Source of the DNA: Pseudomonadota bacterium
Lineage (GTDB): Bacteria > Pseudomonadota > Gammaproteobacteria > Burkholderiales > Burkholderiaceae_C
Assembly: GCA_963204815.1 (NCBI GenBank)
Contig: CAUJHQ010000105.1
Span: 62,001 to 126,000, forward strand
Direction: 5' to 3'
Length of the DNA stretch: 64,000 nt
Part shown: positions 1 through 64,000 of the stretch, in pieces
Layout of the letters: each line of letters starts with the position of its first letter
Numbering within the stretch: position 1 is the first letter of the stretch
Notes under the pieces: generated by a model
What the model saw: only the letters and a program-made list of their open reading frames with translations
Told to the model about the DNA's origin: nothing
The model's database searches: none
Position numbers and translations under genes: made by a program

Positions 1-628
1 CCTTGGCCTTGGCGTCCCACACGTGGTAGCTGCCGCCGTTCCAGCGGCAGACGGTCTCGTACTTCAGCTGGTCGGCGGTGTAGCTGCGGCTGTCCTGCGA
101 CAGGTAGGCCAGCGCGGCGGCGCGCTTCTTGGCGAAGAGCTTCAGGCCGGCGTCGATGTTCTTCTTCCAGTTCCAGACTTCCTCGTACTTCGGCACCGGG
201 GTCGTCAGCTGGCACAGGCCGTAGCCGTTGTCGAACGAGCGGATCGGCTCGCCCTTCTTGAAGTGCCGGCCCTTGGACTCGTGCGTCACGATCTTCTCGA
301 AGCCGTCGCTGTCGGGCTGCGCCGTCACGTAGGCCTCGACCTCGTCCTGGGTGGCGTTGTCGCCGATCAGCTTCACCGTCACGCCGGCCGACTTGCCGCC
401 CGCCAGTGCGCGCACGACGAGCGTGCCGCCCAGGTCGGTGAGCACGCTGGTGGCGTCCCAGGTGTTGCCGTCGGTGCTGACCTTGCCGTTCTTCTTGAAG
501 GTCTTCCAGCTGATCGACCAGCGCCAGTTGTGGATGCCGGTGGCGTCGGTCTCGAACACGAGGCTTGGCCATTCGGGGGCCTTGGTGATCGTGAAGACGG
601 TGTCCTTGGCGGGGCGGGTGATCCTCAT
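1..628 (-). CDS. Lysozyme-like domain protein, C-terminus cut off by window edge
   Basis: The reading frame is open from the ATG at 628 to base 1, giving 209 codons; the C-terminus lies outside the window. The first ~105 residues match nothing I recognise. Residues 115-205 carry the ordered signature of the lysozyme/soluble lytic transglycosylase fold: HESKG with candidate catalytic Glu117, GYGLCQL at 135-141, and RWNGG near 195. That suggests peptidoglycan cleavage or a degenerate relative. No signal peptide is visible, so any export would need another route (type VI cargo or phage-like lysin are possibilities). It is divergent from ybaB. Function is inferred from motifs only; the start codon is not certain because the frame stays open for at least about 15 codons upstream. 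Confidence 0.55.
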
Positions 629-706
629 GGCGGGCGGTGCGGCTGTGTCAGGGCGAGGATAATCCGCGCCGATCGCGGGCGGACTCCCGCTCTGAAAGGA
701 TTCGTG

Positions 707-1033
707 ATGATGAAGGGGCAACTGGCCGGCCTGATGAAGCAGGCCCAGGCCATGCAGGACAACCTGAAGAAGGCGCAGGACGAACTGGCGCTGGTGGAAG
801 TCGAAGGCCAGTCCGGCGCCGGCCTCGTGAAGGTGGTGATGACCTGCAAGCACGACGTGCGCCGCGTCAGCATCGACCCCAGCCTGCTCGCCGACGACAA
901 GGACATGCTGGAAGACCTAGACGCCGCCGCCTTCAACGACGGCGTGCGCCGCGCTGAAGAGGTCAGTGCCGAGAAGATGGGCAAGCTCACCGCCGGCCTC
1001 CCGCTGCCGCCGGGCATGAAGTTCCCGTTCTGA
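707..1033 (+). CDS. ybaB: YbaB/EbfC nucleoid-associated protein
   Basis: This 108-residue protein matches the length and sequence of the YbaB/EbfC family, small dimeric DNA-binding proteins that coat the nucleoid and are linked to recombination repair. Visible family features are the N-terminal helix [19 protein letters not shown], the central [20 protein letters not shown] strand region and the C-terminal LPPGMKFPF tail. A purine-rich ribosome binding site (gaaagga, about 694-700) fits ATG 707 best; GTG 704 and ATG 710 are alternatives. A GATAAT at 658-663 is a possible -10. It lies just upstream of recR, as in most bacteria, but the usual dnaX partner is not upstream. Confidence 0.93.
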
Positions 1034-1111
1034 TGCAGCCCCCCGGCTCGCTGCGCTCGCGACCCCCCGAGGGGGCGCGTCAGCCCCTTCGGGCGGCCGG
1101 GCGGGGCTGAC
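1034..1111. repeat. GC-rich palindromic intergenic element between ybaB and recR
   Basis: The 78-bp spacer contains an exact 8-bp inverted repeat (tcagcccc 1080-1087, ggggctga 1103-1110), a C-run/G-run hairpin at 1063-1075 and a gctcgctgcgctcgc block. This arrangement resembles dispersed palindromic intergenic elements I recall from Comamonadaceae-type genomes; that link is from memory. It ends one base before the recR start, so it could act as an attenuator, an mRNA-stability hairpin or simply an inserted repeat. Confidence 0.55.
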
Positions 1112-1699
1112 GTGGCGGAACCGGCGCTCGACGGCCTCATCGAGGCCCTGCGGCGCCTGCCGGGCGTGGGCGTCAAGTCGGCCCAGCGCCTGGCCTTCCA
1201 CCTGCTGCAGCACGACCGCGACGGAGCGAAGCGCCTGGCGCGCGCGCTCGACGACGCGGTCGCGAAGACGCGCCACTGCGCGCGCTGCCACACCTTCACC
1301 GAAGGCGAGGTCTGCGCCACCTGCCTGGACCCGCGGCGCGACGCGCGCCTGCTCTGCGTCGTCGAGTCACCCGCCGACCAGGCCGCGCTGGAACGCAGCG
1401 GCAGCTACGCCGGCCTGTACTTCGTGCTGATGGGCCGCCTGTCGCCGCTGGACGGCGTGGGGGCGCAGGACATCGGCGCCGCCGAACTGCTGGAGAGGGC
1501 GAGCGACGGCGTGGTGCAGGAGGTCATCCTGGCCACCAGCTTCACCGCCGAAGGCGAGGTCACGGCGCACGCGCTGGCCCAGGCGCTGCGCGCGCGCGGG
1601 CTGAAGGTCACGCGGCTGGCGCGCGGCGTGCCTGCCGGCAGCGAGCTGGAGTACGTCGACCTCGGGACGATCGCTCACGCCCTCGTCGACCGCCGCTGA
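1112..1699 (+). CDS. recR: Recombination mediator RecR
   Basis: RecR works with RecO and RecF to load RecA on gapped single-stranded DNA. The 195-residue length is typical. In order there is an N-terminal helix-hairpin-helix ([20 protein letters not shown], 14-33), a four-cysteine zinc motif (Cys56, Cys59, Cys68, Cys71), a Toprim domain beginning [10 protein letters not shown] near 80, and the conserved C-terminal [15 protein letters not shown] stretch. Translation starts at GTG 1112; no ATG fits better. It is the second gene of a ybaB-recR pair and overlaps the convergent rlhA by 25 bp at its 3' end. Confidence 0.96.
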
Positions 1700-3657
1700 A
1701 CGTCTTTCGCCGCCGGCCGCGTGCGGTAGAACTGGATCGGCTCGGCGGCCACCGCTTTCAGCACGTTCTTGCGGATCTTGCCGACGACGTGCATCTCGCA
1801 TGGCTTGCAGTCGAAGCGCAGCGTCAGCCGTTCGTTGCCGTTGACCAGCGTCAGCGGCTCGGCGCGCACCGTTCCCTGGACGCCGATCACGCCCTTGGCC
1901 TGCTTCGGGCACAGGCTCAGGCTCCAGCGCACGCAGTGCTTGGTGATCATGAGGCTGGCCTCGCCGAGTTCCTCGTGGCTCTCGTACGCGGCGCCGATCA
2001 CCTTCACGCCGTGCCGGGCGTAGAACGCGGCGGCAACGCCGTTGTAGACGTTGGCCAGGTAGCTCAGCGTGTCCTCGGGGTACGGCACCGGCGGCTCGAC
2101 CGCCTTGCCGCGTGGCAGCCGCTGGAAGGCGGCGGCGCGTGCCGCTTCGAGCGCGGCGATGGCCTCGCGGCGCAGCGTGTTGACGGCGCCGGCGGGCAGG
2201 AACCAGGGCTGGGTCAGCGCGAGCTCGATGCGCGTGGCCTCGAACAGCGTGCCTCCCAGCTTGCCGAGGTGTTCGCGCAGCGTGGCCTCGGCGCGCGCCG
2301 CGTCCTTTGCCGGCTGGTGCTCGAACGCGAGGCTGGCGCTGGCGCGGTGGCCGTCGGCGTCCTCGGCGTCGAGGCGGAAGCCGCCGTCGACATCGCGCAG
2401 CGTCAGCGCGACGCCGATCAGGCGTTCGGCCGACTTGCGGTCGAGCAGCCGTTCCCAGGCCATGTCGCGGTTGCGGCTGATCGCGGCGTCCTTGCGCAGG
2501 TCCTTCAGCTGCGCGACGGGGGCGTTCGGGAACACGCGCCAGGTGCGGCCGGCCAGCGGCCTGGCCACGTTCACCGGCACGCCCTGCAGTTCGCCCTGGC
2601 GGTCCCACCAGGTGAGCGCGTCGCCGTTGTTCAGCGCGAGGTCTGCCGACGCGAGCTGGACGTCGAAGTGGTCGGTGCCCACGCGCAGCAGGTGGCCAAC
2701 CTCGATGCCGGCGTGCTTGGGCGTGTCGAAGGCGCCGATGTCGATCTGACGGCCGTTGACGAAGTAGTCGGTGGCGCCGCGGTTGAAGGCGCGCTCGGGG
2801 TCGGGCGTGAACTTGAAGCGGCAGCGGCCGCTGGACGACGCGGCCAGTTCCGGCCGGTCTTCGAGCACGCGGTCGAGCAGCTGGCGGTAGTGCGCAGTGA
2901 CGTTCTTCACCGTCGCCATGTCCTTGTAGCGGCCCTCGATCTTGAAGGCGCGGATGCCGGCGTCGACCAGTGCGTGCAGGTTCGCGCTCTGGTCGTTGTC
3001 CTTCAGGCTCAGCACGTGCTTGTCGTGGGCGACGATGCGGCCGGCGCTGTCGGTCACGGTGTAGGGCAGGCGGCATTCCTGGCTGCAGCTGCCGCGGTTC
3101 GCGCTGCGGCCGGTGTGCGCGTGGCTGATGTAGCACTGGCCGCTGTAGGCCACGCAGAGTGCGCCGTGGACGAAGAACTCGAGCACGGCGTCCTGCACCT
3201 CGGCGGCGATGGCCTGGATCTGCTGGAGCGTGAGCTCGCGCGCCAGCACCATCTGCGAGATGCCCACGTCCTGCAGGAAGCGCGCCTTCGCGGGGGTGCG
3301 GATGTCGGTCTGCGTGCTGGCGTGCAGCTGGATCGGCGGCAGGTCCAGCGCCAGCAGCGCCATGTCCTGGATGATCAGCGCGTCGACGCCGGCGTTCCAC
3401 AGGTCCCAGGCGAGGCGGCGCGCACCTTCGAGCTCGTCGTCGCGCAGGATCGTGTTGTGGGTGACGAAGATGCGCGCGCCATAGCGGTGCGCGTGGCTGC
3501 ACAGGCGCGCGATGTCGGCCACCGCGTTGCCGGCCTTGTCGCGTGCGCCGAAGGCCGGGCCGCCGATGTACACCGCGTCGGCACCGTGGTTCACGGCCTC
3601 GATGCCGATGGCGGCGTCGCGGGCGGGGGCGAGCAGTTCGAGCGTGCGGCGGGTCAT
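1675..3657 (-). CDS. rlhA: U32 family 23S rRNA 5-hydroxycytidine synthase
   Basis: The 660-residue protein aligns end to end by eye with Escherichia coli RlhA (YdcP), the U32 'peptidase' family member that hydroxylates C2501 of 23S rRNA, rather than with the shorter TrhP (YegQ). Shared landmarks are [20 protein letters not shown] at the N-terminus, [19 protein letters not shown] near 180, the [16 protein letters not shown] cysteine cluster, [10 protein letters not shown], and a C-terminal domain ending [14 protein letters not shown]. The conserved cysteines are those implicated in the reaction in this family. It stands alone, divergent from the RND pair and convergent with recR. Confidence 0.92.
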
Positions 3658-3820
3658 GGCGGTGCGGCGAAAAGCCCGGATTGTTCCGCAAGCGGCGCCA
3701 CGATGCGGGCCGTTCGCCCCGGCGCGGCGCCGTTTCGTCGCCTGGGGGTGGCGCGCCGGGGCGAACCGCGTAACCTCGCGTCTTCGATTCCGCCGCCCCG
3801 AGCGGAACCCACCTTCCACC

Positions 3821-4954
3821 ATGAACTCACGACTGACGATCCTGTTCGTCGCCGCGGCGCTGGCCGCGTGCGGCCCGAAGCCCGATGCGGGCAAGGCCCC
3901 GGGCACCGCCGCCACCCCGGCCACCGCGCCGCTGCTGCTGTCGCCCGAGGACCTGCGCGTCGTGTCCACCAGCCAGCTCGCCAGCGGCCCGGTGGTCAGC
4001 GGCTCGCTGCAGCCGGAGCGCCGCGCCGACCTGCGCGCCGAGGTGGCCGCCGTCGTGCTGCAGGTGCTGAAGGACAACGGCGAGGCGGTGCGCGCCGGCG
4101 AACTGCTGGTGCGCCTGGACGACACCGCCATCCGTGACAGCCTGGGCAGCGCCGAGGAAGCGATGCGCGCCGCCCAGCAGGCCTTCGACCAGAGCGAGCG
4201 CCAGGTGCAGCGCCTGAAGACGCTGCAGGCGCAGGGCATGACCTCGCAGCAGGCGCTGGAAGACGCCGAGGTCCGGCGCAACAACTCGCAGAGCGATCTC
4301 GTCGCCGCGAAGGCGCGCGTCGTGTCGGCCCGCCAGCAGCTGCAGCGCACCGAGGTGCGGGCGCCGTTCGAGGGCGTGGTCAGCGAGCGCAAGGCGTCGG
4401 TCGGCGACACCGTGCAGGTCGGCCGCGAGCTGCTGAAGGTGATCGACCCGCGCAGCATGCGCTTCGAAGGCCTGGTGTCGGCCGACCGCATGGGTGAGCT
4501 GAAGGTCGGCCAGGCGGTGCGCTTCCGCGTCAACGGCGTGGGCGACGGCGATTTCGCCGGCACCGTGAAGCGTGTCGACGCGTCGGCCAACGCCGCCACG
4601 CGCCAGGTGGCGGTGCTGGTCGCCTTCGCCGACGCCGCGAAGGCGCCGCGCGTCGCCGGCCTGTTTGCCGAAGGGCGCATCGAAAGCGGCAGCACCCAGG
4701 CCCTGACGGTGCCCGAAACCTCGCTCGTGCGCGCCGGCGACGCCTTCCATGCGTGGCGCGCCGAGGGCGGCACGCTGAAGCGCGTGGCGCTGCAGGTGGG
4801 CGAACGCGATGCGCGCACCGGCGAGCGCCCGGTGGTGTCCGGCCTCGCCGCCGGCGACCGCATCCTGCGCCACCCGGTGGGCACGCTGGCCGACGGCCAG
4901 GCCTTCGAGCTCGCGAAGCCGGCCACCGCCGCCGCGGCGTCGGCCGCGAAGTGA
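3821..4954 (+). CDS. RND efflux periplasmic adaptor, lipoprotein
   Basis: A 377-residue membrane fusion protein that would bridge the inner-membrane RND pump to an outer-membrane channel. The N-terminus is a lipoprotein signal with lipobox LAAC (Cys17), so it should be tethered to a membrane. A first lipoyl half (about 60-110), a long alpha-helical hairpin rich in Gln/Glu (110-170), the second lipoyl half (VRAPFEGVVSERKASVGDTV) and a beta-barrel follow. It is eight bases upstream of the permease gene, so both are co-transcribed. No outer-membrane factor or local regulator is adjacent, so a shared TolC-like channel is likely. Substrate unknown. Confidence 0.92.
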   Translation: MNSRLTILFVAAALAACGPKPDAGKAPGTAATPATAPLLLSPEDLRVVSTSQLASGPVVSGSLQPERRADLRAEVAAVVLQVLKDNGEAVRAGELLVRLDDTAIRDSLGSAEEAMRAAQQAFDQSERQVQRLKTLQAQGMTSQQALEDAEVRRNNSQSDLVAAKARVVSARQQLQRTEVRAPFEGVVSERKASVGDTVQVGRELLKVIDPRSMRFEGLVSADRMGELKVGQAVRFRVNGVGDGDFAGTVKRVDASANAATRQVAVLVAFADAAKAPRVAGLFAEGRIESGSTQALTVPETSLVRAGDAFHAWRAEGGTLKRVALQVGERDARTGERPVVSGLAAGDRILRHPVGTLADGQAFELAKPATAAAASAAK

Positions 4955-4962
4955 GGCGCACC

Positions 4963-7900
4963 ATGTTCCTCTCGGAATTCAGCGTCAAGCGCCCGGTGGC
5001 GATGATCGTCGTCATCATCGGCCTGATGGCGCTCGGCCTGCTCGCGCTGTCCAAGCTGCGCGTCAACCAGATCCCCGACGTCGAGCAGCCGATCCTCACC
5101 GTCAACATCCCGTACCCCGGCGCCAGCCCCGACACGGTGGAGCGCGAGGTCGTCAACCGGGTCGAGAAGGCGCTGCAGGGCATTGCCGGCATCGACCAGC
5201 TGCGCAGCACGGCGAGCGAAGGCAATGCCTCGCTCGTGCTGATCTTCAACTTCGACAAGAACCTGATCGAGGCCGCCGACGAGGTGCGCAACGCGATCGC
5301 GTCGGTGCGCTACAAGCTGCCGACGGAGATGCGCGAACCGATCCTGCAGCGGCTGGACCCGGCCGCGCAGCCGATCGTGCAGCTGGCGCTGTCGTCCGAC
5401 GCGCAGAGCCACGCCGCGCTGTCGCGGCTGGCCGAGGACCAGCTGGCCGACCGTTTCCGCGCCATCCCCGGCGTCGCCATCGTCAACGTCAACGGCTCGC
5501 TGAAGCGCGAGCTCTCGGTGCTGCTGCGCTCGCAGAAGCTGCGCGAGTACGAGGTCTCCGTCACCGACGTCGTCGCCGCGCTGCGTGCGCAGAACGCCAC
5601 CGCGCCGGTGGGCAAGGTGCGCGGCACGCTGGAAGACCAGAGCATCCGCCTCGTCGGCCGCATCGAGCGGCCGGCCGACTTCGGCCAGATCGTCATCAAG
5701 CGCCGCGGCAGCGAACTGGTGCGGCTGTCGCAGGTGGCCACCATCGAGGACGGCTTCGCCGAGCTGACGAGCTTCTCGTCGCGCAACGGGCGGCCGAACG
5801 TGGGCCTGAGCATCACGCGCACGCGCGAGGCGAGCACGGTGACGGTGGCCAACCGCATCAAGGCGCTCGTCGACGAGATCCGGCCGACGCTGCCGCCGGG
5901 CACCAAGCTCGACATCACGCGCGACGGCGGCGAAGAAGCGCAGAGCAGCCTGGACAACGTGATCCACGCGCTCGTCTTCGGTGCCGGCCTCACCATCCTC
6001 GTCGTCTACGTGTTCCTGAACTCCTGGCGCTCGACGCTGATCACCGCGCTGTCGCTGCCGACCTCGGTGGTGGCGGCCTTCATCGCGGTGTGGCTGTGCG
6101 GCTTCACGCTCAACTTCATGAGCCTGCTGGGCTTGAGCCTGGCCATCGGCGTGCTGATCGACGATGCCATCGTCGTGCGCGAAAACATCGTGCGCCACAT
6201 GGAGATGGGCGCCGACCGGCGCAGCGCGGCGCTGAACGGCACCGCCGAGATCGGCCTCGCGGTGGCGGCGACCACGTTCTCGATCGTCGCCGTGTTCATC
6301 CCGGTGGCCTTCATGCCCGGCGTGTCGGGCGAGTGGTTCCGGCCGTTCGGGCTGACGGTGGTGGCCTCGGTGCTGGTGAGCCTGTTCATCAGCTTCACGC
6401 TCGACCCGATGCTGTCGGCCTACTGGGGCGACCCGCCCGGGCACCACGCGGCGCCCAAGCGCGGGCTGTCGAAACTGCTGGCGCGCTTCAACGACTGGTT
6501 CGACCACCAGAGCGAACGCTACGGCCGCGTCATCGCCTGGGCGCTGCACCACCGGCGCTGGATGGCCGCCTTCGCGGTGGCCAGCCTGGTCGGCGCGCTC
6601 GTGCTGCAGGCGAAGTTCGGCGGCACCAGCTTCCTGCCGGCGTCGGACGCCGGCACCATCGCCGTCGAGGTGCGCACGCCGCCGTCGAGCAGCCTCGAGT
6701 ACGCGCGCATGAAGGTCGAGGCGGCCGCCGCGCTGGCGCGTGCGATCCCGGAGACCGTGGCCACCAACGCCAGCGTCAACCCGGGTGGCGGGCGCATCTT
6801 CATCGACATCGGCAAGAGCACGAAGCGGCAGCGCGCCGCGCAGGACATCGCGGCCGAACTGCGCGTGAAGGTGGCGCGCCTGGTCGGTGCCGAGTACACG
6901 GTGCTCGACGACCTGAACAACGGCGCGCAGAAGCCGGTGCAGATCCGCTTCACCGGGCCCGATTCGCGCAAGCTGCTGGAGATCACCAACGCCTACATGG
7001 CGCGCCTGCGCCAGGTGCCGGGCGCGGTCGACGTCGGCCTGTCGCAGCAGGACCCGCAGCAGGAGATGCAGATCGAGCTCGACCGCGGGCTGGCCAACAC
7101 GCTGGGCATCAGTGCCAACGACGCGGCGCAGGCGCTGCGCGTGGCCTTCGCCGGTGTCGAGGCCGGCGACTGGGTCGACCCCACCGGCGAAACGCGCGAC
7201 GTCGCGGTGCGCCTGCACCCGGCCGACCGCCTGGACGCCGGCAACATCGAGCGCCTGCCGATTGCCGTCGCCGGCAGCGGCGCGATGGTGCCGCTGGAAC
7301 AGATCGCGACCGTGACGATGGGCCAGGGGCCGAGCCAGATCCAGCACGCCGACGGCAAGCGCACGATCAGCGTCGCCGCCAACGCGCAGGGCCGTGCCTC
7401 CGGCGAAGTGACGGCCGACGCGCTGAAGCTGGCGCGCTCGATCGACTTCCCGCCCGGCTACGGGCTCGAGCTGGCCGGCGCCTCGCGCGACCAGCAGGAG
7501 GTGTTCCGCGAGATGGGCATCGCGCTCGTCGCCGGCATCGCGCTGATGTACCTGATCCTCGTCATGCAGTTCGGCAGCTTCACGGCGCCGCTGGCGGTGA
7601 TGCTGTCGCTGCCGCTCAGCCTGATCGGCGTCGTGCTGGCGCTGCTGCTGACGCGCGGCACGCTGAACCTGATGAGCTTCATTGGCGTCATCATGCTGAT
7701 GGGCCTGGTGGCGAAGAACGCGATCCTGCTGCTCGATGCCGCCCGCGTGCGCGAGGCCGAGGGCATGGACCGCGAGGAGGCGCTGATGGCCGCCGGCAAG
7801 AAGCGCCTGCGGCCGATCCTGATGACGACCTTCGCGCTCATCGCCGGCATGATGCCGGTGGCCATCGGCGTGGGCGAGGGCGGCGAGTTCTACCGCCCGA

Positions 7901-8169
7901 TGGCGGTGGCCATCATCGGCGGCACCATCACGAGCACGCTGCTCACGCTGCTGGTGATCCCGAGCTTCTACGACAGCATCGAGACCTCGCGCGACCGCAT
8001 GGTGGCGAAGTTCCTGCGCCGCTCGGCGCGCTGGACGGCGCTGCCCGCCTTCGTGCTGACGTTCGCGGAAGCGGTGCTCACGCTGGTCGGCGTGCGCGCG
8101 CTGTGGCGCGGCCTCGCGGGCCTGGCGCGGCGCGTGCTGCGGCGCGCGCCGAAGGCGGCTGCCGCCTGA
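4963..8169 (+). CDS. RND efflux permease, HAE1-like
   Basis: At 1068 residues this is a full-length proton-driven RND transporter. Visible features are the N-terminal FSVKRPVAMIVVIIGLMALG first membrane helix, two large periplasmic loops with porter repeats (LNNGAQKPVQIRFTGPD in the second), the TM4 proton-relay pair Asp400-Asp401 in VLIDDAIVVREN, and Lys918 in MGLVAKNAILLLD. All key relay residues are present, so the pump should be active. It is the second gene of a two-gene operon with the lipoprotein adaptor. The final ~70 residues are Arg/Ala-rich and extend beyond the usual TM12 end. Substrate cannot be predicted. Confidence 0.95.
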   Translation: MFLSEFSVKRPVAMIVVIIGLMALGLLALSKLRVNQIPDVEQPILTVNIPYPGASPDTVEREVVNRVEKALQGIAGIDQLRSTASEGNASLVLIFNFDKNLIEAADEVRNAIASVRYKLPTEMREPILQRLDPAAQPIVQLALSSDAQSHAALSRLAEDQLADRFRAIPGVAIVNVNGSLKRELSVLLRSQKLREYEVSVTDVVAALRAQNATAPVGKVRGTLEDQSIRLVGRIERPADFGQIVIKRRGSELVRLSQVATIEDGFAELTSFSSRNGRPNVGLSITRTREASTVTVANRIKALVDEIRPTLPPGTKLDITRDGGEEAQSSLDNVIHALVFGAGLTILVVYVFLNSWRSTLITALSLPTSVVAAFIAVWLCGFTLNFMSLLGLSLAIGVLIDDAIVVRENIVRHMEMGADRRSAALNGTAEIGLAVAATTFSIVAVFIPVAFMPGVSGEWFRPFGLTVVASVLVSLFISFTLDPMLSAYWGDPPGHHAAPKRGLSKLLARFNDWFDHQSERYGRVIAWALHHRRWMAAFAVASLVGALVLQAKFGGTSFLPASDAGTIAVEVRTPPSSSLEYARMKVEAAAALARAIPETVATNASVNPGGGRIFIDIGKSTKRQRAAQDIAAELRVKVARLVGAEYTVLDDLNNGAQKPVQIRFTGPDSRKLLEITNAYMARLRQVPGAVDVGLSQQDPQQEMQIELDRGLANTLGISANDAAQALRVAFAGVEAGDWVDPTGETRDVAVRLHPADRLDAGNIERLPIAVAGSGAMVPLEQIATVTMGQGPSQIQHADGKRTISVAANAQGRASGEVTADALKLARSIDFPPGYGLELAGASRDQQEVFREMGIALVAGIALMYLILVMQFGSFTAPLAVMLSLPLSLIGVVLALLLTRGTLNLMSFIGVIMLMGLVAKNAILLLDAARVREAEGMDREEALMAAGKKRLRPILMTTFALIAGMMPVAIGVGEGGEFYRPMAVAIIGGTITSTLLTLLVIPSFYDSIETSRDRMVAKFLRRSARWTALPAFVLTFAEAVLTLVGVRALWRGLAGLARRVLRRAPKAAAA

Positions 8170-8183
8170 GCAAGGCTCAGGCG
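8163..8183. terminator. Bidirectional hairpin containing both stop codons
   Basis: cgcctgagc (8163-8171) and gctcaggcg (8175-8183) form a perfect 9-bp stem with a 3-base loop. The stem includes the TGA of the RND permease and, on the other strand, the TGA of thrH. It is symmetric and lies between convergent genes, so it probably works in both directions. There is no clear T-run, so it may stabilise 3' ends more than terminate intrinsically. Confidence 0.6.
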
Positions 8184-8794
8184 TTGGCCAGGCGCGCCGC
8201 GGCGGCGTCGATGTGCGTCTTCAGTTCCGCGTAGCTGCGGTTCACCGGGAACTGCGGGAACTGGGCGACGATGCTCTCCGGCGGGTGGATGAAGAACCCC
8301 GCATCGGCGGCGGCGAGCATGCCGGTGTCGTTGTACGAATCGCCGGCGGCGATGACCTTGAAGTTCAGCGCCTTCAGCGCGTTCACCGCGTGGCGCTTCT
8401 GGTCGGGCTGGCGCAGGTGGTAGGCGGCGACGAAGCCGTCGGCGTCGGTCTCCAGCCGGTGGCAGAAGAGGGTGGGGCGGCCGAGCTGCCGCATCATCGG
8501 GTCGGCGAACTCGTAGAACGTGTCCGACAGGATGATGACCTGGAAGCGCGCGCGCAGGTCGTCGAGGAAGTCCTTCGCGCCGTCCATCGGCGCCATGCCG
8601 CCGATGACCGCCTGGATGTCGGCCAGCTTCAGCCCGTGCCGGCGCAGCAGGTCGAGCCGGAAGCGCATCAGCTTGTCGTAGTCGGGCTCGTCGCGCGTGG
8701 TGCGGCGGAACTCCGGGATGCCGGTGCGTTCGGCGAATGCGATCCAGATCTCCGGGATCAGCACGCCTTCGAGGTCGAGGCAGACGATTTGCAT
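8177..8794 (-). CDS. thrH: Bifunctional phosphoserine phosphatase/homoserine phosphotransferase ThrH
   Basis: The 205-residue protein has the same length as Pseudomonas aeruginosa ThrH and the HAD fold: CLDLEGVLIPEIW at the N-terminus with Asp7 as nucleophile and Glu9 in the DxE variant that marks ThrH off from SerB (DxD). SDTFYEF gives the motif II Ser/Thr and AAGDSYND the Mg-binding acidic motif. ThrH dephosphorylates phosphoserine and can move the phosphate to homoserine, linking serine and threonine synthesis. It is a single gene; its stop codon lies in the hairpin shared with the RND operon. Confidence 0.93.
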   Translation of the reverse strand: MQIVCLDLEGVLIPEIWIAFAERTGIPEFRRTTRDEPDYDKLMRFRLDLLRRHGLKLADIQAVIGGMAPMDGAKDFLDDLRARFQVIILSDTFYEFADPMMRQLGRPTLFCHRLETDADGFVAAYHLRQPDQKRHAVNALKALNFKVIAAGDSYNDTGMLAAADAGFFIHPPESIVAQFPQFPVNRSYAELKTHIDAAAARLANA

Positions 8795-8802
8795 GGGGCG
8801 GC

Positions 8803-8808
8803 ATCGTA
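8803..8808 (-). promoter_or_regulatory. Candidate -10 element of thrH
   Basis: TACGAT on the minus strand lies 8 bases from the thrH ATG. With usual spacing, transcription would start almost at the start codon. No convincing -35 hexamer is visible. Confidence 0.35.
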
Positions 8809-8830
8809 GCGGAGGCCGCCGGCAGCGGGC

Positions 8831-10327
8831 TCAGCGGCGCCGGTCGCGGTCGGTCCAGCCGGCGAGCGACGCCACCAGCAGCACCGCGGCCAGCACGCCG
8901 AAGGCGATCTCGAAGCGTTCCCACCAGCGCAGCGCCGACGGGGCGAGCGGCCCCACGAAGCCGCCGCCGAGCAGCGCCGACACCGCCGCCACGCCGACGG
9001 CCCAGCCGAGCAGCCGCGCCGGCCGGTAGCCGTGGCCGGCGAGCAGGCCGTGCGCCGCATGGCCCAGCCAGGGCAGCCAGCGCAGGCCGGGCGGCGCCCA
9101 TTCGCCGATGCGGCCGCTGCGCCGCAGCCAGGTCTCGCGCCGCACCGCGACGCGCGCCGCACGCTGTTCGTGCCCCATGCGGCGCAGCACGCGGATCAGG
9201 CGGCGCCAGGGCTGCGGGCGGAAGTCGCTCTTCAGGTGCGCGGCGCGCTGGCGCTCCAGCCAGTCGAGCCGGAAGCCGGTGTCCAGCGGCGCGCCGTCGC
9301 CGAAGCGGCCGTAGGTGAAGCCGTCGAGCGCCAGGCGCTCGCCCCAGGTGGTGGCGTCGTCGACGAGCGTCCCGGCGCGCGCGTCGACGAAGGACGCGCC
9401 GAGCAGCGATTCCTGCAACTGCCGCAGCACGAGCGCGCCGCCGATGCGCGCGCGGTCCAGCCGGAGCGCGGCGCCGTCGCCCCAGGCGCCGTCGCCCAGG
9501 CGGTCGAAGCCGGCGCCGGTGGCGTCGAGGTCGCCGCCGATGCGCGCCCGCACGAGCGAGACGCCGCCGGCCGACGCGAAGCCGCCGTCCAGCCGCAGCG
9601 TGCCGTCCACTTCGAGCCGGTCGAGGCGCAGCGCGAGGTCGCGCCGGTGCTCGTCGACGGCGTTGCCGCTGAAGCGGCCGCTCAGCAGCATGTCGCCGCC
9701 GACGCGCGCGCCGCACAGCCGCACCTCGCCGAGGGCGTCGAAGCCTTCGTGCAGGCGCAGGCTGCCGTCGACGCGCAGGCCATCGCCCTGCAGCACGCGG
9801 CGCGCCGCGCCGCCCTGCTGGCCGCCGCTGAGGTCCAGGCGCGCGGCGTCGAGGTCGCCGCCGATGCGCGCGCGCCGCAGCCGCACCTCGTGCGCCACGC
9901 TGCAGCCGGCATTCAGCGACAGGTCGCCGGCGATCGTGCAGCCGTCGGCCATCAGCGCCTGCAGGTGGCTGCCGCCGAAGGAGACGTCGCCGGCGACGTG
10001 CGCGCCGTCGAGCAGCACGGCGCTGTCGAAGCGGCAGCGGTAGAACCACAGGCTGCCCGGCAACGTGAGCCCGCCGAGGTCGAGCCGGCCTTCGACGAAG
10101 GCGCCGATCACGTGCAGCCGCCGCCCGCGCAGCGGCACGCCGCCGTTGAGCAGGAAGGCCAGGAAGCTGGCGCGCACGGCGACGTCGCGCGAGGCCTCGG
10201 TGGGCTGCTGCAGGCGGATCTTGGCGATGTCGCCCGACAGGCAGGCCTGCACCAGCAGGCGCTCGGCATAGCGCAGCGGCGCGAACCCGGCGAGGGTGGC
10301 TTCCGACAGGGGCGTGAAGGCGGACAT
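8831..10327 (-). CDS. Beta-helix repeat protein with C-terminal membrane segments, unknown function
   Basis: The 498-residue protein is built of repeated ~20-25-residue units such as VRLRRARIGGDLDAARLDL, with recurring I/V-G-G-D-L/M-x-L/A positions from about 75 to 320. This pattern predicts a right-handed beta-helix, like pentapeptide-related and polymer-binding families. A basic linker follows (KSDFRPQPWRRLIRVLRRMG), then two hydrophobic segments near 425-450 and 470-490 that would anchor it in the inner membrane. No signal peptide is visible, so the helix domain probably faces the cytoplasm. I do not recognise a named family; similar repeat-plus-membrane proteins occur in actinomycetes. 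It precedes no obvious enzyme partner; an ArsR-type regulator gene lies just upstream on the same strand. Confidence 0.8.
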   Translation of the reverse strand: MSAFTPLSEATLAGFAPLRYAERLLVQACLSGDIAKIRLQQPTEASRDVAVRASFLAFLLNGGVPLRGRRLHVIGAFVEGRLDLGGLTLPGSLWFYRCRFDSAVLLDGAHVAGDVSFGGSHLQALMADGCTIAGDLSLNAGCSVAHEVRLRRARIGGDLDAARLDLSGGQQGGAARRVLQGDGLRVDGSLRLHEGFDALGEVRLCGARVGGDMLLSGRFSGNAVDEHRRDLALRLDRLEVDGTLRLDGGFASAGGVSLVRARIGGDLDATGAGFDRLGDGAWGDGAALRLDRARIGGALVLRQLQESLLGASFVDARAGTLVDDATTWGERLALDGFTYGRFGDGAPLDTGFRLDWLERQRAAHLKSDFRPQPWRRLIRVLRRMGHEQRAARVAVRRETWLRRSGRIGEWAPPGLRWLPWLGHAAHGLLAGHGYRPARLLGWAVGVAAVSALLGGGFVGPLAPSALRWWERFEIAFGVLAAVLLVASLAGWTDRDRRR

Positions 10328-10455
10328 GCGGTGTCGAAGTGGCGGCGCGCCGATTCTGAACGGCGCGCGCGCCGCCGTGGTGCACCGCGCTCCCCCGGTC
10401 GCGGGGACGCCGGGCCCGCGGTGGGCGCAAAACCCCGCGTCCGAGCGCCCGCGAT

Positions 10456-11130
10456 TCAGGGGCTCGCGGCGGCGTCGATGCCGGTCCAGGCCGCGATCGG
10501 GCCGCGCCCCAGGGGCGTGACGGCGAGGGCGCGTTCGCCGCTCGCGCGGCGCAGCCAGCCGTGATCGACGAAGCCGGCGAGCAGCGCGACCGCGAGCGGG
10601 CCGGCGAGGTGGTCGCGCCGCTCCGACCAGTCCAGGCAGGCATAGGCAGCCGCCCGCGCCGCGCCGGCGGTGCGGCGCTGCCAGGTGGCGCCGTCGAGCC
10701 CGAGGGTGTCGAGCAGGGGCACTCCCGCGTCGGCGAGGGCGAAGCCGCGGTCGCCGCGCGGCACGAGCCAGCCACGCTCGAGCCCCTGCTGCAGCAGGCC
10801 CACGCCCAGGCGCCCGGCGAGGTGGCCGTAGCAGCAGCGCGCGAAGCGCAGGCGCGCGCGGCCGGCGCCGGCCCAGCTGCGCGCGTGGGTGCCGCGTTCG
10901 GCCACCAGCGCGAGGGCTTCGAGCGCGTGCGCCACCTCGGCGTCGGCGAGGCGGTAGTAGCGGTGGCGGCCGCGTGCGTCGCAGGCCACGAGGCCGGCGT
11001 CGAGCAGCCGGGCGAGGTGGCCGCTCGCGGTGGCGGCACTCACGGCCGCGGCCTGCGCGAGTTCGCCGGCGCTCGCCGATTCGCCGCCGAGCAGGAAACA
11101 GAGCATGCGCGCGCGGCTCGCGTCGGCCAC
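10456..11130 (-). CDS. ArsR-family winged-helix transcriptional regulator
   Basis: A 224-residue protein whose first ~65 residues form an ArsR-type winged helix: ADASRARMLCFLLGGESASA, then the recognition segment SAATASGHLARLLDAGLV and the wing GRHRYYRLAD. The C-terminal ~150 residues, rich in Gly, Trp and Arg with two cysteines (CC near 98), match regulators of the longer ArsR subgroup; the effector is unknown. GTG 11130 is the only conventional start, but it trims the first helix slightly. An upstream in-frame segment reads RVARIAAL without a standard start, so a CTG start or a start within the preceding gene is possible. Likely co-transcribed with the two upstream ABM/NIPSNAP genes. Confidence 0.8.
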   Translation of the reverse strand: MADASRARMLCFLLGGESASAGELAQAAAVSAATASGHLARLLDAGLVACDARGRHRYYRLADAEVAHALEALALVAERGTHARSWAGAGRARLRFARCCYGHLAGRLGVGLLQQGLERGWLVPRGDRGFALADAGVPLLDTLGLDGATWQRRTAGAARAAAYACLDWSERRDHLAGPLAVALLAGFVDHGWLRRASGERALAVTPLGRGPIAAWTGIDAAASP

Positions 11131-11177
11131 CAGCGCCGCGATGCGCGCGACGCGGGGCTCCTCGGTCGCGGCCGGCT

Positions 11178-11522
11178 TCAGATCAGCACCGCGTTGGAGT
11201 CGGCCGGCGCCTGCGCGCGGTCGTGGAATCCGTAGGCGCGCATGCAGCTGAGCACGCGGATGCTGTAGTCGGCGAACACCGCTTCGCGCCCTTCGCGCTG
11301 GCTGTCGCGGTGGCAGACGGTCTGGCGCCAGGCGGCGATGGCGGCCTCGTCGCGCCAGTAGCTGAGCGACAGGTAGACGCCCGGCCGCGTCACGCTCTGG
11401 AAGCGTTCGACCGAGATGAAGCCGTCGATGCGCTCCAGCACCGGCCGCAGCGCGGCGGCCAGTTCGAAGTAGCGCGCAGCCTGGCCTTCGCGCGGAATCA
11501 CCTCGAAGATCACGGCGAGCAT
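11178..11522 (-). CDS. Antibiotic biosynthesis monooxygenase (ABM) domain protein
   Basis: This 114-residue protein has the dimeric alpha-beta barrel signature: [20 protein letters not shown] for the first strand and helix, GFISVERFQSVTRPGVYLSLSYWRDEAAI in the middle, and the His-containing VCHRDSQ and FADYSIRVL strand at the end (the segments are contiguous in the protein but quoted in part). ABM proteins include small cofactor-free monooxygenases and haem-degrading enzymes; this one could be either or a stress protein. Its ATG shares one base with the stop of the NIPSNAP gene, so the two are translationally coupled and may form one functional unit. Confidence 0.85.
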   Translation of the reverse strand: MLAVIFEVIPREGQAARYFELAAALRPVLERIDGFISVERFQSVTRPGVYLSLSYWRDEAAIAAWRQTVCHRDSQREGREAVFADYSIRVLSCMRAYGFHDRAQAPADSNAVLI

Positions 11523-11866
11523 CACACCCCCTCGGCCACGCGGGCCGGTTGCTGGAAGGCCGCGTCGACGATCTCGAGGAAGCGGCGTTCCTCCTTGACG
11601 ATGAAGCGCTCGCGCTGCGCGAACGCGAAGTTCTCGCGGCCTTCGGGGTCCGCCTTCAGGCGCGCGCGGTAGGCCTCGTAGTCTGCCAGCGACGCGAAAG
11701 CGATGAGGCCCCAGGCCTCGACGTTGCTGCCCTCGTGCGGCAGGAAGTATCCGAGCAGGTGGCCGCCGCAGCGCGGGATGATGCGGCCCCAGGCCTCGGC
11801 ATAGGCGCGGAAGGCGTCGCGCTGGAACGGATCGATCTCGTAGCGGATGAAGCAGGTGATGGACAT
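11522..11866 (-). CDS. NIPSNAP family protein
   Basis: A 114-residue alpha-beta barrel protein of the NIPSNAP type: [20 protein letters not shown] at the N-terminus, [20 protein letters not shown], then [20 protein letters not shown], the characteristic NIPSNAP core. The biochemical role of bacterial NIPSNAP proteins is not established; many sit beside ABM proteins, as here. The downstream ABM gene overlaps by one base and has the same length, consistent with an old duplication or a heterodimer. Together with the ArsR-type regulator this looks like a three-gene stress-response operon (inference). Confidence 0.85.
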
Positions 11867-11955
11867 GGCGGGCCCGGCAGCGAAGAGGCCCGCAGTCTGG
11901 CCGCACGGCCGCGGCCATCGATTCGGCGGCGGCCGAAGCGTGAAGCCCGGCGGCG

Positions 11956-12180
11956 CTACAGGCCGGAGTGCAGCTGTGAGCAGACGTTGCGGCCGGTGAT
12001 GGTCAGGCGCAGCGTGCCGCCATGCCATTCCAGCCAGTGCAGCGCAACGTAGTCCTCGATGTAGCCGCTGTCGATCTCGGCGGCGCGGCGGCGCGTGAGC
12101 AGGTCCACCGTGACGGGTAGAGCCGCACGCAGTTGCTCCTGGCGCGACAGCGGGTGGACGTGAGGCGTGCTGGTGGTCAT
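11956..12180 (-). CDS. Conserved small hypothetical protein
   Basis: A 74-residue protein preceded by a good ribosome binding site (aggagcgac on the minus strand) and a GGTAAT -10-like hexamer about 22 bases before the ATG. It contains [20 protein letters not shown] followed by [19 protein letters not shown] recall similar short proteins in other Burkholderiales but no assigned function. It is acidic-aromatic in the middle with one cysteine near the C-terminus, and has no signal peptide or membrane segment. It sits between the NIPSNAP operon and the molybdopterin oxidoreductase, in the same direction. Confidence 0.7.
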
Positions 12181-12250
12181 GTCGCTCCTGTTCGGGCCAC
12201 ATTACCACGCGCTCCCGGCTCGCGCGGGCCGGCGCACTGCGGGCTTCCCC

Positions 12251-14473
12251 TCAGGCCGGTGACAAGCTCACGGCCACGCCGCTCAGCACCGCGTTGCCGG
12301 ACAGCGGGTCGCGCGCCGCGTCGTCGAACAGCGCGTTCAGGTTGGCGCCCGGCCGCTGCGCGGCCAGCGCGAGCCGCGCGCCCGGCAGGTCGTGGCCCCA
12401 GCCGTGCGGCAGGCTGACCACGCCCGGCCGCAGAGTACCGTTCACTTCGACCGTCACGTCGAGCCGGCGGCCGTTCGCGGCCAGCGTGGCGCGCGCGCCG
12501 TCGGCCAGGCCCAGGCGCGCGGCGTCTTCCGGGTGCACCCAGGCGGTGCAGCGGAACGGGCCCTTCGCCAGCGTGGGCAGGTTGTGCATCCAGCTGTTGT
12601 TGCTGCGCACGTCGCGCCGGCCGATGACGACGAGCGGCGGCGCCGGCGTGTCCAGGTCGGCCAGTGCGCGCGGCAGGTCGGCCAGCAGCAGCGGCGGCGC
12701 CAGCTCGACCTTGCCGCTGGGCGTGCGCAGCACTTCGGGGATGCGCGGCGCCAGCGCGCCGAGGTCGATGCCGCCCGGCGCCGCGATCACGCGGTCGAGC
12801 GTCAGGCCGCCGGGGTTCTGGCCGAAGCGGTCGCCGTAGGGGCCGCTGCGCAGCGCCAGGTCGACCAGGCGCTCCGGGCCGCGCCGGCCGCTGGCGTTCA
12901 GGGCCTGCATCACGATCGGCGCCTGCTCGCCGGCCTGCTTGCGCAGTTCGTCCATCAGCAGCGCGTCGTCGAAGGCTTCGACGTCGGCCCGCGCGCCATC
13001 GCCGCGCGCGATGGCGGCCAGCCGCAGCAGGTTCTGCCATTCCGCCGGCTGCCCGGCCGGCGGCGCGAACACCGCGCCGCTGAAGCGCGCGTGGTTGCGG
13101 AAGCTGAACTGCGGGAACGCGAAATCGTAGTGCGCGTCTTCCAGCGGGCTCGGGCCGGGCAGGATGACGTCGGCGTGGCGCGTCGTCTCGTTGAGGTAGA
13201 TGTCCAGGCTGACCATGAACTCCAGCCGCTCGAACGCGGCGGCGAGCCGGGCGCCGTTCGGTGCCGAGAGCACCGGGTTGCTGGCGATCGAGATCAGCGC
13301 CTTCACCTGGCCGGGGCCGGCGGTCTCGATCTCCTCGGCGAGCACGCCGATCGGCAATTCGCCGAAGACCTCGGGTGCGGCGCTCACGCGGCTGGCCCAG
13401 CGGCCGGTGCCGACGCCGCGGCCGTGCCCGGGCGCGCCCATCGTGTTGTGGGCGAACGCGGCGGCCTTGGGGAACATCGCACCGCCGGCTTCGTCGAGCT
13501 TGGCGGTGAGCACGTTGACCACGTCGACCAGCCAGGAGGCCAGCGTGCCGTAGGCCTGCGTGCAGGTGCCGATGCGGCCGTAGAGCGCGCCGCGCGGCGC
13601 CGCCGCGAGCTCGCGCGCGAGGCCGCGGATGGCGGCGGCGTCGAGCCCGCAGCGCGCCGCCACGCGCTCGGGCGAGAAGGGCGTGACGGCCTGGCGGAGT
13701 TCGTCGACGCCGTTCACATGGCCGGCCAGGCGGCCGAGCCGCACCCGGCCTTCGTCGAACAGCGTGTGCACCAGGGCCGCGAGCAGGAAGACGTCGGCGC
13801 CCGGGCGGATGGCATGGTGCGCGTCGGCGATCTCGGCCGTTTCGGTGCGCCGCGGGTCGATGACGACGAGCCGGCCGCCGCGCGCACGCAGCGCCTTCGC
13901 CTTGCCGCGGAAGTCCGGCACCGTCCACAGGCTGCCGTTGCTGGCCACCGGGTTGGCGCCGATCACCACCAGCAGGTCGGCGCGCTCGATGTCCGGCACC
14001 GGAATGCTCAGCCAGTGGCCGAACATCAGCCCGCACGACAGCTGCTTGGGCATCTGGTCGAGCGTGCTCGCGGAGTACACGTTCTTCGTGCCCAGCGCCT
14101 TCGCGAGCCGACTGAAGTAGAGGATCAGCGACATCTTGTGCGCCGACGGGTTGCCCACCGACAGCGCCACCGCGTCGCGCCCGTCGCGCTGCAGGATCGG
14201 CACCAGGCGGCGTTCGATCTCGGCGAAGGCCTCGTCCCATCCGACCTCGACGAAGCCGCCGTCGCGCTTGACGAGCGGGCGGCGCAGGCGGTCGGGGTCT
14301 TCGTGCAGGTCCTTCAGCGCGTAGCCCTTCGGGCAGACGTAGCCGGCGCTGAAGACGTCGTGGTCGGCCCCGCGGACGCCGAGCACGCGCGCGCCCTGCG
14401 TGCGCACCTCCAGCCCGCAGCAGGCTTCGCACAGCGGGCAGATGCGGTAGTGGCTCTGTTCGGCGTCGGTCAT
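12251..14473 (-). CDS. Molybdopterin-dependent oxidoreductase with N-terminal 4Fe-4S site
   Basis: A 740-residue catalytic subunit of the DMSO reductase/formate dehydrogenase superfamily. The N-terminus binds one 4Fe-4S cluster (Cys12, Cys15, Cys19 and Cys47 in YVCPKG). Cys147 in KQLSCGLMFG lies where nitrate reductases place the Mo-coordinating cysteine, so a Cys-ligated Mo-bisMGD centre is likely. IGANPVASNGS and SIASNPVLS mark the dinucleotide-binding domains and RRDVRSNNSWMHNLP the C-terminal domain. No Tat signal is visible, so it should be cytoplasmic. No electron-transfer or chaperone subunit is adjacent. Substrate is unknown; it is not a clear NasA, NapA or FdhF. Confidence 0.88.
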   Translation of the reverse strand: MTDAEQSHYRICPLCEACCGLEVRTQGARVLGVRGADHDVFSAGYVCPKGYALKDLHEDPDRLRRPLVKRDGGFVEVGWDEAFAEIERRLVPILQRDGRDAVALSVGNPSAHKMSLILYFSRLAKALGTKNVYSASTLDQMPKQLSCGLMFGHWLSIPVPDIERADLLVVIGANPVASNGSLWTVPDFRGKAKALRARGGRLVVIDPRRTETAEIADAHHAIRPGADVFLLAALVHTLFDEGRVRLGRLAGHVNGVDELRQAVTPFSPERVAARCGLDAAAIRGLARELAAAPRGALYGRIGTCTQAYGTLASWLVDVVNVLTAKLDEAGGAMFPKAAAFAHNTMGAPGHGRGVGTGRWASRVSAAPEVFGELPIGVLAEEIETAGPGQVKALISIASNPVLSAPNGARLAAAFERLEFMVSLDIYLNETTRHADVILPGPSPLEDAHYDFAFPQFSFRNHARFSGAVFAPPAGQPAEWQNLLRLAAIARGDGARADVEAFDDALLMDELRKQAGEQAPIVMQALNASGRRGPERLVDLALRSGPYGDRFGQNPGGLTLDRVIAAPGGIDLGALAPRIPEVLRTPSGKVELAPPLLLADLPRALADLDTPAPPLVVIGRRDVRSNNSWMHNLPTLAKGPFRCTAWVHPEDAARLGLADGARATLAANGRRLDVTVEVNGTLRPGVVSLPHGWGHDLPGARLALAAQRPGANLNALFDDAARDPLSGNAVLSGVAVSLSPA

Positions 14474-14605
14474 GGCGGGCTCCGCACGGCAAAGGCGCGA
14501 TGCTGCGTCGCAGGGCGCGCCGCCGGCTGTCGCGGGAGCGACGCTACACCCGCGGGCGCGGGCAAACCATGACGCCGCGGGTCAAGGCCGCGGTACGCGC
14601 ACCGG

Positions 14606-15703
14606 CTACTCGGCCGCGCCCAGCGTCACCGCCTGCCGCCGCGTGCGGCCCTCGCGCCACACGCTGAGCGTGACGCGCTCGCCCGGCTGGCGGCGCTCCA
14701 GCAGTTCGAGCATGTCGTCGAGGTCGGCCACGGCCTGGTCGTCGACGGCGGTGATGACATCGCCGGCGATGACGTCGTTGCCGCGGCCGCGCCGGAACGG
14801 CTGCAGGCCGGCGCGCGCCGCCGGGCCGTCGGGCGCCACCTGCACCAGCGCCACGCCCTTGGGCAGGTTCAACGCGCGGTGCAGGCCGGCGGGGCCGGCG
14901 GTGACGCCGATCGCCGGCCGCACGAAGCGGCCATCGCGGATGAGCCTCGGCACGATGCGGTTGACCTCGTCGGCCGGGATCGCGAAGCCGATGCCGGCCG
15001 ACGCCCCGCTCGGGCTGGCAATCTGCGTGTTGACGCCGATCAGCCGCCCGGCGCTGTCGAGCAGCGGGCCGCCGGAGTTGCCGGGGTTGATGGCGGCATC
15101 GGTCTGGATCACGCCGCGGATCGTGCGGCTGTTGAAGGACTCGATCTCGCGGTTCAGCGCGCTGACGATGCCGGTGGTGAGCGTCTGGTCGAGGCCGAAC
15201 GGGTTGCCGATGGCGTAGACCTTCTGGCCGACGACGAGGTCGCGGCTGCTGCCCAGCGGGATGGGCGGCAGCTTGTCCCTCGGCGCGTCGATCTTCAGCA
15301 CCGCGAGGTCGCGGTCGGGAAAGGCGCCGACGAGCTTGGCGCCGTAGGTCGACTGGTCGGCCAGCGTCACCCGGGCCGCGCTCGCACCCTGGATGACGTG
15401 GAAGTTGGTGACGAGGTGGCCTTCGGTGTCCCAGACGAAGCCGGTGCCGGTGCCGCGCGGCACCTGCTGCGCGTTCAGGCTGAAGAAATCGCGCTGCGTC
15501 TCCAGCGTCGTGATGTGCACGACCGACGGCGACAGGCGGCGGAAGACCTCGATGTTGGCGATCTCGTCGGCGGCGAGCGGGCCGCGCGGCGTGACGGCGC
15601 GCGGCGCGGCGTCGGCGCGGGCGGCGTCGGCGGGCGGTGCGCCGAGGACCAGGGTGACCGCCAGCGCGGCGGCGGCGAGGGCGGCGTTGCAGAGGTTCGG
15701 CAT
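14606..15703 (-). CDS. Periplasmic HtrA/DegP-like serine protease with one PDZ domain
   Basis: A 365-residue S1C protease. A cleavable signal peptide (MPNLCNAALAAAALAVTLVL, ending PADAA) directs it to the periplasm. The trypsin domain has the triad His102 (TNFHV), Asp132 (PDRDLAVL) and Ser210 (NPGNSGGPLL). The single PDZ domain spans about 260-360 (GVALVQVAPDGPAARAGL, GDVITAVDD). With one PDZ it is closer to DegS than to DegP, but the cleavable-looking signal suggests a soluble enzyme. It is transcribed away from the galactose-oxidase gene across a 180-bp spacer with a palindrome. Confidence 0.93.
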   Translation of the reverse strand: MPNLCNAALAAAALAVTLVLGAPPADAARADAAPRAVTPRGPLAADEIANIEVFRRLSPSVVHITTLETQRDFFSLNAQQVPRGTGTGFVWDTEGHLVTNFHVIQGASAARVTLADQSTYGAKLVGAFPDRDLAVLKIDAPRDKLPPIPLGSSRDLVVGQKVYAIGNPFGLDQTLTTGIVSALNREIESFNSRTIRGVIQTDAAINPGNSGGPLLDSAGRLIGVNTQIASPSGASAGIGFAIPADEVNRIVPRLIRDGRFVRPAIGVTAGPAGLHRALNLPKGVALVQVAPDGPAARAGLQPFRRGRGNDVIAGDVITAVDDQAVADLDDMLELLERRQPGERVTLSVWREGRTRRQAVTLGAAE

Positions 15704-15807
15704 GACGCGAATTCTGCCGCCCTGTGGCGCCTGTCACGGCGCCGCCGCCGCGTTGCGCGCTGCCGGGCCGTCGTCCCCGCATCGAGGGGATGCACGCATT
15801 TGTGCCG

Positions 15808-15828
15808 TTGGTTACGATTTGTGACCAA
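15808..15828. promoter_or_regulatory. Operator-like palindrome between divergent protease and copper oxidase genes
   Basis: ttggttac (15808-15815) and gtgaccaa (15821-15828) form an 8-bp inverted repeat with one mismatch around a 5-base spacer. It lies in the 180-bp divergent region, about 55 bp before the oxidase start. It is among the least GC-rich stretches nearby, which suits a promoter/operator. The binding protein is unknown. Confidence 0.4.
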
Positions 15829-15883
15829 TGAGGCGTGAGCCCGGCACCTACGCCGCGCCACGGACACCCGGAGGGGAACACCG

Positions 15884-18800
15884 ATGAAGCTTGCCGCTCG
15901 CCAACCTGCGTCGTGGACGCTCGGTCTTGCGACCGCCCTGATGCTGGCATCCTGCGGCGGCGGCGACGCCGGCAGCGATGGCGTGGTGGCGAGTGCGCCG
16001 GCCGCATCGACGAAGAAGGTGGGCGGCGAGCGCCGCATGCGCGCGCTCGCGATGACGCCGTCCGACGCCGCGCTGGCGCGCTGGGAGCCGCTGGTCAACC
16101 TGTCGCTCGTGCCGGCCGCCGGCGCGGTGCTCGGCGACGGCAGGGTCATGTTGTGGGCATCGAACGCGCGCACCACGTTCGGCGGTGGCGGCCACACCTA
16201 CACGACGCTGTTCGACCCGGCGACCAACACCGCCACCGAGCGCGACGTCACCACGACCTCGCACGACATGTTCTGCCCCGGCACCGCGCGCCTGCCCGAC
16301 GGCCGGCTGCTCGTCAACGGCGGCGTCAACGCCAACCTGTCGAGCCTGTACGACCCGGCGACCAACACCTGGAGCAGCGCCGCCGGCATGAAGATCCCGC
16401 GCGGCTACAACGCGAACACCGTGCTCGCCGACGGCTCGGTGATGACGCTCGGCGGCTCCTGGAGCGGCGGCACTGCCGGCGGCAAGAGCGCCGAGATCTA
16501 CACCCCCGCCACCGGCTGGCGCGTGCTGACCGGGGTGCCCTACGACCCCTACCTGCTGAACGGCACCTACAACGGCTGGCAGACCGACGCGCACGCCGCG
16601 ATCATCCCCACCGGCAACGGCCGCGTGCTGATGGCCGGCCCGAGCCCCGAGATGGCGTGGATCGACACCCGCGGCAACGGCAGCAGCACGCCGGCCGGCC
16701 GGCGTGGCGACGACCAGCCTTCGCTCGGCGGCCCGGTCGTCATGTACGAGGCCGGCAAGATCCTGAAGGTGGGCGGCGCGACGTGGAACGGCAACGTGCC
16801 GGCCACCGCCGGCGCCTACCTGATCGACACCACCGGTGCCACCGCCGCGGTGAAGAAGCTCGCGCCGATGGCCTACCCGCGCATGTACGCCAACAGCGTG
16901 GCGCTGCCGAACGGCCAGGTGCTGGTCGTCGGCGGGCAGACCTACGTGCAGGAGTTCAGCGACTCCAACGCCGTGCTCGCGCCCGAGCTCTGGGACCCCG
17001 AGACAGAGACCTTCACCGTGCTGCCGGCGATGGCGGTGGCGCGCAACTACCACTCGCTGGCGATGCTGCTGCCCGACGGCCGCGTGATGTCGGCCGGCGG
17101 CGGCCTGTGCGGCTGCGCGGCCGACAAGCCGAACCTGCAGATCATGTCGCCGCCGTACCTGTTCAACCGCGACGGCACGCCGGCGGCGCGGCCGGTGATC
17201 ACCGCCGCGCCGGCCACCGTGGGCTACGGCACCGCCACCACCGTCACCACCGACGGGCCGGTGGCGGCGTTCTCGATGATCCGCCTGGGCGCGGTCACGC
17301 ACACCGTCAATAACGACCAGCGCCGCGTGTCGCTGTCGTTCGCGGCCGGCGCCGGCAACAGCTACCAGGTCGCGATCCCGAGCAACCCGGGCATCCTGGT
17401 GCCGGGGCAGTGGATGCTGTTCGCGATGGACGCGAACGGCACGCCCTCGGTGGCGAAGATCGTCACCGTCAGCAACACCGGCGCGCCGACGCTGGAGAAC
17501 CCGGGCAACATCGACGCCGCCCTCGGCGGCAGCATCAGCGTGCCGATGGTCGCCAGCACGCCGAGCGGCACGCTCGCCTTCAGCGCCAGCGGCCTGCCGG
17601 CCGGCGTGACGGTGAACCCGTCCACCGGTGCGATCGGCGGCTCGCCGACGGCAGCGGGCAGCTTCCTCGTCACGCTGCGCGCGACGAACGGCACGCAGAC
17701 GGTCAGCACCGACCTGCTGATCACCGTCACGAACAACGGCACCGGCAGCGGCCTGCTCGGCCAGTACCACGCCGGCACCGGGCTCGCCGGGCTGCCGCTG
17801 CTGCAGCGCGTGGAGGTGCCCGACTTCGACTGGGGCACCGGCGCGCCCGGCGCCGGCGTCGGCGTCGACAACTTCTCGGTGCGCTGGACCGGCTGGATCG
17901 AGGCCGCGGCCACCGGGCCGACGCAGATCCGCACCGTCAGCGACGACGGCGTGCGCGTCTGGATCGACGACCGCCTGGTCATCGACAACTGGACCGACCA
18001 CGCCCCGGCCAACGACACCGCGGCCGTCGCGATGGTCGCCGGCCAGCGCTACCGCGTGACGATGGAGTACTACGAGGCCGGCGGTGGCGCGGTGGCGCGC
18101 CTGCAGTGGCTGCCCGCGGGCGCCTCGGCCTACACGGCGGTGCCGGCGACGCGGCTGTACGCGGCCGCGCCCCTGTCGACGAGCAACGTCGCGCTCGGCG
18201 CGGCGGCGTCCATGTCGTCGGACTACCTGGGCATCGGCGCGCAGCCGGCCGTCGACGGCGACACGAATGGCGTGCTCGCCGGCAACAGCACCGTGCACAC
18301 GCTGGGCAACGCACAGGAATGGTGGCAGGTCGACCTCGGCGGGCTGCGCCGCATCGACCTCGTCCAGCTGTGGAACCGCACCGACTGCTGCAGCGACCGG
18401 CTGCAGAACTTCACCGTCTTCGTCTCCGCCACCGACATGACCGGCCGCAGCTTCGAATCGCTGGGCGCCGACCCCGCGGTGCAGAAGCGCGTGGTGGGCA
18501 CGACGCGCGCGCTGCCGGCCATCGGCATCCCGGTGAACGGCCTCGGCCGCTACGTGCGCGTGCAGCTCGCCGGCACCAACTTCCTGCAACTCGCCGAGGT
18601 GCAGGTGTTCGGCGGTGCGGCGGCGTACAACACGCCGTCGATCGCGGCGGTGCCCAACCAGTCGACCGTGGAAGACATCAGCGTCAGCCTAGCCGTCAGC
18701 GCCACCGACCCCGACGCCAACCCGCTTGCGTACAGCGCCAGCGGCCTGCCGCCCGGCCTGGCGATCAACGCCGTCAGCGGCCGCATCAGCGGCACGCCGG

Positions 18801-21481
18801 ACACGGCGGGCCGCTACGACGTGACCGTCACGGCCACCAACGAAGGCGGGCTGTCGGCCAGCACCACGTTCACCTGGTCGGTGCTCGGCCCGGTGCCGCA
18901 GGTCACCTCGCTGCCGGCGCCGCTGGCCATCAGCGGCGGCAGCGTCGCCTACGCGCCGGTGCTGGGCGACGGCGCGCCGGTGCAGTACAGCTGGAACTTC
19001 GGCGACGGCACGGCGGACACGGCCTGGTCGGCCAGCGCCGGCGTCACCCACGCCTTCGCCGCGCCCGGCATCTACACCGTGACCTTGACGGTGCGCACCG
19101 AGGACGGCCGCAGCAGCACCACGCGCTTCGTGCAGGCGGTGGTGTCCGCCGACCCGACGGCGCCGGCGCGGGCCTCGGCGTCGCTGCTCTTCGAGCCGCG
19201 CGCCGGCAGCTCGGCGCGCCTGTGGGTGCTGAACCCCGACAACGACTCGGTGACGGTGTTCGACGCCGCCACCCGGGCGCGCGTGGCCGAGATCAACGTC
19301 GGCAGCGCGCCGCGCACGCTGGCGCGTGCCGCCGACGGCCGCATCTGGGTCGTCAACAAGGGCGGTGCGTCGATCAGCATCGTCAACCCGTCGACGCTGG
19401 CGGTGGCGGCCACGGTGGCGCTGCCGCGCGCATCGCAGCCGTTCGGCATCGTCTTCTCGCCGGCCGACGGCAGCGCCTACGTGGCGCTGGAAGGCACCGG
19501 CCAGGTGCTGAAGCTGAACGGCAGCACCGGCGCCATCACCGCCACGCTGGCGGTGGGCGACAACCCGCGCCACCTGGCCTTCACGTCCAACGGCAGCCGG
19601 CTGCTGGTGTCGCGCTTCATCACGCGCGCGCTGCCCGGCGAAGGCACGCTGGCGGTGTCGACGGCCGGCGTCGGCGGCGAGGTGCTCTTCGTCGACCCGG
19701 TGACGATGTCGACCACGCGCACCGTGGTCCTGGCGCACAGCGACCGCCCCGACAACGAGGTGCAGGGCCGCGGCGTGCCGAACTACCTGGGCGCGGCCGC
19801 CATCGCGCCCGACGGCCGCAGCGCCTGGGTGCCGTCCAAGCAGGACAACATCCTGCGCGGCACGCGCCGCGACGGCCGCGCGCTGGACTTCCAGAACACC
19901 GTGCGCGCGATCAGCTCGCGCATCGACCTCGCCAGCGGCACCGAGGATGCCGCCGCGCGGGTCGACCACGACAATTCGAGCGTCGCCAGCGCGGCCACCT
20001 ACCACCCGAGCGGCGCCTACCTGTTCGTCGCCCTCGAGACGACGCGCCAGGTGGCCGTGCTCGACCCGGCGGGCCGGCGCGAGCTGTTCCGCTTCGAGGC
20101 CGGGCTGGCGCCGCAGGGCGTGCTCGTCTCGGAGGACGGCCGCACGCTGTACGCGCACAACTTCATGGACCGCAGCGTCAGCGTGATCGACCTCGGCCCG
20201 TTGCTCGACTTCGGCCAGCTGGGTGTGACGACGACGGCGACGCTGTCGACGGTGACGACCGAGAAGCTCGCCGCCAACGTGCTGAAGGGCAAGCAGCTCT
20301 TCTACGACGCCCGCGACCCACGGCTGGCGCGCGACGGCTACATGAGCTGCGCGAGCTGCCACAACGACGGCAGCCACGACGGCCGCACCTGGGACCTGAG
20401 CGGGCAGGGCGAAGGCCTGCGCAACACCATCAACCTGCGCGGCCGCGCCGGCCTGGGCCAGGGCTTCCTGCACTGGAGCGCGAACTTCAACGAGGTGCAG
20501 GACTTCGAGGCGCAGATCCGCGGCCTCGCCGGCGGCACCGGCCTGATGAGCGACGCGCAGTTCAACACCGGCACGCGCAGCCAGCCGCTGGGCGACGCCA
20601 AGGCCGGCGTCAGCGCCGACCTCGACGCGCTCGCGGCCTACGTGGGGTCGCTGAACAGCTTCGCGCCGAGCCCGCTGCGCAATGCCGACGGCAGCCTCAG
20701 TGCGGCGGCGCAGGCCGGCCGCACGGTGTTCGCGCAGAAGAACTGCGCCAGCTGCCACGCCGGCACCGGCTTCACCGGCAGCGGCGACGCGGCGCAGCTG
20801 AAGAACATCGGCACGATCAAGGCCAGCAGCGGCACGCGGCTGGGTGGCACGCTGCCCGGCATCGACGTGCCGACGCTGCGCGACGTGTGGGCGACCGCGC
20901 CCTACCTGCACGACGGCAGCGCGGCCACGCTGGCCGACGCGGTGGCCGCGCACAACGTCGTCACGCTGACGGCGGCCGAGCTGTCCAACGTGGTGGAGTA
21001 CCTGAAGCAGATCGGCAGCGAGGAGAGCAGCGCGCCCGCGTCCACCGCGAGCGGCACGGGCCTGCGCGGGCAGTACTTCTCCAACCGCACGCTGACCGGC
21101 ACGCCGGTGCTCACGCGCACCGAGGCGGTCAACTTCAACTGGGGCACCACGGCGCCGGGCGCGGGCGTGCCGGCCGACAACTACTCGGTGCGCTGGACCG
21201 GCACCGTGGAGGCGTCGGCGACCGGCAGCTTCCGCTTCCAGACCAACTCCGACGACGGCGTGCGGGTGTGGGTGAACGGCGTGCAGGTCATCAACAACTG
21301 GACCGACCACGGCGCCACGCTGAACACCACGGGCAACATCTCGCTCACGGCCAACCAGCGCTACACGATCACGGTGGAGTACTACGAGCGCACCGGCTCG
21401 GCGGTGATGCAGCTGCGTTGGCGCCTGCCGGGCACGACGACCTACGTGGCGGTGCCGGCGAACCGGCTCTACGCGCCGTGA
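15884..21481 (+). CDS. Multidomain lipoprotein: copper radical (galactose-type) oxidase fused to PA14, discoidin, PKD, propeller and two-haem peroxidase-like modules
   Basis: At 1865 residues this is the largest gene here. A lipobox (LMLASC, Cys24) follows the signal peptide. Residues ~60-530 align closely with fungal galactose oxidase, and every cofactor residue is present: Cys131 (HDMFCPG) and Tyr175 for the thioether, the stacking Trp193 (GGSWSGG), Tyr389-His390 (RNYHS) and His473 (VTHTVNNDQRR). The Cys-Tyr spacing is 44 residues, as in the fungal enzyme. Then come an Ig-like repeat (~540-615), PA14 (~622-762), F5/8-type discoidin (~767-910), Ig-like (~918-1003), PKD (~1025-1086), a YVTN-type propeller (~1100-1440), two CASCH haem sites (Cys1489/His1493, Cys1621/His1625) in a CCP/MauG-like module ending TAPYLHDGS, and a second PA14 (~1725-1865). 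A strong Shine-Dalgarno (ggagggg) precedes ATG 15884. It likely oxidises a surface glycan or alcohol to aldehyde plus H2O2. Confidence 0.93.
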   Translation: MKLAARQPASWTLGLATALMLASCGGGDAGSDGVVASAPAASTKKVGGERRMRALAMTPSDAALARWEPLVNLSLVPAAGAVLGDGRVMLWASNARTTFGGGGHTYTTLFDPATNTATERDVTTTSHDMFCPGTARLPDGRLLVNGGVNANLSSLYDPATNTWSSAAGMKIPRGYNANTVLADGSVMTLGGSWSGGTAGGKSAEIYTPATGWRVLTGVPYDPYLLNGTYNGWQTDAHAAIIPTGNGRVLMAGPSPEMAWIDTRGNGSSTPAGRRGDDQPSLGGPVVMYEAGKILKVGGATWNGNVPATAGAYLIDTTGATAAVKKLAPMAYPRMYANSVALPNGQVLVVGGQTYVQEFSDSNAVLAPELWDPETETFTVLPAMAVARNYHSLAMLLPDGRVMSAGGGLCGCAADKPNLQIMSPPYLFNRDGTPAARPVITAAPATVGYGTATTVTTDGPVAAFSMIRLGAVTHTVNNDQRRVSLSFAAGAGNSYQVAIPSNPGILVPGQWMLFAMDANGTPSVAKIVTVSNTGAPTLENPGNIDAALGGSISVPMVASTPSGTLAFSASGLPAGVTVNPSTGAIGGSPTAAGSFLVTLRATNGTQTVSTDLLITVTNNGTGSGLLGQYHAGTGLAGLPLLQRVEVPDFDWGTGAPGAGVGVDNFSVRWTGWIEAAATGPTQIRTVSDDGVRVWIDDRLVIDNWTDHAPANDTAAVAMVAGQRYRVTMEYYEAGGGAVARLQWLPAGASAYTAVPATRLYAAAPLSTSNVALGAAASMSSDYLGIGAQPAVDGDTNGVLAGNSTVHTLGNAQEWWQVDLGGLRRIDLVQLWNRTDCCSDRLQNFTVFVSATDMTGRSFESLGADPAVQKRVVGTTRALPAIGIPVNGLGRYVRVQLAGTNFLQLAEVQVFGGAAAYNTPSIAAVPNQSTVEDISVSLAVSATDPDANPLAYSASGLPPGLAINAVSGRISGTPDTAGRYDVTVTATNEGGLSASTTFTWSVLGPVPQVTSLPAPLAISGGSVAYAPVLGDGAPVQYSWNFGDGTADTAWSASAGVTHAFAAPGIYTVTLTVRTEDGRSSTTRFVQAVVSADPTAPARASASLLFEPRAGSSARLWVLNPDNDSVTVFDAATRARVAEINVGSAPRTLARAADGRIWVVNKGGASISIVNPSTLAVAATVALPRASQPFGIVFSPADGSAYVALEGTGQVLKLNGSTGAITATLAVGDNPRHLAFTSNGSRLLVSRFITRALPGEGTLAVSTAGVGGEVLFVDPVTMSTTRTVVLAHSDRPDNEVQGRGVPNYLGAAAIAPDGRSAWVPSKQDNILRGTRRDGRALDFQNTVRAISSRIDLASGTEDAAARVDHDNSSVASAATYHPSGAYLFVALETTRQVAVLDPAGRRELFRFEAGLAPQGVLVSEDGRTLYAHNFMDRSVSVIDLGPLLDFGQLGVTTTATLSTVTTEKLAANVLKGKQLFYDARDPRLARDGYMSCASCHNDGSHDGRTWDLSGQGEGLRNTINLRGRAGLGQGFLHWSANFNEVQDFEAQIRGLAGGTGLMSDAQFNTGTRSQPLGDAKAGVSADLDALAAYVGSLNSFAPSPLRNADGSLSAAAQAGRTVFAQKNCASCHAGTGFTGSGDAAQLKNIGTIKASSGTRLGGTLPGIDVPTLRDVWATAPYLHDGSAATLADAVAAHNVVTLTAAELSNVVEYLKQIGSEESSAPASTASGTGLRGQYFSNRTLTGTPVLTRTEAVNFNWGTTAPGAGVPADNYSVRWTGTVEASATGSFRFQTNSDDGVRVWVNGVQVINNWTDHGATLNTTGNISLTANQRYTITVEYYERTGSAVMQLRWRLPGTTTYVAVPANRLYAP

Positions 21482-21500
21482 CCGCCGACGGCCGGCTCGC

Positions 21501-21977
21501 GTGAGGCGCAGGCGCTGGGCGGTGGGCCTTGCGCTCGCGGCGGCACTGGCCGCGGGCGCATACGCCGTCGCCGTGCAACAGCGCAGCGCCGACGCTGCGG
21601 CGCAGCGCGAGCGCGGCGCCGCGCTCTTCGACGGCCGCGCGCCGCTCGCCGGCCGGCTGGTCGGCCACGAGACCGCGCTGCCGGCGCTGGCCACGCGCTG
21701 CGCCAACTGTCACGACGAAGCAAGCGCGACGCCGGCATCGGAGGCGGCCGCCAGCGCCGCGGCCAAGCCCTTTGCCACCGCGCTCACCGGCGCGCAGCTG
21801 GCGCAGGCGCGGCCCCGCCGCGGCGGGCCGCCCAGCGCCTACGACGCGGCGCGCCTGTGTGCGGTGCTGCGCAGCGGCACCGACCCGGCGCATGTGATGA
21901 TCTCCACCACGATGCCACGCTACGACGTCACCGACCTGCAGTGCCGCGACCTGTGGGCCTTCCTCGGCGCCCGATGA
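21501..21977 (+). CDS. Small membrane-anchored or secreted c-type cytochrome
   Basis: A 158-residue protein with an N-terminal hydrophobic segment after MRRRR (signal or anchor) and one haem-binding CANCH site (Cys67, Cys70, His71). Met near 138 in ISTTMPRYDVTD is a candidate axial ligand. It begins at GTG 21501, 19 bases after the oxidase stop, and its stop overlaps the SCO start by 4 bp, so the three genes form one operon. Likely role: electron donor to, or acceptor from, the haem module of the large lipoprotein (inference from position). Confidence 0.85.
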   Translation: MRRRRWAVGLALAAALAAGAYAVAVQQRSADAAAQRERGAALFDGRAPLAGRLVGHETALPALATRCANCHDEASATPASEAAASAAAKPFATALTGAQLAQARPRRGGPPSAYDAARLCAVLRSGTDPAHVMISTTMPRYDVTDLQCRDLWAFLGAR

Positions 21978-22600
21978 ACCGCGCCGGCCACCCGACGCGC
22001 CGCCAGGCCCTGCTGGCGCTGCTCGCCGCCGCGCCGGCCGCGGCGCAGGCCGCCGGCGCGCCGAATGCGCGCGACGTCGCGCGCAGCAGCCACTTCCCGT
22101 TCGGCCCCGTGGTGCCGACACGCACGCTCGCGCGCTGGCCGGTGACGACGCACCTGGGCGTGGCCACCGAGCTGCCGGCACTGCTGCGCGGCAGGGTCAC
22201 GGCGCTGCAGCTGATGTTCACTGGCTGCAGCGCCACCTGCCCGATCCAGGGCGCGTTGTTCGCGCAGGCGCAGCGCGACCTGAAGGGCGCGGTGGTCGGT
22301 GCTCAGTTCCTGTCGGTCAGCATCGACGCGCTCGGCGACACGCCCGCCGCACTGGCGGCCTGGCTGAAGAAGTTCTCGGCCGCGCCCGGGTGGCTGGCGG
22401 CGGTGCCGCGCGTGCAGGACGTCGACGCCCTCGTCGAGCGCCTGGGCAGCGGCGGCGAGAAGAAGCCGCAGGGCCCGGACCCGCACACCGGCCAGGTCTA
22501 CGTGATCGACCGCCGCGGCGAGCTCGTCTTCCGCACCGCGTCGATGCCGCCGCCGGCGCAGATCGTCGACGCGCTGCGCCAGGTCGACGCCCGCGGCTGA
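21974..22600 (+). CDS. SCO1/SenC-family copper chaperone
   Basis: A 208-residue thioredoxin-fold protein with a signal that begins RRQALLALLAAAPAAAQA (possibly Tat-like). The copper site is complete: Cys85 and Cys89 in FTGCSATCP and His171 in DPHTGQVYVID. SCO proteins deliver copper to cytochrome oxidase CuA or to other periplasmic copper enzymes. Here no cytochrome oxidase gene is near; the neighbour is a copper radical oxidase, so metallation of that enzyme is the most economical role. ATG overlaps the cytochrome stop by 4 bp. Confidence 0.92.
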   Translation: MNRAGHPTRRQALLALLAAAPAAAQAAGAPNARDVARSSHFPFGPVVPTRTLARWPVTTHLGVATELPALLRGRVTALQLMFTGCSATCPIQGALFAQAQRDLKGAVVGAQFLSVSIDALGDTPAALAAWLKKFSAAPGWLAAVPRVQDVDALVERLGSGGEKKPQGPDPHTGQVYVIDRRGELVFRTASMPPPAQIVDALRQVDARG

Positions 22601-22625
22601 GTCGTACCGGCGCGGTCGGCCCGCG

Positions 22626-22826
22626 TCAGGGCCGGCTGCGGGCGGTGTCCTGCTCGCGCTTGTAGTCGTCGTACGAACGGTTCGTGCTGGCCATGCAGCG
22701 GTTGCGTTCGGCCGCGTCCTGCAGTCTCTGGCATTCGGTCTTCTGCCAGGCCTGGCCGCCGCCGTAGAGCTGCGGGGCGGAGCAGCCGGCCAGTGCCAGC
22801 ACGGCGACGAGGGAGGTTCGGCGCAT
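22626..22826 (-). CDS. Small lipoprotein, unknown function
   Basis: A 66-residue protein with a lipoprotein signal (MRRTSLVAVLALAGC, lipobox LAGC, Cys15). The mature part is short, charged and has two further cysteines (TECQRL and NRCMAS) that could form a disulphide. This resembles small outer-membrane lipoproteins of unknown role in Burkholderiales. It lies just downstream of the thioesterase gene on the same strand and may be the last gene of that operon. Confidence 0.7.
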   Translation of the reverse strand: MRRTSLVAVLALAGCSAPQLYGGGQAWQKTECQRLQDAAERNRCMASTNRSYDDYKREQDTARSRP

Positions 22827-22834
22827 GGGTGTCC

Positions 22835-23317
22835 TCAGCTGATCATGTAGGCCGCCGCCGCGGTGGCGATCAGCGTGCCTTCCTCGTTGACGAGGCGCAT
22901 CTGTGTCGACCCGACACGCCCGCCCAGGCGGGTGACCTCGGCGCTGGCCGTGAAACGCTTGCCGATGCCCTGGCGCAGGAAGTCCACGCGCAGGTCGATG
23001 GTGCCCAGCTTCATGAAGCGGTGCATCACCTGGTCGGCGGTTTCCGACGGGTGCCGCTCACCCACGGCCACCATGACGGCAAACCCGCCCATCGCGTCCA
23101 GCGTGGCCGAGATCACGCCGCCGTGCAGGCGCTGATGCAGGTAGTGCCCGATCAGTTCGGGCCGCATCTCGAAGCTGAGCCGCACGTCGTCGAGCCGGGT
23201 CGACTCGACCTGCAGGCCGAGCACCTGGTTGAAGGTGATGCGCTGTTCGAAGAGATCCTTCAGGGCGGCGTCCAGGCGCGCCTGTTCGGCCGCGTCGCGG
23301 CGGTGTGCAACGGTCAT
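22835..23317 (-). CDS. PaaI/YigI-type hotdog thioesterase
   Basis: A 160-residue hotdog-fold thioesterase. The active-site region reads HQRLHGGVISATLDAMGGFA, the HGG-x-x-x-x-x-D/E pattern of PaaI-like acyl-CoA thioesterases, followed by the strand TIDLRVDFLRQG. It has the length of the YigI-type group. Its start overlaps the BKACE gene stop by 4 bp, so it is the distal gene of the acyl-CoA carboxylase operon and probably releases free acid or CoA from a stalled intermediate (inference). Confidence 0.88.
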   Translation of the reverse strand: MTVAHRRDAAEQARLDAALKDLFEQRITFNQVLGLQVESTRLDDVRLSFEMRPELIGHYLHQRLHGGVISATLDAMGGFAVMVAVGERHPSETADQVMHRFMKLGTIDLRVDFLRQGIGKRFTASAEVTRLGGRVGSTQMRLVNEEGTLIATAAAAYMIS

Positions 23318-24195
23318 GCCGCCATTGTCAACCCGAGCCGCGCCCGTGCCTCCTGCGGTGTGGCGATCTCGCGACCGGCGTTGCGCGCGCAGCGCGCCAG
23401 CGCCTCGATGAGCGCACCGTTGCCGCCGGCCCGCTCGCCGCCGGGCAGGTAGAAGGTGTCTTCCAGGCCGGTGCGCAGCATGCCGCCGAGCTCGGCCGTC
23501 TTCTGGTGCACCGGCCAGATCTCGGCGCGGCCGATGAGCGTGGTCTGCCAGACCGCGCCCTCCGGCGCGTAGCGCGGCAGCAGCGCCAGCAGGTCGGCGT
23601 CGCAGGGCATGCCGCTGGCCACGCCCATCACGAAGTTCACCTCGGGCACGCCGCTGAACATGCCGGCCTTCAGGTACATGCCGACGCTGCGCACGATGCC
23701 GACGTCGAAGCACTCGAACTCCGGGTGGATGTGCAGTTCGTTCATGACGTCCAGGAACTGCTGGATCTTCGACACCGGGTTGTCGAAGACCATCGGCGGC
23801 CAGGCCCAGGTGCCGTCGTCCTTGATCTTCAGGTAGTTCAGGCTGCCGGCGTTGCAGGCGGCGGCCTCGGGCTTCACGCGGCGCAGGCAGGCGAGTGGGC
23901 CGCTGATGTCCTTGCCGACGGTGCCGGTGGTCAGGTTGATGATGACGCCGGGGCAGGCGTCGCGGATCGCGCCGACCACGGCCTCGGCGACATCCGGGTC
24001 CCAGCTCGGCATGTGGCCGAAGCCTTCCTCCTGCGCGCGCAGGTGCACGTGCATGATGCTGGCGCCGGCGTTGAAGGCGTCGCGCGCCTCCGCCGCCATC
24101 TGCGCCGGCGTCACCGGCACCGGGTGCTGCTTCGGGTTGGTCAGCACGCCGGTCAGCGCGCAGGTCAGGATGGCCTTCTCGTCGATTCGGTTCAT
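23314..24195 (-). CDS. DUF849 beta-keto acid cleavage enzyme (BKACE) family
   Basis: A 293-residue TIM-barrel protein of the DUF849/BKACE family. Known members transfer an acyl part of a beta-keto acid to acetyl-CoA, giving acetoacetate and a new acyl-CoA. Metal-binding His49 and His51 (IMHVHLR) and GVASGMPCD are present. The usual N-terminal TGAE motif, whose Glu binds zinc in Kce, reads TGVLTNPKQHPVP here, so it belongs to a divergent subgroup. It overlaps the biotin carboxylase gene by 4 bp and the thioesterase by 4 bp; its place in this operon points to cleavage of the final beta-keto product (inference). Confidence 0.88.
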   Translation of the reverse strand: MNRIDEKAILTCALTGVLTNPKQHPVPVTPAQMAAEARDAFNAGASIMHVHLRAQEEGFGHMPSWDPDVAEAVVGAIRDACPGVIINLTTGTVGKDISGPLACLRRVKPEAAACNAGSLNYLKIKDDGTWAWPPMVFDNPVSKIQQFLDVMNELHIHPEFECFDVGIVRSVGMYLKAGMFSGVPEVNFVMGVASGMPCDADLLALLPRYAPEGAVWQTTLIGRAEIWPVHQKTAELGGMLRTGLEDTFYLPGGERAGGNGALIEALARCARNAGREIATPQEARARLGLTMAA

Positions 24196-26102
24196 TCGGA
24201 CAGCTCCAGTTCGACCAGCACCACGCCCGAGGCGACGGGGTCCTTCACCTTCACGTTCACGGCCTTCACGGTGCCGGCGGCGGCGGCGTGCAGCCACATT
24301 TCCATCTTCATCGCCTCCACGCACACCAGCGGCTGGCCGGCGGCGACCGCGTCGCCCTCGGCGACCGCGATGTGCGCCACCACGCCGGCCACCGGCGCGC
24401 GCGCGCGCCGCGGATCGGCGGCACTGTCGCGGGTGGGGAAGGGCGAGGGCTCGGTGAAGGCGAAGGCGCCGCCGTCGATCACCAGGTGCAGCGTGTCGCC
24501 GTCGTCCACCGCGATGGCGCGGCGCTGCACGCCGTCGAGCTCGAAGCGCACCGCGTCGGCGTCGCGCGCGAGCACGCGCAGGCCCGCCACCGGCGCGCGT
24601 AACGTGCGCGTCGTGCCCTGGCACTGCAGCGTGACGTCGAAGCCGGCCACGCTGGCGGGGCGCGCACCGGCGCGGCCAGCGCGCAGTGCGGCGGCGAGGC
24701 GCCAGGCGTCTTCGCCGGGCGCGGGCCGTTGCAGCAGCGCGTCGCCGGCGGCGGCCCACTCGTCGAGCCGGGTCGTCGTCAGCTGCGCCGCGGCGAACTG
24801 CGGGTGGTTCACCAGGTCGCGCAGAAAGCGGCCGTTGTTCGGCAGGCCGACGAGTGGCACGTCCTGGAGCGCGCGCGTGAGGCGGCGCACCGCGTCGGCA
24901 CGGTCGCGGCCGTGGGCGATGAACTTGGCGACCATCGCGTCGTAGTAGGGCGTGACCTCGCCGCCTTCGGCGAGGCCGTGGTCGATGCGGATCGTGCTGC
25001 GCTCGGGCCGCCAGCCCGCGACGCGCCCCGCCTGCGGCTTCCAGCCGTCGTACGGGTCTTCGGCGTACAGCCGCGCCTCGATGGCGTGGCCGTCGAAGCG
25101 GATCTCGTCCTGCGTCACCGGCAGCGGCTCGCCCGCGGCCACGCGCAGTTGCCATTCGACGAGGTCGAAGCCGGTGATGCACTCGGTGACCGGGTGCTCG
25201 ACCTGCAGCCGCGTGTTCATCTCGAGGAAGTAGTGCTTCAGCTGTGCGTCGACGATGAACTCCACCGTGCCGGCGCCGCGGTAGCCCACCGCCAGCGCCG
25301 CGGCCACGGCGTCGCGGCCCATGGCCGCGCGCATTGCCAGGCTGACGACCGGCGAGGGCGCTTCCTCGATCACCTTCTGGCGCCGCCGCTGCGCGGTGCA
25401 GTCGCGCTCGCCCAGGTGCACCGCATGGCCGTGGGCGTCGCAGAAGACCTGGATCTCGATGTGGCGGCCGTCGTCGACCAGCCGCTCCAGCATCAGCGTG
25501 CCGTCGCCGAAGGCACTGGTGGCCTCGCGACGCGCCCCGGCGAGCGCGGCCGCGAGTTCGCCCGCCTGGCGCACCAGGCGCATGCCGCGCCCGCCGCCGC
25601 CGGCCACCGCCTTCACCAGCAGCGGCAGGCCGAGCGAGAGCGCCTCGGCGGTGAGGCGGTCGTCGCTCTGGTCCTCGCCCAGGTAGCCGGGAGCGCAGGG
25701 CACGCCAGCGGCGAGCATGCGGCGCTTCGCGCCGGCCTTGTCGCCCATGGCGCGGATGGCCTCGGGCGGCGGGCCGATGAAGACGAGGCCGGCCGCCGCG
25801 CAGGCCTCGGCGAAGTCGGCGCGTTCGGACAGGAAGCCGTAGCCGGGGTGCACGGCGTCGGCGCCGGTGGCCTTCGCGGCGGCGAGCAGCGCGTCGATGT
25901 CGAGGTACGACGCGGCGGCCGGCGCCTCGCCGATGCGCACCGCCTCGTCGGCCAGGGCGACATGCGGCGCGCGGGCATCCGCGTCGCTGAACACCGCCAC
26001 GGTGCGGTAGCCCAGGCGCTGCGCCGTGCGCATCACGCGGCAGGCGATCTCCCCGCGGTTGGCGACCAGGATCTTCGAGAGACTCTTCACTGCGGCATCC
26101 AT
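24192..26102 (-). CDS. Acyl-CoA carboxylase biotin-carrying alpha subunit, AtuF-like
   Basis: At 636 residues it has biotin carboxylase (1-450: ILVANRGEIACRV, the ATP loop AVAGGGGRGMRLV, EMNTRLQVEHPVTE), a linker domain, and a C-terminal biotinyl domain with the lysine Lys599 in CVEAMKMEMW. It makes carboxybiotin for the beta subunit encoded four genes away in the operon order. The candidates are methylcrotonyl-CoA, geranyl-CoA and propionyl-CoA carboxylases; the operon order (SDR, beta, dehydrogenase, hydratase, alpha) matches atuB-C-D-E-F of Pseudomonas, so a geranyl-CoA-type substrate is favoured. Exact substrate not proven. Confidence 0.9.
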   Translation of the reverse strand: MDAAVKSLSKILVANRGEIACRVMRTAQRLGYRTVAVFSDADARAPHVALADEAVRIGEAPAAASYLDIDALLAAAKATGADAVHPGYGFLSERADFAEACAAAGLVFIGPPPEAIRAMGDKAGAKRRMLAAGVPCAPGYLGEDQSDDRLTAEALSLGLPLLVKAVAGGGGRGMRLVRQAGELAAALAGARREATSAFGDGTLMLERLVDDGRHIEIQVFCDAHGHAVHLGERDCTAQRRRQKVIEEAPSPVVSLAMRAAMGRDAVAAALAVGYRGAGTVEFIVDAQLKHYFLEMNTRLQVEHPVTECITGFDLVEWQLRVAAGEPLPVTQDEIRFDGHAIEARLYAEDPYDGWKPQAGRVAGWRPERSTIRIDHGLAEGGEVTPYYDAMVAKFIAHGRDRADAVRRLTRALQDVPLVGLPNNGRFLRDLVNHPQFAAAQLTTTRLDEWAAAGDALLQRPAPGEDAWRLAAALRAGRAGARPASVAGFDVTLQCQGTTRTLRAPVAGLRVLARDADAVRFELDGVQRRAIAVDDGDTLHLVIDGGAFAFTEPSPFPTRDSAADPRRARAPVAGVVAHIAVAEGDAVAAGQPLVCVEAMKMEMWLHAAAAGTVKAVNVKVKDPVASGVVLVELELSE

Positions 26103-26881
26103 CGGGCCTTGCGCTTCTGCAGGAAGGCGGTCTGGCCTTCGGTGCCTTCGGGCGACAGCGCGGCCTGCGAGAACACCTCGGCCGCGTGCTGGACCAGGGA
26201 AGCGGGTGGGTGGAAGCGCGCCTTCGCGATCAGTGCCTTCGTCGCCGCCAGCGCGTGGGGTCCGCTCTGCAGGATCTCGCCCAGCACACGCTGCAAGGCG
26301 GCTTCCAGCGCGTCGGCCGCGTGCACCTCGTGCACCAGGCGCAGCGCCAGCGCCTGCCGCGCGTCGAGCTTGCCGCCGGTGACGGCCAGCCGCTTCGCTT
26401 CGGAATAGCCCAGCCGCTCGACGAGGAAGGGCCCGATCTGCGCCGGCACGACGCCGAGCGAGGTTTCGGGGAGGCGGAACACCGCGCTCTCGCCGGCGAT
26501 CGCGACGTCGGCCACGCAGGCGAGGCCGAAGCCGCCGCCCATCACCGTGCCCTCGAGCACCGCCACCACCGCGAGCGGCGTGCTCGCGAACGCGACGCAG
26601 AGCTCGCCGAACGCCGCGTTGACCTTGACGATGGCCTCGGGGTCGGCCGCCAGCCGCATGCGCGCGCCGGCCATGTCCTTGATGTCGGCGCCGGCCGTGA
26701 AGTGGCCGCCGGCGCCGCGGAGCACGACGATGCGGGTGCTGCCGTCACGTTCGGCCGCGGCCAGCGCCTGGCGAAGTTCCAGCACCATCGCCATCGACAG
26801 CGCGTTGCGCACCTCGGGCCGGTTCAGCGTGATCGTCAGCACGCCGCCTTCGGCGTGCACCAGCAGCGTGTCGAGGTTCAT
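26087..26881 (-). CDS. Enoyl-CoA hydratase/isomerase family protein, AtuE/LiuC-like
   Basis: A 264-residue crotonase. It has the CoA-binding ADIKDM loop near 65-70 and the GTVMGGGFGLACVADVAIAG oxyanion-hole segment. The first catalytic Glu of mitochondrial hydratase (GGGCEL) is Gly here (GGGFGL), while the second is kept as Glu139 in RLPETSLG. This single-Glu pattern fits hydratases of glutaconyl-type CoA esters made by the adjoining carboxylase. It overlaps the downstream biotin carboxylase gene by 16 bp and the upstream dehydrogenase gene by 4 bp. Confidence 0.9.
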   Translation of the reverse strand: MNLDTLLVHAEGGVLTITLNRPEVRNALSMAMVLELRQALAAAERDGSTRIVVLRGAGGHFTAGADIKDMAGARMRLAADPEAIVKVNAAFGELCVAFASTPLAVVAVLEGTVMGGGFGLACVADVAIAGESAVFRLPETSLGVVPAQIGPFLVERLGYSEAKRLAVTGGKLDARQALALRLVHEVHAADALEAALQRVLGEILQSGPHALAATKALIAKARFHPPASLVQHAAEVFSQAALSPEGTEGQTAFLQKRKARWMPQ

Positions 26882-28035
26882 GCCGCGTTCTTGCCCGGCA
26901 GCGTGCCTTCGAGCTTGCAGATGATGCCCAGCATCACCTCGTCGGCACCGCCGCCGATGGAGACCAGGCGCGAATCGCGGTAGGCCTGCGAGATCGGGTT
27001 GTCCCAGGTGAAGCCCATGCCGCCCCAGTACTGCAGGCAGTGGTCGGCCACCTCGCGCGTGAGGCGGCCGCACTTCAGCTTGGCCATGCTGGCGAGCTTG
27101 GTGACGTCCTTGCCGCCGATGTACATCTCGACCGCGCGGTAGGTCAGCGCGCGCAGCGCTTCCACCTCGGTGCGCAGCTCGGCCAGGCGGTAGTGAACCA
27201 CCTGGTTGTCGAGGATGCTCTTGCCGAAGGCCTTGCGCTGGCGCGTGTACTCGATGGTCTGGTCGATCAGCCGGTCCATGCTGCGCAGCGAACTGGCCGA
27301 ACCCCACAGCCGCTCTTCCTGGAACTGCAGCATCTGGAACGTGAAGCCCAGGCCTTCCTGGCCGATCAGGTTGCGCTTGGGCACGCGCACGTTGTCGAAG
27401 AACAGTTGCGCGGTGTCGCTGCTGTTCATGCCGATCTTCTTGATCTTCTGCTTCGTGATGCCGGGCGCGTCCATCGGCACCACGATCAGGCTCTTGTTCT
27501 TGTGCGCCGGGCCGTCGCTGGTGTTGGCGAGCAGGCAGCACCAGTCGGCCTTCAGGCCGTTGGTGATCCACATCTTGCTGCCGTTGATGACGTAGTCGCC
27601 GCCGTCCGTCTTCGCGCTCGTCTTCACGGCCGCCACGTCGCTGCCGCCGCCGGCTTCGCTGACGCCCAGGCAGGCCACGAAGTCGCCGGCGATGGTCGGC
27701 GCGAGGTACTCCTTGCGCAGTTCGTCGCTGCCGAAGCGCGCGAGCGCCGGTGTCGCCATGTCGGTCTGCACGCCGATGGCCATCGGCACGCCGCCGCAGT
27801 TGGCCTGGCCCAGCGCCTCGGCCATCACCATGCTGTAGCTGAAGTCGAGGCCCGCACCGCCGAACTCTTCCGGGTACTTCAGGCCCAGCAGGCCCAGGTT
27901 GCCCAGCTTCTTGAACAGCTCGTGGCTGGGGAACTGCTCGGCGTCTTCCCATTCCTTGACGAAGGGGTTGATCTCCTTGTCGCAGAACTTGACGACCGTG
28001 TCCTCGATCTGGCGGTGTTCGGGCGTGAACTTCAT
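26878..28035 (-). CDS. Acyl-CoA dehydrogenase, AtuD/citronellyl-CoA dehydrogenase-like
   Basis: A 385-residue FAD-dependent dehydrogenase. It begins MKFTPEHRQIEDTVVKFCDK and has the FAD motif LGVSEAGGGSDVAAVKT and the C-terminal CLQYWGGMGFTWDNP. The usual MCAD catalytic Glu position (YEGT) reads IGGGADEV, so the likely base is Glu241 in QEERLW, as in isovaleryl- and long-chain dehydrogenases. Length and sequence resemble my recollection of AtuD (385 residues), which oxidises citronellyl-CoA. It is the third gene of the operon, after the SDR and carboxylase beta genes. Confidence 0.9.
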   Translation of the reverse strand: MKFTPEHRQIEDTVVKFCDKEINPFVKEWEDAEQFPSHELFKKLGNLGLLGLKYPEEFGGAGLDFSYSMVMAEALGQANCGGVPMAIGVQTDMATPALARFGSDELRKEYLAPTIAGDFVACLGVSEAGGGSDVAAVKTSAKTDGGDYVINGSKMWITNGLKADWCCLLANTSDGPAHKNKSLIVVPMDAPGITKQKIKKIGMNSSDTAQLFFDNVRVPKRNLIGQEGLGFTFQMLQFQEERLWGSASSLRSMDRLIDQTIEYTRQRKAFGKSILDNQVVHYRLAELRTEVEALRALTYRAVEMYIGGKDVTKLASMAKLKCGRLTREVADHCLQYWGGMGFTWDNPISQAYRDSRLVSIGGGADEVMLGIICKLEGTLPGKNAA

Positions 28036-28045
28036 CGAGAGTCTC

Positions 28046-29656
28046 CTAGAGTCGAGCGACGCCGAAGGTGTTCGGTCGCAGGGTTCGTTGGGCGGCCTCG
28101 GCCGCGATGGCCAGGCACAGGCCCAGGATGCGGCGCGTGTCGCGCGGGTCGATGATCCCGTCGTCCCACAGCCGCGCGGTGCCGAAGAGCGCGGCGCTCT
28201 CGGCGTCCAGGCGCAGGCGCAGCGCGTCGCTCATCGCGGCCAGCGCTTCGTCGTTGGCGGGCAGGCCCATCTTCTGCAGCTTGTTGCGGTTGACGATGTC
28301 CATCACCTTCGCGGCCTGCGCGCCGCCCATCACGGCGGTGCGGGCGCTCGGCCACGCGAAGATGAAGCGCGGGTCGAAGCCGCGCCCGCACATGCCGTAG
28401 TTGCCGGCGCCGAAGCTGCCGCCCAGCACGACGGTGAACTTCGGGCAGCGCGCGTTCGCCACCGCCTGGATCATCTTGCTGCCGTGCTTGATGGCGCCGG
28501 CATGCTCGGCCGCCTTGCCCACCATGTAGCCGGTGGTGTTCTGCAGGAAGACCAGCGGCGTGCCGCTCTGGTCGCAGAGCTGGATGAACTGCGCCGCCTT
28601 CGTGCTGCCGGCCGGCTGGATGGGGCCGTTGTTGCCGACGAGGCCGACCGCGTGGCCGTGCAGCCTGGCGTGGCCGCACACCGTGTCGGGCGCATAGCTC
28701 GCCTTGAACTCGAGGAAGTCCGAGCCGTCGACGAGGCGGGCGATGACCTCCTTCACGTCGTAGGGCTCGCGCTCGTCGGCCGGCACCACGCCCAGCAGTT
28801 CGTCGGCGGGGTAGAGCGGCTCCGCGGCCGCGTTGCGTTCGGGCACCGTGTCCCAGGGCAGCTTGTCGACCAGCTCGCGGGCCAGCGCGATGGCGTGGGC
28901 GTCGTTCTCGGTCAGGTACTCGCCCAGGCCCGTGACCTCGGCGTGGGTCTCGGCGCCGCCCAGTTCTTCGTCGGTCGCGTCCTCGCCGATGGCAGCCTTC
29001 ACGAGCGGCGGCCCGGCCAGGTAGATGCTGCTGCGGCCGCGCACCAGCACCACGTAGTCGGACAGGCCGGGCAGGTAGGCGCCGCCGGCGGTGGACGAGC
29101 CGTGCACCACCGCGATCTGCGGGATGCCGGCCGCCGACAGCCGCGCCTGGTTGGCGAACGTGCGGCCGCCGTCGACGAAGATCTCGGCCTGGTACATCAG
29201 GTTCGCGCCGCCGCTTTCCACCAGCGAGATCAGCGGCAGCTTGTTCTCGCGCGCCAGCTCCTGCGCGCGCAGCGCCTTCTTCAGGCCCATCGGCGCGACG
29301 GTGCCGCCCTTGACGGCGCTGTCGCTGGCCGACACCAGCACGCGCTTGCCGGCGACGACGCCGATGCCGACGATGCTGCCGCCGCCCATCACGCTCTTCT
29401 TGCCGTCGTCGTCGTGCATGCCCAGTCCGGCCAGCGTGCTGAGTTCCAGGAACTCGCTGCCGCGGTCGAGCAGGCGGGCCACGCGCTCGCGCGGCAGCAA
29501 CTGGCCGCGTTCGGCGAACTTGGCCGCCTTGCTGGCCGATTCGGCGACCACCTTCGCTTCGAGCGCACGCACCTCGGCCAGGCGCTCGGCCATGCGTTTC
29601 GCGTTGGCCGCGAAGGCGGCGGAGGTCGGGTCCAGGCCCGTGCCCAGCGCCGGCAT
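28046..29656 (-). CDS. Acyl-CoA carboxylase carboxyltransferase beta subunit, AtuC-like
   Basis: A 536-residue carboxyltransferase with both crotonase-fold halves: SLVESGGANLMYQAEIF and HGSSTAGGAYLPGL in the N-terminal half, VGNNGPIQPAGSTKA, LQNTTGYMVGK and GGSFGAGNYGMCGR in the C-terminal half. It transfers CO2 from biotin to an enoyl-CoA. Compared with methylcrotonyl-CoA carboxylase the segment after ANLMYQAEIF is about four residues shorter, a difference near the acyl pocket, which would suit a larger acyl chain. Together with the alpha subunit at 24192 it forms the complete enzyme. Confidence 0.9.
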   Translation of the reverse strand: MPALGTGLDPTSAAFAANAKRMAERLAEVRALEAKVVAESASKAAKFAERGQLLPRERVARLLDRGSEFLELSTLAGLGMHDDDGKKSVMGGGSIVGIGVVAGKRVLVSASDSAVKGGTVAPMGLKKALRAQELARENKLPLISLVESGGANLMYQAEIFVDGGRTFANQARLSAAGIPQIAVVHGSSTAGGAYLPGLSDYVVLVRGRSSIYLAGPPLVKAAIGEDATDEELGGAETHAEVTGLGEYLTENDAHAIALARELVDKLPWDTVPERNAAAEPLYPADELLGVVPADEREPYDVKEVIARLVDGSDFLEFKASYAPDTVCGHARLHGHAVGLVGNNGPIQPAGSTKAAQFIQLCDQSGTPLVFLQNTTGYMVGKAAEHAGAIKHGSKMIQAVANARCPKFTVVLGGSFGAGNYGMCGRGFDPRFIFAWPSARTAVMGGAQAAKVMDIVNRNKLQKMGLPANDEALAAMSDALRLRLDAESAALFGTARLWDDGIIDPRDTRRILGLCLAIAAEAAQRTLRPNTFGVARL

Positions 29657-30519
29657 TACTTCAGCACCTCGGGCGTCACCGCGCGGTGGAAGCCGTCGAA
29701 CGGCACCGACTTCGACGTCGCGCCCAACGGGAAGATCTCGCTGCCCAGCGAAGCCGCGCCGTCGATCTGCACCGTGACGCCGCTCACGAAGGCGGCCGCC
29801 GGCGACAGCAGGAAGGCGATGACGGCGCTGACCTCGGCTTCCTCGCCCATGCGGCGCAGCGGCACGTGCTGCTTGAGCCTGGGGATCAGCGCGCGCATGG
29901 CGCCGCCGTAGGTGTCCATGCCGCTGCTGGCGATCCAGCCCGGCGCCACCGCGTTCACGCGCACACCGGCGTGCGCCCACTCGAAGGCCGCCGTCTGCGT
30001 GAGGTTGCTCATGCCGGCGCGCGCGGCGCCGCTGTGGCCCATGCCCGGCATGCCGTTGCGGAAGTCGGCCGTCATGTTGACGATCGCGCCGCCGTGCTTT
30101 TCCATGCTCTGATTGAACACCTCGCGCATCATCAGGAAGCCGCCGGTGAGGTTGTTCGCCACCACCGCGTCGAAGCCTTTCTTGCTGATCGCCATCAGCG
30201 GCGCCGGGAACTGGCCGCCGGCGTTGTTGACGAGGCCGCTGATGGGGCCGTGCTGCGCGATCACGGCCGCCACGCCGGCCTTCACCGCTTCTTCGTCGCG
30301 GATGTCGAAGGCCGCGGTGTGGCAGCGGCCGCCGTCCTCGGCGATCTCGGCGGCCACCTTGTCCAGCTTCTCCTGCGTGCGCCCGCTGATGAGCACCGTG
30401 GCGCCCAGCGACGCCAGTTCGTGCGCCACGCAGCGGCCGATGCCGCTGCCGCCGCCGGTGACCCAGTGGAGCTGGCCGGCGAACAGGTCCGGCCGGAAGA
30501 CGCTGCGGTATCGGTTCAT
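29656..30519 (-). CDS. Short-chain dehydrogenase/reductase family protein, AtuB-like, with altered catalytic residues
   Basis: A 287-residue Rossmann-fold protein. The cofactor motif TGGGSGIGRCVAHELASLG and NNAGGQFPAP are intact. Where classical SDRs have YxxxK the sequence reads HSGAARAG, so the catalytic Tyr is His and the Lys is Ala. The same change occurs in peroxisomal trans-2-enoyl-CoA reductase relatives, so the protein may still act on CoA esters by another mechanism. It is the first gene of the leftward operon; its stop shares one base with the carboxylase beta start. A palindrome lies 25 bp upstream. Confidence 0.88.
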   Translation of the reverse strand: MNRYRSVFRPDLFAGQLHWVTGGGSGIGRCVAHELASLGATVLISGRTQEKLDKVAAEIAEDGGRCHTAAFDIRDEEAVKAGVAAVIAQHGPISGLVNNAGGQFPAPLMAISKKGFDAVVANNLTGGFLMMREVFNQSMEKHGGAIVNMTADFRNGMPGMGHSGAARAGMSNLTQTAAFEWAHAGVRVNAVAPGWIASSGMDTYGGAMRALIPRLKQHVPLRRMGEEAEVSAVIAFLLSPAAAFVSGVTVQIDGAASLGSEIFPLGATSKSVPFDGFHRAVTPEVLK

Positions 30520-30543
30520 GGCCCGGATTAGGCGGCATGGGTA

Positions 30544-30553
30544 ACGTTAACGT
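30544..30553. promoter_or_regulatory. Palindrome acgttaacgt, candidate MerR/LiuR-type operator
   Basis: A perfect 10-bp palindrome, extended by near-symmetric flanks (taacgtt / aacgtca), in the 125-bp region between the two divergent acyl-CoA operons. It is A/T-rich for this genome. It resembles my memory of the LiuR-type MerR sites in proteobacterial branched-chain catabolism genes. A second inverted repeat, tcacc/ggtga, lies at 30562-30575. The MerR gene at 30938 is the obvious candidate regulator. Confidence 0.55.
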
Positions 30554-30606
30554 CAACTGGGTCACCACTAGGTGATTTCGAGCATGTGTGCGTCATGGGG
30601 CGCCGA

Positions 30607-30612
30607 TAGCAT
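30607..30612 (+). promoter_or_regulatory. Candidate -10 of the rightward acyl-CoA operon
   Basis: TAGCAT 32 bases before the SCP2 start. The following bases (ccgcccatccc) nearly repeat those after the TAGCAT at 51469, upstream of the DUF1993 gene. No clear -35 is visible. Confidence 0.35.
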
Positions 30613-30644
30613 CCGCCCATCCCCTTTAACCGAGCCCGTTTCCC

Positions 30645-30941
30645 ATGGACATGCAAGCCTGCACCGAGACCCTGCGCACCAAGGTCGGTGATTCCAGCGG
30701 CCTCAATGCGACGCTGAAGTTCGACTGCGGCGCCGACGGCGTCGTCTACATCGACGGCCGCTCTGTGCCCAACACCGTGAGCAACGAGAACAAGGACGCC
30801 GACTGCACGGTGGCCATCACGCACGAGAACCTGGTGGCGCTGCTCACCGGCGAACTAGAGCCCGCCACCGGCTTCATGATGGGCAAGTTCAAGGTCTCCG
30901 GCGACATGGCGGTCGCAATGAAGCTGCAGCGCGTCGTGTGA
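30645..30941 (+). CDS. SCP2 sterol-binding domain protein
   Basis: A single-domain, 98-residue SCP2-like protein: MDMQACTETLRTKVGDSSGL, DADCTVAITHENLVALLTGE and the glycine-rich FMMGKFKVSGDMAVAMKLQ are family landmarks. SCP2 domains bind sterols, fatty acids or acyl-CoAs in a hydrophobic tunnel. As first gene of the rightward operon it probably carries the substrate of the pathway or acts as a general acyl-CoA buffer. Two ATGs (30645, 30651) are possible starts; the first is used here. Its stop overlaps the MerR gene by 4 bp. Confidence 0.93.
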   Translation: MDMQACTETLRTKVGDSSGLNATLKFDCGADGVVYIDGRSVPNTVSNENKDADCTVAITHENLVALLTGELEPATGFMMGKFKVSGDMAVAMKLQRVV

Positions 30942-31387
30942 ACGTGCTGGCCCCCGTGAAGCAGCGCGCTGCGGCCCAGGAAGTGGTGGCGTCGCACCGC
31001 GACGACGACACCGGAGAACTGTTCGGCATCACCGAGCTGTGCCGCGAGTTCGGCATCACGCTGCGCACGATTCGCTTCTACGAGGACAAGGGCCTGCTGA
31101 GCCCGCGCCGCATCAACGGCGCGCGCGTCTACACGCGGCGCGACCGCGCGCGGCTGGCGCTGATCCTGCGCAGCAAGGCCATCGGCGCGTCGCTCACGGA
31201 AATCAAGCATTACCTCGATCTGTATGGCGCGCACGGCGAAGGCCGCGTGCAGCAGATGAAGTTCGTGCTCGACCGCACCACGAAGGCGATCGCCGAACTG
31301 GAGCAGAAGCGCGCCCACATCGAGGCCACGCTGGCCGAACTGCGCGTCATCAACGAGACGGTACGCCAGCACCTGGAGGCCAAATGA
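30938..31387 (+). CDS. MerR-family regulator of acyl-CoA catabolism
   Basis: A 149-residue MerR protein starting at GTG 30938. The winged helix is ITELCREFGITLRTIRFYED with wing GARVYTRRDRARL (about 30-75), followed by a long dimerisation helix rich in Glu/Lys/Ala. It lacks cysteines in the effector region, so it is not a metal sensor; it looks like the LiuR type that senses acyl-CoA intermediates and controls branched-chain catabolism. The coupled position after SCP2 and the palindrome at 30544 suggest it controls both divergent operons. Confidence 0.9.
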   Translation: MNVLAPVKQRAAAQEVVASHRDDDTGELFGITELCREFGITLRTIRFYEDKGLLSPRRINGARVYTRRDRARLALILRSKAIGASLTEIKHYLDLYGAHGEGRVQQMKFVLDRTTKAIAELEQKRAHIEATLAELRVINETVRQHLEAK

Positions 31388-32535
31388 CCTTGCCACTGTT
31401 CCCGTCGTCCTGGATGACCGACGAGCACCGCATGCTGCAGGATGCGGCGGCGCGCTACATCGCCGACAAGTGGGTGCCGCGTGCCGCCGAGTTCCGCGCC
31501 GCCGGCCGCTTCGACGCCGCCACCTGGCGCGAAGCCGGCGCCAACGGGCTGCTGTGCGCGTCGACCCCCACCGAGTACGGCGGCGGCGGCGGCGACTTCG
31601 GCCACGAGGCGGTGATCCTGCTGGAGCAGGCCAGGGCCAACCTCAGCGGCTGGGGCGGCGGCCTGCACTCGGCCATCGTCGCGCCGTACTTCATCCACTA
31701 CGGCACCGAGGAGCAGAAGCGCCGCTGGCTGCCGAAGATGTGCACCGGCGAGACCATCACCGCCATCGCGATGACCGAGCCCGGCACCGGCAGCGACCTG
31801 CAGGCGGTGCGCACTACGGCGCGGCGCGAAGGCGACGAGTACGTCATCAACGGCGCCAAGACCTTCATCACGAACGGGCAGAACGCCAACCTCGTGATCG
31901 TGGTCTGCCGCACCGGCGGCGAGGCCGGCGCGAAGAACATCTCGCTGATCGCCGTCGAGACCGACCGCCCCGGCTTCCGCCGCGGCCGCCAGCTCGACAA
32001 GGTGGGTCTGCACGCGCAGGACACCTCGGAACTCTTCTTCGACGACCTGCGCGTGCCGGTCGGCAACCTCGTCGGCAGCAAGGAAGGGCAGGGCTTCTTC
32101 CAGCTGATGGAGCAGCTGCCGCAGGAGCGGTTGATCATCGCCGTGAGCGGCGTCGGCGCGATGGAGCGCGCGCTCGAGGAGACCGTCAAGTACACCAAGG
32201 AACGCAAGGCCTTCGGCAAGACGGTGTGGGACTTCCAGAACACCCGCTTCAAGCTCGCCGAAGTGCAGGCCGTGGTGCTGGCCGCGCGCGCCTTCGTCGA
32301 CGCCTGCATGGCGGCGCACCTGAAAGGCGAGCTCGACGCCGCCCGCGCCGCGCTCGCCAAGGCCTGGGTCAGCGAACAGCAGTGCAGGGTCATGGACGAA
32401 TGCCTGCAGCTTTTCGGCGGCTACGGGTACATGATGGAGTACCCGATCGCCGAGCTGTTCGTAGACGCGCGCGTGCAGCGCATCTACGGCGGCACGAACG
32501 AGATCATGAAGGAACTGGCGTCGCGCTTCATGTGA
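31384..32535 (+). CDS. Acyl-CoA dehydrogenase
   Basis: A 383-residue flavin dehydrogenase: IAMTEPGTGSDLQAVRTTA is the FAD loop, FITNGQNANLVIVV the core strand, and CLQLFGGYGYMMEYPI the C-terminal helix pair. The usual YEGT glutamate is Gly (RIYGGTNEIM); Glu248 in LPQERLIIA is the likely base, as in isovaleryl/long-chain enzymes. It differs from the AtuD-like enzyme at 26878 and may take the next, saturated, intermediate of the same pathway. Its ATG overlaps the MerR stop (ATGA), so the two are translationally coupled. Confidence 0.92.
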   Translation: MTLPLFPSSWMTDEHRMLQDAAARYIADKWVPRAAEFRAAGRFDAATWREAGANGLLCASTPTEYGGGGGDFGHEAVILLEQARANLSGWGGGLHSAIVAPYFIHYGTEEQKRRWLPKMCTGETITAIAMTEPGTGSDLQAVRTTARREGDEYVINGAKTFITNGQNANLVIVVCRTGGEAGAKNISLIAVETDRPGFRRGRQLDKVGLHAQDTSELFFDDLRVPVGNLVGSKEGQGFFQLMEQLPQERLIIAVSGVGAMERALEETVKYTKERKAFGKTVWDFQNTRFKLAEVQAVVLAARAFVDACMAAHLKGELDAARAALAKAWVSEQQCRVMDECLQLFGGYGYMMEYPIAELFVDARVQRIYGGTNEIMKELASRFM

Positions 32536-32555
32536 CGCCGCAAGAAAGGCAGCCC

Positions 32556-33977
32556 ATGAATGCGACCGACCTGCCGCTGGCCGAGCGCCTGCGCGCCACG
32601 CTGGCGGCGCAGCGCGCGGCCTACCACGCGCATCCGGTGCCGACCTACGCGGAGCGCGCCGACGACCTGAAGCGCCTGCGCGCCTTCCTGCGCGACCACC
32701 AGGACGCGATCTGCGCCGCCATCAGCGCCGACTACGGCCACCGTTCCACCCACGAGACACGGCTGTGCGAGATCGCGCCCGCCGTCGACGGCATCGGCCA
32801 CGCGCTGAAGCACCTGCGTGGTTGGATGCGCCCGCAGCGCCGCGGCGTCGACCTGATGAGCTTCCCGGGCGCGCGCAACCGCGTCATCCCTCAGCCGCTG
32901 GGCGTGGTCGGCGCCATCGTGCCGTGGAACTTCCCGGTCAATCTGAGCTTCCTGCCGCTGACCTACATCTTCGCCGCCGGCAACCGCGCGATGGTGAAGA
33001 TGAGCGAGAACTCGCGCCACCTTGCGGCGCTGCTGATCGACAAGGCACCGGCCTACTTCCCGCCGGAGAAGCTGCAGTTCTTCGACGAGACCGGCGGCGT
33101 CGGCATCGAGTTCTCGAAGCTGCCCTTCGACCACCTGCTGTTCACCGGCTCCGGCACCACCGGCCGCGCGGTGATGGCGGCCGCCGCCACCAACCTGTGC
33201 CCGGTGACGCTGGAACTGGGCGGCAAGGCGCCGGCCATCGTGGCCGACGACTACCCGCTGCAGACCGCGGCCGAACGCATCCTGTTCGTGAAGTGCCTGA
33301 ACGCCGGCCAGATCTGCACCACGGTCGACCACGCGTGGCTGCCCCAGGGCAAGATCGACGCCTTCGTGCAGGCCGCGAAGGCCATCGTGCCGCGCCACTT
33401 CCCGAGCCTGGCATCGTCCGACTACACGTCGATCATCGACGCGCGTTCGTTCGACCGCCTGCTGCGCGCGCTGGACGAAGCGCGCGAGCGCGGCGCCACG
33501 CTGGTGCCGCTGTTGCCCGGCCCGGCGCACGACGCCGCCACGCGCAAGATCGCGCCCCACATCGTGCTGAACGCGCCCGACGACTGCGCGCTGATGCAGC
33601 GCGAGATCTTCGGCCCGATCCTGCCGCTGAAGGGCTATACGTCGCTCGACACCGTGATCGAGGCCATCAACGCCGGCGATCGGCCGCTGGCGGTGTACCC
33701 CTTCAGCCACGACGCGCGCTTCGTGCAGACCGTGCTCGACCGCGTGATGAGCGGCGGCGTGTCGGTCAACGACGCGCTGTTCCACGTCGCGCAGCACGAC
33801 CTGCCGTTCGGTGGTGTCGGTGCGTCGGGCATGGGGCACTACCACGGCCGCGAAGGCTTCGAGACCTTCTCCAAGCTGCGGCCGGTGTTCCACCAGGCGC
33901 GCTTCTCCGCGATGAAGTTCATCGGCCCGCCGTACGGGCGCTTTGCCGATGCGATGCTCAAGTTCCTGATCAAGTGA
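32556..33977 (+). CDS. Aldehyde dehydrogenase, coniferyl-aldehyde dehydrogenase-like
   Basis: At 473 residues this belongs to the class 3/fatty- and coniferyl-aldehyde dehydrogenase group, which is shorter than typical ALDHs. NAD motif GVVGAIVPWNFPVNL (116-130), catalytic pair Glu220 (TLELGGK) and Cys254 (NAGQICTTVDH), and the C-terminal PFGGVGASGMG are all present. The C-terminus ends in a long hydrophobic/basic tail (PPYGRFADAMLKFLIK) that could associate with membranes. In this operon it would turn a hydrophobic aldehyde into the acid before CoA activation. No CoA ligase is encoded nearby. Confidence 0.92.
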   Translation: MNATDLPLAERLRATLAAQRAAYHAHPVPTYAERADDLKRLRAFLRDHQDAICAAISADYGHRSTHETRLCEIAPAVDGIGHALKHLRGWMRPQRRGVDLMSFPGARNRVIPQPLGVVGAIVPWNFPVNLSFLPLTYIFAAGNRAMVKMSENSRHLAALLIDKAPAYFPPEKLQFFDETGGVGIEFSKLPFDHLLFTGSGTTGRAVMAAAATNLCPVTLELGGKAPAIVADDYPLQTAAERILFVKCLNAGQICTTVDHAWLPQGKIDAFVQAAKAIVPRHFPSLASSDYTSIIDARSFDRLLRALDEARERGATLVPLLPGPAHDAATRKIAPHIVLNAPDDCALMQREIFGPILPLKGYTSLDTVIEAINAGDRPLAVYPFSHDARFVQTVLDRVMSGGVSVNDALFHVAQHDLPFGGVGASGMGHYHGREGFETFSKLRPVFHQARFSAMKFIGPPYGRFADAMLKFLIK

Positions 33978-33984
33978 GGCTCCC

Positions 33985-35190
33985 ATGACCGAGGCCTATC
34001 TCTACGACCACGTGCGCACGCCGCGCGGCAAGGGCAAGAAGGACGGATCGCTGCACCAGGCCAGCCCCGTGTGGCTGCTGCGCACGCTGCTGAAGGCGAT
34101 GCAGGCCCGCCTGGACCTGGACACCGCGCTCGTCGACGACGTCGTGCTCGGCTGTGTCACGCCGGTGGGCGAGCAGGGCGCCGACATCGCGCGCACCGCG
34201 GTGCTCGACGCCGAATGGGCGCAGACGGTGGCCGGCGTCACGCAGAGCCGCTTCTGCGCCAGCGGGCTGGAATCGATCAACCTCGCCGCGGCCAAGGTGA
34301 AGAGCGGCTGGGAAGACCTGGTCGTCGCGGGCGGCGTGGAAAGCATGAGCCGCTGGCCGATGGGCAGCGACGGCGGCGCCTGGTTCATGGACCCGCGCGT
34401 CAACCAGAAGCTGGGCTTCGTGCCGCAGGGCGTGGGCGCCGACCTCATCGCCACGATGGAAGGCTGGGGCCGCGCCGACGTCGACGGCTTCGCGCTGCGC
34501 TCGCACCAGAAGGCCGCCGCCGCGCGCGCCGACGGGCGCTTCAAGCGGTCGGTCGTGCCCGTGACCGACATCGCCGGCCTCACGATGCTGGCCGAGGACG
34601 AGACGATCCGCGCCAATGCCTCGCTGGAGGCGATGGCCAAGCTCGACCCCAGCTTTGCGATGATGGGCCAGATGGGCTTCGACGCCACGGCGCTGCGCCG
34701 CTACACCACGGTGGAGCGCATCACGCACGTTCACCACGCGGGCAACTCGTCGGGCATCGTCGACGGCGCGGCGCTGATGCTGGTGGGCTCGAAGGAGGGC
34801 GGCGCAAAGGCCGGGCTGAAGCCGCGCGCGCGCGTGCGCGCCGCGGCGGTGATCGGCAGCGAGCCGACCATCATGCTCACCGGCCCCACGCCGGCCTGCC
34901 GCAAGGCGCTGGCGAAGGCCGGCATGGCCGCAAGCGACATCGATCTGTGGGAGATCAACGAGGCCTTCGCCGTCGTGCCCATGAAGACGGCACGCGACCT
35001 CGGCATCGACCTCGATCGCGTCAACGTCAACGGCGGCTCCATCGCCATGGGGCACCCGCTGGGGGCCACCGGCTGCATCATCCTGGGCACCCTGCTCGAC
35101 GAGCTGGAGCGCCGCAACCTCGCCACCGGCTGCGCCACGCTGTGCGTGGGCGGCGGCATGGGCATCGCCACCATCATCGAGAGGGTCTGA
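33985..35190 (+). CDS. Thiolase (acetyl-CoA C-acyltransferase)
   Basis: A 401-residue thiolase with the nucleophile Cys91 ([11 protein letters not shown]), the conserved NEAFAVVP histidine loop region, [17 protein letters not shown] (His near 355) and the second catalytic Cys in CVGGGMG near 383. It would cleave a 3-ketoacyl-CoA to acetyl-CoA and a shortened acyl-CoA. It sits seven bases after the aldehyde dehydrogenase and two bases before the FadB-like gene, so it forms a FadA-FadB-type pair with the latter. Confidence 0.94.
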
Positions 35191-35192
35191 GC

Positions 35193-37328
35193 ATGGGCAA
35201 CGTTGTGACGCTCGACGTGGGCAGCGACGGCATCCTCGTCGCCACGATGAACCTGCCGGGCCGGCCGATGAACGTGGTCGGCGACGAGTTGATGGCCGGC
35301 ATCGCCGAGGCCATGGCGCGCCTGGCCGACCCCGCCGTCCAGGGCCTGGTGCTGACCAGCGGCAAGGCCGACTTCTGTGCCGGCGGCGACCTCGACCGCA
35401 TGTCGAAGTGGAGCACGCCGGAAGAGCCGTTCGAGATGTCGATGGCGATGAAGCGCGTGCTGCGCCAGCTGGAAACGCAGGGCAAGCCGGCGGTCGCGGC
35501 CCTCAACGGCCATGCGCTCGGCGGCGGGCTGGAGATCGCGCTCGCCTTTCACGCCCGCTTCGCGATCGACGACCCGCGGCTCAAGATCGGCCAGCCCGAG
35601 GTGAAGCTGGGCCTGCTGCCCGGCGGCGGCGGCACCGTGCGGCTGCCGCGGCTGGTGGGCATCCAGCAGGCGCTGCAGATCTGCGCCGAAGGCAACGACC
35701 TCACGCCGCAGAAGGCGCTGGCGATGGGCCTGCTCGCCGGCCTGGCGAAGGACCGCGACGACCTGATGGCGCAGGCCAAGGCCTGGATCGTTGCGCACCC
35801 GAAGGCGCAGCAGCCCTGGGACGCACCGAAGTTCCGCTTCCCCGGCGGCGACTCGCGCGCGCCGGCGGTGGCGCAGATGTTCTCGATCGCGCCTTCGATC
35901 GCGGCACAGAAGAGCTGGGGCAACTACCCGGCCGTGCAGCACATCATGAGCAGCATCTTCGAGGGCGGCCTGCTCGACTTCGAAGCCGCCTGCGTGGTGG
36001 AGAGCCGCTACTTCGCCGCCTGCGTGATGTCGCAGGAGTCGAAGAACATCATCAACACGCTGTGGTACCAGCTGAACGCCATCAAGAAGGGCGCTTCGCG
36101 GCCGGCGGGCGTGCCGCCTTCGAAGGTGAAGAAGCTCGGCATCCTGGGCGCCGGCATGATGGGCGCGGGCATCGCCTACGTGTCGGCCAAGGCCGGCATC
36201 GACGTCGTCCTGCTCGACACGAGCCAGGAAGCCGCCGACAAGGGCAAGGCCTACTCGCAGGGCCTGCTCGACAAGGCAGTGAAGAAGGGCCGCAGCACGG
36301 CCGAGAAGCGCGACGCGCTGCTGGCGAAGATCACGCCCACCACCGACTACGCGAAGCTCGACGGCTGCGACCTCGTCATCGAAGCCGTCTTCGAGGACCG
36401 CGCCATCAAGGCCGACGTCACGAAGAAGGCGGAAGCCGTGATCGCGCCGCAGGCCGTGTTCGCGTCCAACACCAGCACGCTGCCGATCACCGGCCTGGCG
36501 CAGGCGAGCGCGCGGCCGAAGCACTTCATCGGCCTGCACTTCTTCAGTCCGGTCGACAAGATGCCGCTGGTGGAGATCATCGTCGGCAAGGACACCGGCG
36601 ACGAGACGCTGGCCAGGGGCTTCGACTACGTGCTGCAGATCGGCAAGACGCCGATCGTCGTCAACGACAGCCGCGGCTTCTACACCAGCCGCGTCTTCGG
36701 CACCTACGTGATGGAAGGCATCGCGATGCTGAAGGAGGGCGTGCACCCGCGCAGCATCGAGGTGGCGGGCCTGCAGGCCGGCATGCCGATGCCGCCGCTC
36801 GCGCTGCAGGACGAGGTGTCGCTGAGCCTGGGCCTGCACGTGGCCGACCAGACGAAGAAGGACCTCGCCGCCGAAGGCAAGGCCTACACCGAGCATCCGG
36901 GCATGAGCGTGGTGCGCCAGCTGTGCGAGATCGGCCGCATCGGCAAGAAGGCCGGCAAGGGCTTCTACGACTGGGCCGACGGCGACAAGCAGCTCTGGCC
37001 CGAACTGACGAAGCTCTACCCGGTGGCCGCGCATCAGCCCGGCCAACGTGAGCTGATCGACCGCCTGATGTTCGCGCAGGCCAACGAAGCGGCGCGCTGC
37101 TTTGAAGAGAAGGTGCTGCGCTCGGTGGCCGACGCCAACGTCGGCAGCATCTTCGGCTGGGGCTTCGCGCCCTTCCACGGCGGCGCGCTGCAGTTCATCA
37201 ACGCGATGGGCGCGAAGGCCTTCGTACAGCGGGCGCGCGAACTGGCCGCGAAACACGGGCCGCGCTTCGAGCCGGCGGCGGTGGTGGTGCGGCAGGCCGA
37301 GACCGGCGGCCGCTTCATCGACGGCTGA
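35193..37328 (+). CDS. Bifunctional enoyl-CoA hydratase/3-hydroxyacyl-CoA dehydrogenase (FadB/FadJ-like)
   Basis: A 711-residue multifunctional beta-oxidation protein. The hydratase half (1-200) keeps both catalytic glutamates, Glu114 (GGGLEIA) and Glu136 (GQPEVKLG). The dehydrogenase half starts with [18 protein letters not shown] at about 313, includes [10 protein letters not shown] and the catalytic-His segment [19 protein letters not shown], and ends in two C-terminal helical domains. It makes 3-ketoacyl-CoA for the adjoining thiolase. It is translated from ATG 35193, two bases after the thiolase stop. Confidence 0.95.
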
Positions 37329-37346
37329 AGCCCCGGGTCCTTCGGC

Positions 37347-38651
37347 TTGGCCTTCTACGACGTTTTCGCGCGCGCGGTCGCGCTGGTGGGTGCCGGCGCG
37401 ATCCGCTGGCGCCGCCGCCTGGGCGAGGTGCGCACCCCGGCCGTGGGCAGCGTGCCGCAGATCCCGGTGGCGCGTCCGCAGGGGCGCGTGCCGACGCTGA
37501 AGATGCCCACCGCGCAGGGCTGGGCACCCGGGCAGTTGCCCAGCGCAGCACCGGGCCTGAAGGTGAACGCCTTCGCCGCCGATCTGAAGCACCCGCGCTG
37601 GCTCCATGTGCTGCCGAACGGCGACGTCACCGTGGCCGAGGCGCTGCAGTCGGGCGGCCGCCCGCGCACGCTGTTCGACCACGCCATCGTCGCCACGATG
37701 CGGCGCGCCGCCGCGATCGGCACCAGCCCGAACCGCATCACGCTGCTGCGCGACGCCGACGGCGACGGCGTGGCCGAGCAGCGCCACGCGATGCTGGAGA
37801 ACCTGAACCAGCCCTTCGGCATGGCGCTCGTCGGCGACACCTTCCACGTCGGCAACACCGACGGCGTGATGGCCTTCCCGTACACACCGGGCGCGACGAA
37901 GATCAGCGCGCCTGGGCGGCGCCTGGCCACCTTCAAGCCGGGTGGCCACTGGACACGCAGCCTGCTGGCCAGTGCCGACGGGCGGCGTCTGTACATCGGC
38001 GTGGGCTCGCTCAGCAACATCGGCGACCACGGCATGAAGGCCGAGGAGGGCCGCGCCTGCATCTGGGAACTGGACCTGGCCACCGAGCGCTGCCGCATCT
38101 TCGCCGGCGGCCTGCGCAACCCCGTCGGCCTGGCCTGGGAGCCGGTCACCGGCCGTCTGTGGACGGTGGTGAACGAACGCGACGGCCTGGGCGACGAGAC
38201 GCCGCCCGACTACCTGACCTCGGTGACCGACGGTGGCTTCTACGGCTGGCCGTACTGCTACTGGGGCGCCACGGTCGACGACCGCGTGCCGCACGACCCG
38301 GCGCTCGTCGCCCGCGCGCTGACGCCCGACTACGCGCTGGGCGGCCACACCGCGTCGCTCGGCCTGTGCTGGGTGCCCGCCGGCACGCTGCCGGGCTTCG
38401 ATGTCGACGGCATGGCGATCGGCCAGCACGGCTCGTGGAACCGCAGCACGCTGAGCGGCTACAAGGTGGTGTTCGTGCCCTTCGCCAACGGCCGCCCGGC
38501 AGGGCCGCCGCGCGACATCCTGTGGGGCTTCCTGGCGGCCGACGAGTCGGTGTCCTACGGCCGGCCGGTGGGCGTGGTCATCGGCCCCGACCGGCGTTCG
38601 CTGCTGGTGGCCGACGACGTGGGCGACGTCGTCTGGCGCGTGGGCGCCTGA
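37347..38651 (+). CDS. PQQ-dependent sugar/sorbosone dehydrogenase-like beta-propeller protein
   Basis: A 434-residue six-bladed propeller of the soluble quinoprotein dehydrogenase family: [20 protein letters not shown] at the first blade, [56 protein letters not shown] and [17 protein letters not shown]. The Arg-Asn-Pro and Trp-x-x-x-N-x-R motifs are those that position PQQ in family members. TTG 37347 is the first usable start after an in-frame stop at 37326. No signal peptide is clear, unusual for a PQQ enzyme. It may be the last gene of the acyl-CoA operon or a separate unit. Confidence 0.78.
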
Positions 38652-39026
38652 AGTCCGCGCCGCGTTCACGCGACCTTCACGATCTTCGCCCGGGCAAACG
38701 GGTGCGGAAAGTGGTGCCACGCCAACCGACGACCCCCCAGACGTCAGGCGCATCAATGGTTGCGCGGTGCGAGCGCGATGAAACCGACCTGCGGCGGCAG
38801 TTCGGGCAGATCCTGCTCGCGCGCCCGCAGCCAGGGCCAGGTCCGCCTTGCGGCTGACGGCTGAGGCGCCCCCGCCGCCGTCCGTCGGCCTCCGAGATAC
38901 GAACCTCCTGCCCGCATCGACTTCGTTTCTACAGTTGACCCCGGTCGTTGGCCGTTTCGTCGCATGCGGCTCGTCGCCACCGCATCCGTTCAGGAAGATG
39001 CGTGCTTTGCTGCCCAGATGCCACCC
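38652..39026. other. Intergenic stretch without recognisable gene
   Basis: These 375 bases are the only gap over 300 bp. Reading frames on both strands are short or clearly accidental, and none has recognisable protein features. The DNA from here to about 40.5 kb is visibly less GC-rich than its surroundings. The stretch presumably holds the promoter of the M48 protease and may be a scar of insertion; no terminal repeats were seen. Confidence 0.6.
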
Positions 39027-40388
39027 ATGAGCACACCAACTCTTCTGCTGGCGCTGATGCGCCACATCGGCCCGTTGCTGGTGTTGTGCTGTCTGTGCCT
39101 TGGCGCGCCCGTGCACTCGGCCGAGCTTGCCCAGAGTCACACGCACGCCGGCGAAGCGAGCGTGCGCCCGCCGCTGCACATCGCACCGGTCGACGATGCC
39201 TGGCGGGCGGCGTTGCCGCGCGATGCCAAGCTGGCCACGCAGGCTTACCTGGACCGCCTACCCAAAGAAGCGGTGATGCGATCCAACGACTACGACGAGG
39301 GCGGTTACTGGCTGCAGCTTTGGGAGTTCCTGCTCGGCCTGGCCATCGCCGCGCTGATGTTGCACGGCGGCCGCTCGGCCCGAGTGCGCGATTGGGCGCA
39401 GCGCGTCGCTCGCCACGCCCTGCTGCGCGATGGCTTGTACGGGGGCGTCTACGGCCTGGCCACCGGGCTGCTGCTGCTGCCCCTGAACTTCTACCGAAGC
39501 TACTGGCGCGAGCACGGCTACGGCATGTCGCAGCAGACGGCCTTGGACTGGTGGGGCGAGTGGGTCTTGACCCTCGGCGTCGAGGTGGCCGGCACGATGG
39601 TGGCGGTCGCGCTGCTCTATGCCGTCTTCCGCCGTGCCGGCGAGCGCTGGTGGCTCTGGGGAGCGGCCGCCTGCTCCGCATTGCTGGCGTTGATGTTGCT
39701 CGTCAGCCCGGTCCTGATCGATCCGCTGTTCAACACCTACAAGCCGCTGGAGGACGGCCCGGTGCGCAGCGCTGTACTCACCATGGCGCAGTCCAACGGT
39801 GTGCCGGCTGACGAGGTCTATGCCTTCGACGCGTCGCGCCAGACCAAGCGCATCAGCGCGAATGTGAGCGGCCTGGGCAGCACAGCGGCGGTGCGGCTCA
39901 ACGACAACCTCCTCAATCGCACCTCGCTGCCCGAGATCCGTGCCGTGATGGCCCATGAGTTGGGCCACTACGTGCTCAACCACGCGCCCAAGATGTTGAT
40001 GCAGTTCGGTCTGCTGATCCTGTTCGGACTCCTGTTCTGCCACTGGGCCATGCGCCGGCTGTTTGCGCGCCATGGGCATCGCTGGGGCACGCAGGCGGTG
40101 GCCGATGTGGCTGGCTTGCCGCTGCTGGCTGCGGTGTTCTCGGTTTTCATGCTCGCGGTCACGCCGGCATTCAACAGCATCATCCGCATCCAGGAGGTCG
40201 AGGCTGACCGCTTCGGCCTGAATCTGGCCCGCGATCCGCATGGCTTTGCCGAGGTGATACTGAAACTCTCGGACTACCGCAAACCCGATCCGGGCCGCCT
40301 GGAGGAGGTGATCTTCTTCCACCATCCGAGCGCTCGGCATCGGATTCACGACGCGATGCGCTGGCGGGAGGCAATGGGGACACCCTGA
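39027..40388 (+). CDS. M48 (Ste24-like) membrane zinc metallopeptidase
   Basis: A 453-residue membrane protease of the M48 family. The zinc motif is HELGH at 310-314 with the third ligand Glu392 (VEADRFGL). Before it are a signal-like segment, four or so hydrophobic helices ([37 protein letters not shown]) and the Ste24-type stretch [18 protein letters not shown]. Two more helices follow the HELGH. Family members cleave CAAX-like or membrane-bound substrates. Codon use is less GC-biased than its neighbours, suggesting acquisition by transfer. ATG 39018 and 38964 are alternative starts. Confidence 0.85.
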
Positions 40389-40565
40389 GGGACGAGACTT
40401 GGCCGCTTGTGGCCGATCGCGGTCGCCGAGGTCCGAGGTCTCGATCGACTGCACCGGCTGCGTGGCTGTTATTGCCGGTCGAGGCCGGGCAGTCCACGCG
40501 CCATCGCCTCCCGTCTCTCTGTCAGACTCGACCCACCTGCCCATCCGCCACCCCGCACCCCAGCC

Positions 40566-41330
40566 ATGCAAGAGGTCATCACCCACCTCCGCGCCGCCAC
40601 CAGCCACCCCGGCGGCGTCGCCGTGCTCACCGGTGCCGGCATGAGCGCCGAGAGCGGCATCCCGACGTTCCGCGACGCGTTGACCGGCCTGTGGGCGCGC
40701 TTCGACCCTGCCCAACTGGCCAGCGAGGAGGGCTACCGCGAAAGCCCGCAGCGCGGCTGGGACTGGTACGCCGAGCGCCGCGCCGGCGTGCGCGCCGCAT
40801 TGCCGAACGCCGGCCACCTGGCGCTGGCCGACTTCGACCGCCGGCACCCGGGCGTGCTGCGGCTCGTCACGCAGAACGTCGACGATCTGCACCAGCGCGC
40901 TGGCGTGGCCGACACGATCCGCCTGCACGGCGACATCCTCGTCGACCGCTGGCTCGAACGCTGCCGCGAACGCCCGGCCTGCGACATCGCCGCGGCGGCG
41001 CCGGGCCGGCCGCCGCACTGCACGCGCTGCGGCAACCTGGTGCGGCCGGGCGTGGTGTGGTTCGGCGAAAGCCTGCCGGGCGGTGCGATGGAAGCGGCCA
41101 GCGAGGCGGCGCGCCGGTGCCGCGTGATGCTGGTGGTGGGCACCTCGGGCGCGGTGTGGCCGGCGGCAGGCCTGGCCGGGCAGGCCCGCCGGCACGGCGC
41201 CACCGTGGTCATCGTCAACCCGCACCCCAGCGAGATCGACGCCGAGGCGCACCACGTGCTGCGCGGCACCGCGGCCGAGGTGCTGCCGGCGCTTCTGGGG
41301 GTTGTCCCCGGGGGTGGCGAAAAGTCCTGA
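40566..41330 (+). CDS. NAD-dependent protein deacylase, sirtuin (SIR2) family
   Basis: A 254-residue sirtuin. NAD-binding GAGMSAESGIPTFRD spans 23-37, TQNVDDLHQRAG and the catalytic histidine in LHGD follow, and four cysteines in two pairs (ERCRERPAC; HCTRCG) form the zinc site. VVGTSGAVWPAAG is the second NAD motif. Tyr68 and Arg71 (WYAERR) match the Y-x-x-R pair of class III enzymes, so desuccinylase/demalonylase activity is likely besides deacetylation. The stop codon lies inside the inverted repeat that precedes the toxin-antitoxin pair. Confidence 0.92.
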   Translation: MQEVITHLRAATSHPGGVAVLTGAGMSAESGIPTFRDALTGLWARFDPAQLASEEGYRESPQRGWDWYAERRAGVRAALPNAGHLALADFDRRHPGVLRLVTQNVDDLHQRAGVADTIRLHGDILVDRWLERCRERPACDIAAAAPGRPPHCTRCGNLVRPGVVWFGESLPGGAMEAASEAARRCRVMLVVGTSGAVWPAAGLAGQARRHGATVVIVNPHPSEIDAEAHHVLRGTAAEVLPALLGVVPGGGEKS

Positions 41331-41365
41331 ACTGGACCAAAATACGCTTCATGTCCAGTTCCGGA
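41325..41365. promoter_or_regulatory. Inverted-repeat operator of the Xre/RES toxin-antitoxin pair
   Basis: tcctgaactggac (41325-41337) and gtccagttccgga (41353-41365) match as an inverted repeat at 12 of 13 positions, with an exact 9-bp core gaactggac/gtccagttc, around a 15-base A/T-richer spacer (caaaatacgcttcat). It lies nine bases before the antitoxin ATG. Its location and symmetry suit a dimeric Xre repressor controlling its own promoter. Confidence 0.7.
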
Positions 41366-41373
41366 TGGTTCGC

Positions 41374-41790
41374 ATGAGCGCCGTTCTTGCCCCCGCCGAA
41401 GCGCCGGCGGTCAGCCCCGAGCGCATGGCCGCGGCCGGCCTGCGTGCCTTCGCGCGCATCGCCGAGGCCTGGCAGCTCACGGTCGACGAGCAGCTGCGCC
41501 TGCTGGGCAAGCCGCCGCGGTCCACCTTCTTCGCGTGGCGCAAGGCGCCCGAGAAGGCGAGCCTGCCGCGCGACACGCTGGAGCGCCTGTCCAATCTGCT
41601 GGGCATCTACAAGAGCCTGCAGATCCTGCTGCCCGACACCGCCGCGGCCGACGCCTGGGTGCGCCAGCCCAACAGCGCGCCGCCGTTCGGCGGCCGCAGC
41701 GCGCTCGACCGCATGCTCGCCGGCAACGTCAGCGACCTGAACTTCGTGCGCCGCTACCTCGACGGCGTGCGCGGCGGCGGCTGGTCTTGA
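41374..41790 (+). CDS. Xre/MbcA/ParS-type antitoxin
   Basis: A 138-residue antitoxin of the Xre-COG5642 type. The N-terminal part (about 20-85) is a helix-turn-helix with RIAEAWQLTVDEQLRLLGKP and RSTFFAWRKAPEKASLP; the C-terminal part has the MbcA/ParS toxin-binding motif GGRSALDRMLAGN. It would bind the RES toxin and repress the operon. The ATG at 41374 follows the palindromic operator; the toxin start overlaps its stop by 3 bases (TTGA), giving strict coupling. Confidence 0.92.
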   Translation: MSAVLAPAEAPAVSPERMAAAGLRAFARIAEAWQLTVDEQLRLLGKPPRSTFFAWRKAPEKASLPRDTLERLSNLLGIYKSLQILLPDTAAADAWVRQPNSAPPFGGRSALDRMLAGNVSDLNFVRRYLDGVRGGGWS

Positions 41791-42500
41791 CGGCGGCGCC
41801 CGAGGTGCGGCGGGAGGACGCTGGGGAAGCACCCGCCGTCCGGCGGGTGCGGTGGTCGCAGGCCTGCCGCATCGTGCCCACGCGCTACCCGGCAATCTCC
41901 ATCTACGACCGCGTCGCCGATGCCGACGACTTCGACGCCCTCTACGCGCTGGAGGCGATGACGAACGAACGCGTGCGCAACGAGGCCGGCGACATCGAAC
42001 GCGTGCCGCGCGACGAGCGCCTGTTCGGCCCCGGCAGCGGGCCCATCATGGCCGCCTTCACGCACGTCAATACGCTGGGCAGCCGCTTCTCCGACGGCGG
42101 CTATGGCGTCTTCTACGCCGCGCGCGAGCGTGCCACCGCCGTCGCCGAGACGCGCCACCACCACGGCCACTTCCTGGCCGCCACGAAGCAGGCCGCGATG
42201 CACCTGCCGATGCGCCTGTACCACGTGCAGGTGGACGCACGCCTGCACGACCTGCGGCCCGAAGGCGCGGTCCCGGCGGCGGTCTACGAACCGGCCGACT
42301 ACGGCGCCGCGCGTGCGCTCGGCCGCCGCCTGCACGAGGCGGGCTCGGCCGGCGTCGTCTACCGCAGCGTGCGCCACGCGCGCGGCCAGTGCGTGGGCCT
42401 GTTCAGGCCGCGTGGCGCCAGCCGCTGCCTGCACGCCGCCTACCTGCTGTACGCCTGGGACGGCGAGCGCTTCACCGACGTCTACGAGAAGACCGAGTGA
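41787..42500 (+). CDS. RES-domain toxin
   Basis: A 237-residue protein with the RES fold. The family's conserved Arg (ACRIVPTRYP), Glu (TAVAETRHHH) and Ser (GVVYRSVRHARG) are all present. Characterised RES toxins degrade NAD+ and stop growth unless neutralised by their Xre antitoxin. It starts at TTG 41787, overlapping the antitoxin stop; the first ~22 residues are Glu/Ala/Arg-rich and may be untranslated if a later GTG is used. All three signature residues suggest it is active. Confidence 0.9.
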   Translation: MTAAPEVRREDAGEAPAVRRVRWSQACRIVPTRYPAISIYDRVADADDFDALYALEAMTNERVRNEAGDIERVPRDERLFGPGSGPIMAAFTHVNTLGSRFSDGGYGVFYAARERATAVAETRHHHGHFLAATKQAAMHLPMRLYHVQVDARLHDLRPEGAVPAAVYEPADYGAARALGRRLHEAGSAGVVYRSVRHARGQCVGLFRPRGASRCLHAAYLLYAWDGERFTDVYEKTE

Positions 42501-43219
42501 ACGGCACGCGCTTCGATCGCCTGGACGCACTGCGCGGCGTCGCCATCGTCTGGATGGCGGCCTTCCACTTCGCGTTCGACCTCAACTTCTACCGCCTGCT
42601 GAGGCCGTACCAGGACTTCTATCGCGACCCGTTCTGGACCTGGCAGCGGGTGTGCATCGTCACGCTGTTCCTGTTCTGCGCCGGTCTGTCGCAGGCGGTG
42701 GCGTTGCAGGCGGGGCAGGGTTGGCCGCGCTTCTGGCGCCGCTTGGCGCAGGTCGCCGGCTGTGCGCTGCTGGTGAGCCTGGGCTCGGCGCTGATGTTTC
42801 CGAACAGCTGGATCAGCTTCGGCGTGCTGCACGGCATCGCGGCGATGCTGGTGGCGTTGCGGCTGCTCGCGCCGCTGGGCGCCGCGCTGTGGCCGCTGGG
42901 TGCACTGGCGATCGCCGCGCCGCGGCTGGTGCAGGACACGTTCTTCGACACGCGCTGGACGAACTGGGTCGGCCTCGTCACGCGAAAGCCGATCACCGAA
43001 GACTTCGTCCCGGTGCTGCCCTGGCTGGGGGTCATGCTGTTCGGCCTGGCCGCCGGCCGCTGGCTGCTGGCGCACCGGCCCGGACTGCTGCAGGGTGCAC
43101 TGCCGGCTCCGGCGCAGCCGCTGGCGCTGCTGGGGCGCTGGTCGCTCAGCTTCTACATGGTGCACCAGCCGGTGTTCATCGGCGCCATCCTCGGCGGGCG
43201 CGCGCTCGGGTGGTGGTGA
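42497..43219 (+). CDS. DUF1624/heparan-alpha-glucosaminide N-acetyltransferase-like membrane protein
   Basis: A 240-residue multi-pass membrane protein starting RFDRLDALRGVAIVWMAAFH, the hallmark of the DUF1624/acyltransferase-3-like superfamily, with about seven hydrophobic segments and a C-terminal RWSLSFYMVHQPVFIGAILG. Relatives acetylate sugars or move acyl groups across membranes; the bacterial role is mostly unknown. GTG 42497 overlaps the RES toxin stop by 4 bp, so it is in the same transcript, although no functional link to the toxin is evident. Confidence 0.85.
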   Translation: MNGTRFDRLDALRGVAIVWMAAFHFAFDLNFYRLLRPYQDFYRDPFWTWQRVCIVTLFLFCAGLSQAVALQAGQGWPRFWRRLAQVAGCALLVSLGSALMFPNSWISFGVLHGIAAMLVALRLLAPLGAALWPLGALAIAAPRLVQDTFFDTRWTNWVGLVTRKPITEDFVPVLPWLGVMLFGLAAGRWLLAHRPGLLQGALPAPAQPLALLGRWSLSFYMVHQPVFIGAILGGRALGWW

Positions 43220-43224
43220 AGCGC

Positions 43225-43230
43225 TAGGAT
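43225..43230 (+). promoter_or_regulatory. Candidate -10 of the nitrile hydratase operon
   Basis: TAGGAT followed by six bases and the ATG. Transcription from it would start at or near the start codon, giving a leaderless or near-leaderless mRNA. The same spacing is seen at rlmB. Confidence 0.35.
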
Positions 43231-43236
43231 GCCGCG

Positions 43237-43854
43237 ATGGCGCACGACCACCCTCACGATCACGACCACGATCACAGCGAGATCGGCCCGATGGACCTGC
43301 GCGTGCGCGCCCTCGAGACCGTGCTGGCGCAGAAGGGCTACATCGACCCCGCCGCGCTCGACGCGCTGATCGACACCTACCAGACGCGCATCGGCCCGTG
43401 CAACGGCGCGCGCGTCGTCGCCAAGGCCTGGGTCGACCCGGCCTACCGCCGCTGGCTGCTGGAAGACGCCACCGCGGCCATCGCCTCGCTCGGCTACAGC
43501 GGCCGCCAGGGCGAGCACATGGTGGTGGTGGAGAACACGCCCGAGCGCCACCACATGGTGGTCTGCACGCTGTGCAGCTGCTACCCGTGGCCCGTGCTCG
43601 GCCTGCCGCCCACCTGGTACAAGAGCGCGCCGTACCGCTCGCGCGCGGTGCGCGACCCGCGCGGCGTGCTGGCCGATTTCGGCGTCACGCTGCCGGCCGG
43701 CACCGAGATCCGCGTATGGGACTCCACCGCCGAAGTGCGCTACCTGGTGCTGCCGATGCGCCCCGCCGGCACCGAGGCGCTGGGCGAGGAAGCGCTGGCC
43801 GCGCTGGTGACGCGCGACTCGATGATCGGCACCGGCCTGCCGCGCCAGCCATGA
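43237..43854 (+). CDS. nthA: Nitrile hydratase alpha subunit, cobalt type
   Basis: A 205-residue alpha subunit of nitrile hydratase, which hydrates nitriles to amides. The metal-binding claw reads CTLCSC (Cys110, Cys113, Ser114, Cys115); Thr at the second position marks the cobalt type (iron enzymes have Ser). The downstream [20 protein letters not shown] is typical. The N-terminus is a His/Asp-rich tail ([14 protein letters not shown]), which could collect cobalt. It is followed by beta and activator genes with 4-bp overlaps. Confidence 0.96.
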
Positions 43855-44516
43855 GCGCCTACACGACCCTTGCCGACCTCGGCGGCGAACCCGGCCACGG
43901 CCGTGTCGTGCCCGAGCCAGAAGGCGAGCTCTGGCACGCGCCCTGGGAAGCGCGTGCGATGGCGCTCACGGTCGCGATGGGCGCCACCGGCGCGTGGAAC
44001 ATCGACATGAGCCGCGCCGCGCGCGAAACGCTGCCGGCCTACCGCCGCCTCACGTACTACGAGATCTGGACCCACGCGCTCGTCGTCCTGCTGAAACAGC
44101 GCTGCATGCTGGCCGACGACGAACTGGAAGCCGCCTGCGCCAGGCACCCGGCGCCGCCGGTGGCGCGCGTGCTGAAGGTGGCCGACGTCGACGCCGCGAT
44201 GGCGCGCGGCTCGCCGACCGGGCGCCCGGCCAGCACCGCGGCGCGCTTCGCCGTGGGCGACACCGTACGCCTGCGCCCGGAGGTCGTCGACCACCACACG
44301 CGGCTGCCCGGCTATGCGCGCGGCAAGCGCGGCACCGTGCGGGCGCTGCACGGCGCGCACGTCTTCGCTGACGCGAATGCGCAGGGGCAGGGCGAGCAGC
44401 CGTGCTGGCTGTACACGGTGAGCTTCGACGAACGCGAGCTGTGGGGCGACAGCGCCGCAGCGCAGAACCTGGTCGTCTCGATCGACGCCTGGGAACCCTA
44501 CCTGGAGCCCGCGTGA
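43851..44516 (+). CDS. nthB: Nitrile hydratase beta subunit
   Basis: At 221 residues this is the beta subunit, which packs against alpha and forms the substrate channel. [20 protein letters not shown] and the C-terminal SH3-like barrel ([39 protein letters not shown]) are typical. The start overlaps the alpha stop (ATGA). The N-terminus begins [19 protein letters not shown] rather than the MNGxxDxGG start of many beta subunits, but the fold regions are intact. Confidence 0.95.
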
Positions 44517-44854
44517 ACCCGCTCACCGCCGACGGCCACGAGCCGGTCTTCGCCGAGCCCTGGCAGGCCCACGCCTTCGCGCTGGTGCTGCAGCTGCACG
44601 AGCGCGGACTCTTCACCTGGCCCGAGTGGGCCGACGCGCTGGCGCAGCAGATCCGCGAAGCGCAGGCCGCCGGCGACCCCGACTACGGCGACACCTACTA
44701 CCAGCACTGGCTGGCCACGCTGGAACGGCTGGTGGCCACCAAGGGCGCGGCGAGCGACGCCGAACTGGCGCGCACGCGCGACGCCTGGGACCACGCGGCC
44801 GACCGTACCCCGCACGGCCAGCCGATCGAGCTGCGGCCCGAAGACTTCGCCTGA
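44513..44854 (+). CDS. Nitrile hydratase accessory protein (metallochaperone)
   Basis: A 113-residue protein that resembles the N-terminal half of the beta subunit and the small activator proteins (P14K/NhlE type) that insert cobalt by subunit swapping. PVFAEPWQAHAFALVLQLHE, GLFTWPEWADALAQQI and YYQHWLATLERLV are typical. Starts at GTG 44513, overlapping the beta stop by 4 bp. No amidase is in the operon, so the amide product must be handled elsewhere or by the neighbouring hydrolase (inference). Confidence 0.92.
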   Translation: MNPLTADGHEPVFAEPWQAHAFALVLQLHERGLFTWPEWADALAQQIREAQAAGDPDYGDTYYQHWLATLERLVATKGAASDAELARTRDAWDHAADRTPHGQPIELRPEDFA

Positions 44855-44874
44855 GCGGCGCGGCGCCTCAGGCG
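44848..44874. terminator. Hairpin containing stop codons of two convergent genes
   Basis: cgcctgag (44848-44855) and ctcaggcg (44867-44874) form an 8-bp stem with an 11-base GC-rich loop. The arms include the stop codons of the accessory-protein gene and of the cyclase gene. The stem sequence is the same as at 8163-8183. Confidence 0.55.
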
Positions 44875-45674
44875 CCGGCCAGCATCGCGTCGTCGAAGAT
44901 CGCCACCGCGCGCGTCCAGCCGGCGCTGGCGCCGCGGATCTTGTGCGGGAAGCAGCTGATCGTGAAGCCGGTGGGCGGCAGCGATTCCAGGTTGTGCAGC
45001 TTCTCGATGTGGCAGTAGCCGATGTCGCGGCCGGCCTTGTGGCCTTCCCAGATCAGGCTGGCGTCCTTCGTGGCGGCGTACTTCTGCGCCGTGTGCACGA
45101 AGGGCGCGTCCCAGCTCCAGGCGTCGGTGCCCGTGAGGCGCACGCCGCGTTCCAGCAGGTACATCGTGGCGTCGTAGCCCATGCCGCAGCCGGCGGACAC
45201 GTAGTCCGGGTGACCGTAGCGCGAGCCGGCACGCGTGTTGACGACGACGATCTCCAGGGGCTTCAGCGTGTGCCCGATGCGTGCCAGCTCCGCCTCGACG
45301 TCGGCCGCGGTCACCACGTAGCCATCGGCGAAGTGGCGGAAGTCCAGCTTCACGCCGGGCTGGAAGCACCACTCCAGCGGCACGTCGTGGATCGCGATGG
45401 CCGGCTTCTTCGTGCCCAGCGCGGCATCCATCGTCGAGTGGAAGTGGTAAGGCGCATCCAGGTGCGTGCCGTTGTGAGTGGACAGGTTCACCAGCTCGAC
45501 GGCCCAGCCTTCGCCGTCGGGCAGGTCCTCCTTCTTCAGGCCGGGGAAGAAGGGCGCGATCTGCTCGTACGTGTTCTCGTGCGTGAAGTACTGGATCTTC
45601 GGCGCGAAGGCCGGCGGGTCGGAGAGCACGTCGTTCTCGAGGTAGATCGAGAGGTCGACGAAACGGCGTGGCAT
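44868..45674 (-). CDS. Cyclase-family metal-dependent hydrolase (kynurenine formamidase-like)
   Basis: A 268-residue member of the cyclase/kynurenine-formamidase family. The metal motif is HNGTHLDAPYHFH (from about residue 67), with VVNTRAGSRYG and TGDAW-like LTGTDAWSWD farther on. Family members hydrolyse amide bonds (N-formylkynurenine, isatin, cyclic imides). The protein lies next to the nitrile hydratase operon and upstream of it on the opposite strand is a solute-binding protein gene with 11-bp spacing, so import and hydrolysis of one amide-type compound is plausible. Confidence 0.87.
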   Translation of the reverse strand: MPRRFVDLSIYLENDVLSDPPAFAPKIQYFTHENTYEQIAPFFPGLKKEDLPDGEGWAVELVNLSTHNGTHLDAPYHFHSTMDAALGTKKPAIAIHDVPLEWCFQPGVKLDFRHFADGYVVTAADVEAELARIGHTLKPLEIVVVNTRAGSRYGHPDYVSAGCGMGYDATMYLLERGVRLTGTDAWSWDAPFVHTAQKYAATKDASLIWEGHKAGRDIGYCHIEKLHNLESLPPTGFTISCFPHKIRGASAGWTRAVAIFDDAMLAGA

Positions 45675-45685
45675 GGCGTGGGCTC

Positions 45686-46624
45686 CTACTTGGCGATCAG
45701 CGTGGCGACCTTGATCTCGGACTTCAGCATCTCCTGGTCCTTCATCAGGTCGACCCAGTAGGCGAGCTGCTTCTCGTTGACGACCGGCCCGGGCGGCGAG
45801 ATCTGCGCCTTCGCCAGCACTTCCGGCGGCAGCTTGATGTACTTGCCGATCGCGGCGCGCACCTTGGCGTCGTTCGCCGGCACCGCCATGAAGGCGGCGG
45901 CCTCGACGACGGCGTCGCGGAAGCCCTTCACCGCCGCGGCGTTCTTCGCCGCCCAGTCGCGCTTGGCGACGAACAGGATCGACGGCTGGCCTTCCGGCAG
46001 CGAGCTGGCGTAGTGCGACGCGACGTAGCCGACGCCGCTGTCGACGATGCGCCCCATGAACGGGTCGGCGCTGACGACGGCGTCGATCGAGCCGCCCTTG
46101 AGCAGGTCGCCGTGCTGCGGGAACGCGGCCTCGACGAAGTTGACCTTGCGGTAGTCGACCCCCGCGCCCTTCAGCCAGGCGCGGAAGGTCACGTGCAGGA
46201 AGGCGCCCAGCCCGGGCACGCCGATCTTCTTGCCCACGCAGTCGGCGGCGGTCTTGATGTTGCTGCCGGTGCGGGCGACGAGGCCGAAGCCGGTCATCGT
46301 CTTGGCGGTGACGCCGCCGCCGGCGACGACGACATGGTCCAGCCCGCCGTCGACCGACTGCAGGAAGACCGACGGCGTCGGCCCGCCCATCTGAAGCGAA
46401 TCGCTCTGCAGCGCGGCCGGGATGGTGGAGTTGATCGGCACGAACTTGGGCTCGACGTCGAGCCCGCGCTTGTCGAAGTAGCCTTCTTCCCTGGCCACGA
46501 ACACCGTGGCGAAGTCGGTCACGGCGGTGAAGCCGAAGACGATCTTCGTGGCCTGCGCACGCGCCGGCAGCGCGGCGGCGGCGGCGAGGGCGCCCAGGGT
46601 GGCAAGGGTCTGGCGGCGTTGCAT
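45686..46624 (-). CDS. ABC transporter substrate-binding protein, SsuA/THI5 (NMT1)-like
   Basis: A 312-residue periplasmic binding protein with a signal peptide ([25 protein letters not shown]; first 20 shown would end at LAAAAAL). The NMT1-like core includes [30 protein letters not shown] and [17 protein letters not shown]. Such proteins capture sulfonates, pyrimidines, nitriles or aromatic amides. No ATPase or permease is adjacent, so it relies on a distant transporter. It is co-transcribed with the cyclase-family hydrolase. Confidence 0.9.
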
Positions 46625-46704
46625 GGAGCGGGTCTCCCGAGGTGACGAAACCGCTCTTTGTACGGTTCCGCCGGCGCGCGCGGCAGTCGCGGAAACCCTG
46701 CGGC

Positions 46705-46710
46705 TACAGT
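46705..46710 (+). promoter_or_regulatory. Candidate -10 of rlmB
   Basis: TACAGT, then six bases and the ATG, the same geometry as for nitrile hydratase. No ribosome binding site fits in the six-base gap, so a leaderless transcript is possible. Confidence 0.3.
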
Positions 46711-46716
46711 GTCGGC

Positions 46717-47457
46717 ATGAGCACAAAGGTCCTGTTCGGCTTCCACGCCGTCACCGTGCGCCTGAAGACGGCGCCGCAGTCGGTGAGCGAAGTCCACGTC
46801 GACGCCACCCGGCGCGACGCCCGCATGCGCCAGTTCGTCGAGCGTGCCCGCGAGGCGGGCGCCAAGCTCGTCGACAGCGACGGCGAGCGCCTCACCCAGC
46901 TGGCCGGCACCGCGCGCCACCAGGGCGTGGTGGCGCGCGTGTCGGCGCTGGCCGCGAGCCATTCGCTGGACGACGTGCTCGACGGCGTTGACGGCCCCGC
47001 GCTGGTGCTGGTGCTGGACGGCGTGACCGACCCGCACAACCTGGGCGCCTGCCTGCGCGTGGCCGACGGCGCGGGTGCGCACGCCGTCGTCGCGCCGAAG
47101 GACCACGCGGTGGGGCTGAACGCCACGGTGGCCAAGGTCGCCAGCGGTGCCGCCGAGACCGTGCCCTACCTGATGGTGACCAACCTCGCGCGCACGCTGA
47201 ACGAGCTGAAGGACCGCGACATCCGCGTCATCGGCACCAGCGACGACGCCGAGCGCACGCTGTACGACGCCGACCTCTCTGGTCCCGTCGCCCTGGTGCT
47301 GGGCGCCGAAGGCCCCGGCATGCGCCAGCTGACGCGCAAGACCTGCGACGAACTGGTGCGCATCCCGATGGCGGGCGCGGTGGAGAGCCTCAACGTCTCG
47401 GTCGCCGCCGGCGTCTGCCTGTACGAGGCGGCGCGCCAGCGGCGGGCACGTTCCTAG
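46717..47457 (+). CDS. rlmB: 23S rRNA (guanosine-2251-2'-O)-methyltransferase RlmB
   Basis: A 246-residue SpoU-family methyltransferase. The N-terminal substrate-binding part begins [12 protein letters not shown] (the typical GxHAV start). The trefoil-knot domain has motif 1 [20 protein letters not shown], motif 2 [11 protein letters not shown] and motif 3 [18 protein letters not shown]. RlmB methylates G2251 in the ribosomal P loop. It is divergent from the solute-binding protein gene and 30 bases upstream of upp. Confidence 0.95.
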
Positions 47458-47487
47458 CTTTCTTCGCTGCCAAGCCGGAGCCCCGCC

Positions 47488-48114
47488 ATGCCCGTCATCG
47501 ACGTCAAGCACCCGCTGGTCAAGCACAAGATCGGCCTGCTGCGCGAGAAGAACATCTCGACGAAGGACTTCCGCGCGCTCACCAACGAACTCGGCCGCCT
47601 GCTCGCCTACGAGGCGACGGCCGACTTCCCGCTCGAGACCACCACCATCGAATGCTGGAGCGGCCCGGTGGCGATCGACCAGATCTCCGGCCGCAAGGTC
47701 ACCATCGTGCCGATCCTGCGCGCCGGCCTGGGCATGCTGGACGGCGTGCTCGACATGATTCCGAACGCGAAGGTCAGCGTGGTCGGGTTGAGCCGCAACC
47801 ACGAGACCCTGCAGCCCGAGCATTATTTCGAGCGTTTCGTCGGCCACCTCGACGAGCGCACCGCGCTCATCGTCGACCCGATGCTGGCCACCGCCGGCTC
47901 GATGATCGCCACCGTGGACCTGCTGAAGAGCCGGGGGTGCACCGACATTCGCGCGCTGGTGCTGGTGGCGGCGCCGGAGGGCATCCGCGCGCTGGAGGCC
48001 AAGCACCCCGACGTTCGCTGCTGGACGGCGGCGGTGGACAGCCACCTGGACGAGCGCGGCTACATCATTCCCGGGCTGGGCGACGCCGGGGACAAGATCT
48101 TCGGCACGAAGTAG
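47488..48114 (+). CDS. upp: Uracil phosphoribosyltransferase
   Basis: At 208 residues it matches UPRT length. It begins [20 protein letters not shown] and has [14 protein letters not shown], the PRPP loop [17 protein letters not shown] (commonly DPMLATGGS; here Ala replaces Gly) and the C-terminal [18 protein letters not shown]. It salvages uracil to UMP. Near-identical core motifs with E. coli Upp. It converges with the chromate-transporter gene with a 3-bp gap. Confidence 0.97.
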
Positions 48115-48117
48115 CCG

Positions 48118-48687
48118 TCAGCCCGCGAACCCCAGCGCCCCGACCACCGCCCCGGCGGCGATCGGCCACAGCGGGCTGATCTTCGTGCGCACCATCACCG
48201 CCACGGTGGCGGCCACCAGCAGCATCGCCACCGGTTGCGTGCGCACCGGCTCGGTCAGCACCCAGCCGGTGGCCAGCAGCAGGCCGAGGGTCAGCGGCGC
48301 CATGCCGGCGGTGAAGGCGCGCACGCCGATCGCGTCCTTGCGCGCCGCGCCCCAGCGCGTGGCGGCGAGCGCCAGCGTGGTCGACGGCAGCAGGCTGCCG
48401 GCCATCGTCGCCAGCACGCCCATCGCGCCGCCGACGTTCCAGCCGATGACGGCGACGAACAGCACGTTCGGCCCCGGCGCGGCCTGCGCCAGCGCGACCG
48501 ACGCGGTGAACTGCGCGTCGCTGAGCCACTGGCGTTCGCCGACCACGTAGCGCTGCATGTCGGGCGCGGTGGTGATGGCGCCGCCGATCGCCAGCAGCGA
48601 CAGCAGCGTGAAGTGGCCGAACAACGCCAGCAGTTCCGGCACGCCGATGCCCTGTGGCCCCCACAGCCAGTGCGCGAGCCCGGTCAC
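48118..48687 (-). CDS. Chromate transporter half (ChrA family), C-terminal-type subunit
   Basis: A 189-residue membrane protein with about six hydrophobic segments, half the size of full-length ChrA. It carries the family motif FTASVALAQAAPGPNVLFVA near the first third. It is the second of two adjacent half-size proteins that together equal the two halves of long-chain ChrA; such pairs pump chromate or sulfate-like anions. It starts with GTG 48687, overlapping the preceding half by 4 bp. Confidence 0.9.
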   Translation of the reverse strand: MTGLAHWLWGPQGIGVPELLALFGHFTLLSLLAIGGAITTAPDMQRYVVGERQWLSDAQFTASVALAQAAPGPNVLFVAVIGWNVGGAMGVLATMAGSLLPSTTLALAATRWGAARKDAIGVRAFTAGMAPLTLGLLLATGWVLTEPVRTQPVAMLLVAATVAVMVRTKISPLWPIAAGAVVGALGFAG

Positions 48688-49247
48688 CGCTTCAGGCTCC
48701 GCCAGGCCCAGGCCATCGACACGGCGCCCAGCCCCAGCACCACCCAGGCCAGCGGCCAGCGCAGGCCGCCCACCGCCAGCGCCGTGAGCAGCGCGAAGCC
48801 CAGGCAGGTGGTGCGGCCCATCGGGTTCTTTCTGAGCGTGGGCCAGAGCTTGACTGCCGTCGCCACGATCAGCCCGGCCGCCACCGCGCCCATGCCGCGC
48901 AGCGCGCCCGCCACCATCGGGTGCGTGGCGAACTGGCCGTAGACGATGGCCGCCGCCAGCACGATGGCCAGCGGCGCCAGCAGCAGCCCGCCCACCGCCG
49001 CCGCGATGCCGCGCCAGCCGAAGAAGCGGTCGCCGATGATCAGCGCCATGTTGATGATGTTCGGCCCCGGCAGCACCTGGCCGATCGACAGCGTCTCGAC
49101 GAACTGCTCGCGCGTGAGCCAGCCTTCGCGCTCGACCAGTTCGCGCTGCGCCACCGGCAGCACGCCGCCGAAACCCTGCAGCGCGAGCCGGTTGAAGACG
49201 CGGAACAGCTCGCCGGGCGAACGCGGCCGGCGCGCGGGGTCAGACAT
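48684..49247 (-). CDS. Chromate transporter half (ChrA family), N-terminal-type subunit
   Basis: A 187-residue membrane protein with the ChrA hallmark FGGVLPVAQRELVEREGWLT and LSIGQVLPGPNIINMAL. It pairs with the half at 48118. The MFS gene upstream overlaps its start by 8 bp, so the three genes are one transcript, perhaps with the hydroxyacid dehydrogenase. No chrB-like regulator is adjacent. Confidence 0.92.
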   Translation of the reverse strand: MSDPARRPRSPGELFRVFNRLALQGFGGVLPVAQRELVEREGWLTREQFVETLSIGQVLPGPNIINMALIIGDRFFGWRGIAAAVGGLLLAPLAIVLAAAIVYGQFATHPMVAGALRGMGAVAAGLIVATAVKLWPTLRKNPMGRTTCLGFALLTALAVGGLRWPLAWVVLGLGAVSMAWAWRSLKR

Positions 49248-50412
49248 GCGCGCGCCCGGCCATGCGCCGCGCCACCAGCGCACTGAGCGCGATCGCCGCC
49301 AGCATCCAGCCCAAGCCGGCCCAGTGCAGCAGGTCGAAGCCGCTGCGCGCGACGATCACGCTGCCGCTGCCCGCGCCGATCGCCTGGCCGAGGTACATCG
49401 CCGACGTGTTCAGCGCCATCAGCGCCGGCGCCAGCACCGGCGCGGCGGCCCCCAGGCGCGCCTGCTGCGCCGAGTTCGACGAGAAGCAGCCCAGCGCCCA
49501 CGGCGTGGCGACGATCGCCATCGCGAGCACGCCGGTGCCCAGCGGCCAGGCCAGCAGCGACAGCGCCATCGATCCCAGCATCACGGTGACGCAGCGCGCC
49601 GCGCCGTAGCGGTCGACCACGCGCTGCAGCACGACGTTGCCCAGCAAGCCGAAGGCACCGAACCACAGGAAGAGGAAGCTCACCCCCAGCGCACTCGCGC
49701 CCACCACCTGGCGGTAGTAGGGGGCGAAGTAGGAGAACAGCGTGAACTGGCCGGCCGCGCTCAGCACCGTGACGGCGACGATGCCCATCAGCAGCGGGTG
49801 CGTCAGCGTCTCGCGCCAGGCCGCCAGCGAGAGCGGCGCCGGGCGGATGCCGTCGGGCAGCGTGCGCCACACCCACGCGGCGCTGGCCAGCGACAGCAGC
49901 GCCACCGCAGCATAGGCCCAGCGCCAGCCGGCCGTTTCGCCGATGAAGCTGGCCAGCGGCATGCCCACCACCGACGCCAGCGACCAGCCGATGAAGATGA
50001 AGGTGATGGCGCGGCCACGCGCCTCGGGCGGCGCCATCACGCTGATGGCGGCGGCGGCCTGCGGCGTGAAGACTGCCGCGCCCAGCACCGTCAGCGCGCG
50101 CACCGGCATCAACCAGTCGAAGTCCGGCGCCAGCGCACAGGCCAGGTGGCCGAGCGCGTACCAGGCGAGCGACAGCACGAGCAGCCGGCGCCGGTCCCAG
50201 CCGGCGACCGCCGCGGCGAGCAACGGGGCGCCGGCGGCCATCATCACGGCGGCGACGGCGATCAGATGGCCGCCGCGCGCCACCGTGACGGCGAGCGACT
50301 GCGTCAGGTCGTTCAGCGTGCCCGGCGCGACCATCACGCCGCAGCCGATCGCGAAGTTGCCGGCCAGCAGCGACCAGCGCGCCCCCTCGGCGCCTGCGCC
50401 CGGCCTGCCCAT
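49240..50412 (-). CDS. Major facilitator superfamily transporter
   Basis: A 390-residue MFS protein with twelve predicted membrane helices, of the DHA1/arabinose-efflux-like group: LAGNFAIGCGVMVAPGTLND at helix 1, GWDRRRLLVLSLAWYALG at the loop 2-3 motif, and IFIGWSLASVVGMPLASFIG at helix 5 (motif C-like). This suggests drug or metabolite export. The gene shares one base with the end of the upstream dehydrogenase gene and overlaps the chromate transporter gene downstream, so it sits in the middle of a four-gene operon. Confidence 0.93.
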   Translation of the reverse strand: MGRPGAGAEGARWSLLAGNFAIGCGVMVAPGTLNDLTQSLAVTVARGGHLIAVAAVMMAAGAPLLAAAVAGWDRRRLLVLSLAWYALGHLACALAPDFDWLMPVRALTVLGAAVFTPQAAAAISVMAPPEARGRAITFIFIGWSLASVVGMPLASFIGETAGWRWAYAAVALLSLASAAWVWRTLPDGIRPAPLSLAAWRETLTHPLLMGIVAVTVLSAAGQFTLFSYFAPYYRQVVGASALGVSFLFLWFGAFGLLGNVVLQRVVDRYGAARCVTVMLGSMALSLLAWPLGTGVLAMAIVATPWALGCFSSNSAQQARLGAAAPVLAPALMALNTSAMYLGQAIGAGSGSVIVARSGFDLLHWAGLGWMLAAIALSALVARRMAGRAHV

Positions 50413-51419
50413 CAGCGCATGACTTTCAGCGCGTCGGGGTTGACCAGGTTCGTCGGCTGCTTGTTGATGAAGTTGACGACGTTGTCGAACGCGGCGCCGA
50501 AGTAGAGCTCGTAGCTGTCGAGCTCGACGTAGCCGATGTGCGGCGTGCAGACGGCGTTCTCCAGCCGCAGCAGCGGGTGCCCCTGCAGGATGGGCTCGCT
50601 CTCGAACACGTCCACCGCCGCCATGCCGGGGCGGCCGCGGTTCAGTGCCGACACGAGCGCGTTCTCTTCCACCAGCTCGGCGCGCGAGGTGTTGACGAAC
50701 AGCGCCGACGGCTTCATGCGCGACAGGTCGTCGAAGGTGACGATGCCGCGCGTGGCGTCGTTCAGGCGCAAGTGCACGCTGAGCACGTCGCTCTGCTCGA
50801 AGAAGGCCTCGCGGCTGTCGGCGGCCTCGTGGCCGTCGGCCACCGCGGCGGCGCGCGAAGGCTCGCGCCCCCACACCAGCACGCGCATGCCGAAGGCCTT
50901 GGCGTAGCCGGCGACCAGGCGGCCGATCTTGCCGTAGCCCCAGACGCCCATCGTGCGGCCGTGCAGCACGAGGCCGATGCCGAAGTTGGGCGGCATCGAC
51001 GCCGACTTCAGGCCCGACTGCTGCCACGCACCGTGCTTGAGGTTGCCGATGTACTGCGGCAGCCGGCGCATGCTGGCCATGATGAGCGCCCAGGTCAGCT
51101 CGGCCGGCGCGACCGGCGAGCCCACGCCCTCGGCGACGGCGATGCCCATGCGCGTGCACGCGTCGACGTCGATGTGCGGGCCGACCCTGCCGGTCTGCGA
51201 GATCAGCTTCAGGCGCGGCAGCTTTTCGAGCAGCGCGCGCGGGAAGTGCGTGCGTTCGCGGATGAGGACGAGCACGTCGGCGTCGCGCAGCCGCACCGAG
51301 AGCTGGCCGATGCCCTTCACCGTGTTGGTGAACACCTTGGCGTTCAGCGGCTCGAGCTTGGCGGCGCACTTGAGCTTGCGCACCGTGTCCTGGTAGTCGT
51401 CGAGGATGATGATGTTCAT
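50412..51419 (-). CDS. D-2-hydroxyacid dehydrogenase family protein
   Basis: A 335-residue NAD-dependent D-isomer hydroxyacid dehydrogenase. The Rossmann motif is MGVWGYGKIGRLVAGYAKAFG (first 20 cited region about 157-177), followed by NTSRAELVEE and the catalytic His in CTPHIGYVELDSYE. Arg in QTGRVGPHIDVD and Glu in the SEPI segment fit the usual R-E-H triad. The C-terminus and the early TNTVKGIGQL match phosphoglycerate-dehydrogenase-like enzymes of unclear substrate. It heads the operon with MFS and ChrA halves. Confidence 0.9.
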   Translation of the reverse strand: MNIIILDDYQDTVRKLKCAAKLEPLNAKVFTNTVKGIGQLSVRLRDADVLVLIRERTHFPRALLEKLPRLKLISQTGRVGPHIDVDACTRMGIAVAEGVGSPVAPAELTWALIMASMRRLPQYIGNLKHGAWQQSGLKSASMPPNFGIGLVLHGRTMGVWGYGKIGRLVAGYAKAFGMRVLVWGREPSRAAAVADGHEAADSREAFFEQSDVLSVHLRLNDATRGIVTFDDLSRMKPSALFVNTSRAELVEENALVSALNRGRPGMAAVDVFESEPILQGHPLLRLENAVCTPHIGYVELDSYELYFGAAFDNVVNFINKQPTNLVNPDALKVMR

Positions 51420-51508
51420 GGTGGCTGGCCGGATTCTGCCGCGTCCGGCGCGTTCGGCGCGTCGGGGCTAGCATTCGCGCCCATCCCATTCGTTACCGGA
51501 GACAAGCG

Positions 51509-52015
51509 ATGAGTCTTTCGATGTACTCGGCCAGCGTGCCCGTGCTCGCGCACCAGCTCGGCGCCATGCTCGCCTGGCTGGACAAGGCCGAGGCGCATGC
51601 GCAGGCCCGCCAGTTCGACGCCGTCAACTACCTCGGGCTGCGGCTGGCGCCCGACATGCTGCCATTCACGAAGCAGATCCAGATCGCCTGTGACATGGCC
51701 AAGGGCTGCGTCGCCCGGCTTGCCGGCCAGGACGTGCCGGCCTGGCCCGACGACGAGGCCACGCTGGACCAGTTGCGCGCGCGCCTGACGCGGACCATCG
51801 ACTACGTGCGCGGCTTCAGCGCGGCGCAGATCGACGGCAGCGACGCGCGCGAGATCGTGCTGCCCACGCGCACCGGCGAGCCGCGGCGCTTCACGGGCGA
51901 GAACTACCTGAAACAGTTCGTCCTGCCGAACGTGTACTTCCACGCCTCGATGGCGTATGCGCTGCTGCGCCACGCCGGCGTCGAACTCGGCAAGAAGGAC
52001 TACCTGGCGCTCTGA
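51509..52015 (+). CDS. DUF1993 domain protein
   Basis: A 168-residue protein of the DUF1993 family (DinB-like helical bundle). MSLSMYSASVPVLAHQLGAM is the standard start; ARQFDAVNYLGLRLAPDMLP and LPNVYFHASMAYALLRHAGV the family core. The role is unknown; relatives of the DinB fold bind metals by three histidines, but only His147 or so is clear here. A TAGCAT -10-like hexamer (51469-51474) and a good ribosome binding site (cggagacaagcg) precede it. It converges with mltD with a 16-bp overlap. Confidence 0.9.
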   Translation: MSLSMYSASVPVLAHQLGAMLAWLDKAEAHAQARQFDAVNYLGLRLAPDMLPFTKQIQIACDMAKGCVARLAGQDVPAWPDDEATLDQLRARLTRTIDYVRGFSAAQIDGSDAREIVLPTRTGEPRRFTGENYLKQFVLPNVYFHASMAYALLRHAGVELGKKDYLAL

Positions 52016-53592
52016 CGCTTCTTCGCCGCCGGGCGCTGCGCGGCCGCCGGCCGGGCGCTGCGCGGCGCTGCCTTCGCGCTGCCGCGCTTGGGCGCGGCCA
52101 GCATCAGCGTGATCGGCTGGCCGGCGCGGAAGGTGGCGTTCGGCGTCACGCCGTTCCAGCGCGCCACCATCGCCGGGCTGACGCCGAACCGGCGCGCCAC
52201 CGCGGCCACGCTCTCGCCCTTGCGCCCGGCCTTCACGGTGGTCTTGCGCAGCGGCGGCGCTTCGGGCGCGAGGGCCATCGTGGCGTTGTCGGCCACGTGC
52301 TCGGAGACGTCGTGCAGCAGGCTCGGCGCACGCGGCACGAGCAGCGTCGAGCCGGCCCGCACCAGCATGCGCGGCGGGATGCGGTTGACGGCGCGCAGCT
52401 CGGGTTCGGGCATGCCGACGCGCCTGGCGGCGTCGGCCGGCTTCAGCGTGGTCGGCGCGACCCAGGCCGTCCAGCTGGCGAGCGGGCCGCGGTGGCGTTC
52501 GAGCGCGGTGACGAAGCGGTTCGCGTTGTCGTAGGGCAGCAGGATCTGCGGCGTGCCGGCGGCCAGGATCACCGGCTTGTTCAGCTGCGGGTTCAGGGCG
52601 TGGAACTCGTCCAGCGGCAGGCCGGCCAGGCGTGCGGCGAGCGCGACGTCGATGTCGCGCTCGATCGGCACCGACAGGAAGAACGGGTGGTTCTCCAGCG
52701 CCGGCAGCGCGAGCTGGAAATCGGCCGGCCGGGCGACGATGTTGCGCACGGCCTGCAGCTTGGGCACGTAGTTGCGCGTCTCGTCGGGCATCCTCAGCGC
52801 TTCGTACGTGGTGTCCAGCCCGAGCTTGCGGTTGCGCTGCAGCGCGCGCTGCACGTTGCCCTGGCCCCAGTTGTAGGCCGCCAGCGCGAGGTGCCAGTCG
52901 TTGAACTGGTCGTGCAGGCGCTGCAGGTAGTCGAGCGCGGCACGGGTGGACGCCAGCACGTCGCGGCGGTCGTCGCGGAAGACGTTCTGCTTGAGCTCGA
53001 AGTCGCGCCCGGTGCCGGGCATGAACTGCCACATGCCGGCGGCGCGCGCGACCGACAGCGCCTGTGGGTTGAACGCGCTCTCGACGAAAGGCAGCAGCGC
53101 CAGTTCCGAAGGCATGCCGCGGCGCTCGACCTCTTCGATGATGTGGAAGAGGTAGCGGCCGCCGCGCTCGGTCATGCGCTGCACGTAGTCGGGGCGGGTG
53201 GCGTACCACTGCTCCCACTTGCGCACGAGATCGTTGTCCAGCACCGGCATCGCGAAGCCACCGCGCATGCGGTCCCAGAGGTCCAGGCGCGCCGCGTCGT
53301 CGTCGGGGTCGAGGCGGCCGCGCACGATGAACTCGTCGCGGACCACCGGCGCCGGCGCGGACGCGGCGGGTGCCGCGGCCACTGCCGCGGGCGCCGATGC
53401 AGCGGCTTCGACCGCCACCGGCGCGACCGGCGGTGCGGCGGTCACGGTGGGGGCGGGGGCCGGCGCGGCGGCCGGAACCGGTGTCTCGGGATCGGCGGCG
53501 GGCAGGCCGGCACAGGCCCCCAGCAGCGCCGCGGCGGCCACGCTCAGGGCGCGTGTCGCCATCCGCCGCAGCGGGGTCTTGGAACGGGTCAT
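52000..53592 (-). CDS. mltD: Membrane-bound lytic murein transglycosylase D
   Basis: A 530-residue lipoprotein (lipobox LLGAC, Cys27) with an Ala/Pro linker to about residue 85, an SLT domain with catalytic Glu171 ([14 protein letters not shown]), [14 protein letters not shown] and AYNWGQGNV, and at least one LysM at the C-terminus (~440-490, [18 protein letters not shown]); a second, weaker LysM-like repeat lies near 380-430. It cuts glycan strands to 1,6-anhydromuropeptides. ATG 53592 is used, 4 bp overlapping gloB; ATG 53610 is an alternative. The C-terminus is a Lys/Arg/Ala-rich tail. Confidence 0.94.
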
Positions 53593-54362
53593 CGGAATCG
53601 GTTCTTCCATTCGCGCAGCGCGGCGAGCACCGCCACCGCGTCGTCGTTGGCGGCGCCCTCGGCACGCGCGGCCGCCACGACGGCGGGCACGCCGCAGCGC
53701 AGGAACGGGTTGATGCGCAGTTCCTGCGCGATGGTGGACGGCAGGGTCGGTGTGCCGGCCTCGCGGCGAGCGCGGCAGGCGGCGGTGTGGGCCGCAATGT
53801 CGGCGTTGGCCGGCTCGACGGCGGCCGCGAAGCGCAGGTTCGACAGCGTGTACTCGTGCGTGCAGCACACGCGCGTGTCGCCCGGCAGCGCCGCCAGCGC
53901 GGCCAGCGAGGCCGCCATCTGCGCCGGCGTGCCTTCGAAGAGGCGGCCGCAGCCGGCCGAGAACAGCGTGTCGCCGCAGAACAGCAGCGCATCGCGCTCG
54001 ACGCCGCGCTGCACGTAGGCGATGTGGCCGGCGGTGTGGCCCGGCACGTCGAACACCTCGAACGACAGGCCCAGCACCTCGACGCGCGCGCCGCCGGCCA
54101 GCGGCACGAAGGGCGCGGGAATGGCCTCCTTCGCGGGGCCGTAGACGGCGCCCTTCAGGCGTGGGCGCAAGGCGTCGACGCCGCCGACATGGTCCGGGTG
54201 GTGATGCGTCACTAGAATCGCCGCCAGCTCGAGGCCCTGCGCATCGAGCGCGGCCTGCACAGGTGCCGCGTCCCCCGGATCGACCACCACGGCGCGTTGG
54301 CCGTCGTGCAGCATCCAGATGTAGTTGTCGGTGAAGGCGGGTAGGGCGACCAGTTTTGTCAT
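53589..54362 (-). CDS. gloB: Hydroxyacylglutathione hydrolase (glyoxalase II)
   Basis: A 257-residue metallo-beta-lactamase-fold enzyme that hydrolyses S-lactoylglutathione. The [10 protein letters not shown] metal motif gives His53, His55, Asp57 and His58; the later ligands are in [25 protein letters not shown] and THEYTLSN. The C-terminal NPFLRCG is the glutathione-binding segment. Co-transcribed with mltD in the order common in Burkholderiales. Its start codon overlaps that of the divergent methyltransferase gene. Confidence 0.96.
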
Positions 54363-55191
54363 GACGCGCGACGAGTCGATTATAGAGTTGGGGGCCTGGC
54401 TGCAGACCGCGCCGGGCCGCTACCTGCTCGAATGGGAACAGGACCGGCTCGACCACGCGGTGGCCGACGCCTTCGGCTTCCACGCGCTGCAGCTCGGCCT
54501 GCCCGAACTCGAGGGCCTGCGCGCCAACCGCATGCCGCACCGCTGGGTGGCGACCGACTCCTTCGTGGTGCCCGAAGCGCTGGTGCTGCCGCCGCCGCGC
54601 GACGGCCTCACCACGCTGCCGGCGGAGGAGCCGGTGGCGCTGTTCTGCGAGTACGACGCGCTGCCGTTCCCGCAGCACAGCGTGGACCTCGTCGTGCTGC
54701 CGCACGCGCTGGAGCTGGCGCGCGACCCGCACCAGACGCTGCGCGAGGTCGAGCGCGTGCTCGTGCCCGAGGGTCGTGTCGTCATCGCCGGCTTCAACCC
54801 GGCCAGCCTGTGGGGGCTGCGCCAGCGTGGCGGCCGCGCGCTGCGCGGCATGGGGGTGGGCCGCGACCGCAGCCTGTACCTGCCGCGCGCCGGCGATTTC
54901 ATCGGCTACTGGCGGCTGCGCGACTGGCTGCGCCTGCTGGGCTTCGAGGTCGAGGTCGGGCGCTTCGGCTGCTGGCGGCCGCCGTTCAAGTCGGAGCGCT
55001 GGCTCGAGCGCTGCGCCTGGATGGACCCGGTGGGCGACCGCTGGTGGCCGGTGCTGGGCGCGGTGTACTTCATCGTCGCCGTCAAGCGCGTGCGCGGCAT
55101 GCGGCTGGTCGGCCTCGTCAAGAACGAACGCCGCAAGGCGAAGGCGGGTGCGGCCGTGGTGGCGAACCGCGAAGTGGAGATGGAAGTCTGA
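54361..55191 (+). CDS. Class I SAM-dependent methyltransferase
   Basis: A 276-residue methyltransferase of the type 11 group that commonly sits between gloB and rnhA in betaproteobacteria. The N-terminal [18 protein letters not shown] is characteristic; [20 protein letters not shown] matches the post-I/motif II region and [20 protein letters not shown] motif III. The glycine-rich motif I is not obvious. Substrate is unknown. ATG 54361 overlaps the gloB ATG by 2 bases on the opposite strand; a start at TTG 54388 would leave room for the gloB promoter. Stop shares one base with rnhA. Confidence 0.86.
54379..54384 (-). promoter_or_regulatory. Candidate gloB -10 (exact TATAAT) inside the divergent gene
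   Basis: On the minus strand TATAAT lies 16 bases before the gloB ATG and inside codons 7-8 of the methyltransferase. An exact consensus is rare in DNA this GC-rich. No clear -35 was found at 16-18 bp. Confidence 0.45.
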
Positions 55192-55628
55192 TGAGCGAAG
55201 TGGTGGTCTACACGGATGGCGCCTGCAAGGGCAACCCCGGCCCGGGCGGCTGGGGCGCGTGGCTGAAGAGCGGCGAGCACGAGAAGGAGCTCTTCGGTGG
55301 CGAACCGAACACGACCAACAACCGCATGGAGCTCACCGCGGTGATCGAGGCGCTGAATTCGCTGAAGCACCGCTGCACCGTCGTCGTCTACACGGACAGC
55401 GAGTACGTGAAGAACGGCATCACGACCTGGATCCACGGCTGGAAGAAGCGCGGCTGGCAGACGGCCGACAAGAAACCGGTGAAGAACGTCGAGCTCTGGC
55501 AGCGCCTGGACGCCCTGGCCGCCGGCCACCACGTGACCTGGCGCTGGGTGCGCGGCCACACCGGCGACCCCGGCAACGAACGCGCCGACGCGCTGGCCAA
55601 CCGCGGTGTCGCGTCGGTCCGCGGCTGA
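55191..55628 (+). CDS. rnhA: Ribonuclease HI
   Basis: A 145-residue RNase HI, which removes RNA from RNA-DNA hybrids. All catalytic residues are present: Asp9 ([14 protein letters not shown]), Glu47 (NNRMELTAV), Asp69 (YTDSEYV), Asp133 (NERADALAN), and His123 (RGHTGD) as the flap histidine. The basic protrusion ([14 protein letters not shown]) is complete. In many betaproteobacteria dnaQ follows, but here the next gene is an RND adaptor. One-base overlap with the methyltransferase stop. Confidence 0.97.
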
Positions 55629-55727
55629 GGTGGGCGAGGCCCCCAAGCCCGGGTCGGGCAAACCCGAAGAGCCGACGTCGACCTCGACGAACGGATACAT
55701 TCAGCCGGTTAAGTCGGCGTGGTTCCA

Positions 55728-56924
55728 ATGGCGTTGAAGAAGATTCACACGATCGTGGCGGTGCTCGGCATCGCGGTGGCCGGCACGGCCGCGTGGTGGT
55801 GGCAGAACCGCGCCAGCGGTCCGGCCACCGAGGCGGCCGCCGCGAAGCCGCCGGCGCCCGCCGGTCGCGGCGGACCGGGCGGTCCCGGCGGGCCCGGTGG
55901 TCCAGCGACCGTCGAGGCCTCGAGTGCACAGGCCGTCACGATCACCGACGACGTGTTGGCCGTCGGCTCGCTGCGTTCGGCGCAGGGCGTGATGCTGCGC
56001 CCGGAGGTCAGCGGCCGCATCTCGCAGTTCGGCTTCTCCGACGGCCAGCGCGTCAAGCGCGGGCAGTTGCTGGTGCAGCTCGACGACACCCTGCAGCAGG
56101 CGCAGCTGCGCCAGGCGGAAGCCTCGGCGTCGATCGCGCGCACCAACCTGCAGCGCAGCCGCGAACTGCAGGCGCAGGGCTTCGTGTCGCCGAGCGCGGT
56201 CGACCAGAACGGGGCCGCGCTCGAGGTCGCCGAGGCGCAGGTCGCGCTGGCGAAGGCGCAACTCGCACGCATGCGCATCATCGCCCCGTTCGACGCCACC
56301 ACCGGCATCAAGCGGGTGGACATCGGCGACTACGTGAAGGACGGTGCCGACCTCGTGGCGCTCGAAGACCTGTCGTCGCTGGCGGTCGACTTCAGCCTGC
56401 CCGAGCGCACGCTGGCCAGGCTGCGCAGCGGCCAGTCGGTGGAAGTGACGCTGGACGCGCTGCCGGGCCGCACCTTCAAGGGCCGCGTCGTCGCACTCGA
56501 CTCGCAGGTCGACGCCAACGGCCGTGCGCTGCTCGTGCGCGCGCAGGTCGAGAACCAGGGCGCGCTGCTGAAGCCGGGCATGTTCGCGCGCGCGCGCGTT
56601 GTGCTCGCCACGCGTGCCAACGCGATCGTCGTGCCCGAGGAAGCGCTGGTGCCGCAGGGTGGCCGGCAGTACGTCTACAAGGTGGTCGACGCCGGTGGCG
56701 GCCAGCAGGTGGCCGAGCGCATCGAGGCGCGCATCGGCATGCGCCTGCCGGGCAAGGTCGAGCTGCTCGAAGGCATCGGCAGCGGCGACCGCGTCGTCAC
56801 CGCCGGCCAGGCCCGCCTGCGCGGCGAACGCGCGCCGGTGCGCGTTGTCGACCTGTCCAAGCCGCCGGGTCCGCCGCCCGGCGCCGGCCGCAGCGCCAGC
56901 GGCGTGCCCGGCGCACCGGCCTGA
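55728..56924 (+). CDS. RND efflux periplasmic adaptor
   Basis: A 398-residue membrane fusion protein with an N-terminal hydrophobic anchor (TIVAVLGIAVAGTAAWWW), a Gly/Pro linker (GRGGPGGPGGPGGPATV), first lipoyl half (LRPEVSGRISQFGFSDGQRV), helical hairpin (~115-180), second lipoyl half (RIIAPFDATTGIKRVDIGDYV) and beta-barrel/MP domains. It is not a lipoprotein, unlike the adaptor at 3821. ATG 55728 is preferred over GTG 55719. The permease follows after 26 bases; no outer-membrane factor is encoded. Confidence 0.93.
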   Translation: MALKKIHTIVAVLGIAVAGTAAWWWQNRASGPATEAAAAKPPAPAGRGGPGGPGGPGGPATVEASSAQAVTITDDVLAVGSLRSAQGVMLRPEVSGRISQFGFSDGQRVKRGQLLVQLDDTLQQAQLRQAEASASIARTNLQRSRELQAQGFVSPSAVDQNGAALEVAEAQVALAKAQLARMRIIAPFDATTGIKRVDIGDYVKDGADLVALEDLSSLAVDFSLPERTLARLRSGQSVEVTLDALPGRTFKGRVVALDSQVDANGRALLVRAQVENQGALLKPGMFARARVVLATRANAIVVPEEALVPQGGRQYVYKVVDAGGGQQVAERIEARIGMRLPGKVELLEGIGSGDRVVTAGQARLRGERAPVRVVDLSKPPGPPPGAGRSASGVPGAPA

Positions 56925-56950
56925 ACGGCGGCCCCAGCGGAGACCACGGC

Positions 56951-59900
56951 ATGCAGCTCTCGGAAACCTCGATCCGCCGCCCGGTGCTGGCGACGGTGAT
57001 GTCGCTGCTGATCATCCTGATCGGCCTGGTGTCCTTCGACCGCCTGTCGGTGCGCGAGTACCCGCGCATCGACGAGCCGGTCGTCACCGTCAACACGCGG
57101 CTCATCGGCGCCAGTTCCGAGGTCATCGAGTCGCAGGTCACGAAGCCGCTGGAAGACTCCATCGCCGGCATCGAGGGCGTGGACATCATCACCTCGATCT
57201 CGCGCGCCGAGCAGAGCCAGATCACGGTGCGCTTCAAGCTCGAGAAGAACCCGGACAACGCCGCCGCCGACGTGCGCGACCGCGTCTCGCGCGTGCGCGG
57301 CCGCCTGCCCGACGCGGTCGACGAGCCGATCATCGCCAAGGTCGAGGCCGACGCCACGCCGACGATATGGCTCGCCTACACCAGCGAGACGCTGAGCCCG
57401 CTGGAACTCACCGACCTCATCAACCGGGTCGTCAAGCCGCGCCTGCAGACGGTGCCCGGCGTGGCCGACATCCAGGTCGGCGGCGACCGCGCCTATTCGA
57501 TGCGCATCTGGCTCGACGCCGACAAGCTGGCGGCCTATCGCGTCACCGTGCAGGACGTCGAGGAGGCGCTGCGCCGGCAGAACCTGGAAGTGCCGGCCGG
57601 CCGCATCGAGAGCCAGCAGCGCGAGTTCAACGTCACCGCGCGCACCGACCTGAACTCGGTGGCGCAGTTCAGCGAGATCGCGCTGAAGACCGTCAACGGC
57701 TACACGGTGCGCCTGCGCGACGTCGGCCGCGTTGCCGAGGGCGCGGCCAACGAACGCTCGCGCGTGCGGCTGAACGGCGTGCCGTCGATCTCCACCGGTG
57801 TCATCCGCAACGCCACCGCGAACCCGCTGGACGTTGCCGCCGGCGTGCGCGCCGTGATGCCGCAGATCCAGCGCGACCTGCCGCCGTCGGTCACGGTGCA
57901 GCAGGCGAACGACAACTCGGTCTTCATCGACCGCTCGATCAAGTCGGTCTACAAGACGGTGGCCGAGGCGGTGGTTCTCGTGGCGCTGGTGGTCTTCGTG
58001 TTCCTGCGCACGGTGCGGGCGTCGATCATTCCGCTCGTCACCATCCCGGTCAGCCTGATCGGGTCGTTCGCGCTCATCGCCGCCGCCGGCTTCACGATCA
58101 ACACGCTGACGCTGCTGGCGCTGGTGCTGGCGATCGGCCTCGTGGTCGACGACGCCATCGTCGTGCTGGAGAACATCTTCCGCCACATCGAGGAAGGGCT
58201 GTCGCCGTTCCAGGCGGCGTTGAAGGGCATCCGCGAGATCAGTTTCGCGGTGGTCGCGATGACGCTCACGCTGGCGGCCGTGTTCGCGCCGCTGGCCTTC
58301 ACGCCCGGCCGCACCGGGCGGCTGTTCGGCGAATTCGCGCTCACGCTGGCCGGTGCGGTGGTGGTGTCCGGCTTCGTCGCGCTGACGCTGACGCCGATGA
58401 TGTGCAGCAAGCTGCTGCGCCACAACCCGACGCCGAACCGCTTCGACCGCGGCATGGAGTCGCTGCTGGTCGGCCTGACCAACGGCTACCGGGCGGCGCT
58501 CGGCTGGGTGCTGAACCACCGCTCGGTCGTGCTGGTCGTCATGCTGGCGGCCGGCGGCACGAGCTACTGGCTGTTCAAGACCGCGAAGGCCGAGCTGGCG
58601 CCGATCGAGGACCGCGGCGTCATCATCATGCCGGTGCGCGCCCCCGACGGCGCCACGCTGGACTTCACCGCCCGCTACCTCGACGCCATCGACGCCATCG
58701 GCGTGCAGTACACGGAATTCGACCGCCGCTTCATGTTCATGGGCGGCGGCCAGGTGTCGACCGCCAGCGCCGTGTTCCGCGCCACCGACTGGACCGAGCG
58801 CACCCGCACCACGCAGGAACTGGCGCGCGACCTGCTGCCCAAGGTGAGCGCGCTGCCGGGCATCACCGCCTTCCCGATCACGCCGCCGAGCCTGGGGCAG
58901 GGCTTCCGCTCGCGGCCGCTGGAATTCGTCGTGCAGACGAGCGACAGCTACGCCAACCTGGCGCGCGCCGCGCAGCAGATGCTGGCCGAGATGGCGAAGA
59001 ACCCGGGCATCGTGCAGCCCGACATCGACCTGCAGCTGAACAAGCCCGAGATCTTCATGGAGGTCGACCGCGCGCGTGCGGCCGACATGGGCGTCAGCGT
59101 CGACGCCGTCGCGCGCACCGTCGAAACCATGCTCGGCGGCCGGGCCGTGACACGCTACAAGCGCGACGCCGACCAGTACGACGTCATCGTGCAGACCGCG
59201 AGCCGCGGCCGCACGACGCCTGACGACATCGAGCGCCTGTTCGTGCGTGGCCGGGGCGACACGATGGTGCCGCTGGGCTCGCTGGTGAAGGTGCGCGAAG
59301 CGGTCAGCCCGCGCGAGCTGAACCACTTCAACCAGCGCCGCTCGGTCACGATCACGGCCAACCTGGCGCCGGGCTATTCGCTCGGCGAGGCGCTCACGTT
59401 CATGGACCAGGCCGCGGCGCGCGTGCTGCCGGCCGGCTACGTCACCGAACTGAACGGCGTGAGCCGCGAGTTCCGTTCGTCGTCGGGCGCGCTGGGCGTT
59501 GTGTTCGTGCTGGCGCTGCTGTTCATCTTCCTCGTGCTGGCGGCGCAGTTCGAGAGCTTCATCGACCCCTGCGTGATCCTGATCGCGGTGCCGCTGACGA
59601 TGGTGGGCGCGCTCGGCGCGCTGAGCCTGGCCGGCGGCACGCTGAACGTCTATTCGCAGATCGGCCTCATCACGCTGGTCGGCCTGATCAGCAAGCACGG
59701 CATCCTGATCGTCGAGTTCAGCAACCAGATGCGCCAGCAGGGCATGACGGTGCGCGAGGCCGTGCTCGAAGCGGCCAGCATGCGCCTGCGCCCGATCCTG
59801 ATGACCACCGGCGCGATGGTGCTCGGCGCGTTGCCGCTGGCGCTGGCCAGCGGTGCCGGCGCCGAGAGCCGGCAGCAGATCGGCTGGGTCATCGTCGGCG

Positions 59901-60058
59901 GCATGTCGCTGGGCACGCTGCTGACCATCTTCGTCGTGCCCACGGTCTACACGTGGTTTGCGCGCCGGGCGGTGCCGGGCGCGATCGAGACGCCGGCGCT
60001 GGCGGATGCGCCGGCGGCGCACGGCCTGCCCGAAGCCGCCAAGGCCGGCGCGGACTGA
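56951..60058 (+). CDS. RND efflux permease (multidrug HAE1 family)
   Basis: A 1035-residue RND pump: LSETSIRRPVLATVMSLLII at TM1, VEADATPTIWLAY in the porter domain, the proton-relay Asp400-Asp401 (LVVDDAIVVLENIFRH), Lys915 (GLISKHGILIVE) and SMRLRPILMTTGAMVLGALP at TM11. All relay residues are conserved, so it should be functional. It is closer to multidrug HAE1 pumps of the MexK/MdtB style than the permease at 4963. Second gene of its operon; a PlsB-like gene begins 13 bases after the stop. Confidence 0.95.
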   Translation: MQLSETSIRRPVLATVMSLLIILIGLVSFDRLSVREYPRIDEPVVTVNTRLIGASSEVIESQVTKPLEDSIAGIEGVDIITSISRAEQSQITVRFKLEKNPDNAAADVRDRVSRVRGRLPDAVDEPIIAKVEADATPTIWLAYTSETLSPLELTDLINRVVKPRLQTVPGVADIQVGGDRAYSMRIWLDADKLAAYRVTVQDVEEALRRQNLEVPAGRIESQQREFNVTARTDLNSVAQFSEIALKTVNGYTVRLRDVGRVAEGAANERSRVRLNGVPSISTGVIRNATANPLDVAAGVRAVMPQIQRDLPPSVTVQQANDNSVFIDRSIKSVYKTVAEAVVLVALVVFVFLRTVRASIIPLVTIPVSLIGSFALIAAAGFTINTLTLLALVLAIGLVVDDAIVVLENIFRHIEEGLSPFQAALKGIREISFAVVAMTLTLAAVFAPLAFTPGRTGRLFGEFALTLAGAVVVSGFVALTLTPMMCSKLLRHNPTPNRFDRGMESLLVGLTNGYRAALGWVLNHRSVVLVVMLAAGGTSYWLFKTAKAELAPIEDRGVIIMPVRAPDGATLDFTARYLDAIDAIGVQYTEFDRRFMFMGGGQVSTASAVFRATDWTERTRTTQELARDLLPKVSALPGITAFPITPPSLGQGFRSRPLEFVVQTSDSYANLARAAQQMLAEMAKNPGIVQPDIDLQLNKPEIFMEVDRARAADMGVSVDAVARTVETMLGGRAVTRYKRDADQYDVIVQTASRGRTTPDDIERLFVRGRGDTMVPLGSLVKVREAVSPRELNHFNQRRSVTITANLAPGYSLGEALTFMDQAAARVLPAGYVTELNGVSREFRSSSGALGVVFVLALLFIFLVLAAQFESFIDPCVILIAVPLTMVGALGALSLAGGTLNVYSQIGLITLVGLISKHGILIVEFSNQMRQQGMTVREAVLEAASMRLRPILMTTGAMVLGALPLALASGAGAESRQQIGWVIVGGMSLGTLLTIFVVPTVYTWFARRAVPGAIETPALADAPAAHGLPEAAKAGAD

Positions 60059-60071
60059 CCGGCCCCAGCGC

Positions 60072-61553
60072 ATGTCCGCCAGCGTCCAGATCCCGTTGTG
60101 GCTGGCCGTGGTGGGCGGCGCGCTGGCCTTGTGGGCGGTGCTCGACCGGCTGCTGCTGCCGTCGGTGCGCTGGTACCTGAAGAGCCGCGCCACCAAGGTG
60201 CTGGACGAGGTGCGACAGCGCCTGAAGATCCACGTGCGGCCGTTCCAGCAGATCGGCCGCCAGGCGCTGATCGACCGCCTGATCTTCGACGACAAGGTGC
60301 AACAGGCCGCGCTCGCCTTCGCCGACGCCCGCGGCATGCCGCGCGAGGTGGCGCTGGACCAGGTGCAGCGCTACGCGCGCGAGATCGTCCCGGCGTTCAA
60401 CGCCTTCGTCTACTTCCGCGTCGGCTACTGGATCGGCAAGCGGGTGTCGCAGGCGCTGTACCGCGTGCGCATCGGCTACACCGACGACGCCGGGCTGGAG
60501 GCGATTCCCGAAAACGCGACGGTGGTGTTCGTCATGAACCACCGCAGCAACATGGACTACATCGTCGCCAGCTACCTGGCTGCCGAGCGTGCGGCCTTGA
60601 GCTACGCGGTGGGCGAATGGGCGCGCGTCATCGGGCTGCAGCAGCTGATCCGCGCGATGGGCGCGTACTTCGTGCGCCGCAACGCCAAGGACGAGCTCTA
60701 CCGCCGCGTGCTGGAGCGCTACGTCGCGATGGCGACCGAGGCCGGCGTCACGCAGGCCGTGTACCCCGAGGGCGGCCTGACGAAGGACGGCGCCTTGCGC
60801 GAGCCGCGCTTCGGCGTGCTCGACTACATGCTGCGCGGCCACCGCCACGACGGCGAGCGCGACTTGGTCTTCGTGCCCATCGGGCTCAACTACGACCGCG
60901 TGCTCGAAGACCGCACCCAGCTGCTGAGCGGCGATGCCGCGGCGCCGAAGGTCGGCCGCCTGGCGGCGCTGCGCCGCACGCTCGCTTTCGCGGCCAGCCA
61001 GCTCGGCCTGCTGCTGCGCAGCCGCTGGCACCGCTACGGCTACGCCTGCGTCAACTTCGGCACGCCGGTGTCGGCGCGGGCCTGGGCGGCCTCACGCGGC
61101 ATCCGCTTCGAGGCGCTGGAGAAGGCCGAGCGCCAGGCCGAGGTGGCCGCGCTCGGCCGCGAGCTGATGCACCAGGTGGGCCGCCTCGTGCCGGTGCTGC
61201 CGGTGCCGCTGGTCGCCACCGTGATGCTCGATGCGCCCGAGCGTGCCCGCACCGAATTCGAAATCAAGGCCGAGGTGGCGGCACTGGTGACGCGGCTGGA
61301 AGCGGCGGGCGCGCGCCTCTACGTGCCACGCCAGGACCGCGACTACGCCTTCAGCGCCGGCCTTCGCATGCTGGTGCAGCGCCATCTGGTCGAGCAGAAG
61401 GACGGCCTTTTCACGCCGCACCCGTCCGAACACGCGCTGCTGCGCTACTACGCGAACTCGATCGCGCACCTGCTGCCGCGTTCAGCCGCCGATGTAGTGC
61501 ATCTCGACGCGGCGCCCGCCGCTGCCGGCATCGGCCTCCATCGCACCGCGTAG
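60072..61553 (+). CDS. Glycerol-3-phosphate acyltransferase (PlsB)-like protein
   Basis: A 493-residue acyltransferase of the PlsC/PlsB superfamily. Catalytic motif I is [12 protein letters not shown] (His then Asp four residues on); motif II-like [18 protein letters not shown] and motif [15 protein letters not shown] follow, then [14 protein letters not shown] (motif IV). An N-terminal hydrophobic segment (10-30) anchors it. It is shorter than E. coli PlsB (~800) and lacks that enzyme's long N-terminus, so it may acylate another lipid head group. Its last 72 bp overlap moaA on the other strand. Confidence 0.85.
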
Positions 61554-62606
61554 TTCCGAGTAGCGGTCCTCGCGGTCGGCCCAGACGAGCCCGATGGCGC
61601 CGGCGATCTGCGCGTCCGAAAAGCCGCCGCGCAGCAGCGCGCGCAGGTCGTGGCCGCCGCTGGCGAACAGGCACAGGAACAGCTTGCCTTCGGTGGACAG
61701 GCGCGCGCGGTTGCAGTCGCGGCAGAAGGCCTGTGTCACGCTGCTGATGAAGCCGACCTCACCGCCGCCGTCGCGGTAGCGCCAGCGTTCGGCCGTCTCG
61801 CCGGGCGCGCTGGGGTCCAGCGGCTCGAGCGGGAACGCGGCGTGCAGCCGTTCGCGCACCTGCGCCGACGGCAGCACTTCGTCCATGCGCCAGCCGTTCG
61901 TGGCACCGACGTCCATGTACTCGATGAAGCGCAGCACCACGGCCGGGCCGAAGCGCTCGCGCAGGTGGCGCGCCAGCGGCACGATCTCGTGATCGTTGGT
62001 GCCGCGCTTGACGACCATGTTGACCTTGATCGGCGCCAGGCCGACGCGGACCGCCGCGGCAATGCCCGCCAGCACGTCGGCGACCGGGAAGTCGACGTCG
62101 TTCATGCGCCGGAAGATCGCATCGTCCAGCGCGTCCAGGCTGACGGTGATGCGCTTGAGGCCAGCGTCGCGCAGCGCCTCGGCCTTGCGTTCGAGCACCG
62201 AGCCGTTGGTGGTGAGCGTGATGTCCAGCGCTTCGCCTTCGGGCGTGCGCAGCGCGGCCAGCTGCCCGACCAGCACCTCCAGGTGCTTGCGCAGCAGCGG
62301 CTCGCCGCCGGTCAGGCGCAGCTTCTTCACGCCATGGGCGACGAACAGGCGCGCGCTGCGCGTGATCTCCTCGAAGCTCAGCAGCGAGCTCTGCGGCAGG
62401 AACTTGTAGTCCCGGTCGAAGACCTCCTTCGGCATGCAGTAGCTGCAGCGGAAGTTGCAGCGGTCGGTGACGGAGATGCGCAGGTCGCGCAGCGGCCGCC
62501 CCAGGCGGTCGGCCAGCAGGCCATTCGGCGCCACCGGCTGCGCCGGCACGCGCGGCACCGGCGCGGCGTAGCGCAGGTCGGCCAGCGGAATGATCGTTTC
62601 GCCCAT
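61482..62606 (-). CDS. moaA: GTP 3',8-cyclase MoaA
   Basis: A 374-residue radical-SAM enzyme that begins molybdenum cofactor synthesis. N-terminal cluster: Cys50, Cys54, Cys57 ([14 protein letters not shown]). SAM motif [12 protein letters not shown]. The C-terminal cluster is in [14 protein letters not shown] and LFLCLF, and the protein ends in the essential Gly-Gly (HYIGG). It is about 40 residues longer than E. coli MoaA at the N-terminus. It could supply the cofactor for the molybdopterin oxidoreductase at 12251. Converges with the PlsB-like gene. Confidence 0.96.
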
Positions 62607-62639
62607 GGGCGGCGATTGTGCCGCGCCGGCGGCGCGACC

Positions 62640-63248
62640 CTACCGCGGCTGCGGTGTACTGCCGTCGTCCAGCGCGGGCATGTCGGCGCGGCGGGCGCCG
62701 TTGTAGCGCTTGGTCCAGTAGGCGGCGCGCATGTCCTCGATGCGAACCTGGCCGCCGGTGCGCGGCGCGTGGATGAACTTGCCTTCGCCGACGTAGATGC
62801 CCACGTGCGAGAAGGCGCGCCGCATGGTGTTGAAGAAGACCAAGTCGCCGGGCTTGAGTTCGTCGCGCTTCACTTCCGCGAGCGCGCCGTCCTTCGCCTG
62901 CTGGTCGGCGCGGCGCGGCAGCACCAGGCCCAGGCTCTTCTCGAACACATGCCGAGTGAAGCCGCTGCAGTCGAAGCCTTCCTCGCTCTGGCCGCCGCGG
63001 CGGTAGGGCACGCCGAGGAAGTTCATCGCCGAGATGACGAGGTCGCTGGCGGCGTCGCGCACCGTCGACACGAAGCCCTGCGTGGCTTCGGCGGCGGGCA
63101 CCAGACCCTTGTCCTGCAGCAGGTGCATGATGGCGTCGCCGCCGCGTGCGCCGTCGGCCGGCGGTTCGGCCGCCGCAGGCATGGCCGCCAGTGCCGCAGC
63201 GAGCACGGCGGCGGCAGCCAGGCGGGGGAAGGGCAGGCGGGCACGCAT
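62640..63248 (-). CDS. Secreted NlpC/P60 (C40) peptidase
   Basis: A 202-residue cell-wall endopeptidase. Signal peptide [18 protein letters not shown] ends near residue 27. The C40 triad is Cys94 (FDCSGF), His148 (SHVGIYVG) and His160 (KFIHAP). Such enzymes cut D-Glu-mDAP bonds in peptidoglycan. ATG 63248 gives a clean signal peptide; a longer in-frame reading to 63305 is less likely. It is upstream of moaA on the same strand with a 33-base gap. Confidence 0.92.
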
Positions 63249-63358
63249 CAGCGCGGCAGTATCGGGGGCCGCCCCCGGCAGTGTCAACGCGGCCCACCCG
63301 GACAAGAATCACGCTCCGGCAGGCCCACCTGTCACCGATTCACCACTGGAAACACACC

Positions 63359-64000
63359 ATGTTCAAGGCCTTGCTCCTGGAAAAGGGCGAGGGCGGCTTC
63401 AGCGCCGGCCTCGCGCAGATCGACGAATCGCGCCTGCCGGCCGGCGACGTGCTGGTCGCGCCGGCCTACTCCACGCTCAACTTCAAGGACGGCCTGGCGA
63501 TCACGAACCGCGGCCCGGTGGTGCGCAGCTGGCCGATGGTGCCCGGCATCGACGGCGCCGGCACGGTGCTGGAAAGCACGCACCCGGCCTGGTTGCCGGG
63601 CGACCGCTTCGTGCACAACGGCTGGGGCGTCGGCGAGACGCACTGGGGGTGCCTGGCCGAGCGCGCCCGCCTGAAGGGCGACTGGCTGGTCAAGCTGCCG
63701 CCGGCCTTCACGCCGCGCCAGGCGATGGCCATCGGCACCGCCGGCTACACCGCGATGCTGTGCGTGCTGGCGCTGGAACGCCACGGCGTGCAGCCGGGCG
63801 ACGGCGAGGTGCTGGTCACCGGCGCGACCGGTGGTGTGGGCAGTGTCGCCATCGCGCTGCTCGGCCGCCTCGGCTTCAAGGTCACCGCAGCCAGCGGCAA
63901 GACGGCCGAAGCAGACTACCTGAAGAGGCTCGGCGCCGCCGCGGTGATGGACCGCGCCGAGCTCGCCGCCGCCGGCAAGCCGCTGCAGAAGGAGCGCTGG
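63359..64000 (+). CDS. acuI: Acrylyl-CoA reductase/YhdH-type quinone oxidoreductase, cut off by window edge
   Basis: The first 214 residues of an MDR-superfamily reductase. The AcuI/YhdH group signatures are visible: [14 protein letters not shown] start, [53 protein letters not shown] and the NADPH motif [20 protein letters not shown]. No zinc-binding residues are seen, as expected for this group. AcuI reduces acrylyl-CoA to propionyl-CoA. The C-terminal third lies outside the window. Confidence 0.88.

Follow-up and report, generated by a model that had tools for sequence, protein, structure and literature searches.

Fusion gene and domain layout

The window, a 64,000-nucleotide stretch of a Pseudomonadota genome assembly, contains a single uninterrupted open reading frame (15884..21481; 1865 aa) delimited from an ORF list and profile searches; this gene and all features described below lie on the + strand. 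Its modules follow one another in the order lipobox signal, copper radical oxidase (CRO) head, a series of Ig, PA14, F5/8C, Ig and PKD domains, YVTN propeller, di-haem module and a second PA14 domain. The head, consisting of a kelch propeller and a galactose-oxidase-like E-set, occupies 16073..17470 (residues 64-529), followed by PA14 domain 1 (17741..18163, residues ~620-760), the F5/8 type C (galactose-binding-like) domain (18182..18622, residues ~767-913) and the PKD domain (18941..19135, residues 1020-1084). The YVTN propeller (19181..20203, residues ~1100-1440), with a fold as in hydrazine synthase beta, adjoins the di-haem module (20204..21043, residues 1441-1720), and PA14 domain 2 (21056..21472, residues 1725-1863) closes the protein. 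The first-pass annotation of this locus concerned 20290-21040, which corresponds to residues ~1470-1719.

The N-terminus carries a signal with the lipobox LASC (Cys24, read by eye), and a loose lipobox pattern matches 67/90 fused relatives. The product is a probable lipoprotein, and it is probably anchored at the cell surface. A search for a promoter at the fusion locus found none. Across 90 fusions, the spacer between head and propeller/di-haem unit (hereafter the chassis) varies from 107 to 637 residues, and the gap between propeller and haem module is 3-6 residues. Such a variable spacer combined with a tight propeller-haem join would suit a diffusible intermediate or tethered docking.

The copper radical oxidase head

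Judged by its alignments, the head is a galactose-oxidase-type CRO (AA5) with a full ligand set. Residues 64-529 match PDB 9g8h (E=3.8e-129) and 1gof (E=1.2e-101), and the Pfam profiles PF09118 (83.5 bits, cut-off 25) and Kelch_6 (56.6 bits, cut-off 25.3) are both matched; Glyoxal_oxid_N, at 30.5 bits, falls below its cut-off of 37.5. Alignment with 9g8h and 6ryx places the cross-linking Cys at Cys131 (16274..16276; Cys228 of galactose oxidase, GaOx), the cross-linking radical Tyr at Tyr175 (16406..16408; GaOx Tyr272), the axial Tyr495 and His496 of GaOx at Tyr389-His390 (17048..17053) and GaOx His581 at His473 (17300..17302).

These five ligands are retained in all 92 heads from haem-module loci, that is, in 44/44 heads of type A, 15/15 of B1, 28/28 of B2 and 5/5 of M, labels that were read by hand from the head tree (L179, which branches near the root, was set to B2 by default). 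The 92 heads comprise 90 fused ones, the frame-split L091 (in B1) and L146_474 (in B2), which is unfused and adjoins a fused gene. Among 24 further rows labelled solo, the Cys is present in 23 and the other four ligands in all 24; contig ends interrupt some of these rows, so that they may represent fusions in truncated form (L188 and L200, and also L185 and L186, which match the complete L184).

Substrate preference can be considered from the second shell. Trp193 (16460..16462) aligns with the galactose-oxidase-type W290, and a Trp at this position is found in 43/44 type A heads and 0/48 others. The head thus resembles galactose oxidase (1gof, 9g8h; AA5_2) in sequence, in all first-shell ligands and in the second-shell Trp. 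At the R330 position, however, it has Gln233 where 9g8h has Arg, a residue present there in 13/44 type A heads. The W290 and R330 pair, described in PMC11267884 as an indicator and not a proof of galactose 6-oxidase specificity, is therefore incomplete, making galactose a less likely substrate. The NCBIfam GlxA equivalog NF052501 is matched at 167.2 bits against a cut-off of 800. Altogether, the head is probably of an alcohol-oxidizing, galactose-oxidase-like type and probably not galactose-specific.

The propeller and the di-haem module

The first-pass annotation had placed two CASCH sites 132 residues apart in one polypeptide, together with the phrases GKQLFYDARDPRL, VPTLRDVW and TAPYLHDGS, and all of these are present in the reading frame. 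The first CASCH (residues 1489-1493; 20348..20362) provides the proximal His1493 and the second, exactly 132 residues on (residues 1621-1625; 20744..20758), the proximal His1625. Both CxxCH sites align in 194/194 modules, a set from which modules with fewer than two had been excluded beforehand, and Pfam CCP_MauG is matched at 37.1 bits (cut-off 25.6); the resemblance is no chance one.

In bacterial di-haem CCPs, the C-terminal haem has an axial Met ligand, a Gln and a Glu act in the distal pocket and a Trp acts between the haems; in MauG, the second haem has an axial Tyr. In the module studied here, His1690 (20951..20953) stands at the axial Met position, as does a His in 194/194 modules, and aligns with Met in 12/13 solo CCPs as well as in 3o5c and 1iqc. 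The distal position of the first haem lacks a His, which one of the aligned CCPs has there. The second haem is predicted to be bis-His (His1625/His1690) and the first to be open. His1530-Trp1531 (20471..20476) is invariant, and Trp1531 aligns with the Trp of the CCP 'FWDGR' phrase. When the module is aligned by sequence to 13 solo CCPs, Trp1531 and Gln1544 coincide with the Trp and Gln of those enzymes, and the Glu present in seven of the 13 falls on Leu1554, with the acidic E1537, D1540 and E1542 close by.

The module is therefore like bacterial di-haem CCPs (3o5c, 1iqc, 1nml) in its two CxxCH sites, Trp, Gln and PTLRxV...PYxHDG motif, but differs from them in the His at the axial Met position, the Leu at the distal Glu position and its fusion to other domains. 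It shares with MauG and MbnH the superfamily and the idea of cofactor maturation, but scores 45.8 bits against the NCBIfam mauG cut-off of 443.85 and 47.4 bits against 362.85 for MbnH. Given these scores and the His-for-Met and Leu-for-Glu replacements, 'CCP' or 'MauG' as an outright name was rejected as too strong. Of the initial description as a CCP/MauG-like module fused to a CRO, the true fusion and the superfamily hold, but the module is no canonical CCP or MauG.

Removal of H2O2 by the haem module is plausible as a hypothesis. A plain scavenger, supplied with electrons by cytochrome c and uninvolved in making or maintaining the radical, would fit a CCP superfamily member that retains Trp and Gln, next to a head that by analogy makes H2O2. 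It is nevertheless considered very unlikely, given the Leu and His at the CCP Glu and Met positions and the type B heads without a neighbouring cytochrome of the kind described below.

With its YVTN propeller placed immediately before a di-haem CCP-like unit, the protein resembles the beta-gamma arrangement of hydrazine synthase (PDB 5c2v; PMC12758564, PMC12607021). In profile comparisons with solved structures, the haem module matches hydrazine synthase gamma best. The window protein differs in having a CRO head and, at the gamma-His144 position, a CCP-type Trp; the chassis scores 80 bits against a cut-off of 1250 for the NCBIfam hydrazine synthase beta-gamma family NF052342. Modelled by itself, the haem half gave a structure with a pLDDT of 65.6, on which no conclusion rests. 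In Foldseek and VIA searches, the 50 matches listed from each were propellers or proteins matched via propellers, leaving the haem half without a structural residue match among those listed.

Neighbouring cytochrome c and SCO genes

Downstream of the fusion lies a gene for a putative monohaem cytochrome c (21501..21977; RCANCH and an MP motif), membrane-anchored or exported, recognized from the ORF, profile and relatives. It scores 18 bits with Pfam Cytochrom_C, below the cut-off of 21.3; its relatives retain both CxxCH and MP (44/44 each). By an ATGA it overlaps a gene matching the SCO1/SenC copper chaperone profile (21974..22600), and two Cys and one His are retained in 66/66 SCO-like sequences of the loci examined. 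Beside type A fusions, SCO adjoins in 31/35 loci and the cytochrome likewise in 31/35. The pair is upstream of the fusion in four loci, one of them divergent, and in 10/31 the called cytochrome ORF shares sequence with the end of the fusion. Among 299 family genomes, this cytochrome occurs in 16/16 with a type A head and in 0/283 others (Fisher 8e-27, relatedness ignored). It was found beside 0/36 type B loci, though the haem module is present there. Conversely, the unfused CRO L184 keeps cytochrome c and SCO and lacks the haem module, which indicates that both genes go with the head and not with the haem unit.

The close association of cytochrome c and type A heads, together with the retention of both haem sites, could point to a cytochrome-linked dehydrogenase, in which electrons from the copper site would pass through the di-haem unit and cytochrome c to the respiratory chain with little or no H2O2, much as cytochrome domains serve other oxidoreductases. 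However, a spacer of such variable length provides no fixed wire, the haem module persists in type B loci, where no such cytochrome was found, and is missing from L184, which has one, and a bis-His haem probably sits at too low a potential. Such a dehydrogenase is considered unlikely. In hydrazine synthase, the gamma-II haem has a potential of about -330 mV (PMC12607021).

Distribution of the fusion

The fusion is not singular: of 243 stretches encoding relatives in GTDB genomes, the best 80 were compared, and head and haem unit share one ORF in 73 of these. Two protein searches yielded 204 proteins, among which that of the window appears twice. Head and haem module are both matched in 197 of them, and exactly two CxxCH are found in 193, one in three, none in seven and four in one; these searches admitted only lengths of 0.55-1.75x the query and a limited scored candidate list, and so favour fusions. 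A unique oddity can be rejected, as the fusion recurs in many genomes. The pairing of CRO head and haem unit is common, and CROs without the chassis are also common. Among the matches listed, no published description of the pairing was found, in line with the first-pass annotation, whose author knew of no such enzyme. That annotation had also asked whether the architecture is common and already characterized in another role; it is common, but no other characterized role was found in the literature searched.

The chassis also occurs without any CRO. An LVIVD-type propeller head is present in 11/40 family genes (42 haem-module rows beside the window's own, one ORF having two modules and one gene being in two pieces), and another non-CRO head in 3/6 class genes. 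The LVIVD-type label rests on the profile of the L168 head, with Pfam run on 4/11 (L165, L167, L168, L174) and the match in L167 under the cut-off; the L168 head has no solved relative at E <0.7. These non-CRO heads are one ground for regarding the propeller/di-haem unit as a self-standing enzyme (a peroxidase or oxygenase for another compound, or one of NO chemistry) that simply travels on exported scaffolds with various heads. The match to hydrazine synthase gamma agrees with this, as do distant beta-gamma-like fusions that are highly prevalent in environmental bacteria according to PMC12758564. In the family draw, however, all intact genes with a haem module >60% identical have a CRO head, and LVIVD heads begin at <=60%. 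An independent enzyme is therefore held to be improbable.

Head types and chassis ancestry

Two CRO types are mounted on the chassis, alcohol-type heads with the galactose-oxidase second-shell Trp and aldehyde-type heads with a GlxA/AldOx-like Trp-Tyr. The head tree was built after removal of 14 identical heads (130 to 116). The fused heads do not form one clade: in a separate test, forcing them into one lowered lnL by 464 (p-AU 6e-6). This test left out L188, L200, L185, L186, L205, L091 and L179 (contig-edge, duplicate, long-branch, split or unplaced), grouped L146_474 with 20 unfused heads and thinned the fusions to every third plus five named ones (33).

Repeated head swapping was considered and was weakened by the propeller + haem tree. 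The haem-only tree interleaves head types, with 13 label changes over five groups and eight for type A, of which well-supported branches force only two. With propeller and haem combined (72 of 88 rows), constraining type A to a single clade gave a tree 13.85 log units better than the free search (p-AU 0.80). The claim is therefore limited to two points. The fused heads do not form one clade, and similarity between chassis hardly depends on the head type, median identities being 58% (head) and 64% (haem) within type A and 31% and 62-63% between A and B. Two paralogues in Methylibium sp. NZG are 86% identical over the haem half, 61% over the propeller and 36% over the head, a pattern that looks like local exchange.

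A possible haem partner for the radical site

What can be read from these genes is one polypeptide with full CRO ligands, two c-haem sites and a His at the axial Met position, recurrent SCO and cytochrome neighbours and one chassis on two CRO types. Other bacteria combine this architecture with other copper heads, a hint that the haem unit may act in support of the copper enzyme. The reading given most weight, though put at slightly under an even chance, is that the propeller and di-haem unit together act as a haem partner built into the CRO, one that uses H2O2, keeps the radical oxidized or does both. The head would oxidize a primary alcohol with O2 to give H2O2, with which the open N-terminal haem would react. 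The oxidizing power so gained might then establish or regenerate the Cu(II)-Tyr radical state, and the chassis would drain the surplus H2O2. Electrons may pass via the bis-His haem to or from the small cytochrome c, and the co-encoded SCO protein would load copper.

Known systems provide precedents. In Streptomyces lividans, Tyr-Cys maturation of GlxA needs Sco and a separate haem peroxidase, DtpA, unless copper is added (PMC4736821), so a radical copper oxidase, a copper chaperone and a haem peroxidase come together there as well. That system differs in having separate proteins and a monohaem DyP, where the window protein has a covalent di-haem c unit, its own propeller and an added cytochrome c. 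In Colletotrichum and Magnaporthe, an alcohol-type CRO (AlcOx) is likewise paired with an activating haem peroxidase, encoded in tandem and shown to activate AlcOx in Colletotrichum; this fungal system differs in its two genes and class II peroxidase, and CROs in vitro need HRP for maximum activity (PMC9770985). These precedents with separate proteins count for a haem partner. A role for the haem unit in forming or holding the Cys-Tyr radical becomes more credible through the adjoining SCO gene and the need of GlxA for Sco and a haem peroxidase. Moreover, since the fused heads belong to two CRO types and do not form a single clade, a general CRO partner is likelier than a single-substrate one.

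Other points count against a haem partner. Leu1554 at the Glu position means that ordinary peroxidase chemistry may be weak, and the chassis is also found on LVIVD-type and other non-CRO heads, just as many CROs do without the chassis. The rescue of GlxA maturation by copper when DtpA is lacking shows that a haem partner is not an absolute requirement there (PMC4736821). Bis-His haems often have low potentials, and such a haem would be a poor tyrosine oxidant unless the other haem goes ferryl. A bolder and doubtful extension is that the chassis is a transferable, general activase and electron valve, joined to at least two CRO kinds (alcohol type and aldehyde type) and to non-CRO heads, which could set the Cys-Tyr radical autonomously and, together with cytochrome c, switch the copper head from O2-using oxidase to cytochrome-linked dehydrogenase and back.

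In this large bacterial family, a haem partner seems to be attached covalently, near a copper chaperone and a cytochrome, and such joining makes the question of how CROs other than those of fungi and Streptomyces gain and keep their oxidized radical testable in one polypeptide. The fusion may also give a clue to the function of the prevalent hydrazine-synthase-like propeller/di-haem proteins and a lead towards self-activating oxidases for biocatalysis.

The fusion and its adjoining genes

One ORF (15884-21481, plus strand) encodes a polypeptide of 1865 aa that holds the stretch (20290..21040) in which the first-pass annotation had seen a two-haem CCP/MauG-like module fused to a copper radical oxidase (CRO). 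Both parts of that observation stand: the haem module and the CRO lie in one frame, and the two CASCH sites, at residues 1489 and 1621, are 132 residues apart. A signal with lipobox LASC (Cys24, read by eye) is followed by a galactose-oxidase-type head recognized by profile and PDB matches (residues 64-529), Ig-like, PA14 and F5/8C modules, a second Ig-like and a PKD domain, a YVTN propeller (residues ~1100-1440), the di-haem module (residues 1441-1720) and, C-terminal of it, a second PA14. The propeller and di-haem module are here called the chassis.

The fusion ORF closes at 21481. It is followed by a cytochrome c gene with a GTG start at 21501, which overlaps by ATGA a SCO1/SenC gene starting at 21974, both on the plus strand. 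Because the closest genes on either side of this trio are on the opposite strand, the three look like one unit; no promoter was found. The minus strand carries an HtrA/DegP-type protease (14606-15703), divergent from the fusion gene, a molybdopterin oxidoreductase (12251-14473) and an acyl-CoA catabolic cluster (22835-28035: thioesterase, beta-keto acid cleavage enzyme, MCC-alpha-like biotin carboxylase, enoyl-CoA hydratase, acyl-CoA dehydrogenase).

Copper heads of two kinds

The head (residues 64-529) matches PDB entries 9g8h (E=3.8e-129) and 1gof (1.2e-101). The copper and cofactor residues of galactose oxidase align with Cys131, Tyr175, Tyr389, His390 and His473, its second-shell Trp with Trp193, and its R330 position (numbering of the fungal enzyme) with Gln233. 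Heads were grouped by hand from their tree into GalOx-like alcohol-type heads (type A) and the groups B1, B2 and M, with the full first-shell ligand set in all (44/44, 15/15, 28/28 and 5/5, respectively). Trp at position 193 is found in 43/44 type A heads and in 0/48 of the other groups, where Trp immediately precedes the radical Tyr in 47/48. Two Trp placements in CROs are described in PMC13094651: W290 of galactose oxidase sits in a different loop, W509-Y510 of a fungal aldehyde oxidase are consecutive, and W288 of the Streptomyces CRO GlxA is oriented as in that aldehyde oxidase.

Distribution and history of the chassis

The pairing is not singular and is best described as a widespread new combination of known kinds. 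In a protein search with the haem region, 7992 candidates were scored and 3622 of them reached E<=1e-3; a genome scan gave 243 stretches encoding a relative. Of the best 80 of these, 73 encode both head and haem module in a single ORF, as the window does, and the remaining 7 are contig-edge or frame-split, with no head found by ORF calling in the haem-module ORF. Methylotrophs by name among these 80 carriers include Methylopila, Methylobrevis, Methylophilaceae, Methylophilales, Chenggangzhangella and Methylobacter (L025, L049, L061, L076, L081, L087). Among the matches listed in open-licence full text, none describes a CRO and a di-haem unit in one polypeptide.

Since the ranking of the genome scan favours fusions, the haem module alone is a less biased query; it was detected in 30/299 family, 5/369 class and 2/299 phylum genomes, the window's own counted in each. 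Of 40 family genes fetched, 25 have a CRO head in the same ORF and 2 have it separated by a frameshift; 2 more run off a contig end, and 11 (L165-L175) carry in its place an LVIVD-type propeller above the PKD-YVTN-di-haem chassis. The 6 class genes divide evenly between CRO heads and other heads (3 each), and the single phylum gene is of the CRO-headed kind. The chassis is therefore not confined to CROs. Among intact family genes, all those with a haem module >60% identical bear a CRO head; other kinds of head start at 60% and below. That the haem unit is an independent enzyme, a reading favoured by the other heads and opposed by this association, appears unlikely.

The LVIVD-type heads conserve GNDHG and RE.H motifs, and the one searched (L168) had no relative among solved structures at E below 0.7. 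N-terminal heads of another kind, about 500 aa long and mounted on the chassis (L180-L182), gave no match to the L168 profile, and the two scanned (L180, L182) had no Pfam match ahead of their Big_5 domain. L155 (G573:C1) has two tandem haem modules in one 2568-aa frame, doubling its score; four CxxCH occur in 1/204 proteins from protein searches. At G573:C2:504384-510296 (L146, L201), three CRO genes lie in a row with the chassis on the last only, an arrangement in which a single haem unit might serve more than one head.

Median identity between types A and B is 31% for heads and 62-63% for haem modules (within type A, 58% and 64%). Because the divergence of the heads is not mirrored in the chassis, we take the chassis to have been attached to, or passed between, two older lineages of CROs, judging from sequence comparison. 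In the head tree, solo heads are interleaved among fused ones; when 33 fused and 20 unfused heads were compared, a topology grouping all the fused ones as one clade was rejected (lnL 464 lower, p-AU 6e-6). The trees differ on the number of events: a tree with type A as one clade scores higher and is not rejected in 72 propeller-plus-haem rows (p-AU 0.80), whereas the haem-only tree interleaves head types. Two Methylibium sp. NZG paralogues (L037, L069), with heads 36%, propellers 61% and haem halves 86% identical, show what looks like local gene conversion.

Neighbours and possible role of the haem unit

SCO and the cytochrome each adjoin the fusion in 31 of 35 type A loci, the window counted; two of the four lacking them are cut by contig ends. 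The called cytochrome ORF extends back into the fusion end in 10/31, and the pair lies upstream in four loci, divergently in one. Among 36 type B loci, a more distant SCO occurs in 16 and this cytochrome in none. Across 299 family genomes the cytochrome and type A heads occur in the very same 16 (Fisher 8e-27, related genomes treated as independent); in 4 of these it is apart from any head, three times with SCO adjacent and once on a 3405-base contig. An unfused type A-like head (L184) is followed by cytochrome and SCO without a haem unit, which argues that both genes go with the head. It is improbable that the fusion is a cytochrome-linked dehydrogenase. Two Cys and one His, the Sco copper-binding set, are kept in 66/66 SCO-like sequences of the fetched loci.

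The proposal of a self-contained oxidase-peroxidase or of radical-site maturation is partly supported. As reported in PMC4736821, maturation of Streptomyces lividans GlxA requires both Sco and a haem peroxidase, DtpA, a need that added copper removes; its authors suggested Cu(I) oxidation and H2O2 removal, and observed that in certain Burkholderia a sco gene adjoins Gox genes. In Colletotrichum, PMC9770985 describes an alcohol oxidase activated by a haem peroxidase, with EPR supporting one-electron oxidation. These partners are separate proteins, whereas here the haem unit is covalently joined. Because of these precedents we favour, at slightly less than even confidence, a built-in haem partner that would use H2O2 and/or hold the CRO radical oxidised; a plain scavenger, limited to removing H2O2, seems quite unlikely. 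Head-to-chassis spacers of 107-637 residues vary, but the propeller-haem joint is constant at 3-6 (90 fusions), which would suit a diffusible or docking partner. The built-in partner is weakened because the haem module appears to lack the CCP Glu, its predicted bis-His haem is probably of low potential, the chassis also occurs under non-CRO heads, and CROs exist without it. The role of the haem unit in CRO fusions is now testable.
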